Assembly: GCF_001724815.1 (NCBI RefSeq)
Contig: NZ_MEDO01000017.1
Span: 1-59,173 of the forward strand
Length of the DNA: 59,173 nt
From: Arenimonas sp. SCN 70-307
GTDB taxonomy: Bacteria > Pseudomonadota > Gammaproteobacteria > Xanthomonadales > Xanthomonadaceae
Direction of reading: 5' to 3'
Part shown: piece after piece, positions 1 to 59,173 of the stretch
How the letters are laid out: every line of letters begins with the position of its first letter
Position numbering within the stretch: position 1 is the stretch's first letter
Position numbers and translations under genes: made by a program
The notes under the pieces: model-generated
What the model saw: the letters and a program-made list of their open reading frames with translations, nothing else
What the model was told of the DNA's origin: nothing
Databases searched by the model: none

Positions 1-93
1 AAGATCAAGGTCATAAAGCGGGTGGCCTACGGCTACCGCGATGACGCCTACTTCTTCCTGAAGATCCGGGCGGCCTTCCCCGGACTTGGGTGA
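1..93 (+). CDS. ISL3-family transposase, C-terminal 30 residues only
   Basis: The frame from base 1 reads KIKVIKRVAYGYRDDAYFF and ends in TGA after 30 residues. The pattern IKVIKR-AYGYR followed by an aromatic-rich tail is the usual C-terminus of DDE transposases of the ISL3 family. The rest of the gene is outside the window, so the catalytic residues cannot be seen and it is not possible to say whether the element is intact. It lies antisense to the last codons of the sensor kinase gene. Confidence 0.6.
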   Translation, partial: KIKVIKRVAYGYRDDAYFFLKIRAAFPGLG

Positions 94-99
94 AGAACC
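1..99 (+). mobile_element. Right end of an ISL3-type insertion sequence (partial)
   Basis: The window opens inside an insertion sequence. The first 93 bases encode the C-terminus of a transposase. The sequence following the stop codon, read from the other strand, gives a tip GGTTCTTCACCC, which fits the terminal inverted repeats of ISL3-type elements. The tract GTATTTTTT that follows is AT-rich against a very GC-rich background and would suit the 8-bp AT-rich target duplication usual for this family. The other end lies outside the window, so neither the full inverted repeat nor the duplication can be verified. The exact boundary at base 99 is inferred. Confidence 0.6.
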
Positions 100-3000
100 G
101 TATTTTTTCGGTGAGCAGGCGGGACATCACGGATTTGAGCGCCAGCGGCTTGAGCGGCTTGTGCAGCAGCACACAGCCGGCGGCCGCGACGGCGTCGCGC
201 ACTTCGGGGTCGTGGTCGGCGGTGATGATCACGCAGGGGCGCGCGGGCATGCGGGCGAGCAGTTGCTCGCGCAGGGCGAGGCCAGTGAGGCCGCCGTCGA
301 GGTGGAAGTCGAGCAGCACGAGGTCGGGCACCGCGGCGGCGATGCAGGCCAGCGCCTCGTCGGCGCCGCGCGCCGACTGCACCTCGCATTGCCAGCCTTC
401 GAGCAGCGCGCGCATGCCGCGCAGCACGTCGGGGTCGTTGTCCACCACCAGCACGCGGCCGCGCGTGGGTGCAGGCATGGGAACCACTGGCTCGGCGGGC
501 GTCTCGGCTACGGGTGCCGCCAGCGGCACGGTGATCGAGAACACCGTGCCGCGCCCCGGCCAGGAGCGCAGGCCCAGCGGATGGCGCAGCAGGCGCGCCA
601 CGCGCTCGGCGATGGCCAGGCCCAGGCCCAGGCCCTGCCCGCCTTTGTCGAGCCGGCGGAACTCCTCGAAGATCGCCGACTGGTCGGCCTCGGCGATGCC
701 CGGGCCGGTGTCCCAGACCTCGATCGCCAGCTGGTCGCCGCGCCGGCGGCAGCCGACGAGGATGCGGCCGCGCGCGGTGTAGCGCACCGCATTGCCCAGG
801 AAGTTCTGCAGCACGCGCCGCAGCAGCTGCGGATCGCTGCGCACCCAGGCCGAGCTCGGCACCAGCTGCAGCTGCAGGCCCTTCTGCGCGGCCAGCACGC
901 TGAACTCCGCCACCAGCGGCTGGAGCAGGCCCGACAACCGGAACGCCGCGGGCTTGGGCTCCATGCCACCGGCATCGAGGCGCGAGATGTCGAGCAGGCC
1001 CGAGAGCAGGCCTTCGGCCGAACCCAGCGCGCCGTCGATATTGCACAGCGCCTCCTGGTGCGGCGTGCCCTCGAGCTTTGGCGCCAGCGCGTGCACGAAC
1101 AGGTGCGCGGCATTGAGCGGCTGCGCCAGGTCGTGGCTCACCGCCGCCAGGAAGCGCGACTTGGCGCGGTTGGCGCGCTCGGCCTCGGCCTTGGCGCCGG
1201 CGAGTTCCGCCGTGCGCTCGGCCACGCGCTGCTCCAGCGTTTCGGCCACCGACTTGAGCTCGGCCTCGTTGCGGCGGAATTCGGTGACGTCGGTGAAGGT
1301 GGCCACGAAGCCACCGCCGGGCATCGGGTTGCCGCGGATCTCCACCACCGCACCCCCGAGCTGGCGCTCGGCCACGTAAGGCGTGCCGGCGCGCATGTGC
1401 TCGATGCGCTTGGCCACCTCCCGGTCCTCGGGCCCGGTGCCGGCCAGGCCGCGGCGCACGTTGTGCGCCACCAGCTCGGCCACCGGCATGCCCACCTGCA
1501 GCAGTTCCTCGGGATAGTCGAACAACTGCGCATAGCGGCGGTTCCAGGCCACCAGGCGCAGCTCGGCGTCCACCACCGAGATGCCCTGGCTCATGTTCTC
1601 CAGCGCCGCCTCGAGCACGCGCTGGTTGAAGCGCAGCGCCTGCGAGGCTTCGCCGACGATGGTGGCCACGGTGTCGAGGTCGGTGCCCTGGGCGCGCCAG
1701 GCGGCGTCGAGCAGCAGCCGCGCCGAAGCGGCGCCCAGCACCGCGCCCAGCTCGCGCTCCACCGCCTCCCGCGCCTCGGTCGGCACGGCCTGCCCCGCCG
1801 GCACGCCGGCCAGCAGCGCGTCCACGCGCGCGGCCGGCAGGAAGCGCACGGCCACCTCGCGCAGCGCCTCGCGCGAGAGCGCGCCGCCGGTTTCCGGCGT
1901 GGCCACGTCCAGGCGCGAGGCCAGCATCCAGGGCAGCAGCGCGCCGGCCACCAGGCTGATCACCGTGGCGCGCCCCACGCGGCTCCAGTCGCCCAGGCCG
2001 AACATCTGCTCGGGCGAAAGCCAAGCCCAGCCCAACGGCCCGTCCGACAGCCACGCCGGCGAATGGCCCGAGGATTCGGCGAACGCCGGCACCAGCAGCA
2101 CCCAGCACCACAGCGCGAACGCGACGACGAGGCCGGCCAGCACCGCACGCGCCGGCAGTTGCGGCCGCCACACGGCGAAGGCCACCGCCGGCGCCAGCGT
2201 CGCCAGCGCCGAGAACGACAGCGCGCCGATGTCGGCCAGCGCATCCGAACCGGCCACCAGGCGGCTGTAGCCCCAGGCCAGCAGCACCACCACCAGGATG
2301 CCGATGCGGCGCTGCGCCAGCACCGCGCCGCGCAAGTCGGCGCCGGCACCGCCGCCCCAGCGGCCGCGCACCAGCAGTGGCGCCAGCCAGTGGTTGGAGA
2401 TCATCACGCTCAGCGCCAGCGTGGCCAGGATCACCATGCCCGTGGCTGCGCTCAGGCCGCCCAGGAAGGCCAGCAGCGCCATCGCCTCGGCGCCCTGGGC
2501 CAGCGGCAGCGCCAGCACGTACAGGTCGGAGGGCACGCCTACCGGCGCCAGCAGCTGGTCGCCGGCGCGGGCGATGGGCAGGATGGGCAGCGCGATGGCG
2601 AGCATGTACAGCGGGAACAGCCAGCGTGCCGTGCGCAGCTCGCGCTCGCCGCGGCACTCGACCACGCCGACGTGGAACTGGTGCGGCAGGGTGAACATCG
2701 CCAGCGCGCCGAGCAGGATCAGCGCCGGGAAGCCCGAGGTGCCGTCGGCCGGCGGCGGCGGGATTTCGACATCGGGGAGATCCAGGCCGAACACCACGAA
2801 GGCGCCCAGCGCGAGCATGGCGCCGAGCTTGAGCAGCGATTCGACCGCCATCGCCAGCACCAGTCCGCGGTTGTGCTCGGCGGCCGACACGCGGCGGGTG
2901 CCGAACAGCATCGCGAACAGGCCCATCGCCAGGGCCACGTAGAGCGCACTGTCCTGCCAGGCCGGCGGCGAGAGCTCGGAGGCGCGGGTGAGCAGGCCGT

Positions 3001-3421
3001 AGCTCATCGCCACGGCTTTGAGCTGCAGCGCCAGGTAGGGAACGATGCCCAGCAGCGCCACCAGCGTCACCACCGCCGCCAGCCAGGAGCTGCGGCCCAG
3101 GCGCGTGGCGATCAGGTCGGCCAGCGAGGTCGAGCGGTTCTCCCGCGCCAGCCGCAGCAGCTTGAGCAGGAAGCCAAAACCCAGCACGTACAGCAGGATG
3201 GTGCCGAGGAAGGTGGGCGGGATCGGCCAGCCCGAGCGCTGGGCCTGGGTGACCGTGCCGTAGAAGGTCCAGGACGTGCAATACACCGCCAGCGACAGGC
3301 TGTAGACCACCGGCCACTGGCGGGCCAGCAGGCCCGGGCGGCGCTCGGCCCACAGCGCGGTGCCGAACAGCAGGCCCAGCCAGAGCAGGCCGGCGCCGAC
3401 GACCAGGGCGTCGGTCAGCAC
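11..3421 (-). CDS. Hybrid sensor histidine kinase with N-terminal transporter-like domain; C-terminus altered by an IS
   Basis: This 1136-residue protein starts with about 500 residues of multi-pass membrane sequence resembling sodium:solute symporters, as in CbrA-type kinases. A PAS domain (about 607-720) is followed by a coiled linker, a HisKA domain with phosphoacceptor His763 in SHDLAQPLN, an ATPase domain (N-box near 877, G-box GQGLGLGLA near 935) and a receiver domain with Asp1038 in LVLLDFHLD. It should sense a solute or membrane signal and phosphorylate a partner not encoded here. Native sequence appears to end near Ile1107. The last 29 residues are read from the inserted IS end and replace the original stop. 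The receiver domain looks complete, so the kinase may still work. Confidence 0.85.
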   Translation of the reverse strand: MLTDALVVGAGLLWLGLLFGTALWAERRPGLLARQWPVVYSLSLAVYCTSWTFYGTVTQAQRSGWPIPPTFLGTILLYVLGFGFLLKLLRLARENRSTSLADLIATRLGRSSWLAAVVTLVALLGIVPYLALQLKAVAMSYGLLTRASELSPPAWQDSALYVALAMGLFAMLFGTRRVSAAEHNRGLVLAMAVESLLKLGAMLALGAFVVFGLDLPDVEIPPPPADGTSGFPALILLGALAMFTLPHQFHVGVVECRGERELRTARWLFPLYMLAIALPILPIARAGDQLLAPVGVPSDLYVLALPLAQGAEAMALLAFLGGLSAATGMVILATLALSVMISNHWLAPLLVRGRWGGGAGADLRGAVLAQRRIGILVVVLLAWGYSRLVAGSDALADIGALSFSALATLAPAVAFAVWRPQLPARAVLAGLVVAFALWCWVLLVPAFAESSGHSPAWLSDGPLGWAWLSPEQMFGLGDWSRVGRATVISLVAGALLPWMLASRLDVATPETGGALSREALREVAVRFLPAARVDALLAGVPAGQAVPTEAREAVERELGAVLGAASARLLLDAAWRAQGTDLDTVATIVGEASQALRFNQRVLEAALENMSQGISVVDAELRLVAWNRRYAQLFDYPEELLQVGMPVAELVAHNVRRGLAGTGPEDREVAKRIEHMRAGTPYVAERQLGGAVVEIRGNPMPGGGFVATFTDVTEFRRNEAELKSVAETLEQRVAERTAELAGAKAEAERANRAKSRFLAAVSHDLAQPLNAAHLFVHALAPKLEGTPHQEALCNIDGALGSAEGLLSGLLDISRLDAGGMEPKPAAFRLSGLLQPLVAEFSVLAAQKGLQLQLVPSSAWVRSDPQLLRRVLQNFLGNAVRYTARGRILVGCRRRGDQLAIEVWDTGPGIAEADQSAIFEEFRRLDKGGQGLGLGLAIAERVARLLRHPLGLRSWPGRGTVFSITVPLAAPVAETPAEPVVPMPAPTRGRVLVVDNDPDVLRGMRALLEGWQCEVQSARGADEALACIAAAVPDLVLLDFHLDGGLTGLALREQLLARMPARPCVIITADHDPEVRDAVAAAGCVLLHKPLKPLALKSVMSRLLTEKIRFFTQVRGRPPGSSGRSRRHRGSRRPPAL

Positions 3422-3437
3422 GCCCTGCCCCGCGGGC

Positions 3438-4493
3438 TCATGGCATCGGGGCGCCGAGCGCGCTCATGGCCGCGGCCAGCCAGCGCGGCTGCGCGCCGCG
3501 CCGGGTGTCGTAGTCGGCGCCCGTGTAACCCCACCAGTCCCAGCATGCCTTCGGATTCAGCGGCAGGTAGCTTGATCGCGTTTGAGGATACAGCACCGCC
3601 ACCTGGTGCACGTCGGCCCAGCGGTTGAAGCCGGCGTCGCGCACGAAGGCCTCGCCGATGTTGCCGGCGTGCTGCTGGCAGCCGTGGAAGGCCACCAGCA
3701 GGCCGCAGCGCCCGCCCTCGGCGCAGGCCCGGGGCAGGTAGAGGTAACCCTCGTCGGCCAGCAGCGGGTCGGTGCCCTCGGCGACGTAGGCGGTCTGGTC
3801 GAAGCGGCGCAGCTCGCCGGTGGGCTCGCCGGCCGACGCGGCGGGCTCGCCGAACAGGCGGGCCATCAGCTCGCCCGCGGCGTCGAAGCCGCAGCGGCCG
3901 AGCCAGGGCTCGCCGCCGAGCTCGCAGTCGATGCCTTTGTCCAACGTGGGCAGCAGGTGCGGGAAATCGCGGTCGGTGTCGAAGCTGACGGCGATGCCGC
4001 CGGCCTCGTCCGACAGGCGCTGGTACAGCGCGCCGGACGCGAGCGACACCTCGACCGCGACGATGCTGTCGGCCTTGCCGTGCAGCACATGCACCGCGTC
4101 GCCGGCCAGGCCGGCCAGCGGATCGATGTCGCCGGCGGCGGCGCGCTCGCGCACGCGGGTCGCCAGCGCATCGGCGTCCGGCGGCGCCGGCGTGGCGGTC
4201 ATGCACGGGCCCAGCGCAGCCTCGAGCGAGCCGCCGGCGCAGCCGTAGGGCCCGCCCGCCACCAGCGCGGCGCCGCGCAGGCGGCTTGAATGGATGAAAT
4301 GGAACTGGGTGGCCATGTAGGCACCCGAGGACACGCCGGCGACGGCGACGCGCCCGGGGTCGATGTCCAGCGCCGGCAGCGGTTCGGCCGGCGCGGCCGC
4401 GCAGCCGGCCACGAAGGCGGCCAGCGACGCGCAGATAAAAACACGGGCCGCATGGGCGGCCCGTTGGGAAAAATCCCGGGGAAAGATCACCAT
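3438..4493 (-). CDS. Lipoprotein polyhydroxybutyrate depolymerase, oxyanion region C-terminal to the lipase box
   Basis: This 351-residue alpha/beta-hydrolase of the PHB depolymerase esterase type begins with a lipoprotein signal ending VAGC (Cys31), so it should be tethered to a membrane, probably the outer membrane. The lipase box GVSSG places the nucleophile at Ser55. Asp142 (HGKADS) and His179 (DFPHLLPT) are candidate triad members. The oxyanion motif FHGCQQ (His270) and the block NRWADVHQVAVLYPQ lie after the lipase box. This is the reverse of the commoner arrangement and corresponds to the circularly permuted 'type 2' catalytic domain. No linker or substrate-binding domain follows, so soluble oligomers or dispersed polymer are likelier substrates than crystalline PHB. 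It begins 17 bases after the TonB receptor gene with a weak ribosome site. Confidence 0.8.
   Translation of the reverse strand: MVIFPRDFSQRAAHAARVFICASLAAFVAGCAAAPAEPLPALDIDPGRVAVAGVSSGAYMATQFHFIHSSRLRGAALVAGGPYGCAGGSLEAALGPCMTATPAPPDADALATRVRERAAAGDIDPLAGLAGDAVHVLHGKADSIVAVEVSLASGALYQRLSDEAGGIAVSFDTDRDFPHLLPTLDKGIDCELGGEPWLGRCGFDAAGELMARLFGEPAASAGEPTGELRRFDQTAYVAEGTDPLLADEGYLYLPRACAEGGRCGLLVAFHGCQQHAGNIGEAFVRDAGFNRWADVHQVAVLYPQTRSSYLPLNPKACWDWWGYTGADYDTRRGAQPRWLAAAMSALGAPMP
4433..4464 (-). terminator. Intrinsic-terminator-like hairpin inside the depolymerase 5' coding region
   Basis: On the minus strand a perfect 9-bp stem ACGGGCCGC / GCGGCCCGT with a 4-base loop is followed by GTTTTTATC. 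It lies about 50 bases past the TonB receptor stop codon but within the signal-peptide codons of the depolymerase. It could end most receptor transcripts or act as an attenuator for the depolymerase. A GTG start just after it would avoid the overlap, but that start has no ribosome site and would give a signal peptide without positive charge. Confidence 0.5.
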
Positions 4494-4510
4494 CACTCGT
4501 GCACGCCTGC

Positions 4511-6763
<2,253 letters not shown>

Positions 6764-6838
6764 GGATTCCCCTTGCACGACGTTCATGCGGCCGGACGGC
6801 CGGTTGCACGGCAGACTAAGGCCCCGCCCCGCCGGCGG

Positions 6839-6860
6839 CACCTGTACCTTGGTACAAGTG
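6839..6860. promoter_or_regulatory. Operator-like palindrome between divergent receptor and permease genes
   Basis: CACCTGTACC and GGTACAAGTG are separated by TT; nine of ten positions pair. The site sits between the divergently transcribed TonB receptor and GntP permease genes, about 60-80 bases from each start, where one regulator could control both. The spacing and GGTAC half-sites resemble targets of dimeric helix-turn-helix repressors (GntR or TetR type). No regulator gene lies next to it, so the protein that binds is unknown. Confidence 0.55.
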
Positions 6861-6920
6861 GCCCGCGGGCCGCCCGCGCCGGACACTCGCCCCCTGGCCT
6901 AACCCTGGGGAACCGAAGGC

Positions 6921-8318
6921 ATGTCCTTCCTTATCGTACTGGCGGCGCTGTGCTTCCTGATGTTCGTCGCCTACCGCGGCTACAGCGTGATCCTGTTCGC
7001 GCCGGTGGCGGCGATGGGTGCGGTGCTGCTCACCGACCCGTCCCTGGTGGCGCCGATGTTCACCGGCCTGTTCATGGACAAGATGGTGGGCTTCCTCAAG
7101 CTCTACTTCCCGGTGTTCCTGCTGGGCGCCATCTTCGGCAAGCTGATCGAGGTCTCGGGTTTCTCCAAGTCCATCGTGGCCGCGGCCATCCGCCTGTTCG
7201 GGCCCGAGCGCGCCATGCTGTCGATCGTGGCGGTGTGCGCGGTGCTGACCTACGGCGGCGTGTCGCTGTTCGTGGTGGTGTTCGCGGTCTACCCGTTCGC
7301 GGCCGAGCTCTTCCGCCAGGCGGACATCCCCAAGCGCCTGATCCCGGCCACGATCGCCCTGGGCGCCTTCACCTTCACCATGGACGCGCTGCCGGGCACG
7401 CCGCAAATCCAGAACATCATCCCGACCGGCTTCTTCGGCACCGACACCTGGGCGGCGCCGGTGCTGGGCACCATCGGCGGCCTGTTCATCCTCGCCGTCG
7501 GCATGGCTTACCTCGAGTGGCGCCGCCGCGTGGCGCGCGGGGCGGGCGAAGGCTACGGCACCGAGCTGAAGAACGAGCCGGCGCCCTTCGCCGGCGACAA
7601 GCTGGCCAACCCGTGGATCGCGCTGCTGCCGCTGGTGCTGGTGGGCGTGAGCAACAAGCTCTACACCGGCCTGATCACCAGCCACTACGGCGAGAGCCAC
7701 AGCTTCGAACCCTCGGTCATCGGCAACGCCGCGCCGGTGGTGCAGGAAGTGTCGAAGGTGGCCGCGATCTGGGCGGTCGAGGCCGCCCTGCTCACCGGCA
7801 TCCTGGCCGTGGTGGTGCTGGGCTGGAAGGCGGTGAGCCGGCACTTCGCCGAAAGCACGCAGCCGGCCATTTCCGGCGCCCTGCTGGCCTCGATGAACAC
7901 GGCCTCGGAGTACGGCTTCGGCGCGGTCATCGCCGCCCTGCCCGGCTTCCTGGTGGTGGCCAACGCGCTGGGCGCGATCCCGAACCCGCTGGTGAACGAG
8001 GCGATCACCGTCACGGCGCTGGCCGGCATCACCGGCTCGGCCTCGGGCGGCATGTCGATCGCGCTGGCGGCGATGTCCGACACCTTCATCGCCAACGCCA
8101 ACGCCGCCGGCATCCCGATGGAAGTGCTGCACCGCGTGGCCTCGATGGCCAGCGGCGGCATGGACACCCTGCCCCACAACGGCGCGGTGATCACCCTGCT
8201 CGCCGTCACCGGCCTGACCCATCGCCAGGCCTACAAGGACATCTTCGCCATCACCATCATCAAGACGCTGGCGGTGTTCTTCATCATCGCGCTGTACTAC
8301 GCCACCGGCTGGGTCTGA
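6921..8318 (+). CDS. GntP-family permease
   Basis: This 465-residue hydrophobic protein has about 12 predicted membrane segments and the family signature LTYGGVSLFVVVFAVYPF. GntP-family carriers are proton symporters of the inner membrane for gluconate and other small hydroxy-acids; some members transport 3-hydroxybutyrate. The position opposite a PHB depolymerase and a TonB receptor, sharing one control region, makes 3-hydroxybutyrate a reasonable substrate here, but this is inference. The start is ATG with GGGGAACCGAAGG upstream. The C-terminus (IALYYATGWV) is complete. Confidence 0.85.
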   Translation: MSFLIVLAALCFLMFVAYRGYSVILFAPVAAMGAVLLTDPSLVAPMFTGLFMDKMVGFLKLYFPVFLLGAIFGKLIEVSGFSKSIVAAAIRLFGPERAMLSIVAVCAVLTYGGVSLFVVVFAVYPFAAELFRQADIPKRLIPATIALGAFTFTMDALPGTPQIQNIIPTGFFGTDTWAAPVLGTIGGLFILAVGMAYLEWRRRVARGAGEGYGTELKNEPAPFAGDKLANPWIALLPLVLVGVSNKLYTGLITSHYGESHSFEPSVIGNAAPVVQEVSKVAAIWAVEAALLTGILAVVVLGWKAVSRHFAESTQPAISGALLASMNTASEYGFGAVIAALPGFLVVANALGAIPNPLVNEAITVTALAGITGSASGGMSIALAAMSDTFIANANAAGIPMEVLHRVASMASGGMDTLPHNGAVITLLAVTGLTHRQAYKDIFAITIIKTLAVFFIIALYYATGWV

Positions 8319-8397
8319 AAGCGGCGCTGGAGCCGGGGCGCGGGCCGGGTTAGCGTGGCCGCACGCGCCCGTCCGGGCGCTCCACGGAGCCACCCGC

Positions 8398-9111
8398 ATG
8401 CGTCTTCGACACCCCCTGCTCGCCGCCTTCGTCGCCCTGGCCCTGTCCGGCGGCGCCACCGCCCAGGACACGACCAGCGAAAAGGGAAAACTCAGCTACG
8501 CGCTGGGCTACTCGACCGGCCAGGACATGGCCCGGTTGATCAAGCGCGGCGAGCAGTTCGACATGGCCACCTTCATGAAAGCGGTACAGGACGCCACCGC
8601 GGGCAAGGAACCGGTCGTGCCCCGCGACCAGCTCCAGGTCGCGGTGGACAGCATGCAGCGCCGCGAGATGGCGCGCGCCAAGGCGGAGTTCGATAAGGTC
8701 TCGGCCGACAACAAGACCCGCAGCGAGGCCTTCCTGGCCCGCAACCGCGGCACGCCGGGCGTGCAGGTGCTGCCCAGCGGCCTGCAGTACCGCGTCATCG
8801 AGGCCGGCAGCGGCCCGCGGCCCACGCAGGCGAGCGAAGTGCAGGTGCAGTACAAGACCACGACGCCCGACGGCCAGGTCATCGCCGACACCGGGCAGCC
8901 CATGGCCGGCCAGCCCGCCGGGCCGCTGACGATCAGGATCAGCGAGGTGCAGATGCCCGGCCTTCGCGAGGCCCTGCTGTCGATGCCCGCCGGTTCGCGC
9001 TGGGAGGTCGTCCTGCCGGCGAACCTCGCGGCCGGCACCGACCAGGACGCGGGGCGCCTGGTGAACCAGGCCCTCGTGTTCGACCTCAGGCTGCTGTCGG
9101 TCAGCCCCTGA
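8398..9111 (+). CDS. FKBP-type peptidyl-prolyl isomerase-like protein with degenerate active site
   Basis: This 237-residue exported protein has a signal peptide ending ATAQ, an FKBP N-terminal dimerisation-like helical domain (YALGYSTGQDMARL, about 33-110) and a C-terminal FKBP fold (about 120-235). The overall layout matches FkpA/Mip periplasmic foldases. The fold landmarks are present (VQVQYKT, GLREALLSMPAGSRWEVVLPANLA, LVFDLRLL), but the FD of the active site is IAD, the floor tryptophan (normally PGW) is leucine in MPGL, and the AYG tyrosine is absent. It may act as a chaperone or binding protein rather than an isomerase. Confidence 0.8.
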   Translation: MRLRHPLLAAFVALALSGGATAQDTTSEKGKLSYALGYSTGQDMARLIKRGEQFDMATFMKAVQDATAGKEPVVPRDQLQVAVDSMQRREMARAKAEFDKVSADNKTRSEAFLARNRGTPGVQVLPSGLQYRVIEAGSGPRPTQASEVQVQYKTTTPDGQVIADTGQPMAGQPAGPLTIRISEVQMPGLREALLSMPAGSRWEVVLPANLAAGTDQDAGRLVNQALVFDLRLLSVSP

Positions 9112-9131
9112 GCCGGGGGCGGTGGCTCAGG
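9107..9131. other. Inverted repeat spanning two convergent stop codons
   Basis: CCTGAGCC and GGCTCAGG (8 of 8 paired, 9-base loop) contain the stop codons of the FKBP gene and of the convergent TRIC gene. A hairpin here could limit read-through in both directions. There is no T-run on either side, so it is not a standard intrinsic terminator. Confidence 0.35.
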
Positions 9132-9747
9132 CCGCGTCCGGCGGCCGGGCCACGGGCAGGCGCCAGCCGCGGCGGATGGCAAACAGGCGCAGGCCGGTGC
9201 AGGTGAGCACGCCGGCCACCACCACCGGCGTGAGCGGCAGCTCCAGCGCCTTGCCCAGCACCACCACGCCGGCGCCGGCGAGCGCGGCGATGGCGTAGAG
9301 CTCGGCCTTGAGCACGGTGGGCACCTGGGCCACGAGCACGTCGCGGATCATGCCGCCGCCGATGCCGGTGAGCATGCCCAGCAGGATCGCGCCCACCGGC
9401 CCCAGGCCGAAGGCCTGCGCCTTGAGCGCGCCGGCCACGGCGAACACGCCCAGGCCCACCGCGTCGAGCGACTGCACCGGGTTGCGCCAGCGCTCGATCG
9501 CACCGGCGCGCCAGAACGTGAGCAGGCCGGCGGCGATGGCGATGCCGATGTAGCGCCAGTCCTGCAGCGCCGCCGGCGGCGTGGCGCCAATCATGGTGTC
9601 GCGCATCAGGCCGCCGCCGCAGGCGGCGACGAAGGACAGCACGAGCACGCCGAACAGGTCGAGCCGGTGGCGCACGCCCACGAGCGCGCCGCTGAGCGCG
9701 AACACGAAGGTGCCCAGCAGGTCGAGGATGACGAGGATCAGGTCCAT
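9127..9747 (-). CDS. TRIC-type (YicG/UPF0126) membrane protein
   Basis: This 206-residue protein has about seven membrane segments in two related halves, each carrying the family's glycine-rich motif (CGGGLMRDTMIG and IGGGMIRDVLV). Prokaryotic homologues of trimeric intracellular cation channels share this arrangement. Monovalent cation conduction is established for some members, but the role in this organism is unknown. The gene follows the DUF817 gene by ten bases and is probably cotranscribed with it. Confidence 0.8.
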   Translation of the reverse strand: MDLILVILDLLGTFVFALSGALVGVRHRLDLFGVLVLSFVAACGGGLMRDTMIGATPPAALQDWRYIGIAIAAGLLTFWRAGAIERWRNPVQSLDAVGLGVFAVAGALKAQAFGLGPVGAILLGMLTGIGGGMIRDVLVAQVPTVLKAELYAIAALAGAGVVVLGKALELPLTPVVVAGVLTCTGLRLFAIRRGWRLPVARPPDAA

Positions 9748-9757
9748 GGCGGGTCCT

Positions 9758-10600
9758 TCAGTCGGGCACGTGGATGCGCGCCTTGATGTGCTTGAGTCCG
9801 GCGACGAGGGTGAAGGTCATCACCACCAGCAGCGCCCACGAGCTCCACTTGCCGATGTGCACGGCAGCCCAGGCACCGACCTGGTTGGGGTAGCTCCAGA
9901 CGTGGAAGAAGGTGCTGAGGTTCTCGGCCAGCCAGACGAAGAAGCCGATGAGCACGAAGGCCAGCAGCAGCGGCATGCGCCGCACCCGGTCGAGCGGGCG
10001 GAACTCGACGGTCGTGCGGGCGTACAGGCCCAGCAGCAGCGCCGCGAGGTACCAGCGGAAGTCGCCGATGAAGTGGTGGGTGAAGAAGTTGGCGTAGACC
10101 AGTCCGGCCGCCAGCGCCGCCATCCAGTACGGCGGATGGTGGCGGATGCGCAGGTCGAACAGGCGCCAGGCCTGGATGACGTAGCTGCCGACGGCGGCAT
10201 ACATGAAGCCCGCGAACAGCGGCACGCCCAGCACTTTGCTCAGGGCCGGGTCCGGGTAGCTCCACGAGGCGATGCCAGGCGAGACCTTGAAGGCCTCGAG
10301 CGCGAAGCCAAAGACGTGGAACAGGCCGATGGCCTTGGCCTCGTCGCGGGTCTCGAGCCCGGTCCACAGCATCCAGGCCTGCACGGCCAGGGCCCAGACC
10401 AGCAGCAGGTCGTAGCGCGCGATGCCCAGCAGCCCCTCGCGCGGCACGGTGAACACGGCGGCGAAGAACAGCACCACGAACAGGCAGGCCCGCGCCTCCT
10501 TGGCGCCGAAGTACAGCAGCTCGCGCAGCCAGCGCGGCAGCCGCGCCAGCGGCGGCCAGGGCCGGGTGGACTCGAAGTGGCGGTCGATGGCGTCGATCAT
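9758..10600 (-). CDS. DUF817 integral membrane protein
   Basis: This 280-residue protein has about eight hydrophobic segments. The stretches LYFGAKEARACLF, ARYDLLLVWALAVQAWM and the HHFIGDFRWYLAA region are characteristic of DUF817 proteins, which have no known function. ATG at MIDAIDRH was chosen because the upstream frame runs through the repeat palindrome. The gene lies directly downstream of that palindrome, which may supply or interfere with its promoter. Confidence 0.75.
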   Translation of the reverse strand: MIDAIDRHFESTRPWPPLARLPRWLRELLYFGAKEARACLFVVLFFAAVFTVPREGLLGIARYDLLLVWALAVQAWMLWTGLETRDEAKAIGLFHVFGFALEAFKVSPGIASWSYPDPALSKVLGVPLFAGFMYAAVGSYVIQAWRLFDLRIRHHPPYWMAALAAGLVYANFFTHHFIGDFRWYLAALLLGLYARTTVEFRPLDRVRRMPLLLAFVLIGFFVWLAENLSTFFHVWSYPNQVGAWAAVHIGKWSSWALLVVMTFTLVAGLKHIKARIHVPD

Positions 10601-10704
10601 CGCGGGCACCAGCCTGAAGGGACTTGCATCCTGGGGCAAGCAAATGGCGTTTCGCGGGCAAGGAAAGGGATGCCCTCCCAGCTGAGGGTACGGCGCCGTC
10701 GTCA

Positions 10705-10775
10705 CCGGGAAAGCGAGGGTCGATTCCTCCTCCGTGAAGCCTTTATGTCGGAGGAATCGACCCTCGCTTTCCCGG
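10705..10775 (+). repeat. Long perfect hairpin of repeat copy 1
   Basis: Two 26-base arms are perfectly complementary around a 19-base loop, TCCGTGAAGCCTTTATGTC. There is no following T-run, so it is not an ordinary terminator. The stem would be extremely stable as RNA or as a single-stranded DNA cruciform. The same loop occurs in copy 2 with a different stem. Confidence 0.85.
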
Positions 10776-10997
10776 CGCCGCCGGTGCGTGCCGGCGTGGG
10801 CGCCCAACGGAAGGCGCGTGGCCGCGGGCTTCGATGCTTGCGCGTGACGTTCAACGCTCTGGCCGCCCATCTTTCTCGCTGACCTCGTTTGGTTAAGTCG
10901 GGCGAGGCAAGTGGCCGCAGACGGCCCCTCCGTGCGCGTCCCTTCGGACGCGGGGTGCGGGGTCCTGGCCAGCGTGGAAGGCGGCCAGAGTGGGGGT

Positions 10998-11147
10998 CCT
11001 ATCCGCCCGGCGGCGGGTGTGGGGGCGAGGCGTGGAGCCTGGGTCCATTCTTTTCCGACGACGCCTCGGAGATCGATACGGAGCGGTCGGAAAAGCATGG
11101 ACCGACAGGAACCGCCGAGGCCCCACACCCGCCGCCGGGCGGATAGG
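10998..11147. repeat. Inner inverted repeat with identical 27-base arms
   Basis: CCTATCCGCCCGGCGGCGGG plus TGTGGGG at 10998-11024 recurs without mismatch, inverted, at 11121-11147. Nested inside, GTCCATTCTTTTCCGAC at 11043 is matched by the inverted GTCGGAAAAGCATGGAC at 11086 with one difference. The identity of the inner arms, against more divergent sequence further out, suggests recent copying or gene conversion between the two element copies. Confidence 0.8.
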
Positions 11148-11368
11148 TCCATCAATCTGGCCATCTTTCGGGCTCGCGACGGCGCCACCCCCAGCGTCCG
11201 GAGGGACGCGCCGCGATGGGCCGCAGCGGTATTCAGGCCGTGAACAGGTTAGCCAGGCCTGATCGGCAGGAAAGATGACTGGCCTTGGTCCTGATCGGTA
11301 CGCGCAAGCATCGGAGCCCGCGGCCACGGGCCTTTCGTTGGGAACCGAAGAAGACACGCACCGGCGAC

Positions 11369-11441
11369 GCCGCGGAAGTGAAGGTCACTTCCTTCGACAT
11401 AAAGGCTTCACGGAGAAGGAAGTGACCTTCACTTCCGCGGC
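11369..11441 (-). repeat. Long perfect hairpin of repeat copy 2
   Basis: Two 27-base arms pair perfectly around a 19-base loop that is the exact reverse complement of the loop in copy 1. In element orientation, this stem differs from that of copy 1 at 7 of 26 positions (4, 6, 10, 13, 18, 19 and 25 from the outer end), and every difference is matched in the opposite arm. Confidence 0.85.
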
Positions 11442-11470
11442 GGTGACGGCGCCTTACCCTCTGCAGAAAG

Positions 11471-11500
11471 CCCAAAGAAAAAGCGGGCCGGAGCCCGCTT
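11471..11500 (-). terminator. Intrinsic terminator of pnp
   Basis: On the minus strand an 8-bp stem AAGCGGGC / GCCCGCTT with loop TCCG is followed by TTTCTTTGGG. It lies about 30 bases beyond the pnp stop codon and ends the rimP-to-pnp transcription unit before the repeat palindrome. Confidence 0.85.
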
Positions 11501-11528
11501 TTCCCGAAGCCTGCGTTGGAAGCGGGGC

Positions 11529-13625
<2,097 letters not shown>

Positions 13626-13657
13626 GTTTATCGCTTCCTTTGTCTCTGGATTCATCC

Positions 13658-13680
13658 CCGCGGGGCACCCTGCCCCGCGG
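13658..13680 (-). promoter_or_regulatory. Leader hairpin upstream of pnp
   Basis: CCGCGGGGCA and TGCCCCGCGG form a perfect 10-bp stem with a 3-base loop, about 33 bases upstream of the pnp start. In E. coli, an RNase III-cut hairpin in the pnp leader drives autoregulation by PNPase. This could be an equivalent, although the sequence alone does not show cleavage. Confidence 0.5.
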
Positions 13681-13723
13681 TTCTCGCATTCCCGGCGCCG
13701 GCGGATTCCGGTCTCCGAAAATG

Positions 13724-13749
13724 CACACGGCGCATTTCTGCGCCGTGTG
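13724..13749 (-). terminator. Intrinsic terminator between rpsO and pnp
   Basis: On the minus strand an 11-bp perfect stem CACACGGCGCA / TGCGCCGTGTG closes a GAAA tetraloop and is followed by CATTTTCGG. It lies just past the rpsO stop codon. The T-run is short, which suggests partial termination, leaving pnp transcription possible, as at the corresponding E. coli site. Confidence 0.65.
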
Positions 13750-13763
13750 GGTTCTTGCTCGAC

Positions 13764-14024
13764 TTAGCGGCGCAGGCCCAAGCGCTCGATGAGCGTCTGG
13801 TAGCGCGCGGCGTCCTTCTTCTTCAGGTAGCCCAGCAGGCTGCGGCGCTGGTTGACCATCTTGAGCAGGCCGCGGCGGGAGTGGTGGTCCTGCTTGTGGG
13901 CCTTGAAATGGTCGGTCAGCTGGTCGATGCGGGCCGAGAGCAGCGCGACCTGGACTTCCGGCGAACCGGTGTCGTTCGGGGTGCGCTTGAACTCTTCGAT
14001 GATCTTGGCGGAATCAATGGACAT
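13764..14024 (-). CDS. rpsO: 30S ribosomal protein S15
   Basis: This 86-residue protein has the expected family length. The block [22 protein letters not shown] and the C-terminal [21 protein letters not shown] are diagnostic. S15 binds 16S rRNA early in assembly of the small subunit platform. ATG at MSIDSAK was chosen. The upstream frame has no coding character. It is the penultimate gene of the operon and has a candidate promoter of its own. Confidence 0.97.
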
Positions 14025-14127
14025 GTGTTTTCTCTTGTGATGCGCAGCCCGCAGGAACGCCGCCATTGGCGACGACGCACCGCAAAGGCCCGCCGGTTGG
14101 GGAATGCTTTTGGAAAAAAGCCGCGAA

Positions 14128-14156
14128 AGTTTAACGGACGGGGGCTTGCCGGACAA
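14128..14156 (-). promoter_or_regulatory. Candidate sigma-70 promoter for rpsO
   Basis: On the minus strand TTGTCC and TAAACT are separated by 17 bases and lie about 100 bases upstream of the rpsO start, in the gap after truB. Each hexamer matches four of six consensus positions, so this is a weak candidate. E. coli has a comparable internal promoter before rpsO. Confidence 0.35.
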
Positions 14157-14192
14157 GGTTCACGTTGTGAACACGGCCGGCGATGCCCGTCT

Positions 14193-15113
14193 TCACGCGG
14201 CCCCGGCCCAGCGGAACAGCCGCCTGGGCCAGACCTTGCCGTCCTCGTCGCGACGCCCCAGGCCCAGCGAGCGGCCACCGGGGCCGCGCAGGTTCAGGGT
14301 CGTCTCGACCGGGCCTGCGACGGGCACCGGCTGGCCCCGGGCCACCTGCGCCGCCTGCGTGGCGTCCAGCGACACCGCCGGGAAGCGCGCCAGGCCGGCG
14401 TCGACGGGCAGCAGGCGGGCGTCGAGCGCCGCCTCGCCCCCGGCGGCGGCCAGGGCCTCGAGCTGGTCGAGCGTGGCCATGTCCGGCCGGTCGAAGGGTT
14501 CGACCCAGGTGCGGCGCAGGCTGGCGATGTGCGCGCCGCAGCCCAGGGCCTCGCCCAGGTCGCGGGCCAGGCTGCGGATGTAGGTGCCCGAGCCGCAGGT
14601 GACGGCCAGGCGCAGGTGCCCGCCTTCGAGCGCCAGCAGTTCGATGGCCTCGACCTCGACCTCGCGCTCGGGCACCTCGATGGCCTCGCCGCGGCGGGCC
14701 TTGGCGTACAGCGGCTCGCCGCCCTGCTTGAGCGCCGAGTAGATCGGCGGGCGCTGGCGGATGCGGCCCAGGAAGGGGCGCAGCGCCGCCCCGACGGTGG
14801 CGCGGTCGAGCGCCGGCACCGGCCGGGTGCGCAGCACCTGGCCATCGGCGTCGTCGGTGTCGGTGGTGGCGCCCAGCACCACGCCGGCCTCGTAGGCCTT
14901 GCGGCCGGCCAGCAGCAGGCCGGCGATCTTGGTGGCCTCGCCGAGGCAGATGGGCAGCAGGCCGGTGGCCAGCGGGTCGAGCGCGCCGGTGTGGCCGCCC
15001 TTCTCGGCGCGGTAAAGGCGCCGCACGGCCTGCAGGGCCGCGTTGGAGCTCATGCCCGCCGGCTTGTCGAGCAGCACGATGCCGTCGACCGGGCGCCACG
15101 CGATGCGGCCCAT
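14193..15113 (-). CDS. truB: tRNA pseudouridine(55) synthase
   Basis: This 306-residue enzyme makes pseudouridine 55 in the T-loop of tRNAs. The catalytic motif [16 protein letters not shown] contains the essential aspartate. The N-terminal [14 protein letters not shown] and a C-terminal PUA-like segment are present. It follows rbfA by nine bases in the standard order. Confidence 0.96.
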
Positions 15114-15122
15114 GCGCGGGCC

Positions 15123-15485
15123 TCAGTCGGTTTCGGGCTTGATGGGGTTCTCGCGCAGCAGCTGCTCGATGCGCTCGCCCTTGTCGACCGAATCGTCGTA
15201 GTGGAAATGCAGCTCGGGCACGTGGCGCATGCGCACGGCCTGGGCCAGGCGGTGGCGCAGCTCGGGCGCCAGCTCCTTGAGCGCGGCCACCGCGGCCGGG
15301 CCCTGTTCGGCCAGCAGCGCGGTGACGAAGACCTTGGCATGGGCCAGGTCGCGGGTGACCTCGACGTCGGACACCGACACCGAGGGCAGGCCGTGCTCAC
15401 GCACGGCCTGGTGGACGATCTGGCCCAGGTCGCGGCGCAATTGCGCGGAGACCCGGTCGGTGCGGTGGAAGCTCTTGGTCGCCAT
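15123..15485 (-). CDS. rbfA: 30S ribosome-binding factor A
   Basis: This 120-residue KH-like protein is needed for late maturation of the 30S subunit and 16S rRNA 5' end. The segments RVSAQLRRDLGQIVHQ, SVSDVEVTRDLAHAKVFVT and VPELHFHYDDSVDKGERIEQLL are family hallmarks. ATG at MATKSFHR was taken; GGAGGC lies upstream. It sits between infB and truB with short gaps. Confidence 0.95.
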   Translation of the reverse strand: MATKSFHRTDRVSAQLRRDLGQIVHQAVREHGLPSVSVSDVEVTRDLAHAKVFVTALLAEQGPAAVAALKELAPELRHRLAQAVRMRHVPELHFHYDDSVDKGERIEQLLRENPIKPETD

Positions 15486-15498
15486 GATCGGGCCTCCC

Positions 15499-18141
15499 TC
15501 AGAGGGTGCGCTGCACCTCGATGCGCTCGAAGCACTCGATCTGGTCACCCGGCTTGACGTCGTTGTACGCCTTCACCGCGATGCCGCACTCGGTGCCCGA
15601 ACGCACTTCCTCGACGTTGTCCTTGAAGCGGCGCAGCGACTCGAGCTCGCCCTCGAACACCACCACGTTGTCGCGCAGCACGCGGATCGGCTTGTTCTTC
15701 TTGACCACGCCCTCGATGACCAGCGAACCGGCCACGGCGCCGAACTTGGAGCTGCGGAAGACGTCGCGGACCTCGGCGATGCCGATGATTTCCTCGCGCA
15801 CTTCCTTGCCCAGCAGGCCCGAAGCGACCTGCTTCACCTGGTCGATGACGTCGTAGATGATCGAGAAGTAGCGCAGGTCCAGGCCGTTGGTCTCGATGAC
15901 CTTGCGGGCGCTGGCGTCGGCGCGGACGTTGAAGCCGATGATGACGGCCTTCGAGGTGGCCGCCAGGGTGGCGTCCGACTCGGTGATGCCGCCCACGCCC
16001 GAGCTGATGACGTTGATCTTGATCAGCTCGTTCGACAGCGCCACCAGGGCCTGGCGCAGCGCCTCGACCGAGCCCTGCACGTCGGCCTTCACCAGCAGGT
16101 TCAGGGTGACCTGGCCGCTGTCCTGGCCCATCTGGGCCATGATGTCCTCCATGCGGCTGCCGGCGGCGGCCACGAGGCGCGACTCGCGCTTCTTGGCGTC
16201 GCGCTGCTGCGCCACGTCCTTGGCCAGGCGCTCGTCGGCCACGACCACGAAGTCGTCGCCGGCGTCGGGCACGCCCGACAGGCCGAGCACCTGCACCGGG
16301 ATCGACGGCGCCGCCGAATCGACCTGCTTGCCGTTCTCGTCGAACAGCGCGCGCACGCGGCCGTAGTGCACGCCGCAGACCAGGAAGTCGCCCTTGCGCA
16401 GGGTGCCCTGCTGCACGAGCACGGTGGCGACCGGGCCGCGGCCCTTGTCGAGCGCCGACTCGATGACCACGCCGGTGGCGCGGGCGTCGTACACGGCCTG
16501 CAGCTCCATCACCTCGGCCTGCACCGAGATGGCGTCGAGCAGTGCGTCGATGCCCATGCCGGTCTTGGCCGACACCGGCACGAACTGGGTGTCGCCACCC
16601 CACTCTTCCGGCACGACCTCGAGCTTGACCAGGCCCTGCTTGACGTTGTCCGGGTTGGCGTCGGACTTGTCCATCTTGTTCACGGCCACCAGTAGCGGCA
16701 CGCCGGCCGCGCGGGCATGCTGCACCGCCTCGACCGTCTGCGGCATCACGCCGTCGTCGGCCGCGACCACCAGCACCACGATGTCGGTGAGCTTGGCGCC
16801 GCGGGCGCGCATCGAGGTGAAGGCCGAGTGGCCCGGGGTGTCGAGGAAGCTGATGACGCCCTTTTCGGTTTCGACGTGGTAGGCGCCGATGTGCTGGGTG
16901 ATGCCACCGGCTTCGCCGCTGGCGACCTTGGTGCGGCGGATGTAGTCGAGCAGCGAGGTCTTGCCGTGGTCGACGTGGCCCATGATGGTGACCACCGGCG
17001 GACGCGGCTTGCGCTCGCCCTGCACTTCTTCCTGCAGCGCGACCAGCGCGGTCTCGGCGTCGTCGTCGGCGGTCTTGGTGGCTTTGTGGCCCAGCTCCTC
17101 GACGACGAGCACCGCGGTGTCGTGGTCGATGACCTGGTTGATGGTGGCCATCACGCCCATCTTGAACAGCGCGCGCACCACTTCGCCGCCCTTCATGGCC
17201 AGCTTCTGGGCCAGGTCCGCCACGGAAATGGAGTCGCCGATGAAAACCTCGCGCACGATCGGCGCAGTCGGGCGGGAGAAACCGTGGGCACCGCCACCGG
17301 TGCGCGCCGGCTCGGCGCCGCGGACCTTGGACTTCTTGCGATTGCCGGCGGCGCCGCGGCGGGCGCGCTCGGAATCGGACAGGTGCAACTGGCCGGCCGC
17401 GAAGCGCGTGGCCTGGCCCTCGTCACCTTCGTTGTCGACCATCGCGTGCGAACCGCGGGCCTTGTGCTTCGGGCCGGCCTTGGCGGCCGGCGCGCTGGCC
17501 TTGGGCGCCGGCGGCGGGGGCGGCGGCGGGGCCTTGGCGCGCGGCTTGCGCTCGTGGATGACGATGGCGCCCGGCGCCAGCGGCGCGGCTTCCGGCGCGG
17601 CCGGCGCACGAGCCTCGACCGGCTCTTCGACGGCCGGCTCCTCGTACTCCGGCTCGGCGGCGCGGGCGGCTTCCTGGTTGCGGCGGGAGGCCGCCTCGGC
17701 CTCGCGCTCGAGCTGGCGCTTGCGGTCGGACTCGGCGAGCGCGGCAAGCTCGGCCTCGTTGCGGGCCTTGGATTCCTCGAGCTTGCGCAGGGCCTCGGCG
17801 CGCTCGTCGGTGACGGGCTCCTCGACCACGTCGCGCTTGACGTAGGTGCGCTTCTGGCGGACTTCGACGGTGACGGTGGCCTTGGTCTTGCCGGCGCTGA
17901 CCGTCAGCTCCTCCTGCTTGCGACGCTGCAGGGTGATCTTCCTGGGCGCGTCGCCCTCGGTGACCTTGTCGTCCTTGCCGTGCGTGCGGCGCAGGAAGCC
18001 GAGCAGCTTCATCTTCTCGGTGCTGCTGACCACCTGATCCGGCCCGCTGAAGGACATGCCTGCGCCGGCCAGCTGCTCGAGCAGCTTCTCGACGGGCATT
18101 CCCAGCACTTTGGCCAGCGAACCTACGGTGACTTCAGACAT
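15499..18141 (-). CDS. infB: Translation initiation factor IF-2
   Basis: This 880-residue GTPase delivers fMet-tRNA to the ribosome. It starts with an IF2 N-terminal subdomain ([21 protein letters not shown]), then a long charged and Ala/Pro-rich linker including a run of seven prolines, then the G domain with [13 protein letters not shown] and NKMD motifs, and domains II-IV. The tRNA that it delivers is encoded at the head of the same gene cluster. Confidence 0.97.
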
Positions 18142-18216
18142 GTGGCGGTGATTCCTTGGTTTCCTGCGCGCACCGCGCGCAATGGTGACACTCGTTTGCT
18201 GCTTGCGACGCGGGCC

Positions 18217-19704
18217 TTACTCGAACCAGTGCGCGCGGGCCGCCATGATCAGCCTGGCGGCGCGCTCCTCGTCCATGTCCTCGATGTCGGTGATCTCGTC
18301 GGTGGCCAGCTCGGCCAGGTCGTCGCGGGTGACGACGCCGCGCGCGGCCAGGGCGTAGGCGGTGGCCTCGTCCATGCCGTCGAGCGAGAGCAGGTCCTCG
18401 GCGGGCTTGTGCTCCTCGATCTCCTCTTCGACCTGCAGGGCCTCGGTGAGCAGCGCGTCGCGGGCGCGGGCGCGCAGCTCCTCGACGATGTCCTCGTCGA
18501 AGCCCTCGACCGCCAGCAGCTCGCCGGCCGGCACGTAGGCGATTTCCTCGACCGTGCTGAAGCCCTCGGAGACCAGGATGCCGGCGATCTCCTCGTCCAC
18601 TTCCAGCTTGTCCATGAACAGCTGGCGGGCGGTGGCCTGCTCGGCCTCCGACTTGGCGGTGACCTGGTCCTGGGTCATCACGTTGAGCTGCCAGCCAGTG
18701 AGGCGGCTGGCCAGGCGCACGTTCTGGCCGCCCTTGCCGATGGCCTGGGCCAGCTTGTCCTCGGCCACGGCCAGGTCCATCGAACGCTTCTCTTCGTCGA
18801 CGATGATCGACTGCACCTCGGCCGGGGCCATGGCGTTGATGACGAACTGGGCCGGGTTGTCCGACCACAGCACGATGTCGATGCGCTCGCCGTTGAGCTC
18901 GTTGCTCACGGCCTGAACGCGCGAACCGCGCATGCCGATGCAGGCGCCGATGGGGTCGGTGCGGTGGTCGTGGGCCAGCACGGCGATCTTGGCGCGGTCG
19001 CCGGGGTCGCGGGCGGCGGCCTTGATCTCGACCAGGCCCTGGCCGACTTCCGGCACCTCGAGCTTGAACAGCTCGATCATGAATTCCGGCGCCGTGCGGC
19101 TGATGAACAGCTGCGGGCCGCGGGTCTCGGAGCGCACGTCGAGCAGGTAGCCGCGCACGCGGTCGCCCGGGCGCAGCACGTCGCGCGGGATGGCCTTGTC
19201 CTTCGGGATCAGGGCCTCGGCGTTGCCGCCCAGGTCCACGTAGACGTTGCCGCGCTCGACGCGCTTGACGATGCCGTTGATCAGCTCGCCCAGGCGGTCC
19301 TTCCAGGCGTCGACGACCTGGGCGCGCTCGGCCTCGCGCACGCGCTGCACGATGACCTGCTTGGCGGCCTGGGCGGCGATGCGGCCGAACTCGGCGTTCT
19401 CGACCTGCTCCTCGACGTAGTCGCCGACCTGCGCGTCGGGCTTGTCGTCCACGACGTCCATCAGGCGGATCTGGCGGTCGGGCGACTCCATCACCACGTC
19501 GTCGGCCACCACTTCCCAGCGACGGAAGGTCTCGTAGCTGCCGTCCTTGGGGTTGATGGAAACGCGCATGGCCACGTCCTGCTCGTGGTAGCGCTTCTTC
19601 GCGGCCGAGGCCAGCGCGGCCTCCATGGCCTCGATGATCACGCCACGCGGCACGCCCTTTTCATTGGCCACCGCTTCCATCACCAGCAACAGTTCCTTGC
19701 TCAT
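18217..19704 (-). CDS. nusA: Transcription termination/antitermination factor NusA
   Basis: This 495-residue RNA polymerase-binding factor has an N-terminal polymerase-binding domain (MSKELLLVMEAVANEKG), an S1 domain, two KH domains (GACIGMRGSRVQ and AIGKGGQNVRLAS) and two C-terminal acidic helix-hairpin repeats as in E. coli. It lies between rimP and infB, the usual position. Confidence 0.97.
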   Translation of the reverse strand: MSKELLLVMEAVANEKGVPRGVIIEAMEAALASAAKKRYHEQDVAMRVSINPKDGSYETFRRWEVVADDVVMESPDRQIRLMDVVDDKPDAQVGDYVEEQVENAEFGRIAAQAAKQVIVQRVREAERAQVVDAWKDRLGELINGIVKRVERGNVYVDLGGNAEALIPKDKAIPRDVLRPGDRVRGYLLDVRSETRGPQLFISRTAPEFMIELFKLEVPEVGQGLVEIKAAARDPGDRAKIAVLAHDHRTDPIGACIGMRGSRVQAVSNELNGERIDIVLWSDNPAQFVINAMAPAEVQSIIVDEEKRSMDLAVAEDKLAQAIGKGGQNVRLASRLTGWQLNVMTQDQVTAKSEAEQATARQLFMDKLEVDEEIAGILVSEGFSTVEEIAYVPAGELLAVEGFDEDIVEELRARARDALLTEALQVEEEIEEHKPAEDLLSLDGMDEATAYALAARGVVTRDDLAELATDEITDIEDMDEERAARLIMAARAHWFE

Positions 19705-19736
19705 TTCTTCCAGCTCCGTGAAAGGCGTCGGGCGCC

Positions 19737-20276
19737 TCAGGGGTTATCGGATTCTTCGTTGGCCTTGCGCTTGCCGCGCGGGCCGGTGGGCTTGGGCTGG
19801 GCCGCGAGGCCCAGGGCGACCAGGTCGGGGACCAGGCGCGCCTTTTCGACGTTCTCGTGCGAGACGACCATTTCGCGGCCGTCGAAATCGAGCACGATCT
19901 TCTGGCCCTCGACGCGGACGATGCGCGCCTGGAAACGGCGGCGGCCGTCGACCGGCAGGCGCAGGGCCAGCTTGGCCTGCTCGCCGGTGAAACGGGCGAA
20001 CTGGGCCGGGGTGAACAGCGGCCGGTCGATGCCCGGCGACGACACTTCCAGCGTGTAGGCCGAGGTGATCGGGTCCTCGACGTCGAGCACGGCCGAGACT
20101 TCGCGGCTCACGGCCTCGCAGTCCTCGATGGCCACGTGGCGACCGGGCGCGTCGATGTACAGGCGCAGCATCGCGCTGTTGCCCGTGGGCGCGAACTCCG
20201 CGCCCAGCAGCTCCAGGCCCAGGGCCGAGACGGTGGGTTCGAGCAGTTCGCAGATCTCGGTTGCCTTGCCGGTCAT
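19737..20276 (-). CDS. rimP: Ribosome maturation factor RimP
   Basis: This 179-residue protein is needed for 30S assembly. The motifs LGLELLGAEF, YTLEVSSPGIDRPLFT and FARFTGEQAKLALR are typical. ATG at MTGKATEI was selected because GGAAGGA precedes it; longer readings in the same frame run through a terminator and the tRNA-fMet gene. The C-terminus ends in a basic extension (PTGPRGKRKANEE). It is the first protein gene of the nusA operon. Confidence 0.95.
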   Translation of the reverse strand: MTGKATEICELLEPTVSALGLELLGAEFAPTGNSAMLRLYIDAPGRHVAIEDCEAVSREVSAVLDVEDPITSAYTLEVSSPGIDRPLFTPAQFARFTGEQAKLALRLPVDGRRRFQARIVRVEGQKIVLDFDGREMVVSHENVEKARLVPDLVALGLAAQPKPTGPRGKRKANEESDNP

Positions 20277-20303
20277 CCTTCCTCCGCGCCTCGTGTGTCG
20301 CAA

Positions 20304-20338
20304 ATTCCAAAAACAAAAAAGGGCCGTAAGGCCCTTTT
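20304..20338 (-). terminator. Intrinsic terminator/attenuator between tRNA-fMet and rimP
   Basis: On the minus strand a 9-bp stem AAAAGGGCC / GGCCCTTTT with loop TTAC is followed by a T-rich tract (TTTGTTTTTGG). It lies about 100 bases after the tRNA and 28 before rimP. Either tRNA transcription ends here and rimP has its own promoter, or it works as an attenuator for the nusA operon. Confidence 0.8.
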
Positions 20339-20359
20339 CCGGTACATCCAGGTTCCGGC

Positions 20360-20394
20360 TTCCCCGGGGACGGCCTGGCAGCCGACCCGGGGAA
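20360..20394 (-). other. Second hairpin in the tRNA-rimP gap
   Basis: TTCCCCGGG and CCCGGGGAA pair perfectly and enclose a smaller CGGC/GCCG hairpin. It lies between the tRNA 3' end and the terminator. It could be a processing signal or a folding competitor of the terminator. No T-run follows directly. Confidence 0.45.
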
Positions 20395-20438
20395 AAAGCC
20401 TGAGCGATGAAGTCCTTTCGGAAGACAACGCCAGAAAC

Positions 20439-20515
20439 TGGTAGCGGGGGCAGGATTTGAACCTGCGACCTTCGGGTTATGAGCCCGACGAGCTGCCAGA
20501 CTGCTCCACCCCGCA
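20439..20515 (-). tRNA. metY: Initiator tRNA-fMet (anticodon CAT)
   Basis: This 77-nt cloverleaf has an encoded CCA end. Initiator marks are visible: the first base (T) does not pair with position 72 (T), and three consecutive G:C pairs (GGG/CCC) flank the anticodon loop CTCATAA. The T-loop GTTCAAATC is standard. It heads the rimP-nusA-infB cluster, as metY does in E. coli. Confidence 0.95.
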
Positions 20516-20528
20516 GCAGTGAGCGCGC

Positions 20529-20558
20529 ATTATAGGGGCCTGTGCGATTGACGCGCAA
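20529..20558 (-). promoter_or_regulatory. Promoter of the tRNA-fMet gene
   Basis: On the minus strand TTGCGC and a perfect TATAAT are 18 bases apart. The -10 element lies 13 bases from the tRNA 5' end. A GC-rich tract (GCGCGC) follows the -10, as in stringently controlled stable-RNA promoters. Confidence 0.75.
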
Positions 20559-20577
20559 GCCCGGCGTGCGCCGGCTT

Positions 20578-22029
20578 TCAGGAAGCCGGGAAAGCCAGGT
20601 TCACCCAGTGCAGCAGGCTGCCGGCGAACAGGCCCAGCACCAGCAGGGCCGAGGCGTTCACGGCGAACACCACGCGCAGGTGGCCGTCGGCGTGCAGGCG
20701 CGGGCCCTCGCCTTCCGGCTCGTCGAAGAACATGGCCTTCATCACGCGCAGGTAGTAGAAGGCGCCGATGACCGCGCAGACCACGCCCACGATGGCCAGC
20801 CAGACCAGGCCGGCGTCCACCGCCGCGAGCAGCACCTCGAGCTTGGCCCAGAAGCCCAGGAACGGCGGCACGCCGGCCAGCGAGGCCATGATGAACATCA
20901 CCAGCATCGCCTGCAGCGGGTTGCGCGACCACAGGCCGCGGAAGTCCGCGATTTCCTCGGCCTCGTGGCCCTTGCGCGAAAGCAGCACGATCGCGCCGAA
21001 GGCGGCGGCCGACATCAGCGCATAAGAGATGGCGTAGAACATCGCCGCGCCATAGCCCAGCGAGCCGCCGTGCGAGAGGCCCATGAACAGGAAGCCCACG
21101 TGCGAGACGGTCGAGTACGCCAGCATGCGCTTGAGGTTGGTCTGCACCAGGGCGACCAGGTTGCCGATGATCAGCGACAGCGCCGCCAGCCAGGCCACCA
21201 TGTCCTGCCACTGGGCGTCGAGCGGGCCGACGCCCGACTCGAGCAGGCGGTAGGCCATGCCGAAGGCCGCCAGCTTGGGCGCCGAGCCGATGAACAGGGT
21301 GATCGCGGTCGGGGCGCCGTGGTAGACGTCCGGCAGCCACATGTGGAAGGGCGCGGCGCCGAACTTGAAGGCGATGCCGACCAGCATGAACACCACGCCG
21401 AACAGCAGCAGGGTGCGGTCGCCGGTGGACGCGGCCGCGGCATGGATCTCGGCCAGCTGCAGGCTGCCGGTGGCGCCGTAGACCATCGACATGCCGTACA
21501 GCAGCAGGCCCGAGGCCAGCGAACCGAGCACGAAGTACTTCATGGCCGCTTCGGAGCTGCGGGCGTTGTCGCGGTCCATGGCGACCAGGCCGTAGGAGCT
21601 CAGCGCCAGCAGTTCCAGGCCCAGGTACAGCACCAGCATGCTGCCGGCCGACACCATCAGCATCATGCCCAGCACCGAGAACAGGCACAGCACGTAGAAC
21701 TCGCCCTTGAACAGGCCGCGGTCCTGCAGGTAGGGCTTGGCGTAGACGAAGGAGGCGGCGGCGACCACGTAGATCGCCAGCTTGAGCACGTCGCCGACCG
21801 GGTCGCGCACGAACTGGTTGGCGAAGCCCCAGGTCGCCTCGGCGCCGAGCTCGCGGGCCGTGAGCACCGCGGCCGCGGCCAGGATGAACAGGGCCAGGAA
21901 GTGGGTCAGGCCGCGCCGGGCGTCCGAGAGGAACAGGTCGACCATCAGCAGCGCGAAGGCCGCGCCGCAGACGAAGATCTCCGGACGCAGCGGCATCAGG
22001 TCGGCGAGGGTGGGCATCGGCAGGGCCAT
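20578..22029 (-). CDS. nuoN: NADH-quinone oxidoreductase subunit N
   Basis: This 483-residue antiporter-like membrane subunit of complex I has about 14 membrane helices. It contains the proton-channel lysine and proline motifs of the Mrp-type family (WLPDVYHGAPTAITLFIGSAPKLAAF and LKRMLAYSTVSHVGF). ATG at MALPMPT was chosen over one 13 codons upstream because it lies 10 bases after nuoM. It is the last gene of the nuo operon. Confidence 0.96.
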   Translation of the reverse strand: MALPMPTLADLMPLRPEIFVCGAAFALLMVDLFLSDARRGLTHFLALFILAAAAVLTARELGAEATWGFANQFVRDPVGDVLKLAIYVVAAASFVYAKPYLQDRGLFKGEFYVLCLFSVLGMMLMVSAGSMLVLYLGLELLALSSYGLVAMDRDNARSSEAAMKYFVLGSLASGLLLYGMSMVYGATGSLQLAEIHAAAASTGDRTLLLFGVVFMLVGIAFKFGAAPFHMWLPDVYHGAPTAITLFIGSAPKLAAFGMAYRLLESGVGPLDAQWQDMVAWLAALSLIIGNLVALVQTNLKRMLAYSTVSHVGFLFMGLSHGGSLGYGAAMFYAISYALMSAAAFGAIVLLSRKGHEAEEIADFRGLWSRNPLQAMLVMFIMASLAGVPPFLGFWAKLEVLLAAVDAGLVWLAIVGVVCAVIGAFYYLRVMKAMFFDEPEGEGPRLHADGHLRVVFAVNASALLVLGLFAGSLLHWVNLAFPAS

Positions 22030-22039
22030 CGGGGCTTCC

Positions 22040-23575
22040 TTACAGCTTGGTGGCGGCGAGCTGGGCAAGCAGCTGCGCGATCGGTGCTTCCATGAGGTCG
22101 GTCAGCGGCTTGGGGTATACGCCCAGCAGCAGGGTGCCCAGCGCGAACACGCCCAGCACCAGGGCCTCGCGGCCGTTGATGTCGGTGAGCTCGGCCACGT
22201 GGTGGTTGGCCACGTCGCCGAACACCACGCGCTTGACCATCCACAGGGTGTAGGCCGCGCCGAGGATGAGCGTGAAACCGGCGCCGAAGGCGACCCAGGC
22301 GTTGTACTGGAAGGCGGCCAGGATGACCATGAACTCGCCCACGAAGCCCGACGTGCCCGGCAGGCCGGCATTGGCCATGGCGAAGAACACGAAGAACGCG
22401 GCGAACCAGGGCATGGTGTTCACCACGCCGCCGTAGTCGCGGATCATGCGGCTGTGCATGCGGTCGTAGACCACGCCCACGCAGGTGAACATCGCGCCCG
22501 AGACGAAGCCGTGCGAAATCATCTGCACCATCGCGCCCTGCACGCCCAGCTGGGCGGCGTCGGTGTTGCCCAGCTCGCGCACCAGCGCGAAGGCGATGAA
22601 GCTTCCGAGGGTGACGAAGCCCATGTGCGCGATCGAGGAGTACGCGATCAGCTTCTTCATGTCCTCCTGCACCAGCGCCACCAGCCCGATGTAGACCACC
22701 GCCGCCAGCGACAGCGCCACCACCAGCCAGGCCCACTCCTGGCCCGCGTCGGGAACGATGGGCAGGGTGAAGCGCAGGAAGCCGTAGCCGCCGATCTTGA
22801 GCATGATCGCCGCCAGCACCACCGAACCGCCGGTGGGCGCCTCGACGTGGGCGTCGGGCAACCAGGTGTGCACCGGGAACATCGGCACCTTCACCGCGAA
22901 CGCGGCCAGGAAGGCGAAGAACAGCCACATCTGCTCCTGCGCCGTCAGCTGGAGCTGGTAGAGGTCGGCCAGCTGGAAGCTGGCGCCGCCCTCGAGGCGC
23001 TCGCCCGAGACGATGTACAGGTACACCAGGCCCACCAGCATGAACACCGAGCCGAGGAAGGTGTAGAGGAAGAACTTCAGCGACGCGTACACGCGCCGCG
23101 GGCCGCCCCAGACGCCGATGATGATGAACATCGGGATCAGCATGGCCTCGAAGAACACGTAGAACAGGATGGCGTCGAGCGCGCAGAAGACGCCCACCAT
23201 CATGCCCTCGAGGATCAGGAAGGCGGCGAAGTACTGGTGCGCACGGCGGTCGATCGAGGCCCAGGAGCCGACCAGCACCAGCACGCTGGTGAGCGTGGTC
23301 AGCGCGATCAGCGCGATCGACAGGCCGTCCACGCCCAGGTGGTAGCGGATGTCGAATCGCTCGATCCAGGCATGGTCCTCGACGAAGCGCATGGCCGGCG
23401 AGGCGTAGTCGTGGCCGGCGAAAAGCAGCAGGCTCAGCGCCAGGGTGGCGATGGCCACGAGCAGCGCGAACCACTTGGCCTGGGTCTGGCGGGCGTCACC
23501 GAAGGCCAGCGTCAGCAGGCCGCCGAGGATCGGCAGCCAGATCAGGACGCTCAACAGGGGCCAGTTCGATTGCAT
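22040..23575 (-). CDS. nuoM: NADH-quinone oxidoreductase subunit M
   Basis: This 511-residue antiporter-like proton-pumping subunit in the membrane arm of complex I carries the motifs HTWLPDAHVEAPTGGSVVLAAIMLKIGGYG and MKKLIAYSSIAHMGF in separate conserved blocks. Its length is normal. It starts MQSNWPLL with GGAAG upstream, 19 bases after nuoL. Confidence 0.96.
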   Translation of the reverse strand: MQSNWPLLSVLIWLPILGGLLTLAFGDARQTQAKWFALLVAIATLALSLLLFAGHDYASPAMRFVEDHAWIERFDIRYHLGVDGLSIALIALTTLTSVLVLVGSWASIDRRAHQYFAAFLILEGMMVGVFCALDAILFYVFFEAMLIPMFIIIGVWGGPRRVYASLKFFLYTFLGSVFMLVGLVYLYIVSGERLEGGASFQLADLYQLQLTAQEQMWLFFAFLAAFAVKVPMFPVHTWLPDAHVEAPTGGSVVLAAIMLKIGGYGFLRFTLPIVPDAGQEWAWLVVALSLAAVVYIGLVALVQEDMKKLIAYSSIAHMGFVTLGSFIAFALVRELGNTDAAQLGVQGAMVQMISHGFVSGAMFTCVGVVYDRMHSRMIRDYGGVVNTMPWFAAFFVFFAMANAGLPGTSGFVGEFMVILAAFQYNAWVAFGAGFTLILGAAYTLWMVKRVVFGDVANHHVAELTDINGREALVLGVFALGTLLLGVYPKPLTDLMEAPIAQLLAQLAATKL

Positions 23576-23594
23576 CGGGGCTTCCTTGTCAGTC

Positions 23595-25694
23595 TCAGGC
23601 GCCGGTCATCTTGACCAGCACCGCCAGCAGGACGATGAGGCCGAGGATCATGGCGAAGGCATAGTTGTAGAGGCGGCCGTTCTGCAGCTGGCGCACCAGG
23701 CCGGCGACGCGGTCGACCAGGGTGGCCGAGCCGTTGACCAGCAGGCCGTCGATCAGGCCGGCGTCGGCCTTCTTCCAGGAGAAGCGGCCGAGCTTGATGC
23801 CGCCGCCGGCGAAGCCCTTGATCCACAGGTCGTCGAAGCCGTACTTGTTCTCCAGGACGCGCACGACCGGGGCGAACAGCGTCGCCAGGCGGTCGGCCAG
23901 GGCCGGGTTGAACAGGTAGATGTAGGTGGCCAGGGCGAAGCCGGCGAAGGCCAGCCAGAACACCACCGACTCAATGGCGTGTGCGCCGAACTTCACGGCC
24001 GCCATGAACCATCCGCCGTGGTCATGCCAGAGCAGTTCGCCCGCCTTGGCCACCGTGTCGTGCGCCGGCATGACCTCGATGGCGCCGCGGAAGAAGTCGC
24101 CGAACAGCATCGGGCCGACGGTGAAGAAGCCGATGAAGATCGAGGGAATGGCCAGCAGCACCAGCGGCACCGTCACCACCCAGGGCGACTCGTGCGGCTC
24201 GACCGGGCCGTGGTGGCCATGGTCGTCGTGGTGGTCGTCGCCGTGGTGGTCGTCGTGGGCCACCTCGCGGAAACGCTCCTTGCCGTGGAAGGTCAGGTAC
24301 AGCAGGCGGAAGCTGTAGAAGGCGGTGATGAACACGCCCAGCAGCACCGCGTAGTAGCCGTACTGCTGCACCCAGCCGCCCTCCTTCGCCGCCATCTGCG
24401 CCGCGACGATGATGGTGTCCTTGGAGAAGTAGCCCGACAGGAAGGGCGTGCCCACCAGGGCCAGCGTGCCGATCAGGCTGGTCCAGTAGGTGATGGGCAT
24501 GTACTTCTTCAGGCCGCCCATGCGGCGCATGTCCTGCTCGTGGTGCATGCCGATAATCACCGAGCCGGCCGCCAGGAACAGCAGCGCCTTGAAGAAGGCG
24601 TGGGTCATCAGGTGGAACACCGCCGCCGAGTAGGCCGACACGCCCAGCGCCACCGTCATGTAGCCCAGCTGCGAGAGCGTGGAGTACGCGACGACGCGCT
24701 TGATGTCGTTCTGCACGATGCCGATCAGGCCGGTGAAGAAGGCCGTGGTGGCGCCGACGAAGAGCACGAAGGCCAGCGCCGTCTCGCTCTGCTCGAACAG
24801 CGGCGACATGCGGGCGACCATGAAGATGCCGGCCGTCACCATCGTGGCGGCATGGATAAGCGCCGAGATCGGGGTCGGGCCTTCCATCGAATCCGGCAGC
24901 CACACGTGCAGCGGCACCTGGGCCGACTTGCCCATGGCGCCGATGAACAGGCAGATGCAGATGAAGGTCATGATCTCGACCTGCACCGGGCCCGAGAGCA
25001 CGTCGTAGCTCCAGCCGCCGAAGCCGATCTTGCCCGACCACAGGGTGAAGGTGCCCTGCAGCTCGCTGTTGTAGGCGTGCGCGAACACGGTGGCGTAGTC
25101 GAGCGTGCCGACCCAGGCCAGCACGCCGGCGATGCCGAGCAGGAAACCGAAGTCGCCGACGCGGTTGACCAGGAAGGCCTTGAGGTTGGCGAAGATCGCG
25201 GTCGGGCGCTTATACCAGAAGCCGATCAGCAGGTAGGACACCAGGCCCACCGCTTCCCAGCCGAAGAACAGCTGCAGGAAGTTGTTGCTCATCACCAGCA
25301 TCAGCATGCTGAAGGTGAACAGCGAGATGTAGCTGAAGAAGCGCTGGTAGCCCGGGTCTTCCTCCATGTAACCGATGGTGTAGACGTGCACCAGCAGCGA
25401 CACGAAGGTGACCACCACCATCATCATGGCGGTGAGGGTGTCGACCATGAATCCGACGTGGGCCGAATAGCCGCCCACCTGGAAGAAGGTGTAGACGTTC
25501 TCGTTGAACGGGGCGGCGCCGCCGGCGATGAACTGCCAGAGCACGTGCAGGCTCAGCGCGCAGCTGACCGCCACGCCGAGGATGGTGACCCAGTGCGCGC
25601 CGGCGCGTCCCACCTGCTTGCCGAACAGGCCGGCGACGGCCGAGCCGAACAGGGGCGCGAGGGCGATGACCAGCAGGATGTTCATGGAAATCAT
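23595..25694 (-). CDS. nuoL: NADH-quinone oxidoreductase subunit L
   Basis: This 699-residue distal proton-pumping subunit has the typical core (HVWLPDSMEGPTPISALIHA, VVAYSTLSQLGYM) and a long C-terminal lateral helix region. A loop at about residues 478-502 is rich in histidine and aspartate (nine His and six Asp, including HDDHHGDDHHDDHGHHG). It begins eight bases after the nuoK stop. ATG at MISMNIL has AAGGGA upstream; a second ATG three codons on is possible. Confidence 0.96.
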   Translation of the reverse strand: MISMNILLVIALAPLFGSAVAGLFGKQVGRAGAHWVTILGVAVSCALSLHVLWQFIAGGAAPFNENVYTFFQVGGYSAHVGFMVDTLTAMMMVVVTFVSLLVHVYTIGYMEEDPGYQRFFSYISLFTFSMLMLVMSNNFLQLFFGWEAVGLVSYLLIGFWYKRPTAIFANLKAFLVNRVGDFGFLLGIAGVLAWVGTLDYATVFAHAYNSELQGTFTLWSGKIGFGGWSYDVLSGPVQVEIMTFICICLFIGAMGKSAQVPLHVWLPDSMEGPTPISALIHAATMVTAGIFMVARMSPLFEQSETALAFVLFVGATTAFFTGLIGIVQNDIKRVVAYSTLSQLGYMTVALGVSAYSAAVFHLMTHAFFKALLFLAAGSVIIGMHHEQDMRRMGGLKKYMPITYWTSLIGTLALVGTPFLSGYFSKDTIIVAAQMAAKEGGWVQQYGYYAVLLGVFITAFYSFRLLYLTFHGKERFREVAHDDHHGDDHHDDHGHHGPVEPHESPWVVTVPLVLLAIPSIFIGFFTVGPMLFGDFFRGAIEVMPAHDTVAKAGELLWHDHGGWFMAAVKFGAHAIESVVFWLAFAGFALATYIYLFNPALADRLATLFAPVVRVLENKYGFDDLWIKGFAGGGIKLGRFSWKKADAGLIDGLLVNGSATLVDRVAGLVRQLQNGRLYNYAFAMILGLIVLLAVLVKMTGA

Positions 25695-25701
25695 CGCGCG
25701 G

Positions 25702-26007
25702 TCATCCCTTCAGCGAATCGAGTTCGGCGACGTTGATCGTGCGCCGGTTGCGGAACAGCGTCACCAGGATGGCCAGGCCGATGGCGGCCTCGGCGGCGGC
25801 CACGGTCAGGATGAAGAACACGAAGATCTGGCCGTCGACGTCGCCCAGGAAGCGCGAGAAGGCCACGAAGTTGATGTTCACCGAGAGCAGCATCAGCTCG
25901 ATGCACATCAGCAGCACGATGACGTTCTTGCGGTTGATGAAGATGCCGGCCACCGCGATGCAGAACAGCACCGCGGCGAGCGCGAGGTAGTGGCCGAGCG
26001 TGATCAC
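25702..26007 (-). CDS. nuoK: NADH-quinone oxidoreductase subunit K
   Basis: This 101-residue protein has three membrane helices, the standard NuoK size. The glutamate in [14 protein letters not shown] is part of the proton path. The GTG start is supported by AGGAGGG eight bases upstream and by a four-base GTGA overlap with the nuoJ stop, indicating translational coupling. Confidence 0.95.
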
Positions 26008-26621
26008 GGGTTGCCCTCCTGGCGGGGTTCGGCCGCAACCTTCACCAGGCGCACGCGGTCCTCGCGGCGCACGGCGACCTGGCGGGCCGGGTCCTGGTGC
26101 TTGGTGCCGGGGCGGCGGCGCAGGGTCAGCATCACCGCCACCACCAGGGCCACGGTGAGGATCACCGCCGCCGTCTCGAACGGCAGGATGTACTTGCTGA
26201 ACAGGGTCAGGCCGATCCACTCGAGGTTGGTCTGGCCCGCGGCCGCGGCCGGGTCGGTGGCCGAGAGGCTGAGCTCGAAGCGCTGGATGCCGATCAGCAT
26301 CACCATCTCGGCGGCCATCACCACCACCACCGCGCCGGTGAACGGCAGGTGGCGCACGAAGCCCTCGCGCAGCGGCGTGGTGTTGATGTCGAGCATCATC
26401 ACCACGAACAGGAACAGCACCATCACCGCGCCGATGTACACCAGCACCAGCACCACGCCGAGGAACTCGGCCTGCAGCAGCAGCCACAGGCAGGCGGCGG
26501 AGAAGAAGGTGAGCACGAGGCTGAGCACCGCGTGCACCGGGTTGCGGGCCAGGATGACGCCCAGCGCCGCCAGCACCGTGACGGCGGCGAAGGCGTAGAA
26601 GGCGATCAGTTCATAGGTCAT
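26004..26621 (-). CDS. nuoJ: NADH-quinone oxidoreductase subunit J
   Basis: This 205-residue membrane subunit has five helices. [22 protein letters not shown] and [19 protein letters not shown] are conserved NuoJ segments. A charged tail of about 35 residues follows the last helix. It overlaps nuoK by four bases and follows nuoI by 15 bases. Confidence 0.95.
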
Positions 26622-26636
26622 GTCTTTCCCCCGGCC

Positions 26637-27125
26637 TCAGCGGTACGCCGCGTCGGCGGCGCGACGCTCGGCGATCTCGTCCTCGAGGCGGTCGCCCAGG
26701 GCCAGCAGCTGGGCCTTGGTGACGATGTTCTCGCCGCGCTTCTCGAAGTGGTACTCGTGGATGTGGGTCTCGACGATCGAGTCCACCGGGCAGCTTTCCT
26801 CGCAAAAGCCGCAATAGATGCACTTGAACAGGTCGATGTCGTAGCGCGTGGTGCGGCGCGAGCCGTCCGCGCGCGGCTCGGAGTCGATGGTGATGGCCAG
26901 CGCCGGGCAAACGGCCTCGCACAGCTTGCAGGCGATGCAGCGCTCCTCGCCGTTCGGATAGCGGCGCAGCGCGTGCAGGCCGCGGAAGCGCGGCGACTGC
27001 GGCGTCTTCTCGTAGGGGTAGTTGAGCGTGTACTTGGGCTTGAACAGGTAGCCCAGGGTCAGCTTCATGCCCGCCAGGAGCTCCAGCAGCATCAGGCTCT
27101 TGAGGTAGTTCGTGATGCGGTTCAT
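26637..27125 (-). CDS. nuoI: NADH-quinone oxidoreductase subunit I
   Basis: This 162-residue ferredoxin-like subunit has two CxxCxxCxxxCP motifs ([12 protein letters not shown] and [12 protein letters not shown]) for clusters N6a and N6b in the peripheral arm of complex I. The N-terminal amphipathic helix and the [13 protein letters not shown] lead are typical. It starts eight bases after nuoH. Confidence 0.97.
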
Positions 27126-27133
27126 GGCTTTCC

Positions 27134-28192
27134 TCAGGACCCCAGGGTGAACCATTCGTTGTAGGCCGCGATGGCCGTCACGAAGATCCAAACGATGGTG
27201 ATGGGGATGAACACCTTCCAGCCCAGGCGCATGATCTGGTCGTAGCGGTAGCGCGGGAAGGTGGCGCGGAACCACAGGAAGGCGAAGGCGAAGAACAGGA
27301 ACTTCACCGCCAGCCACCACCAGCCCGGCTCGCCCAGCACGCCCCACGAGGGCGGGAACGGCGACAGCCAGCCGCCCAGGAACAGCAGCGAGGTCAGCAG
27401 CGCCACCAGCATCATGTTGGCGTATTCGGCCAGGAAGAAGATGGCGAAGGCGGAGCCGGAGTACTCGACGTGGAAGCCAGCCACGATCTCCGACTCGCCC
27501 TCGGCGACGTCGAAGGGCGCGCGGTTGGTCTCGGCCACGCCGGAGATGAAGTAGATGATGAACAGCGGGAACAGCGGGATGAAGAACCACTCGCCGATGC
27601 CGAGGTTGCCGGCCTGGGCGTTGACGATCTCGCTCAGGTTCATCGTGCCCGCGGCCACCAGCACGCCCACGAGCGCGAAGCCCATGGCGATTTCATAGCT
27701 GATCACCTGCGCCGCCGAACGCAGCGCGCCGAGCACGGCGTACTTGGAGTTCGAGGCCCAGCCGCCGACGATGATGCCGTACACGCCCATCGAGGTGAGC
27801 GCCAGCAGCACCAGCAGGCCGGCGTTGACGTCGGCCAGCACCACGCCGTCGTCGAAGGGGATCACCGCCCAGGCGGCCAGCGCCGGGGCCAGCGCCAGCA
27901 GCGGTGCCAGGCGGTACAGGAAGCCGCTGGCCTGGCTGGGCACCACCAGTTCCTTGAACAGCATCTTGAACACGTCGGCGAAGGCCTGGATGAAGCCGAT
28001 GCCCAGGAAGCCGCCGATGAACTGCGGTCCGTGACGCACGTGCATCCAGCCGATCACCTTGCGCTCGGCCAGGGTGTAGAAGGCCACGCCCACCACCACC
28101 GGCAGGGTGATGGTGATGATCTTGACCAGCGTCCAGAGCACCAGGCCCAGGTCGCCGAAGGAGAGGAAGAACTCGCGCATCGCCTCGATCAT
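27134..28192 (-). CDS. nuoH: NADH-quinone oxidoreductase subunit H
   Basis: This 352-residue membrane subunit has eight helices and forms the quinone chamber together with NuoB and NuoD. The conserved [21 protein letters not shown] region, in shorter blocks, and [21 protein letters not shown] are present. It starts two bases after the nuoG stop; an ATG four codons later is also possible. Confidence 0.97.
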
Positions 28193-28194
28193 GC

Positions 28195-30495
28195 TCAGGC
28201 CCCCACCACGGCGAGCCGGGCGACCGGCGAGAGCGGCGCGGTGGCCGCGTAATCAGCCTCGACCCAGGCGGCGCCGGGCGCCACGCGGGCGTCCACGACC
28301 ACCGGCAGCACGGCATTGCCGTGACCGTCGCCGAGCTTGGCCATCGCGCCCTCGGCCAGGCCGCGCGACTGCGCGTCGGCCGGGTTGAGCACGATGCGCG
28401 CGCCGTGGGTGAGCGGATGCGCGTTGAGCGCGTCGGCGCGCCGCAGCACCGCGTCGCCGCGGTAGATCGGCGTGCTGGTGATGCGCTCGAGGCCGGCGTC
28501 GGCGGCCGGCGCCGGGGCCAGGCCCTCGCCCGCCGCCGGGGCGGCCGGGCGCAGGCCGGCGCGCAGGCCGGCGAGATCGGTGAAATCAAAGCCCTGAAGG
28601 CCCAGCTGGCCACCCAGCGCACGGAGCACGCGCCAGCCGGCGCGGGCCTCGCCCGGCAGCTTGCCGCCGGCCTGGGTGTGCTGGTCGAAACCGTCGAGGT
28701 TGGTCAGCGTGGCCTCGACCTCCGGCAGCGCGCCGATGGGGAGGATCACGCGGGCCAGGGCCTTGAGCTCCTCGCTGGCGAACGCCGCGAAGGCCACGAC
28801 CCTGGCACCCGACAGCGCCTTGAGCGCCTTGGCGCCGTGGGCGAAGTCGTAGTTCGGCTCGATGCCGTAGAGCAGGTAGGCCGGCAGCGGATTGGCCAGC
28901 ATGGCGCCGGCGTCGCGGCCGCCCTGCCCCGGGCGCAGGCCGTGGCGCGCCAGGCCCACGGCGTTGGCGCCCTGCGGGATGCGGTTGAGGCGGGCGCCGG
29001 TCTTGGCGGCCAGCGCGCGCGCGGTGGCGCGCAGCCACGAGGCCTGGCCGTGGTTCTCGGCCAGCTCGCCGAGCATCACGACGGCCTGGCGCGCACCCGC
29101 CAGCGCCTCGGCGATCGCCTTGGCCTGGTCGTTGGTGCCGGCGGCCACGCCGGCCGGCAGCGACGCCCCGGCGGCCTGGGCCACCGCGGCCAGCGCGCCC
29201 GGCAGCAACGAGGGCGCCACGATGGCCTTGCCGGCCACCGGGAAGGTGAAGTCGAAGTCCACCGGGTTGATGGCGAACACCTTCGCGCCGCGCTTGCCGG
29301 CCTTGTGCAGGCGCTGGTGCAGCAGCGGCAGCTCGTGGCGCAGGTTGCAGCCCACGAGCAGCACGACGTCGGCGTTCTCAAGCTCCGCGGCCGGCAGGCC
29401 GAAGGGCTCGGCGAAGGCGGCGTCGGCGAAGTCCACGGCCTTCAGGCGATGGTCCATGTTCTTGCTGCCCAGGCCCGAAGCCAGCGAAGCGAGCAGCGCG
29501 CCCTCCTCGTTCGAGGTGGACGGATGCGCCAGCACGCCGAGCTCGGCGCCGGCTTCGCGCAGCAGCTTGCCGGCCACGGCCAGGGCCTCGTCCCACGAGG
29601 CCTCGCGCCAGGCGTCGCCCTCGCGCACCAGCGGACGGCTGGCGCGGTCGGCGGCCTGCAGGCCCTGGTGCGAGTAGCGGTCGCGGTCCGAGAGCCAGCA
29701 CTCGTTCACCGCTTCGTTGTCGCGCGGCACGGTGCGCAGCACTTCGCCGCGGCGCACGTGCAGGTAGAGGTTCGAGCCCAGCGCATCGTGGTAGCCGAGC
29801 GACTCGCGGGCCAGCAGCTCCCAGGCGCGGGCGCGGAAGCGGAAGACCTTGTTGGTCAGCGCGCCGACCGGGCACACGTCGATGACGTTGCCCGACAGCT
29901 CGGTGGTGAGCGGCTTGCCGTCGTAGGTGCCGATCTGCAGGCGCTCGCCGCGGTACATGCCGCCCAGCTCGTAGGTGCCGGCGACGTCGGCGGTGAAGCG
30001 GATGCAGCGCGTGCACTGGATGCAGCGCGTCATGTCGGTGGCCACCAGCGGGCCGATGTCCTCGTCGGGCACCACGCGCTTGCGTTCGACGAAGCGCGAG
30101 ACCGAGCGGCCGTAGCCCATCGACAGGTCCTGCAGCTCGCACTCGCCGCCCTGGTCGCAGACCGGGCAGTCGAGCGGATGGTTGATCAGCAGGAACTCCA
30201 TGACGTTGCGCTGCGCATCGAGCGCGCGCTTGGTCTGGGTGGTGACCTTCATGCCCTCCATCACCGGCGTGGCGCAGGCCGGGGCCGGCTTGGGCATCTT
30301 CTCGACGTCCACCAGGCACATGCGGCAGTTGGCGGCGATGGGCAGCTTCTCGTGGTAGCAGAAGCGCGGCACCGGGATGCCGGCCTTGTCGGCGGCCTGG
30401 ATGATCATCGAACCCTTCGGCGCCTGCAGCGGCTTGCCGTCGATCTCGATGTTCACCATGTCCGGCGCGGTGTTGTTGGTCGGCTGGGCGCTCAT
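28195..30495 (-). CDS. nuoG: NADH-quinone oxidoreductase subunit G
   Basis: This 766-residue peripheral-arm subunit carries iron-sulfur clusters N1b, N4 and N5. A 2Fe-2S ferredoxin domain ([18 protein letters not shown]), the [11 protein letters not shown] site and the [16 protein letters not shown]...CPVGALT 4Fe-4S site come first, then a molybdopterin-oxidoreductase-like domain that in this family no longer holds molybdenum. The extra CxxCxxxC site for cluster N7 found in E. coli NuoG is not visible. Its start overlaps the nuoF stop by four bases (ATGA). Confidence 0.96.
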
Positions 30496-31859
30496 GCGGC
30501 CTGCTCCGTGGAGGCGAGCTGGCCCTTGGCCAGGTCGTCGACGTAGAAACGCTTGTGCACGATGGCGTACTCGAACTCGTGCCAGAAGTGGCGAAGCATG
30601 CCCTGCACCGGCCAGGCGGCGGCCTCGCCGAAGGCGCAGATGGTGTGGCCTTCGATCTGGCCGGCGGCCGACTTGAGCATCTGCAGGTCGGACAGCTCCG
30701 CCTTGCCTTCCGCGATGCGGGTGAGCATGCGGTACATCCAGCCGGTGCCTTCGCGGCACGGGGTGCACTGGCCGCAGGACTCGGCGTAGTAGAAACGCGC
30801 GATTCGCTGGCAGGCGCGCACCATGCAGGTGGTCTCGTCCATGACGATGACCGCGCCCGAACCCAGGCCCGAACCGGCCTTCTGGATCGAGTCGTAGTCC
30901 ATGGTGCAGCCCATCATGACGTCGGCCGGCAGCACCGGCATCGAGCTGCCGCCCGGGATGACGGCCTTGAGCTTGCGGCCACCCTTGACGCCGCCGGCCA
31001 TGGCCAGCAGCTCGGAGAACGGCGTGCCCAGGCGGATCTCGAAGTTGCCCGGGTTGTTGACGTGGCCCGACACCGAGAACACCTTCGGGCCGCCGTTGTT
31101 GGGCTTGCCCAGGCCCAGGAACCACTCGGGGCCGTTGCGCAGGATCGCCGGCACCGAGGCGTAGGTCTCGGTGTTGTTGATGGTGGTGGGCTTGCCGAAC
31201 AGGCCGTAGTTGGCCGGGAACGGCGGCTTGTAGCGCGGCTGGCCCTTCTTGCCTTCCAGCGACTCCATCATCGCGGTCTCTTCGCCGCAGATGTAGGCAC
31301 CGGCGCCGAGCGCGGCATGGATGTCCACGTCGATGCCCGTGGCCTGGATGTCCTTGCCCAGCCAGCCGTTGGCGTAGGCCTCCTTCAGGGCCTCTTCGAA
31401 GTGCTCGAAGGGCTCGTGGTGGAACTCGCCGCGCAGGTAGTTGTAGCCCACGGTGCAGCCGGTGGCGTAGCAGGCGATGGCCATGCCCTCGATCACCGCA
31501 TGCGGGTTGTAGCGCAGGATGTCGCGGTCCTTGCAGGTGCCCGGCTCGGATTCGTCCGAGTTGCACAGGATGTACTTCTGGCCCGGCGCCGAACGCGGCA
31601 TGAAGCTCCACTTCAGCCCGGTCGGGAAGCCGGCGCCGCCGCGGCCGCGCAGGCCCGACTGCTTGACCATCTCGACGACCTGCGCCGGATCGGGCTTTTC
31701 GGCCAGGATCTTGCGCCAGGCGGCGTAACCACCGGTCTTGAGGTAGTTCTCGTACGACCAGGGCTTGTCGAAATGCAGCGTCGTGTAGACGACGTTGTGC
31801 TCCTGCGGGGCCGGGCCGACCGGGCCGTAGCCTTCGGAGTAGCGGGAATCGTGCGCCAT
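30492..31859 (-). CDS. nuoF: NADH-quinone oxidoreductase subunit F
   Basis: This 455-residue subunit binds NADH, FMN and cluster N3. FMN/NADH motifs [16 protein letters not shown] and [19 protein letters not shown], and the [15 protein letters not shown] cluster ligands are intact. ATG at MAHDSRY was taken; upstream codons in frame lack coding character. It starts nine bases after nuoE. Confidence 0.97.
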
Positions 31860-31867
31860 GGCTTGAA

Positions 31868-32395
31868 TCACTCCAGTCCGTCGAGCAGCGTGTCCACCTG
31901 GGCGGTGGTCAGCTTCTCGTGGTAGTGCCCGTCGATCAGCATCACCGGCGCGGCGGCGCAGGCGGCCACGCACTCTTCCTCGATCTTGAGGAAGATGCGG
32001 CCGTCGGGCGTGCTCTCGCCGTGCTTGATGCCCAGCTTGCCTTCGCAGTGGCGCACGATGTCCTCGGCGCCGTTGAGCCAGCAGCTGATGTTGGTGCAGA
32101 TCGAGACCTTGTGCCGGCCGACCGGCTGCAGGTCGAACATCGAATAGAAGGTGGCGACCTCGTAGGCCCAGACCGGCGGGATGCCGAGGTACTTGGCCGT
32201 GGCGGCGATGATCTCGTCGCTCAGCCAGCCGCCGTTCTGCTCCTGGGCCGCCATCAGGCCCTGGATGACCGCCGAACGCTTGCGGTCGGGCGGGAACTTG
32301 GCGACCCAATGGTCGATGTGGGCGCGGGTGGCGTCGGTCAGCGCGACCATCGGGTCGACGTGCTGGCAGGCGGCGAAATTTCCGGTGGCTTTCAT
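31868..32395 (-). CDS. nuoE: NADH-quinone oxidoreductase subunit E
   Basis: This 175-residue thioredoxin-fold subunit binds the 2Fe-2S cluster N1a through Cys in [10 protein letters not shown] and [13 protein letters not shown]. The N-terminal helical domain ([20 protein letters not shown]) is normal. It is the sixth gene downstream of tRNA-Leu in the operon, 14 bases after nuoD. Confidence 0.96.
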
Positions 32396-32409
32396 GGCCT
32401 GGGCAATCC

Positions 32410-33666
32410 TTAGCGGTCGATCTCGCCGAAGACGATGTCGTAGGTACCGATCATCGCCACGACGTCGGGCAGCATGTGGCCGCGCACGATCGCGTCCATC
32501 GACGAGAGGTGGGCGAAGCCGGGCGCGCGCAGCTTGAGGCGGAAGGGCTTGTTGGCGCCGTCGGAGACGATGTAGGCGCCGAACTCGCCCTTCGGGGCCT
32601 CGACCGCGGCATAGGCCTCGCCGGCCGGCACCGAGTAGCCCTCGGTGAAGAGCTTGAAGTGGTGGATCAGCGCTTCCATGTCGTCCTTCATCTCGGCACG
32701 ACGCGGCGGCGCGACCTTGAAGTTGCGCACCATCACCGGGCCCGGGTTGGCCCGGAGCCACTTCACGCACTGCTGGATGATGCGGTTGGACTGGCGCATC
32801 TCCTCGACGCGCACCAGGTAGCGGTCGTAGCAGTCGCCCTGCACGCCCACCGGGATGTCGAAGTCGACCTTGTCGTAGGCGGCGTAGGGCTGCTTCTTGC
32901 GCAGGTCCCAGGCCAGGCCGGAGCCGCGCAGCATCGGGCCGGTCATGCCCCAGGCCAGCGCCTTCTCCACCGGCACCACGCCGATGCCGACGGTGCGCTG
33001 CTTCCAGATGCGGTTGTCGGTGAGCAGGGTTTCGTATTCGTCGACGCGGCGCGGGAAATCGGCGCAGAAGGCGTCGAGGAAGTCGAGCATCGAGCCTTCG
33101 CGCCACTCGTTGACGCGCTTGAGCTCGGAACCCTTGCGCCACGGCGACTCGCGGTACTTGGGCATGGAATCAGGCAGGTCGCGCGCCACGCCGCCGGGGC
33201 GGTAGTAGGTGGCGTGCATGCGGGCGCCGGAGACCGCCTCGTAGCAGTCCATCAGCTCTTCGCGCTCGCGGAAGGCGTAGAGGAACACCGCCATCGCGCC
33301 CAGGTCGAGGCCGTTCGAGCCGATCCACATCAGGTGGTTGAGGATGCGGGTGACCTCGTCGAACATCGTGCGGATGTACTGCGCACGCTCGGGGGCCTCG
33401 ATGCCCATCAGCTTCTCGATGGCGCGCACGTAGGCGTGCTCGTTGCACATCATCGAGACGTAGTCCAGGCGGTCCATGTAGCCGATCGACTGGTTGAAGG
33501 GCTTGGACTCGGCCAGCTTCTCGGTGCCGCGGTGCAGCAGGCCGACGTGCGGGTCGGCGCGCTGCACCACCTCGCCGTCCATCTCGAGCACCAGGCGCAG
33601 CACGCCGTGCGCGGCCGGGTGCTGCGGGCCGAAGTTGAGGGTGTAGTTGCGGATTTCCTGGGTCAT
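32410..33666 (-). CDS. nuoD: NADH-quinone oxidoreductase subunit D
   Basis: This 418-residue 49-kDa-type subunit forms the quinone site with Nuo[21 protein letters not shown], the LLHRGTEKL motif and the C-terminal block [21 protein letters not shown] are characteristic. The gene is separate from nuoC, as in Xanthomonadaceae, not fused as in E. coli. It begins six bases after nuoC. Confidence 0.97.
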
Positions 33667-33672
33667 GGCCGG

Positions 33673-34392
33673 TCAGTCCTTGCGCGGCTGCTCGGAGGCA
33701 GCCTGCTGCCAGCGGGAGTCCTCGCGCACCACGCGCGGCACGCCCACGCGCGGCTCGATCGAGACGGGCTCGTACACCACGCGCTTGCGCTCGGCGTCGT
33801 AGCGGACCTCGACGTTGCCCACCAGCGGGAAGTCCTTTCGGAACGGGTGGCCGACGAAGCCGTAGTCGGTGAGGATGCGGCGCAGGTCGGGGTGGCCTTC
33901 GAACACGATGCCGAACAGGTCGAAGCATTCGCGTTCGAACCAATTGGCCACCGGGTAAACGTCCACCAGCGAGGGCACCACGGGCAGGCTATTGTCCGCG
34001 GCGAAACAACGAAGGCGGAGTCGCCGGTTGTGCCGCACCGACTGCAGGTGCACCACCACCGCGAAGCGGCGCTCGGGGCCATTGCCGCGCGGGCGGCTGT
34101 CCCAGTCGAAGCGGCCCGGGCCGGCGCCTTCGATGCCGCGCGAGAAGCCCTCGGAGCTGACGTCGGTGGTGTCCCACTCGTCGTCGCCGTAGCCGAGGTA
34201 GTCGACGCCGCACAGGTCGATCAGCTGCTCGAACGAGAGATCCGGGTCGTCGCGCAGCAGGCGCGCGGCCGCGTCCCATTCGCCCGGGGCGATCTCGACC
34301 GTGGTTTCGCCCAGGGCCTCGTGCAGGGAAACCAGCTTGTCCTGCAGGCGTGCCTTCAGGCGCTCGGGGAAGCTCGTGGGGGTCTCGACCAT
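33673..34392 (-). CDS. nuoC: NADH-quinone oxidoreductase subunit C
   Basis: This 239-residue 30-kDa-type peripheral subunit has the diagnostic sequence [31 protein letters not shown], in blocks, near residue 160. A central insertion of about 25 residues (around [19 protein letters not shown]) lengthens it relative to minimal NuoC. The C-terminal Gln/Asp-rich tail is short. ATG MVETP lies 16 bases after nuoB. Confidence 0.95.
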
Positions 34393-34408
34393 GGCGTCTG
34401 CTGGGTCC

Positions 34409-34963
34409 TTAGCGGGCGATGGTGTTGGTGCGGCGGATCTTCTTCTGCAGCTGCAGGATGCCGTACACGAGCGCTTCCGCCGTCGGCGGGCAACCCGGCA
34501 CGTACACGTCCACCGGCACGACGCGGTCGCAGCCGCGCACCACCGAATACGAGTAGTGGTAGTAGCCGCCGCCATTGGCGCAGCTGCCCATCGAGATCAC
34601 CCACTTGGGCTCGGGCATCTGGTCGTAGACCTTGCGCAGGGCCGGGGCCATCTTGTTGACCAGGGTGCCGGCGACGATCATCACGTCGGACTGGCGCGGC
34701 GACGGGCGGAAGATGACGCCGTAGCGGTCGAGGTCCAGGCGCGAGGCGCCCGCGTGCATCATCTCGACGGCGCAGCAGGCCAGTCCGAAGGTCATCGGCC
34801 ACATCGAACCGGTGCGGGCCCAGTTCACCAGCGCATCGACCGAGGTGGTGACGAAGCCGCGCTCGAGCAGCGGGTTCTCGCCTTCCGGACGCAGGATGTC
34901 GTCGACCCGACCTTCCGGGATCGGGTTGTGCATCAGGTTCGAAACGGACTGGATCACTCCCAT
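34409..34963 (-). CDS. nuoB: NADH-quinone oxidoreductase subunit B
   Basis: This 184-residue PSST-type subunit holds cluster N2, the last iron-sulfur centre before quinone. The four cysteine ligands are visible: the adjacent pair in [10 protein letters not shown], one in [10 protein letters not shown] and one in [11 protein letters not shown]. It overlaps nuoA by ten bases. Confidence 0.97.
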
Positions 34964-35310
34964 TCGAGCGCTCCCTTCTTCCAGACGTAGATGAAGCCCA
35001 GCACCAGCAGGCCGATGAAGATGCCCATCTCGGTGAGGCCGACGATGCCGAGGTTGCGGAAGTTCACCGCCCACGGGAAAACGAAGGCGATTTCCAGGTC
35101 GAAGATGATGAACTGGATGGCCACGAGGTAATAGCGCACGTCGAACTGCATGCGCGCGTCCTCGAAGGCCTCGAAGCCGCATTCGTAGGGGGAGAGTTTT
35201 TCGGCGTCGGGCCGCTTGGGACCGAGGAACCAGCCGGCGATCAGGAGCACGATGCCCAGGCCGGTGGAAACGAAAAGGAACAACAGGATCGGCAGATATT
35301 CGCCAAGCAC
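34954..35310 (-). CDS. nuoA: NADH-quinone oxidoreductase subunit A
   Basis: This 118-residue subunit has three membrane helices. [24 protein letters not shown], in blocks, is the conserved loop. GTG was chosen as start because AAGGTGAGGA lies at the right distance and the length then equals the family norm; the longer frame to 35421 runs into tRNA-Leu. It is the first gene of the 14-gene nuo operon, 82 bases after the tRNA. Confidence 0.94.
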
Positions 35311-35391
35311 GCGCGCATCCTCACCTTGCGCCCGTGGGCGCGTCCGTGCCGCCGCTCCAGCGTTTGCCGGGCGGCAGCCCGTTGGTCGATT

Positions 35392-35476
35392 TGGTGCCCA
35401 AGGGGGGACTCGAACCCCCACGACTTACGTCGCTACCACCTCAAGGTAGTGCGTCTACCAATTCCGCCACCTGGGC
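35392..35476 (-). tRNA. leuU: tRNA-Leu (anticodon GAG)
   Basis: This 85-nt class II tRNA has an encoded CCA end. The acceptor stem GCCCAGG pairs with CTTGGGC, the anticodon loop is CTTGAGGT-like with GAG, and a long variable arm follows. It lies between secG and nuoA. E. coli also has secG followed by leuU, so the pairing looks ancestral. Confidence 0.93.
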
Positions 35477-35516
35477 AGGTGTGCCTTCGTTCCGATGCAT
35501 GGATCGAAGGCTGAAG

Positions 35517-35522
35517 ATTGTA
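35517..35522 (-). promoter_or_regulatory. Candidate -10 element for tRNA-Leu
   Basis: On the minus strand TGATACAAT gives a TACAAT -10 preceded by an extended TG, 41 bases from the tRNA 5' end. No good -35 hexamer is seen. Read-through from secG is an alternative source of the tRNA and nuo transcript. Confidence 0.4.
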
Positions 35523-35531
35523 TCAGTTCGA

Positions 35532-35984
35532 TCAGCCGCCGCGGGTGTTTTCCGCGTCATTTTCCACGGCCTCGGCCGGGGTGGCGGGAACCTCGCCTTC
35601 GGCCGCGGGCACATCGGCGCCGGTGGCCGGCACGTCGGTGGCCGGGGCCGGGATGTCGGAGGCCGGGACCTCGCCCGCCGGGGCGGACACGGCCGGAACC
35701 TCGGACATCGCGCCGATGTCCTCGAGCGACGCCTGCGCGGCCTCGCGGCCGCCATGGGTGGCGTACCAGGCCATGCCCAGGCTCATGCCCATGAAGACCA
35801 CGGCCAGCCACTTGGTGGACGAGGAAAGGAAGTTGGCCGAGCCGCGCGCGCCGAACACGGTGGCCGAAGCGCCCGCGCCGAAGCCCGAGCCGGCGGCCGC
35901 ACCGGTGCCGCGCTGCATGAGGATGAGCACGATCATCGCGATCGCGACCAGCACGTAGATGACACTGACGATGGTGAGCAGCAT
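35532..35984 (-). CDS. secG: Preprotein translocase subunit SecG
   Basis: This 150-residue inner-membrane subunit of the Sec channel has two helices (MLLTIVSVIYVLVAIAMIVL and a second near 55-75) and the conserved loop MQRGTGAAAGSGFGAG. The last 65 residues or so form a low-complexity Ala/Pro/Glu/Val tail with repeated VPAxxx units, longer than in E. coli SecG (110 residues). It starts nine bases after tpiA. Confidence 0.94.
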   Translation of the reverse strand: MLLTIVSVIYVLVAIAMIVLILMQRGTGAAAGSGFGAGASATVFGARGSANFLSSSTKWLAVVFMGMSLGMAWYATHGGREAAQASLEDIGAMSEVPAVSAPAGEVPASDIPAPATDVPATGADVPAAEGEVPATPAEAVENDAENTRGG

Positions 35985-35993
35985 GTTGGTCCG

Positions 35994-36746
35994 TTACCTC
36001 GCCGCCGCGGCGGCGATTGCCAGGAAATCCTGGGCCACGAGGGACGCGCCCCCGATCAGGCCACCATCGACGTCGGGCTGGGCGAACAGCTCGGCCGCGT
36101 TGGCGGGCTTAACGCTGCCCCCGTACAGGATGGGCAGCGAGCCGGCGATTGTAGCATCGAGCGCGGCCAGTTCGCCACGGATGAAGGCGTGGACCTCCTG
36201 GGCCTGCTCCTTGCTGGCGGTACGGCCGGTGCCGATGGCCCAGACCGGCTCGTAGGCCACCACCGCGCCCCGGAAGCCCTCGATGCCGGCCAGCTCGACC
36301 ACCGGGCCCAGCTGCTTTTGCAGCGCCCATTCGGTCTGGCCGGCCTCGCGCTGGTGCAGGGTCTCGCCCACGCACAGCACCGGCACCAGGCCCGCCCCGA
36401 GGGCGGCGACGAACTTTTCGGCCACGTCCTGGGGGCTTTCCTCGTGGTACTGGCGGCGCTCGGAGTGGCCCACCAGCACGTAGCGGGCGCCGACGTCGCG
36501 CAGCATCGCGCCGGACACCTCGCCGGTGTAGGCACCCTCGGTGTTCACGCCCAGGTCCTGGGCGCCGAAGCCCAGGCCCTGCCCCGCATAGCGTTCGGCC
36601 AGCTCGGCAAGGTAGGGCAGCGGCGGCAGCACCACCAGGTCCACGCCGGCGGCGCGGGGCGCGGCCACCACGGCATCGAGCAGCTGGCGCGCGAAGGCGC
36701 GGCTGCCGTTGAGCTTCCAGTTGCCGGCGACGATCCTCTGGCGCAT
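35994..36746 (-). CDS. tpiA: Triose-phosphate isomerase
   Basis: This 250-residue TIM-barrel enzyme interconverts dihydroxyacetone phosphate and glyceraldehyde 3-phosphate in glycolysis. Active-site landmarks are AGNWKLNG (Lys), LVGHSERRQ (His) and AYEPVWAIGTG (Glu), with the phosphate loop YGGSVKPANA. It is complete. It leads secG, tRNA-Leu and the nuo genes. Confidence 0.97.
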   Translation of the reverse strand: MRQRIVAGNWKLNGSRAFARQLLDAVVAAPRAAGVDLVVLPPLPYLAELAERYAGQGLGFGAQDLGVNTEGAYTGEVSGAMLRDVGARYVLVGHSERRQYHEESPQDVAEKFVAALGAGLVPVLCVGETLHQREAGQTEWALQKQLGPVVELAGIEGFRGAVVAYEPVWAIGTGRTASKEQAQEVHAFIRGELAALDATIAGSLPILYGGSVKPANAAELFAQPDVDGGLIGGASLVAQDFLAIAAAAAR

Positions 36747-36776
36747 GCGGGCTTCCCTGTGCGGAAAACCGCGATT

Positions 36777-37226
36777 CTATCGCGAGGCGCGGGGGCTGAC
36801 GATGTCCCGGTGCATCGGCGCCAGCCGCGCCAGCAGCGCGTTCTGGGCCGCGCGCGGGATGCCCCGCGCCTGCATCGCGTCCAGCAGCGCCTCCACCAGC
36901 GCGTTGAAGTCGGCCTCGGTGATGGCGAGGCCGGCGTGCGACTCGGCCATGCTGCGGCCGGTGTAGGTGCAGGGCCCGCCCAGCTCGACGCAGAACTGCT
37001 CCACCAGGCGGTCGTTGAGGTTGGGCAGGTCCACTTCGGCGAACTGGGCGTTGATGCGCTCGTCCTCCAGCAGCCGCACGAGGAATTCCTCCACCAGGGC
37101 CTCGACCCCGGCCTGGCCGCCGAACTGCTCGTAAAGGCCCGGGCGGGCCGGCGCCGCGGCGCAGCCGGCCAGCGCGACGGCCAGCAGCAGGGCCGGGATC
37201 AGCCGGGGAAATCGCAGCAGGGCCAT
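36777..37226 (-). CDS. Lipoprotein group 1 truncated hemoglobin
   Basis: This 149-residue protein has a lipoprotein signal ending LAGC (Cys22), followed by a truncated globin: LYEQFGGQAGVEALVEEFLVRLLEDERI, in blocks, and RSMAESHAGLAITEADFNALVEAL, with proximal heme ligand His97. Group 1 truncated globins bind oxygen and nitric oxide and are usually cytoplasmic, so an exported, lipid-anchored one is uncommon. It is the last gene of a coupled operon (cupredoxin, GGDEF-EAL, DUF3034, globin) and starts one base beyond the DUF3034 stop codon. Confidence 0.82.
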   Translation of the reverse strand: MALLRFPRLIPALLLAVALAGCAAAPARPGLYEQFGGQAGVEALVEEFLVRLLEDERINAQFAEVDLPNLNDRLVEQFCVELGGPCTYTGRSMAESHAGLAITEADFNALVEALLDAMQARGIPRAAQNALLARLAPMHRDIVSPRASR

Positions 37227-37227
37227 C

Positions 37228-38085
37228 TCAGAACCCCACCTGGACGGAGAGATAACCGCCGCGCTGGCCATCCAGGGTGGCGATGCCGCCCAGGTCGGCC
37301 CAGGCCGCCACCACCGCCACGTGCTTGTTCGGGAACCAGGCCACGAAGGCATCCTTCCAGTCGTCCTCGGAGGCGAAACCGAGGTTGTCGGGCTTTTGCC
37401 GGTATTCCACGCCCACCACCCACGACGGATCCAGCACCACGGCCAGGCTGCCCTCGAACACCAGCGCGCGGCCGCCGTCGCGGTCGCCGCCGTGGCCCAG
37501 CAGGCCCATCTGGTTGGCCCGGGTCGAGCGCAGGGTGCCGCTGGCCAGCCACTGCCGGCCGCCCGGGCCGTCGAGGAAAAGTTTGCTGGCGGCGAGGTAG
37601 ATATCCGTGCCGGCGTCGTCGCGGGCGCCCAGGGCCAGCGGCAAGGTGCCGTCGCGCAGGCGCTTGTGCTGCAGGCCCAGGCTCAGCTGCGGCATGCGGG
37701 TGTAGACCAGGTCGCCGCCCAGGCGCAGCTTGGCGCCGAACACGTCCTGCTCGAGCGCGTCCCAGGGCAGGGCCAGGCGGCGCTGCAGCTCGCCCAGGTC
37801 GAAGCGCTGGCGGGCCACCGACAGCTCCAGCCGGTTGCGGAAGGTCCAGGCCGCGCCCCAGGCGTCGAGCGCGTAGTCGCCGGTGTCGACCCGGGTGTAG
37901 AAGGCGGTGCCGCCCTGCTGCTCGCGCGTGCCGTAGCCGGCCAGCACGGCCCAGGGAACGATTCCGCCGCCGGCCGAACCCTCGACCTGGGTGGCGCCGC
38001 CGGTGGCGAGCAGGCGACCGCCGGCCCCGGCCCAGGCCGGCCCGGCCGCCAGCAGCACCAGCGCGAGCGCAAAGGCCCGCCTCAT
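37228..38085 (-). CDS. DUF3034 exported protein
   Basis: This 285-residue protein has a signal peptide ending AWAGA. The mature part alternates short amphipathic strands with aromatic girdle residues and ends in phenylalanine (SVQVGF), which suggests an outer-membrane beta-barrel. The sequence resembles DUF3034, a family of unknown function. It overlaps the upstream GGDEF-EAL gene by four bases and touches the downstream globin gene, so the three are translationally coupled. Confidence 0.75.
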   Translation of the reverse strand: MRRAFALALVLLAAGPAWAGAGGRLLATGGATQVEGSAGGGIVPWAVLAGYGTREQQGGTAFYTRVDTGDYALDAWGAAWTFRNRLELSVARQRFDLGELQRRLALPWDALEQDVFGAKLRLGGDLVYTRMPQLSLGLQHKRLRDGTLPLALGARDDAGTDIYLAASKLFLDGPGGRQWLASGTLRSTRANQMGLLGHGGDRDGGRALVFEGSLAVVLDPSWVVGVEYRQKPDNLGFASEDDWKDAFVAWFPNKHVAVVAAWADLGGIATLDGQRGGYLSVQVGF

Positions 38086-40412
38086 GCCTCGACGTCCTCG
38101 AAGCGGCGGCACCAGTCGAGCAGCGCCCCGGCCTCCAGGGGCGGGCTGAACAGGTAGCCCTGCACCATGTCGCAGCGAAAGCGCCGCAGCAGCTCCAGGC
38201 CCGAGTCGGTCTCCACGCCCTCGGCGATCACGGTCAGGCCCATGTTGTGGCCCAGCTCGATGGTCGAGCGCACGATGACGGCGTCGTCGCTGCCTTCGAT
38301 GAGCTGCATGACGAAACTCTTGTCGATCTTCATCTCGTCCACCGGCATGCGCTTGAGCTGCGCCAGCGAAGAGTAACCCGTGCCGAAATCGTCGATCGAC
38401 AGGCGCACGCCGATCTCGCGCAGGCGGTGCAGCATGCGCACGGCGTAGTCGACGTCGCGCATCAGCGCGCCCTCGGTCACCTCCAGGATCAGCCGCGCCG
38501 CGGGCACCTGGTGCCTGCGCAGCGTGGACTGCACGAACCCCGGAAGGTCGGCGTCCATCAGGTCCATGGCCGAGAGGTTCACCGCCATGCCCAGGTCCAG
38601 GCCCTCGGCGCGCCAGGCGGCGTTCTGCGCGAGCGCGGCCTCGAGCACGAAGCGGGTTATCTCGTGCACATAGCCCGAGCGCTCGGCCAGCGGGATGAAC
38701 TCGTCCGGCGACACCGGCCCGAGCGCGTGGTGGCGCCAGCGCAGCAGCGCCTCGACGTGCCGCACCTGGCGGCTGGCGAGGTCCACCTTGGGCTGGTAAC
38801 GCAGGCTGAGCTGCCCGCGCGCGATCGACTCGCGCAGGTCGCCCACCAGGGCCAGCTGGCGCAGGTGCACCTCGTCCCTGCCCTCCCGGTAGACGGCCAC
38901 GCCGGCGCGCGCCTCCTTGGCGTCGTAGAGCGCGATGTCGGCGCGGCGCAGCAGGGTCTGGGCGTCGGTGCCGTGCTCGGGGTGCAGGGCCAGGCCCAGG
39001 CTGGCGTCGAGGTTGATGCGGGTGGTGGGCAGGTCGAGCGGACGGCGCAGCTGCCCGAGCAGGTCGCGGGCGCGCTGCATGGCGCGCTCGCCGTCCACGT
39101 CGGCCATCAGCACCATGAACTCGTCGCCGCCCAGGCGGGCCACCAGGTCGCCGGGGCGCACCGCCTGGCGCAGGCGCTTGCCCACTTCCTCCAGCACCTG
39201 GTCGCCGAAGCCGTGGCCAAGGGTGTCGTTGATTTCCTTGAACCGGTCGAGGTCGAGCACCAGCACCGCGCCGCGCACCGTTCCCAGCGCACGCTCGAGG
39301 CGTTCGTGGGCCAGGCTGCGGTTGGGCAGGCCGGTCAGGCCGTCGTGGTGCGCCTGGTGGAGGATGCGTGCCTCGCGCGCCGCGATGCCCTGCTGCATGT
39401 GGCCGAAGGCCGCCGCGAGCTGGGCGATTTCGTCGCGGCCGGCGACCTCGATCGGCTGGCTGTAGTCGCCGTCCTGGACGCGCTGGGCGGCGCGGGCCAG
39501 CTGCACCACCGGCCGGCTGATGCCGCGGCCGAGGAAACCGGCCACCAGCAGGGCCAGCGCCGCCGCCAGCCCCGAGAGCAGCAGGATGCGGTTTTCCAGG
39601 CTGGCCACCGGCGCCATGGCCTGGTCGAGCGAACCCTGCAGCAGCACCTGCACCGGCGGTTCGCCGCTGTCCTCGAGCGCCAGCGCGCGCACGAACCAGT
39701 GTTCCTCGCCCAGGGCGACGTCGCTCAGGGCTTCGCCCGGCGCGAGCTCTCCGGCCGGCAGCGCCGCCAGGGCTTCGCGGGCGGGCGCTTCAAGGCTGCT
39801 GGCGTACACCGACAGCACGCCCTGCCCCGCCTGCACGAAGCTCACGTCCAGTCCGGTGAGCGCGCGGAAATCGCCGGCATAAGCGCCGTCGAAGGTGCTG
39901 CCGATGCCGACCCAGCCGATGCGCTGCGGGGCCATCACCGGGATCAGGGCCAGCTGGTGCAGGCGCCCATCCGCCGGCAGCACGGCCAGCGCGAAACCCT
40001 CGGATTCGGCCCGCGCCACCGCCTGCGACAGGGCCGCGCCGCCCCAGTCGGGGCCGGTGCCGTCCAGGCCGGCCAGCCAGCGGCCGTCCGGGCCCAGCAG
40101 GATGGCCGCGTCGGCGCCCACGCGGCTGGCGTGGTTGCGAAGCGCGGAATCCATGGTGGCCGGGTCGCCGCTGGCCACGGCCGCACGCAGGCCGAAATCG
40201 TCGGCCAGCACCAGCGCCGTTTCGAGCAGCTGCTCGCCGCGCGCGCCGTGGAAACGCTGCCACACGCGCTCGCCCACCTCGAGTTCGTCGGAAAGCTGGC
40301 TGCGCACGCTGCGCTCGGTGGCGAAATGCACCACCACGAAGGTGGCCAGCTGGGCCGCCAGCACCAGGCCGATCAGCAGCGCGACGATGCGGGTGTGCAG
40401 CTGCGAGCGCAT
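38082..40412 (-). CDS. Membrane GGDEF-EAL cyclic di-GMP enzyme with periplasmic sensor
   Basis: This 776-residue protein has a first membrane helix (about 9-29), a periplasmic CACHE-like sensor (about 35-275), a second helix (about 283-303), HAMP (about 305-357), GGDEF and EAL domains. The cyclase motif GGDEF (428-432) is intact with an RxxD inhibitory site five residues before it (RPGD). The phosphodiesterase domain keeps EAL (554-556), DFGTGYSSL, KIDKSFV and AEGVET. Both activities may be retained, with the periplasmic domain deciding the balance. It overlaps the cupredoxin gene by one base and DUF3034 by four. Confidence 0.92.
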   Translation of the reverse strand: MRSQLHTRIVALLIGLVLAAQLATFVVVHFATERSVRSQLSDELEVGERVWQRFHGARGEQLLETALVLADDFGLRAAVASGDPATMDSALRNHASRVGADAAILLGPDGRWLAGLDGTGPDWGGAALSQAVARAESEGFALAVLPADGRLHQLALIPVMAPQRIGWVGIGSTFDGAYAGDFRALTGLDVSFVQAGQGVLSVYASSLEAPAREALAALPAGELAPGEALSDVALGEEHWFVRALALEDSGEPPVQVLLQGSLDQAMAPVASLENRILLLSGLAAALALLVAGFLGRGISRPVVQLARAAQRVQDGDYSQPIEVAGRDEIAQLAAAFGHMQQGIAAREARILHQAHHDGLTGLPNRSLAHERLERALGTVRGAVLVLDLDRFKEINDTLGHGFGDQVLEEVGKRLRQAVRPGDLVARLGGDEFMVLMADVDGERAMQRARDLLGQLRRPLDLPTTRINLDASLGLALHPEHGTDAQTLLRRADIALYDAKEARAGVAVYREGRDEVHLRQLALVGDLRESIARGQLSLRYQPKVDLASRQVRHVEALLRWRHHALGPVSPDEFIPLAERSGYVHEITRFVLEAALAQNAAWRAEGLDLGMAVNLSAMDLMDADLPGFVQSTLRRHQVPAARLILEVTEGALMRDVDYAVRMLHRLREIGVRLSIDDFGTGYSSLAQLKRMPVDEMKIDKSFVMQLIEGSDDAVIVRSTIELGHNMGLTVIAEGVETDSGLELLRRFRCDMVQGYLFSPPLEAGALLDWCRRFEDVEA

Positions 40413-41086
40413 CAGTCTTCCTGGCGCAGGCTGCGCAGGCGGTCCTGCAGCGCGCGCAGGCGGTCGTTGCCGCGGCGGTCGGGCGGCGGCGGGCCGAGCG
40501 CGAGCCCAACCTCCACCGCCGGCGCCGCGGGGGCGACGCGCACGTCGGCGGTTGCCGGCTCGCCCTCCAGGCGCGGGTGCCAGGCGCGCAGCTGGTAGTC
40601 GCCCTCGGGGGCCTCCAGGCGCGCCTTGCCGTCGGCGCCGGAGCGCGCGTGCAGGGGCGTGTCGAGCACCACGATCCAGCCGATCATCCAGTCGTGGATG
40701 TTGCAGCCCACCACCACGATGCCGGGCTGGTCGAACACCACCGGCTCGGGCGGCGTGCCCGAGTACAGCGGCAGTTCGAAGGGCTTGGCCGGCGAGAACG
40801 AATACACCTGGTGGCGCACGGTGTCGCTGTTGGGGAAGCTCACCGCGGTGCCGGCCTGCACCACCAGCACGCCGGGCTCGAAGGCGGTGTTGCGCTGGTC
40901 CATCACCGAACGCCCCGGCACGGGCCGGGTGGCGTCGGAATGCAGGCTGACGACGGCCCCGGGCACCGGCTGGCCGTCGCCGTCGAGCACGCGCACCTCC
41001 AGGGGGGCCGCGTGGACGGACGAAGCGGCCAAGGCGGCAGCCCATGCGAGCGCGGGCAGCCAGGCCACGGCGGTTCTTGCGGTCAT
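40412..41086 (-). CDS. Periplasmic cupredoxin (plastocyanin-like, 'methylamine utilization'-type)
   Basis: This 224-residue protein has a signal peptide ending SVHAA, a carboxypeptidase-regulatory-like segment (PLEVRVLDGDGQPVPGAVV) and a cupredoxin fold with likely copper ligands His92, Cys128, His131 and Met134 (RHQVYSF and GCNIHDWM). A charged C-terminal helix follows (NDRLRALQDRLRSLRQED). It should bind copper in the periplasm and may transfer electrons or sense redox state or copper. First gene of the operon with GGDEF-EAL, DUF3034 and globin. Confidence 0.8.
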   Translation of the reverse strand: MTARTAVAWLPALAWAAALAASSVHAAPLEVRVLDGDGQPVPGAVVSLHSDATRPVPGRSVMDQRNTAFEPGVLVVQAGTAVSFPNSDTVRHQVYSFSPAKPFELPLYSGTPPEPVVFDQPGIVVVGCNIHDWMIGWIVVLDTPLHARSGADGKARLEAPEGDYQLRAWHPRLEGEPATADVRVAPAAPAVEVGLALGPPPPDRRGNDRLRALQDRLRSLRQED

Positions 41087-41177
41087 CGGGCCCCCTGTCG
41101 GCCTCGCCCATGGGGCGTCACGCGGATTAGCGCCCGCCGGGGGTGATAATCACGCGAAAGACCTTCACTGAGCCTGC

Positions 41178-41981
41178 ATGAGCACCCCAACCCCCGCCTA
41201 CGCCCTCGTCACCGGCGCCTCCAGCGGCATCGGCGCCGACATCGCCCGCGAATACGCCCGCCGCGGCAAGCCGCTGGTGCTGACGGCGCGGCGCGTGGAG
41301 CGGCTCGAGGCGCTGGCGGCCGAACTCTCGGCGCAGGTGCCCTGCGTGGTGCTGGCCGCGGACCTGGCCGACCCGGCCGCGCCCGACAGGCTCTTCGCCG
41401 AGACGCAGGCACGTGGCCTGTTCGTGGACACCCTGGTCAACAACGCCGGCTACGGCGTGCCCGGCCGCTACCTGAGCGCCGACTGGAAGACCCACGCCGA
41501 CTCGATCCAGGTGCTGCTGACCTCGGTCGCCCACCTCACCCACCTCTACCTGCCGGCGATGGAAGCCGCGGGCCGCGGCCGCATCCTCAACGTGGCCTCG
41601 CTGGCCGGCCTGGTGCCGGCCACGGCCGGGCACACGCTTTACGGCGCCACCAAGGCCTGGCTGATCCGCTTTTCGGAAACGCTGGACCAGGAAACCCGGC
41701 CCCGGGGCGTGTTCGTCACCGCCCTGTGCCCGGGCATGACCTACAGCGAGTTCCACGACGTCAACGGCATGCGCGAGAAGGTGAGCAAGCTGCCCAAGGG
41801 CATCTGGCTCACCAGCGCCGAAGTGGCGCGCCAGGGCGTGGACGCGGTCGAGGCCGGCGTGCCGCGGCTCATCACCGGCCGCAGCAACAAACTCATCGCC
41901 GCCCTGTGCAAGTACCTGCCCGACGGCGTCGCCCGCGCCCTGCTCGCCTCCAAGTCAAAAGACTTCCGCGACGCCGATTGA
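41178..41981 (+). CDS. Short-chain dehydrogenase/reductase
   Basis: This 267-residue classical SDR has the nucleotide-binding motif TGASSGIG at the N-terminus, NNAGYG, a catalytic serine in NVASLAG and the YGATK active-site pair. A basic residue after the first strand (TARR) favours NADP(H). The substrate is unknown. It is transcribed away from the cupredoxin operon with a 91-bp gap containing a GATAAT -10-like element. Confidence 0.9.
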   Translation: MSTPTPAYALVTGASSGIGADIAREYARRGKPLVLTARRVERLEALAAELSAQVPCVVLAADLADPAAPDRLFAETQARGLFVDTLVNNAGYGVPGRYLSADWKTHADSIQVLLTSVAHLTHLYLPAMEAAGRGRILNVASLAGLVPATAGHTLYGATKAWLIRFSETLDQETRPRGVFVTALCPGMTYSEFHDVNGMREKVSKLPKGIWLTSAEVARQGVDAVEAGVPRLITGRSNKLIAALCKYLPDGVARALLASKSKDFRDAD

Positions 41982-41998
41982 GTCGCTCCTACGGGGGA
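41982..41998 (+). repeat. REP-like half-site
   Basis: GTCGCTCCTACGGGGGA directly follows the SDR stop codon and resembles half of the GTAGGAGCGAC-type palindromic repeats common in Pseudomonas and Xanthomonadaceae. The other half is missing. It shares GCTCCTAC with the sequence split by the IS110 element at the right end of the window. Confidence 0.35.
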
Positions 41999-42007
41999 CC
42001 CGCTGGC

Positions 42008-42946
42008 TCAGACCAGCTTGATTTCGCGCAGCCGCTCGAGCAGGTAGTCGTGCGAGGTGATCGGCGTCGGGTAGCGGTTCGGGTTGTCGGCCGAAATGCA
42101 GCCCGGCAGGGTTTCGATCAGGAAATCCGGGTTCGGGTGCAGGAAGAACGGCGTCGAGTAGCGCGGCTTGCGCGCGGCCTCGCCCGGCGGGTTCACCACG
42201 CGGTGGGTGGTGGACGGGTAAACGTGGTTGGTCAGGCGCTGGAGCATGTCGCCGATGTTGACCACGATGGTGTCGGCGTCGGCCGTGAACGGCACCCACT
42301 CGCCCTTGCGCGAGAGCACTTCGAGGCCGGCCGCCGAGGCGCCCACCAGCAGGGTGATCAGGTTGATGTCCTCGTGCGCGCCGGCGCGCACGTTCGGGAT
42401 GTCGTCGGCGGTGATCGGCGGGTAGTGGATCGGTCGCAGGATGGAGTTGCCGAAGTTGGTCTTGTCGGCGAAGTAGTTCTCCGGCAGGCCGATGTGCAGG
42501 GCCAGGGCCGACAGCACGCGCGAACCGAGGTTGTCGAGCGCGGTGTACAGGCCGTAGGCCACTTCCCTGAACTCGGGCACTTCCGAGGGCCACTGGTTGG
42601 GCGGCATCACGTCGGCGTACTTCGAGTCGCGCGGGATCTCGCGGCCCACGTGCCAGAACTCCTTGAGGTCGAAGTGCTTGGCGCCCTTGGCGGTCTCGAT
42701 GCCGAAGGGCGTGTAGCCGCGGGCGCCGCCGCCGCCGGGCACGTGGTACTTCTTCTTGGCCTCCTCGGGCAGCGCGAAGAAACGCTGGAAGACGTCGTAG
42801 GCCCGGTCGATCTGGGCCTGCGGGATGCCATGGTTGCGGATGCCGGCGAAACCCCACTCGCGGTAGGCCGCGCCGAGGTCGGCGACGAAGGCCTCGCGGT
42901 CGGTGTCGAAGCGCTGGATGTCGAGGGTCGGGATGCGGGCGGTCAC
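42008..42946 (-). CDS. Isopenicillin N synthase-like 2-oxoglutarate/Fe(II) oxygenase
   Basis: This 312-residue protein has an N-terminal DIOX_N-like domain (GFAGIRNHGIP) and a double-stranded beta-helix oxygenase domain with the iron triad His and Asp in AHEDINLITLL and His in PSTTHRVVNP, plus the RxS pair (RYST) that usually binds 2-oxoglutarate. Bacterial members hydroxylate or desaturate varied small molecules. The substrate here cannot be deduced. It lies convergent to the SDR gene and 67 bases downstream of glmM. Confidence 0.88.
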   Translation of the reverse strand: MTARIPTLDIQRFDTDREAFVADLGAAYREWGFAGIRNHGIPQAQIDRAYDVFQRFFALPEEAKKKYHVPGGGGARGYTPFGIETAKGAKHFDLKEFWHVGREIPRDSKYADVMPPNQWPSEVPEFREVAYGLYTALDNLGSRVLSALALHIGLPENYFADKTNFGNSILRPIHYPPITADDIPNVRAGAHEDINLITLLVGASAAGLEVLSRKGEWVPFTADADTIVVNIGDMLQRLTNHVYPSTTHRVVNPPGEAARKPRYSTPFFLHPNPDFLIETLPGCISADNPNRYPTPITSHDYLLERLREIKLV

Positions 42947-43013
42947 GTGGGCGTTCCGTTGGTGTCGATGAGGGGGATTGTAAGGGCCGGGCCGTGAAGA
43001 ACCTTGACGCGGC

Positions 43014-44357
43014 TCAAGCCGCGGCGCGCACGACCTCGGCCAGGCGCTCGAGCACCTGGCGCATCAGGCCGGCGTCGTCGGCCTCGACGGTCACGCGCAC
43101 CACCGGCTCGGTGCCCGAGGGGCGCAGCACCAGCCGGCCGCGGCCGGCCAGGGCGGCCTCGGCCTCGGCCCGGGCGGCCTGCACGGCGGGCTGCTCCAGC
43201 GGCTTGACGCCGGGGGCGATGCGCACGTTCACGGTCTGCTGCGGCAGCGGCTCGTAGCCGGCCAGGGCCTCGCGCAGGGACTGGCCGCGCCGGCGCAGCG
43301 CCTCGAGCACCTGCAGGGCGCTGACGATGGCGTCGCCGGTGCTGGCCCGGTCCAGGCACAGCAGGTGGCCCGAGGCTTCGCCGCCGAGCACGCCGCCGTG
43401 TTCCACCAGCGCCTGGTGCACGTAGCGGTCGCCGACCCTGGCGCGCAGGAAACCGATGCCCTGCCCGGCCAGGCCGCGCTCCATGGCGTAGTTGGTCATC
43501 AGCGTGCCCACCACCGGGCCGCGCAGGCGGCCGCTGGCCTGCCAGTCGCGGGCCAGCACCCAGACCAGGCCATCGCCGTCCACGAGCTCGCCGCGGCCGT
43601 CGACCATCAGCACGCGGTCGCCGTCGCCGTCGAAGGCGATGCCGAGGTCGGCGCCGGTCTCGCGCACCCGGGCGGCCAGCGCCTCGGGGTGGGTGGAGCC
43701 GACGCCGTCGTTGATGTTGAGCCCGTCGGGCTCGTTGCCGATCACGTCCACCGAGGCGCCGAGCTCGGAAAACACGCGCGGGCCGACCTGGTAGGTGGCG
43801 CCGTGCGCGCAGTCGAGCACCAGCCGCAGGCCGGCCAGCGAAAAATCGGCCGGCACGGTGGACTTGCAGAACTCGGCGTAGCGCGCCAGCGCGTCGGTGA
43901 CGCGGCTGGCCTTGCCCAGCTGCCCGGAGGGCACGGTGCGGAAGGGCTGGTCGAGCTCGGCCTCGATGGCCGCCTCGAGCGCATCGCCCAGCTTCTCGCC
44001 CTGGGCCGAGAAGAACTTGATGCCGTTGTCGTGGTGCGGGTTGTGCGAGGCGCTGATGACGATGCCGGCGTCGGCGCGCAGCGAGCGCGTCAGGTAGGCC
44101 ACGGCCGGCGTGGGCATCGGCCCGAGCATGCGCACGTCGGCGCCGGCGGCCACCAGGCCCGCCTCGAGCGCGGCCTCGAACATGTAACCCGAGATGCGCG
44201 TGTCCTTGCCGATCACCACGGTGGCGTGCTCGCGGCCGGCGCCGGCCAGCACGCGGCCGGCGGCGGCGCCGAGGCGCAGCATGAAATCAGCCGAGACGGG
44301 GTATTCGCCCACCCGGCCGCGGATGCCGTCGGTGCCGAAGTACTTGCGCTGGGACAT
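43014..44357 (-). CDS. glmM: Phosphoglucosamine mutase
   Basis: This 447-residue enzyme converts glucosamine-6-phosphate to glucosamine-1-phosphate for UDP-GlcNAc, peptidoglycan and LPS synthesis. [10 protein letters not shown], the phosphoserine loop [16 protein letters not shown], the metal loop FDGDGDR and the C-terminal [11 protein letters not shown] are intact. It starts five bases after the accD stop. The family order would place tpiA next, but six other genes intervene. Confidence 0.97.
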
Positions 44358-44362
44358 GCGGC

Positions 44363-45250
<888 letters not shown>

Positions 45251-45315
45251 CGGGGTCCTGCTCGGTTCATCAGCTTGGGCCGGGGAGTTTATCCCGAACC
45301 CGCCGCCCCGGCGAT

Positions 45316-46124
45316 TCAGCCGGCGGCGGCGTCCAGCGCGGCCCGCAGCGGCGCCAGGAAGGCCGCGGCCCGATCGGCGGCCTGCGCCGGGCCGTCGGCG
45401 CCGGCCAGGGCATCGACCAGGGCGCTGCCCACCACCACGCCGTCGGCGGCCGGGGCCAGGGCGGCGGCCGAGGCCGCGTCGCGGATGCCGAAGCCCACCA
45501 GCACCGGCACGCTGGCCATGGCGCGCAGCTCGCCGGCGCGGCGCAGCACGTCGGCCACGTCGAGCTGGCTGCCGCCGGTGACGCCGGCGAAGGACACGTA
45601 GTAGAGGTAACCCTGCGACTCACGCGCCAGGCGCTGCAGGCGCGCCGGCGCGGTGGTCGGCGCGGCCAGCGAGATCAATTCGATGCCGGCGGCGTTGAAG
45701 GCGTCGCGGGTCGGGCCGGCCTCTTCCGGCGGCAGGTCCACCAGCAGCACGCCGTCGACGCCAGCCGCCGCGGCGTCGCGGGCGAAGGCCTGGGCACCGA
45801 GGATCTCGATGGGGTTGAGGTAGCCCATCAGCACCACCGGCGTGGTGTCGTCGGTGCGGCGGAATTCGGCCACGCAGCGCAGCACGTAGCGCAGGCCGGC
45901 GCCTCGCCCGATCGCGCGCTCGGAACTGCGCTGGATCGACGGGCCGTCGGCCATCGGGTCCGAAAACGGCACCCCCAGCTCGATCACGTCGGCCCCCGCC
46001 CCCACCAGCGCATGCATCACCGGCACCGTCGCCTCCAGCCCCGGATCGCCCGAAGTAATGAACGGCACCAGCGCCTTGCGCCCGGAGGCAGCGAGCTGCC
46101 CGAACTTCTGCTTGATACGCGACG

Positions 46125-46128
<4 letters not shown>
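45316..46128 (-). CDS. trpA: Tryptophan synthase alpha subunit
   Basis: This 270-residue TIM-barrel enzyme cleaves indole-3-glycerol phosphate. The catalytic Glu and Asp are in [15 protein letters not shown]. The GTG start gives [11 protein letters not shown] and overlaps the trpB stop by four bases (GTGA), so the two subunits of the complex are translationally coupled. Confidence 0.96.
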
Positions 46129-47346
<1,218 letters not shown>

Positions 47347-47372
<26 letters not shown>

Positions 47373-47982
47373 GTCTCACCTCTTGAACGAACTTCTGCAT
47401 GCGCCCGCCGTCCTTGACGCCGGGCGCGCTCTCGATGCCGCTGGAAACGTCCACGGCGAAGGGGCGCACCTGGCGCACCGCTTCGCCGACGTTTTCGGCC
47501 GACAGGCCGCCGGCCAGCACCACGGGCTTGCCGAGGGCGGGCGCGAGCGACCAGTCGAAGCGCTCGCCGCGTCCGCCCGGTTCACCCGGGGCGTGGCCGT
47601 CGAGCAGGAAGGCACTGGCCGAAGGGTAGCGTTTCCGCGCGCTGGCCGCATCGGCCGCGCCGCCGCCCATCGCGATCACCTTCGCGAACGGCAGCCCGAA
47701 GCCGCGGCAGAACGCATCGCCCTCGCGGCCGTGGAACTGCAGCAGGTCCGGGCGCAGGCGGCGCACCACGGCTTCGACTTCGCTGCCGGGGTTGTCCATG
47801 AACAGCGCGACGGCCGCCACCATCGGCGGGATCGCCTCGCGCAGCGCCACGGCGTGCTCGAGCACCAGGCAGCGCGGGCTGCCCGGCGCGAACACCAGGC
47901 CGATGGCGTCCACGCCCAGCTCGACGGCCAGGCGCACGTCGCCGGGTCGGGTGAGGCCACAGAACTTGATACGGGTGCGCAT
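47347..47982 (-). CDS. trpF: Phosphoribosylanthranilate isomerase
   Basis: This 211-residue TIM-barrel enzyme has catalytic Cys in [10 protein letters not shown] and Asp in FLLDGHAPG. It is a stand-alone TrpF, not fused to TrpC as in E. coli. ATG at MRTRIKF was used. It lies between truA and trpB. Confidence 0.95.
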
Positions 47983-48027
47983 CACGGCATTGTAGGCCCG
48001 GCGCGTGTGGGCGCCGTGCACGGACGC

Positions 48028-48801
48028 TCAGTCCGGCAGGCTGACCTCGTCGGGCAGGCCCCACTCGCGCGGATAGCGCGGCCCCAGGAAAACCAGGCCG
48101 TTCGAGGGCGCCGTCGGCCCGGCCACGGCGCGGTCGCGCCCCGCCAGCAGCCGGCCCGGCCAGTCCTGGGGCTGTTCGCCCCGCCCCACCGGCAGCAGGC
48201 TGCCGACGAAGTTGCGCACCATGTGGTGCAGGAAGGCATTGGCCTGCACTTCGATGATGACGTGCTCGCCCTCGCGCCAGACCTGGATCTCGTGCACCTG
48301 CCGGCGCGCGTGCTTGGCCTGGCAGTGCACGGTGCGGAAGGCGCTGAAGTCGTGCTCGCCCACCAGCGCCTGGGCGGCGTGGTGCATGGCCTCGGCATCC
48401 AGCGGCTGGCGCTCCCAGGTCAGGAAGTCACGCAGCAGCGCCGGCCGCACCGGCCGGTTGAGGATGGTGTAGCGATAGCGCCGCGCGCGCGCCGCGTAGC
48501 GGGCGTGGAAGGCCTGGTCCACCGCCTGCGCCCACAGGATGGCCACGCCGCGCGGCAGCCGGCTGTTGCCGCCCTGGCGCAGCGCGTAGGGCGTGCGCAC
48601 GGCTTCGGTGTCGAAGTGCACCACCTGGCAGCGCGCATGCACGCCGGCGTCCGTGCGGCCGGCGCAGACGACTTCGAGCGGATGGTTCACGACGAAGGAC
48701 AGGGCCTGCTCGACCGCGCCCTGCACGGTCGGCCCCTCGGCCAGGCGCTGCCAGCCGAGGAAGGCCGCGCCGTCGTACTCGATGCCCGCCGCGAAACGCA
48801 C
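48028..48801 (-). CDS. truA: tRNA pseudouridine(38-40) synthase
   Basis: This 257-residue enzyme modifies the anticodon arm of tRNAs. The catalytic aspartate is in [18 protein letters not shown], and [13 protein letters not shown] is a second conserved block. It starts five bases after fimV and 45 bases before trpF. Confidence 0.96.
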
Positions 48802-48806
48802 CGGCT

Positions 48807-51227
48807 TCAGCCGATCTCCCGCAGCAGGCGCTCGGCCTCGGCGCGGTGCGCCGGGCTGCCCTCGGCCACCACTTCCTCGAGCATGCCGCGGGCACCATCG
48901 ACGTCGCCGATCTCGAGGTAGGCCTGGGCCAGTTCGATCTTGGTGGCGCTGGCGTCGTCGTCGGCGCTGGTCGCCTCCGGCGTGGGCTCGGGCTCGGGCT
49001 CGAAGGCGAGCACGGGCTCCGGTTCGGGCTCGGGTTCCGGCGCCGGCGCCGGTTCGGGCGCCGGCGTGGCCACGGGCGCGGCGTCCGCCGCCTGGGCCAG
49101 GCGGTCCCAGTCCTCGTCGGCGGCGTCGGGCACGGTGGCGGGTGCGGCGTCGGCGAGTTCGGCCAGCGAGCCGAAATCGGACAGGTCGTCCACGACGGGC
49201 GCGGCCGGGGCCGCCGGGGCCGGGGCCGTGGCCGCGGCGGGCGTGGCCGGGATGACGCCGGTGTCGCCAAAGCGCGGCTGGTTCCAGCCGGCCTCGCTGA
49301 ACAGCGGATTGCCCGGCGCGATGGCCACGCCCATCACCACCGCCTCGCGCCAGCGCGGGTCGAGCGTGCTGCGGACGCGGGCGCGCATGGCCTGCGCGGC
49401 GATCTCGAAAGCCATGCGCTCGTCCTGCTTGTGCAGGTGGCGCAGCAGGCTCAGGTGCGCCTCGAGGTCGTCGGGGCAGGCCTCGACGGCGGCCTGCAGG
49501 CGCTCGCGCTCGGCCTGGGCCGGGTTGGCGGGCGCCGGTGCCGGCGCGGCGCCCGGCGCAGGCGCGGCGGGCTCGGCGCGGCCACCGGGCAGGCTGGCCT
49601 TGAGCGCCTCGTCGTCGGAAATGCGGCGCGTGGGCACCGGTGCCGGCTTCGGACCACGCTTGCCGCGCAGCGCCAGCACCAGGCCGCCGAGCAGCACCAG
49701 GGCACCACCGCCGAGCACCAGCGGGTTCATGTACCAGGGGTCGGGCGTGGCCACCGGCGCCGGCGTGGCCGGGGCCGCGGCGGGCTCGGCCGCCGGGGTC
49801 GCGGGCGCCGGGGCGGGCGCGGGCGCGGCGGGCTCGCCCTGCGCGGTGGCCAGGCGCTCCTGCAGGGCCTTGAGCTGGCTCGACTGCATTTCGATCAGCC
49901 GCTGGCTGTCGGACTGCTGGGCCTCGAGTTCGGCGATGTGCGAGCGCAGTTCCTGCACCTCGACCTCGCGGACCGCCAGGTCCTCGCGGGTCTGGGTGAG
50001 CTCGGCGCGCAGCTCGGTACCGCTGTCGGTGCCGGCGGCACCGGACTGCACGCCGCGGGCGCCCTGCGCCTCGCCCGCGGGCGGAACGATTTCAAGCCGG
50101 CCCTGGGGCGCCGCGGGGCGCGCCGGGCTGGCCGGGGCCGGCCGCGAGGCATCGGCCACGGATTCGGCCGGCTGCGGCACGGCGCCGCGGCGGGCCTGCC
50201 AGGCTTCGGCCTGGGCGCGCACCAGCTGGGCCGCCTCGGCCTGGCCGATCTGCAGGGCCTCTTCGCTGGCCGGGATGCGCAGCACGGCGCCGCACTTGAG
50301 CTGGTTGATGTTGTCGCCGATGAAGGCCTCGGGATTGGCCCGCTGGATGGCCAGCATCATCTGGTTGACGGTGACCGAGGCATCCGGGCGATTGGCGTTG
50401 GCGATCGACCACAGGGTCTGGCCGTCGGCCACCGGACCATAGCTGCCGGGCGCGGGTGCCGGCACCGGGGCGGGCACCGGGCGCGGCGCCGGCATCGGGG
50501 CCGGGGGCGGCTCGGGGGCCGCCACCGGCTCCGGCGCAGGCTGCGGCTCGGGTTCGGGAAGCGGCTCGGGTTCGGGCTGCGGCGCAGGTTCCGGCTGCGG
50601 CGCGGCAGCCACCGGTTCCGGGGCGACCGGCATCGGCTCGGGCTCGGGCAGCGGCTCGGGTGCGGGAGGCAGGGGCTCGGCCGGGATTTCCGCCACCTCG
50701 GGCAGCGGTTCGGGCTCGGGCATCGCCACCGGCTCGGCCACGGTCGGTGCAGCGGGCGCCGGCGGCGGCAGTGCCGGGGCGGCAGCCACCTGCGGGGTTT
50801 CCAGCGGGCGGATCACCGCCGGGGCGATGTAGGGCGGGTCGACCAGGGCGCTGTACTCGCGCACCACGCTGCCGCGGCCCCAGTTGGCCTCGAGCAGGAA
50901 GGTCAGGAAGGGTTCGTTGAAGCGGCTGGCGGTGGTGACGCGGATCACCGGCTGGCCGGCGGCGTTGCGGCCCACTTCCATCTGCAGGTTGGCGGTCAGG
51001 CCGACCGGGCGCTCGAGCCCGACCCGGGCGAAGGCCTCGGGCGAGGCCAGGCGCACCTCGAGCTCCTCGAGCTCGCCGGGCGCGGCCGACAGGATGGGGA
51101 TTTCCGCGACCAGCGGCTGGTTGAGGCCGGACTTGACCTCGATGGCGCCCAGGCCGAGCGCGTGCGCGCTGTTGGCGCCCAGGACAAGGGCCAGGGCCAA
51201 CGGAAGCTGCAGATGCCTGATTTTCAC
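48807..51227 (-). CDS. fimV: FimV/HubP-family peptidoglycan-binding polarity and pilus protein
   Basis: This 806-residue protein begins with a signal peptide ending SAHA and the FimV N-terminal domain ([21 protein letters not shown] in blocks). A long proline/glutamate/alanine-rich stretch follows, then a LysM module ([19 protein letters not shown]), a coiled coil, one membrane helix (near 530) and an acidic cytoplasmic region ending in the C-terminal FimV tetratricopeptide-like domain ([21 protein letters not shown]). It supports type IV pili and polar organisation. The GTG start has GGAGA upstream. Confidence 0.93.
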
Positions 51228-51321
51228 GCCTTGTTTCTCCCCACGAACCGGATGCCGCGTCCTGGCCACCGCCGGCGCTCCCCTGCGGCGCCGGTGGCGG
51301 TACTTTCCCGGAATATACCGG

Positions 51322-52344
<1,023 letters not shown>

Positions 52345-52375
52345 GGATTCCTGGTCTACCTGGAGTCTGTATTTC

Positions 52376-52477
52376 AACGCGGATCAAATCGGATGGGAGC
52401 GGATCAAGGCGGATCTGCTTTATTCAGAGAAGCGCTCCATTCGCCCTTATCCGCTTCCATCCGATTTGATCCGCGTT
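52376..52477. repeat. Inverted repeat between aroC and asd
   Basis: Arms of 29 bases (52376-52404 and 52449-52477) pair at 28 positions around a 44-base loop. The unit GCGGATC recurs three times in the left half. It begins at the aroC stop codon and fills most of the gap before asd. It is built from ATCCGCGTT/ATCCGATTT-type words and may be a dispersed family repeat. As RNA it would form a strong hairpin in an aroC-asd transcript. Confidence 0.8.
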
Positions 52478-53574
52478 CAATCTTTGGAGCCCGGCACGCG
52501 GGGGTGGATGGGGCCGACGTCGGCGCACTGGGCGCGGTGGCGCAGGGCGTGGTCCATCAGGACCAGGGCCAGCATGGCTTCACAGATCGGCGGCGCACGC
52601 AGGCCCACGCAGGGGTCGTGGCGGCCGGTGGTGACCACTTCCACGGCCGCGCCCGAGGTGTCGAGCGTGGCGCCCGGCAGGCGCAGGCTGGAGGTGGGCT
52701 TGAAGGCCACCGACACCTCGATGGCCTGGCCGCTGGAAATGCCGCCCAGGATGCCGCCGGCGTGGTTGCTGGCGAAGCCTTCGGGCGTCATCAGGTCGCG
52801 GTGCTCGCTGCCCTTCTGCGTGACCGACGCGAAGCCCGCACCGATCTCCACGCCCTTGACCGCGTTGATCGACATCATCGCCGCGGCGATGTCGGCATCG
52901 AGCTTGCCGTACACCGGCTCGCCCCAGCCCGGCGGCACGCCCAGGGCCTGCACGTGCACGCGCGCGCCGGCCGAATCGCCGCTCTTGCGCAGTGCGTCCA
53001 TGAAGGCCTCGAGCTCGGGCACCTGGGCGGCGTCGGGCCAGAAGAAAGGGTTGTCCTCCACCACCGACCAGTCGAAGGCCCGCGGCAGCAGCCCGGCCAC
53101 CTGCGAGACGCAGGCGCGCACGGACACGCCGCGTCCGGCCAGCCACTTCTTGGCGATGACGCCGGCCGCCACGCGCATCGTCGTCTCGCGGGCCGAGCTG
53201 CGGCCGCCGCCGCGCGGGTCGCGGATGCCGTACTTCTGCCAGTAGGTGTAGTCGGCGTGGCCCGGGCGGAACTGCGCGGCGATGTTGGCGTAGTCCTTGC
53301 TGCGCGCGTCGGTGTTGCGCACCAGCAGGGCCACCGGCGCGCCGGTGCTCAGGCCCTCGTAAACGCCGCTGAGGATCTCGACCTCGTCGGCCTCGCGGCG
53401 CTGGGAGGTGTGGCGGCTCTTGCCGGTGGCGCGGCGCGACAGGTCGTGCGCGAAGTCCTCCGGCGCGATGGCGATGCCCGGCGGCAGCCCGTCGATGACG
53501 CAGCCGATGGCCGGGCCGTGGCTTTCGCCGAAGGTGGTGACCCGCAGCAGGCGGCCGAAGCTGTTGTCGCTCAT
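52477..53574 (-). CDS. aroC: Chorismate synthase
   Basis: This 365-residue enzyme uses reduced FMN to make chorismate, precursor of tryptophan and other aromatics. [18 protein letters not shown], the [21 protein letters not shown] region and [17 protein letters not shown] are all conserved. It starts six bases after prmB. Confidence 0.97.
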
Positions 53575-53580
53575 GGCCGG

Positions 53581-54516
53581 TCAGGCCCGGCGGGCATCGG
53601 CCAGCGCCTTGATGCGGGCGTGGTGCTCGACCAGGTCCTCGCGGCCGATGGCGAAGATGCCCATCTGCCCGACCTTGAACTCGACCCAGGCGAAGGGCAC
53701 CTCGGGCAGCAGCTTCACCAGCGCGCGCTCGCTCTCGCCCACCTCGCAGATGAGCAGGCCGCCTTCGGACAGGTGCCTGGGCGCATCGCGCAGGATCTCC
53801 AGCGCCAGGTCCAGGCCGTCGTCGCCGGCGCGCAGGCCCAGCTCGGGCTCGTGCTTGTACTCGGCGGGCAGCGCGTCGGTCTCGGCGTGGGTGACGTAAG
53901 GCGGATTGGTGACGATCAGGTCGTAGACCTCGCCGTCGAGGTTGTGGAACAGGTCGGACTCGACCAGGCGCACGTTGTCGGCGTGCAGCCGTTCGACGTT
54001 CTCGCGCGCCAGCGCCAGCGCATCGGCGCTGATGTCCACGCAGTCCACCTGCCAGTGCGGGTGGTAGTGCGCGGTGGCGATGCCGATGCAGCCCGAGCCG
54101 GTGCACAGGTCGAGCGCGCGGGAAACCTCGCGGCCACCCAGCCAGGGCTCGAAGCCGGCCTCGATGAGCTCGGCGATGGGCGAGCGCGGCACCAGGGCGC
54201 GCGGGTCGGACTTGAAGCTCAGGCCGGCGAACCAGGCCTCGCCGGTCAGGTAGCAGGCCGGGATGCGCTCGTTGATGCGGCGCGTGAACAGCGACAGCAC
54301 GTCCTGCTTTTCTTCGGCGGTCAGCCGCGCCTGGCCGTAGGCCGGGCCCAGGTCGTGCGGCAGGTGCAGGGCGTGCAGCACCAGCTGGGTGGACTCGTCG
54401 AGCGCGTTGTCCATGCTGTGGCCGAAGCTCAGGCCGGCCGCGTTGAACCGGCTGGCGCCGTAGCGGATGAAATCGATGATGGTGGCAAGTTCCGCCGGCA
54501 TGACGTTGAAATCCAA
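53581..54516 (-). CDS. prmB: Ribosomal protein L3 N5-glutamine methyltransferase
   Basis: This 311-residue SAM-dependent methyltransferase modifies a glutamine in L3. DLCTGSGCIGIATAHYHP is the SAM motif and NPPYVTHAE the catalytic NPPY motif; the N-terminal helical domain matches PrmB more than PrmC. An ATG five codons into the frame is an alternative start. A TATACT -10-like element lies upstream, divergent from the SCO gene. Confidence 0.92.
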   Translation of the reverse strand: MDFNVMPAELATIIDFIRYGASRFNAAGLSFGHSMDNALDESTQLVLHALHLPHDLGPAYGQARLTAEEKQDVLSLFTRRINERIPACYLTGEAWFAGLSFKSDPRALVPRSPIAELIEAGFEPWLGGREVSRALDLCTGSGCIGIATAHYHPHWQVDCVDISADALALARENVERLHADNVRLVESDLFHNLDGEVYDLIVTNPPYVTHAETDALPAEYKHEPELGLRAGDDGLDLALEILRDAPRHLSEGGLLICEVGESERALVKLLPEVPFAWVEFKVGQMGIFAIGREDLVEHHARIKALADARRA

Positions 54517-54547
54517 GGCAATGCCCGGAGTATAGCCGCGCCGCGCT

Positions 54548-54553
54548 TATAAT
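54548..54553 (+). promoter_or_regulatory. -10 element for the SCO gene
   Basis: A perfect TATAAT lies 30 bases before the GTG start of the SCO-family gene. No TTGACA-like -35 stands at the usual distance, so an activator may be needed. A divergent TATACT (54529-54534, minus strand) may serve prmB. Confidence 0.5.
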
Positions 54554-54583
54554 TGCCGGCCTCCTAGGACCCCGGGAACCGCC

Positions 54584-55237
54584 GTGTTCAATCGCAACAC
54601 CCTGCTCATCCTGCTGGCCGCGCTGGCCGCCGGACTCGGCCTCTGGGCCGCCCAGGTCGCCTTCGCCCCGGGCGGCGCGCCCGCGGCCGCGGCGCCGGCC
54701 GTGGACCCGGCCAGCCTCAAGGCCGTGCGCCTGTTCCCCTCGCCGCGCGCGATCGCGCCGTTCTCGCTGCTCCAGTCCGACGGCACGGCGCTCGAGCCGG
54801 CCGAGCTGGCCGGGCGCTGGACGGTGGTGTTCCTGGGCTTCACCCACTGCCCCGACGTCTGCCCGACCACCCTGACCGAACTCTCGCAGGCCCAGAAGGC
54901 CTGGGACGCGCTGCCCGAAGCGCGCCGCCCGCGCGTGCTGTTCGTGTCGGTGGACCCGGAGCGCGACACGCCGGAAAAGACCGGCGAGTACGCCGCCTAC
55001 TTCCACCCGGCCACGCTGTCGGCCACCGCGCAGGAGCCAGCGCTGGAGCAGTTCGCCACCTCGCTGGGCCTGGTCTACATGAAGGTGCCGGTGGAGGGCG
55101 GCGACTACACCATGGACCACTCCAGCGCCCTGGTCGTGCTCGACCCGCGCGGCCTGCAGGTGGGCCTGATCCGCCCGCCCTTCGTGCCGGCCGACATCGC
55201 CGCCGACCTGGCCCGGCTGGCCGAGGTGGCGCCGTGA
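54584..55237 (+). CDS. SCO1/SenC-family copper chaperone
   Basis: This 217-residue membrane-anchored thioredoxin-fold protein has a single N-terminal helix, the copper-binding CPDVC motif in [11 protein letters not shown] and a downstream histidine in MDHSSA. SCO proteins deliver copper to cytochrome c oxidase or act in redox control in the periplasm. The GTG start is supported by the upstream -10 and spacing. It overlaps psd by four bases (GTGA). Confidence 0.9.
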
Positions 55238-56073
55238 GCCCCAAGGTCGCGCTGCAGTACCTGCTGCCGCACCGGCTGCTTTCGCGCCTGGCCTACGGCG
55301 TGGCGCGCTCGCGCGCGGTCTGGTTCAAGGACTGGCTGATCGGCCTGGTCATCCGCAAGTTCAAGGTGGACATGGCCGAGGCGGCCGACCCGGAGCCGCG
55401 CAACTACCCGCACTTCAACGCCTTCTTCACCCGCGCGCTGCGCGAGGGCGCGCGCGTGGCCGACGCCGACCCGCGGGCGCTGCTGATGCCGGCCGACGGC
55501 AAGATCAGCCAGGCCGGGCGCATCGAGGCGGGGCGCATCTTCCAGGCCAAGGGGCAGTCCTTCACCGCCGCCGAGCTGCTGGGCGACGAGGCCCTGGCCG
55601 CGCCCTACGCCGACGGCTGGTTCGCCAACATCTACCTCTCGCCGCGTGACTACCACCGGGTGCACATGCCCTGGGCCGGCACGCTGGTGGAAACCCTGCA
55701 CGTGCCGGGCCGGCTGTTCACGGTGGCGCCCTGGGGCGTGCAGGCCATCCCGCGCCTGTTCGCGCGCAACGAGCGCCTGGTGTGCCACTTCGAGACCGAA
55801 TTCGGCCCGATGTGCTCGGTGATGGTGGGCGCGCTGCTGGTGTCGGGCGTGGAGTCGGTGTGGAACGGCGAGGAAATCCCGCCCTACGCCCACAAGCCGG
55901 TGCGCCGCGACTGGCGCGGCCAGGGCATCACCCTGGGCCGCTTCGCCGAGATGGCCCGCTTCAACTACGGCTCGACGGTGATCCTGCTCTTCCCCCGCGA
56001 CGCCGTCCGCCTCGACCCCCTCGCCACCGAAACCCCCACCCGCGTCGGCCAGCGCCTCGGCACCGTGCTCTGA
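55234..56073 (+). CDS. psd: Phosphatidylserine decarboxylase proenzyme
   Basis: This 279-residue pyruvoyl-dependent inner-membrane enzyme makes phosphatidylethanolamine. The self-cleavage GST motif is in [10 protein letters not shown] near residue 244, with tyrosine before GST where E. coli has leucine. [14 protein letters not shown] carries the conserved histidines. It starts with GTG, coupled to the SCO gene stop. Confidence 0.95.
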
Positions 56074-56104
56074 CCTCGTTTTTGCTTTGGGGTAGAGTCC
56101 GCGC

Positions 56105-56830
56105 ATGGGTGGAAGTGGCCAGCATTCGATACGGCTGTTCCAGAGCCTGGAGCATGCCTGCGGCTACTGGCCGGAGCGGCTGGCGCGCGACCTGATCATC
56201 GACCCGGCCGATCCGCACCTGCCCTCGGTGTACGGCCAGGCGCTGGCGATGGGTTTTCGCCGCAGCGGCGGCCACGTCTACCGCCCGTATTGCGGCGGCT
56301 GCCGCGCCTGCATCTCGGTGCGCATCCCGGTCGATCGCTTCGAGCCCGGCCGCAGCCACAAGCGCTGCCTGGCCCGCAACGCCGACCTCGAACTGCGCAT
56401 CGCCCCGGCGCGGCGCACCGACGAGAACTTCGCGCTCTACCGCCGCTACCTCGACACCCGCCACGCCGGCGGCGGCATGGACGACCCGGCCCCGGAGAAC
56501 TTCGACGCCTTCCTCGCCTGCCGCTGGAGCCCGACCGAGTTCATGGAGTTCCGCCTGGGCGGCGAACTGGTCGCCCTGGCCGTCACCGACGTGCTGCCGC
56601 AGGGCCTGTCGGCCGTGTACACCTTCTTCGAGCCGGCGCTGGCCGAACGCAGCCTGGGCACCTACGCCATCCTCCAGCAGGTGGCCCGCGCCCGGCGCGA
56701 GCAGCGCGGCTACGTGTACCTGGGCTTCTGGCTGGCCGGGCACCCGAAGATGGAATACAAGCGCCGCTTCCGCCCGCTCGAATACCTCGACGGCGCCCAC
56801 TGGCGGCCGATGCCCGACCCGGCGCCGTGA
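56105..56830 (+). CDS. bpt: Aspartate/glutamate leucyltransferase (arginyltransferase family)
   Basis: This 241-residue aminoacyl-tRNA-protein transferase attaches leucine to proteins with N-terminal Asp or Glu, marking them for ClpS/ClpAP degradation (bacterial N-end rule). YRPYCGGCRACISVRIPV holds the conserved cysteines, and the GNAT-like C-terminal part contains YTFFEP and YVYLGFWLAGHPKMEYKRRF in blocks. It follows psd closely. Confidence 0.92.
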   Translation: MGGSGQHSIRLFQSLEHACGYWPERLARDLIIDPADPHLPSVYGQALAMGFRRSGGHVYRPYCGGCRACISVRIPVDRFEPGRSHKRCLARNADLELRIAPARRTDENFALYRRYLDTRHAGGGMDDPAPENFDAFLACRWSPTEFMEFRLGGELVALAVTDVLPQGLSAVYTFFEPALAERSLGTYAILQQVARARREQRGYVYLGFWLAGHPKMEYKRRFRPLEYLDGAHWRPMPDPAP

Positions 56831-56867
56831 AGCAAACCGTCACGGGCCTGGGGCACAATCGCCGACC

Positions 56868-58058
56868 ATGCAAACCCTCCGCTTCCTGGCCGCCACGGCC
56901 CTTGCCGCCCTGCTCGGGGCCTGCCAGTCCGCGCCGCCCGCGCCCGGGGCCACCGCGATGAGCCTGCGCGTGGCCACCTTCAACACCTCGCTTTATTCCC
57001 CCGAGGCGGGCGGCCTGGTGGCGCGGCTCGAGGCCGGCGACGAGCGCGCCCGCAAGATCGCCGCCGTCATCCAGCGCCAGCGCCCGGACGTGCTGCTGCT
57101 CAACGAATTCGACTACGACCCCGAGGGCCGCGCCGCCGACCTGTTCGCGCGCGACTACCTGGGCGTGGGCCAGTTCGGCGAGCAGGCCATCGCCTATCCC
57201 CACCGCTACTTCGCCCCGGTGAACACCGGCGTGCCCAGCGGCCTGGACCTCGACCGCAACGGCGTCGTGGCCACCGAGGGGCGCGAGCGCGGTAACGACG
57301 CCTGGGGCTACGGCCTGCACCCGGGGCAGTACGGCATGCTGGTGCTGTCGATGCATCCGATCGACGAGGCCTCCGCGCGCACCTTCCAATTGCTGCGCTG
57401 GAGCACGATGCCGCGCGCGCGCGCGCCGGTCGACCCGGCCACCGGCGAGCCCTGGTACACGCCGGAAGTGTGGTCGCAGCTGCGCCTGAGTTCGAAGTCG
57501 CACTGGGACCTGCCCGTGCGCACGCCCCTGGGCATGGTGCACCTGCTGGCCGCGCATCCCACGCCGCCGGTGTTCGATGGCCCCGAGCGCCGCAATGCCG
57601 CGCGCAACCACGACGAGATCCGCCTATGGGCCGAATACGTTTCGGAAGGCGACAAGCCCTGGCTCTGCGACGACAACGGTCGCTGCGGCGGCCTGCCCGC
57701 CGGCGAGCGCTTCGTGATCGTGGGCGACTACAACGCCGACCCCGCCGACGGCGGCAGCCTGCCCGGCACCATCCAGCAGCTGCTCGAGCACCCGCGCGTG
57801 CTGCGCCACGCCAGCCCGCGCAGCGAAGGCGCCCTGGACGCCGCCGACGGCCCCGGCAACGCCGGCCACCGCTCCTCGCCGGCGCACGACACCGCGCAGT
57901 TCGGCCGCAACGGCAACTACCGGGTGGACTACGTGCTGCCTTCGGTGGGCTTCACCGTGCAGGACAGCGGCGTGTTCTGGCCCGCGCCCGGCCAGCCCGG
58001 CGCCGAGTGGCTCGACGCCACCGACCACCGCATGGTCTGGCTCGACCTCGCCAACTAA
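56868..58058 (+). CDS. Lipoprotein endonuclease/exonuclease/phosphatase-family protein
   Basis: This 396-residue protein has a lipoprotein signal ending LGAC and a metal-dependent EEP fold: VATFNTS, LLLNEFDYD, a HPTPPVFDG histidine block, VGDYNADP and the terminal DATDHRMVWLDL. Exported members act as nucleases or phosphoesterases. The substrate is not clear. It starts 38 bases after bpt and is the last gene before the IS110 element. Confidence 0.85.
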   Translation: MQTLRFLAATALAALLGACQSAPPAPGATAMSLRVATFNTSLYSPEAGGLVARLEAGDERARKIAAVIQRQRPDVLLLNEFDYDPEGRAADLFARDYLGVGQFGEQAIAYPHRYFAPVNTGVPSGLDLDRNGVVATEGRERGNDAWGYGLHPGQYGMLVLSMHPIDEASARTFQLLRWSTMPRARAPVDPATGEPWYTPEVWSQLRLSSKSHWDLPVRTPLGMVHLLAAHPTPPVFDGPERRNAARNHDEIRLWAEYVSEGDKPWLCDDNGRCGGLPAGERFVIVGDYNADPADGGSLPGTIQQLLEHPRVLRHASPRSEGALDAADGPGNAGHRSSPAHDTAQFGRNGNYRVDYVLPSVGFTVQDSGVFWPAPGQPGAEWLDATDHRMVWLDLAN

Positions 58059-58077
58059 TCCGCCACTCTTGAGATTC

Positions 58078-58092
58078 GCGCCTGAAGGCGCT
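58078..58092 (+). repeat. Left part of a REP-like site interrupted by the IS110 element
   Basis: GCGCCTGAAGGCGC is a 5-bp hairpin with loop TGAA. Joining GAAGGCGCT on the left of the IS to CTCCTACA on its right gives GAAGGCGCTCCTACA, which resembles a REP palindrome tail. This suggests the element landed inside a repeat. The right part is the last eight bases of the window. Confidence 0.55.
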
Positions 58093-59153
<1,061 letters not shown>

Positions 59154-59173
59154 GCAAGACAGTTGCTCCTACA
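59154..59173. other. Right edge of the IS110 element and window end
   Basis: The last bases hold the short 3' noncoding end of the element (GCAAGACAGTTG), the right CT core and CCTACA, which resembles the remainder of the interrupted REP-like repeat. Nothing else is visible. Confidence 0.5.

Follow-up and report, generated by a model that had tools for sequence, protein, structure and literature searches.

The nearest described case that we found is a MITE of Microcystis aeruginosa ascribed to ISL3, which, in the accessible part of its description, is 187 bp long, occurs as 33 identical copies in one strain, lies mainly between genes and carries a terminal repeat that matches ISL3 ends starting GGCTCTTCG, with 8-nt direct repeats (PMC11448079). 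The Arenimonas element described here resembles that MITE, as portrayed in the same part of the paper, in being non-autonomous, stem-loop forming and multicopy. Unlike the 187-bp cyanobacterial MITE so described, the Arenimonas family reaches up to 0.87 kb and has diverged copies, and its members are giant palindromes that contain nested, near-perfect hairpins whose loop is conserved (PMC11448079). A search by title, with the subscription literature mostly outside its reach, found no published description of a palindromic ISL3 element of Arenimonas. Well-preserved copies of the element are also like the ISL3 insertion sequence (IS) of Arenimonas (NF033550), the ends of which are present in the same genome, in their inverted repeats (GGTTCTTCnCCCAAnTnnGGGG) and in being flanked by 8-bp A/T target duplications; unlike the element, this IS encodes a transposase and has ends without such a hairpin, and beyond the inverted repeats the two have matches of only 15-16 nt.

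The GTAG and CGTC REPs, in the available part of their survey, have short stems (5-13 or 8-9 bp) with a tetranucleotide tag at the foot, the GTAG class being associated with a RAYT, and are like the Arenimonas element in being palindromic, extragenic and arranged as head-to-head dimers (PMC3733652). We rejected identity with these REPs, since the stem measures 26 bp and the foot of the hairpin lacks GTAG; CGTC lies within the outer arm in part of the copies only. The palindromes of IS200/IS605 (Y1) elements have by definition neither terminal inverted repeats nor target duplications, and identity with them was likewise rejected because both features are present on well-preserved copies.

A template switch between hairpin arms has been proposed to fix compensatory stem changes while the loop is kept, and the authors of that proposal, in the part of the paper accessible to us, grade the evidence for such maintenance as circumstantial (PMC8794818). 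They inferred the process, according to the same part, for RNA gene sequences (rRNA), whereas the present hairpins lie in mobile elements (PMC8794818). Template switching fits the hairpins studied here because they show double changes with few wobble steps. We consider it probable that the element is a non-autonomous, MITE-like giant palindrome of about 0.8 kb, moved by ISL3, and that the two arms of its hairpins stay complementary through maintenance at the DNA level.

The window element and its family

The window, by which we mean the whole stretch of 59,173 nucleotides analysed, comes from Arenimonas sp. SCN 70-307 (G000 in our numbering of genomes; 2.93 Mb in 35 contigs), and individual loci or copies carry L numbers. 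The preliminary description of this DNA had singled out two inverted hairpins with identical loops and perfect stems. On recounting, both stems are indeed paired without mismatch over 26 bp, both hairpins carry the loop TCCGTGAAGCCTTTATGTC (2 occurrences in the window, 0 in 100 shuffles), and the 7 positions at which the two stems differ are compensated in the opposite arm in 7/7 cases. The interval given there, 10705-11441, is too short for the whole, the insertion extending from about 10668 to 11473 (Table 1). That account overlooked that the two hairpins belong to a single giant, imperfect palindrome, whose arms are 76% complementary at 10681-10896/11249-11464 and 77% complementary at 10922-11032/11113-11223, and it missed the mobile element, linked to ISL3, of which the pair is a part. 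Folded as a single strand, positions 10681-11464 reach -594 kcal/mol, against -373 +/- 8 kcal/mol for 20 shuffles (z -28).

The insertion, of about 806 bp and placed to within one base, lies between pnp and a DUF817 gene (Pfam), adjoining the pnp terminator and upstream of the DUF817 gene. The closest relative by pnp (G021, 98%) is without the element at all four of the sites occupied in G000 and gives no match to the hairpin model. At the window site it reads GGGC-AAAGAAAAA-GCGGGCC, with the A tract present once, and in G000 the insertion stands between two versions of that tract; the insertion limits given above were set because this empty site shows a single A tract. The best flanking direct 8-mer pair at the window copy is CAAGGAAA/CAAAGAAA, with 1 mismatch. 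Six ORFs of at least 80 aa in or across the element gave no Pfam match at E 0.1, and the window element carries no recognisable transposase.

Table 1. Positions of the parts of the window element and of the ISL3 end at the left edge of the window.
Feature	Position	Strand	Remarks and basis
ISL3-family IS end: last transposase codons and inverted repeat (79-99)	1-99	+	cut by contig end
Left target-site copy AAGGAAAG	10660-10667		alternatively CAAGGAAA at 10659-10666, the boundary being uncertain to 1 nt
Left terminal inverted repeat GGATGCCCTCCCAGCTGAGGGTA	10668-10690	+	resembles IS end GGTTCTTCTCCCAACTGAGGGG
Outer stem arm CGGCGCCGTCGTCA, partner 11441-11454	10691-10704	+	model match 10691-10777; fold
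Left hairpin, 26-bp perfect stem (arms 10705-10730/10750-10775), loop 10731-10749	10705-10775	+	sequence; model match
Left arm, giant palindrome body	10776-11050		limits approximate; complementarity, fold
Right arm, giant palindrome body	11100-11369		limits approximate; complementarity, fold
Right hairpin, 26-bp perfect stem (arms, minus strand, 11440-11415/11395-11370), loop 11396-11414	11370-11440	-	sequence; model match
Outer stem arm, right side	11441-11454	-	model match 11368-11454
Right terminal region, degenerate inverted repeat, inward GGGCTTTCTGCAGAGGGTA	11455-11473	-	empty-site and sequence comparison
Right target-site copy AAAGAAAA (A tract belonging to the pnp terminator)	11474-11481		empty site
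pnp intrinsic terminator beside the element	11482-11503	-	sequence; same terminator in the G021 empty site

The loop is not confined to the window. It occurs eight times in G000, as four inverted pairs spaced 632-666 bases apart, and with 2 mismatches it was found in 7 of 100 genomes (G000 included), all of one genus; the named records of that genus in the context of this search are Arenimonas metalli, A. malthae and Arenimonas MAGs. A covariance model was built from 22 hairpins, that is 22 of 27 alignment rows after two unrelated loci and three near-identical left ends from G000 had been dropped. It matched 13 of the 27 genomes of a genus panel that included G000 (E <= 1e-3), and, under stricter filters (E <= 1e-6), 12 of the 395 genomes of a family panel, all from the same genus and hence from one of 54 genera.

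Twenty-five hairpin pairs were taken as full elements, with a core length of 653-868 bp. Short single-hairpin forms also exist, such as L016 with 147 bp between its outer ends, and in L090, L103, L204 and L215 a palindromic body is accompanied by only one hairpin recognised by the model. A pattern scan of contigs returned 49 stretches, 28 of them of the element type, including one on a Ramlibacter MAG contig of 3.1 kb (L072) that is perhaps mis-binned. The other 21 were set aside as having no GGCGCC end by eye, as were two viral-contig matches without long matching arms by eye, and a search of plasmid sequences gave no match to the element. In the flanks of L131, L010 and L019 the GGCGCC ends recur beyond the core, L019 for instance having two occurrences of GGCGCCAGATCCCGC, which suggests end-on-end insertions or slippage.

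Neighbouring genes, which the preliminary description had left to be looked up, were surveyed in 24 full elements (L091 and L072 left out). By an ORF/GC3 heuristic, the flanking genes are convergent at 12 elements, co-oriented at 12 and divergent at none, and each of the 24 elements faces at least one gene 3' end. This placement agrees with the targeting of tracts close to gene 3' ends, or with a loss of insertions in promoters. At the site orthologous to that of one G000 copy (L002; the full copy there is called C14a below), G023 has a short hairpin element (L169/L220), both copies standing beside a terminator; this is either a shared old insertion or repeated targeting.

Element ends and the ISL3 insertion sequence

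The genomes G026, G013 and G021 contain an IS of 1311-1312 bp with the ends GGTTCTTCACCCAAGTCCGGGG and GGTTCTTCTCCCAACTGAGGGG and, at the three copies, the perfect 8-bp duplications AAAGAAGA, TTTTTCTT and AAAAAAAT; the G026 copy encodes an ISL3-family transposase (NF033550, 2.8e-101). Over its first 99 bases the window agrees with the G026 IS at 97 positions, and a 30-aa piece encoded there gives a weak NCBIfam ISL3 match (E 0.008) below the cut-off. BLAST aligned each of the 18 inverted-repeat loci fetched from G000 with the IS ends; 17 of these loci are at contig ends, in addition to the window start. Because its ends lie at contig ends, the IS is multicopy in G000 and presumably collapsed by the assembly, which it probably breaks. 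In the flanks of these 18 ends, where one side per copy is visible, at least 6 of the adjoining 8 bases are A/T in 17 of 18 cases, and a perfect GC-rich stem of at least 5 bp lies within 14 nt in 7 of 18.

Like the ISL3 IS, the best-preserved copies of the element have inverted repeats beginning GGTTCTTCTCCCAAGT and 8-bp A/T target duplications. C14a starts with GGATCTTCTCCCACCTGAGG, ends, read inwards, with GGTTCTTCTCCCAAGTCCGGGG, and is flanked by AAGAAGAA and AAGAAAAA. Its right end agrees with one IS end (IRL) at 22 of 25 bases and its left end with the other (IRR) at 19 of 25, the left/right difference of the IS being thus partly kept. When all BLAST matches between elements and IS at E 0.01 were considered, the strongest for C14a was the 22-nt end (E 6e-5), the other end matching over 20 nt (E 0.009). 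The terminal repeats of L016, L207 and L211 match the IS about as well as those of C14a, in which the left terminal inverted repeat is better preserved than in the window copy; the window left end agrees with GGTTCTTCTCCCAACTGAGGGG at 17 of 25 bases and with the other IS end at 14 of 25. The flanking A/T repeats are identical at 8 of 8 positions in L016 and L207, at 7 of 8 in C14a and L059, at 6 or 7 of 8 in the window copy and at 5 of 8 in L211, while L084 has AAAAAAAT on both sides only if its ends are shifted by one base. Inverted repeats and 8-bp A/T repeats are found on copies of 147, 303, 638 and 817 bp, in G002 and G000. Beyond the ends, the DNA matches between element and IS have E values of 0.002-0.009; one exact stretch of 15-16 nt is common to several elements, sometimes once per arm, and to the IS interior (IS_G021 611-625), and these stretches are either chance or a common motif.

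The link to ISL3 is less uniform across the genus. A genus-wide search for the inverted repeat gave matches in 13 of 27 genomes (2-mismatch matches only in G004, G008, G015 and G025), and the pattern reversed, as a control, was hit 4 times, in three genomes. A pair of A/T 8-mers with at most 1 mismatch within 45 nt, a test that longer outer repeats could escape, was absent from 22 of the 24 full elements and present only at C14a and the window copy; the failing copies were the other two of G000 and those of G002 (L131), G003, G004, G019 (L128), G020, G023 and G026. The inverted-repeat search gave no match in G003, G020 and G023 and one, with 2 mismatches, in G004; G026 has matches, of which its IS copy was looked at. 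For several of these other species the weaker link to ISL3 reflects either decay or a different mover.

PF01610 matches to proteins of about 400 aa in many genomes were set aside as DesA-type fatty-acid desaturases, which have a tail domain in common with ISL3; this identity was shown for the G000 protein and assigned by look in G002, G003, G004, G010 and G016. The tail domain is a trap for PF01610-based surveys of ISL3. Matches just over the PF01610 cut-off lie at G000:C4:82969-83244 (L178) and G003:C1:579482-579760 (L186).

The window element was most likely moved in trans in G000 by an ISL3 transposase, given that well-preserved copies have ends like those of the IS and carry 8-bp repeats, and that ends of this IS occur in the same genome. 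An ISL3-family DDE transposase, supplied in trans, would act on the terminal inverted repeats of the element, and insertion would take place at 8-bp A/T tracts, including the tails of transcription terminators. The element would in this way tie ISL3 insertion to A/T tracts, some of which are terminator tails.

A rather improbable alternative is that the family is moved by some other transposase and that certain copies gained their ISL3-like ends secondarily. It would account for the copies in G003 and G004, whose outer sequence differs, often being GATC and about 15 bases up to the terminator A tract, and which are without a near-perfect 8-bp repeat; and no strong PF01610 match was found in G002, G003, G004, G011, G019, G022 and G023, a search that collapsed IS copies would escape. 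The occurrence of the same repeats on copies of four sizes in two genomes argues against it, however, as does the asymmetry of the IS ends that C14a partly keeps. A REP/BIME or an IS200-IS605-type palindrome, with a tyrosine (Y1) transposase as mover, would explain palindromic, intergenic sequences in inverted pairs with adjoining gene 3' ends. This reading is very improbable, since the terminal inverted repeats and target duplications contradict it on the well-preserved copies, and since elements of 147-868 bp with 26-bp stems compare with REP stems of 5-13 bp in Table 1 of the survey, as far as the latter is accessible (PMC3733652).

Stem covariation and wobble pairs

Covariation in stems is standard evidence for a conserved RNA structure. 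In the 22-hairpin alignment 96.2% of the cells pair, with two-sided changes in 16 of 32 pairs, and the structure slid along the same alignment pairs in less than 50%. We also observed that the stems of other copies generally pair with themselves, as the structural reading of the preliminary description requires: in a larger alignment drawn from the best 150 of 181 matches, which yielded 91 non-overlapping hairpins and 78 distinct complete stems, 31 of the 78 are perfect over 26 bp. The 2028 cells of these stems, from the same best 150 of 181 matches, comprise 1948 Watson-Crick pairs, 46 A.C, 7 G-U and 27 other combinations; a cruder text filter of hairpin rows (94 rows) gave G-T 12 and A-C 46. 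Nearest neighbours (reciprocal neighbours counted twice) differ by 90 double Watson-Crick changes, whereas one-sided changes led to A.C in 34 cases, to other combinations in 17 and to G-U in 3. Counted by distinct column, pair and genome in 88 distinct rows, gapped cells being skipped, there are 460 Watson-Crick, 4 G-U, 29 A.C and 20 other cases, and at least two Watson-Crick types occur in 24 of the 26 stem columns. In the same 88 rows the loop is 93% and the stem 80% conserved, which calls for a function or a priming role of the loop.

The control, 27 6S RNAs drawn from these same 27 genomes and paired according to an RNAalifold structure, gave 141 G-U and 9 A.C among 1458 cells; 102 of these 141 come from five columns, and G-U is found at least once in 21 of 54 pairs. 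The contrast in wobble between hairpins and 6S has a Fisher p of 6e-29, which is indicative only, since the cells are non-independent. In hairpin orientation the mismatches favour A.C over G.T, 26 to 7 without column 19, corresponding on the opposite strand to 26 wobble against 7 A.C without this clade-heavy column (p 0.001; 88 distinct rows). Wobble thus makes up 0.3% of cells in hairpin orientation and 1.2% on the opposite strand (48/2263, or 2.1%, with column 19), compared with 9.7% in 6S. The two ends of full elements have the same mismatch orientation (A.C 8 and 9, G-U 0 and 0). The body arms of 26 elements (the 25 full ones and L072) are 77.7% complementary and without strand bias, with 283 G.T against 269 A.C (p 0.58), and no distance-dependent correction was seen in them, complementarity being 0.75-0.84 across arm distance in bins of more than 100 cells. 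A search of Rfam gave no match near a gathering score, the 30-32 bits for mir-B6 (cut-off 89) being at chance level.

The preliminary description had read the compensated stems as the result either of selection for a structure, in RNA or in single-stranded DNA, or of a copying process. Its DNA side, copying or selection on a DNA hairpin, fits these counts better, whereas its RNA side is weakened by the contrast between 7 G-U among 2028 cells in the hairpins and 141 among 1458 in 6S. We infer maintenance of the arms at the DNA level because double Watson-Crick changes occur almost without wobble intermediates; the counts favour it well ahead of RNA, with copying and selection on DNA inseparable here. 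The arms may be kept matched by templated repair or by replication template switching inside the hairpin, and selection on the DNA hairpin possibly helps to keep them so. Simple templated copying is disfavoured because the body is not better paired near the palindrome centre.

Selection at the RNA level is unlikely as the main cause of the covariation. On the corresponding reading, the hairpins would be structured RNAs, either regulatory or RNase III targets in mRNA tails, and would covary under RNA selection; the strong covariation of the 22 hairpins and the conserved loop agree with it, RNA in hairpin orientation can add near-invariant G-U and U-A pairs within the loop, and the mismatches on the opposite strand lean to wobble in the direction expected from RNA selection. 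We nevertheless regard it as quite unlikely, for wobble is scarce on both strands compared with 6S, a single transcript predicts mirrored biases at the two ends where the same bias is found, the body arms show no strand bias, and Rfam offers no family at its gathering score. A protein-binding DNA hairpin, single-stranded or cruciform, that serves transposition or upkeep is somewhat less unlikely and overlaps with the explanation preferred here. Stems that drift around a conserved loop, an inverted hairpin at each end in all 25 full copies (which were collected as such) and covariation poor in wobble, as DNA pairing would give, all suit it; against it, hairpins are not known to be required for ISL3-type movement, the IS ends do not have this one, and forms with one hairpin exist, both by the model and as the short L016.

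Returning to arms matched at the DNA level, we tentatively suggest, while judging it somewhat less probable than not, that the terminal DNA hairpins are continually rewritten and have no RNA function, the near-invariant loop being a recognition or priming signal. If this is true, the many copies of the family form a natural record of template switching in DNA, and they warn against taking strong covariation of stems by itself as proof of a structured RNA. The wobble count, as compared here between a mobile element and 6S of the same genomes, may help to separate DNA-maintained hairpins from RNA, and the four G000 copies with the empty sites of relatives are material for testing template switching in bacterial hairpins.

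Other repeats in the window and beside pnp

At the right edge of the window, positions 58227-59153 encode a 308-aa IS110-family transposase (NF033542, 3.5e-68). The contig ends 20 bases past it, with TGTAGGAGC on the other strand, which is GTAG-REP-like by look. Beside the same pnp terminator that adjoins the window element, G026, G023 and G020 have a different palindromic repeat (L138, L139 and L143), TGTAGGAGGGACTTCAGTCCC or similar, which by look is a GTAG-type REP dimer.
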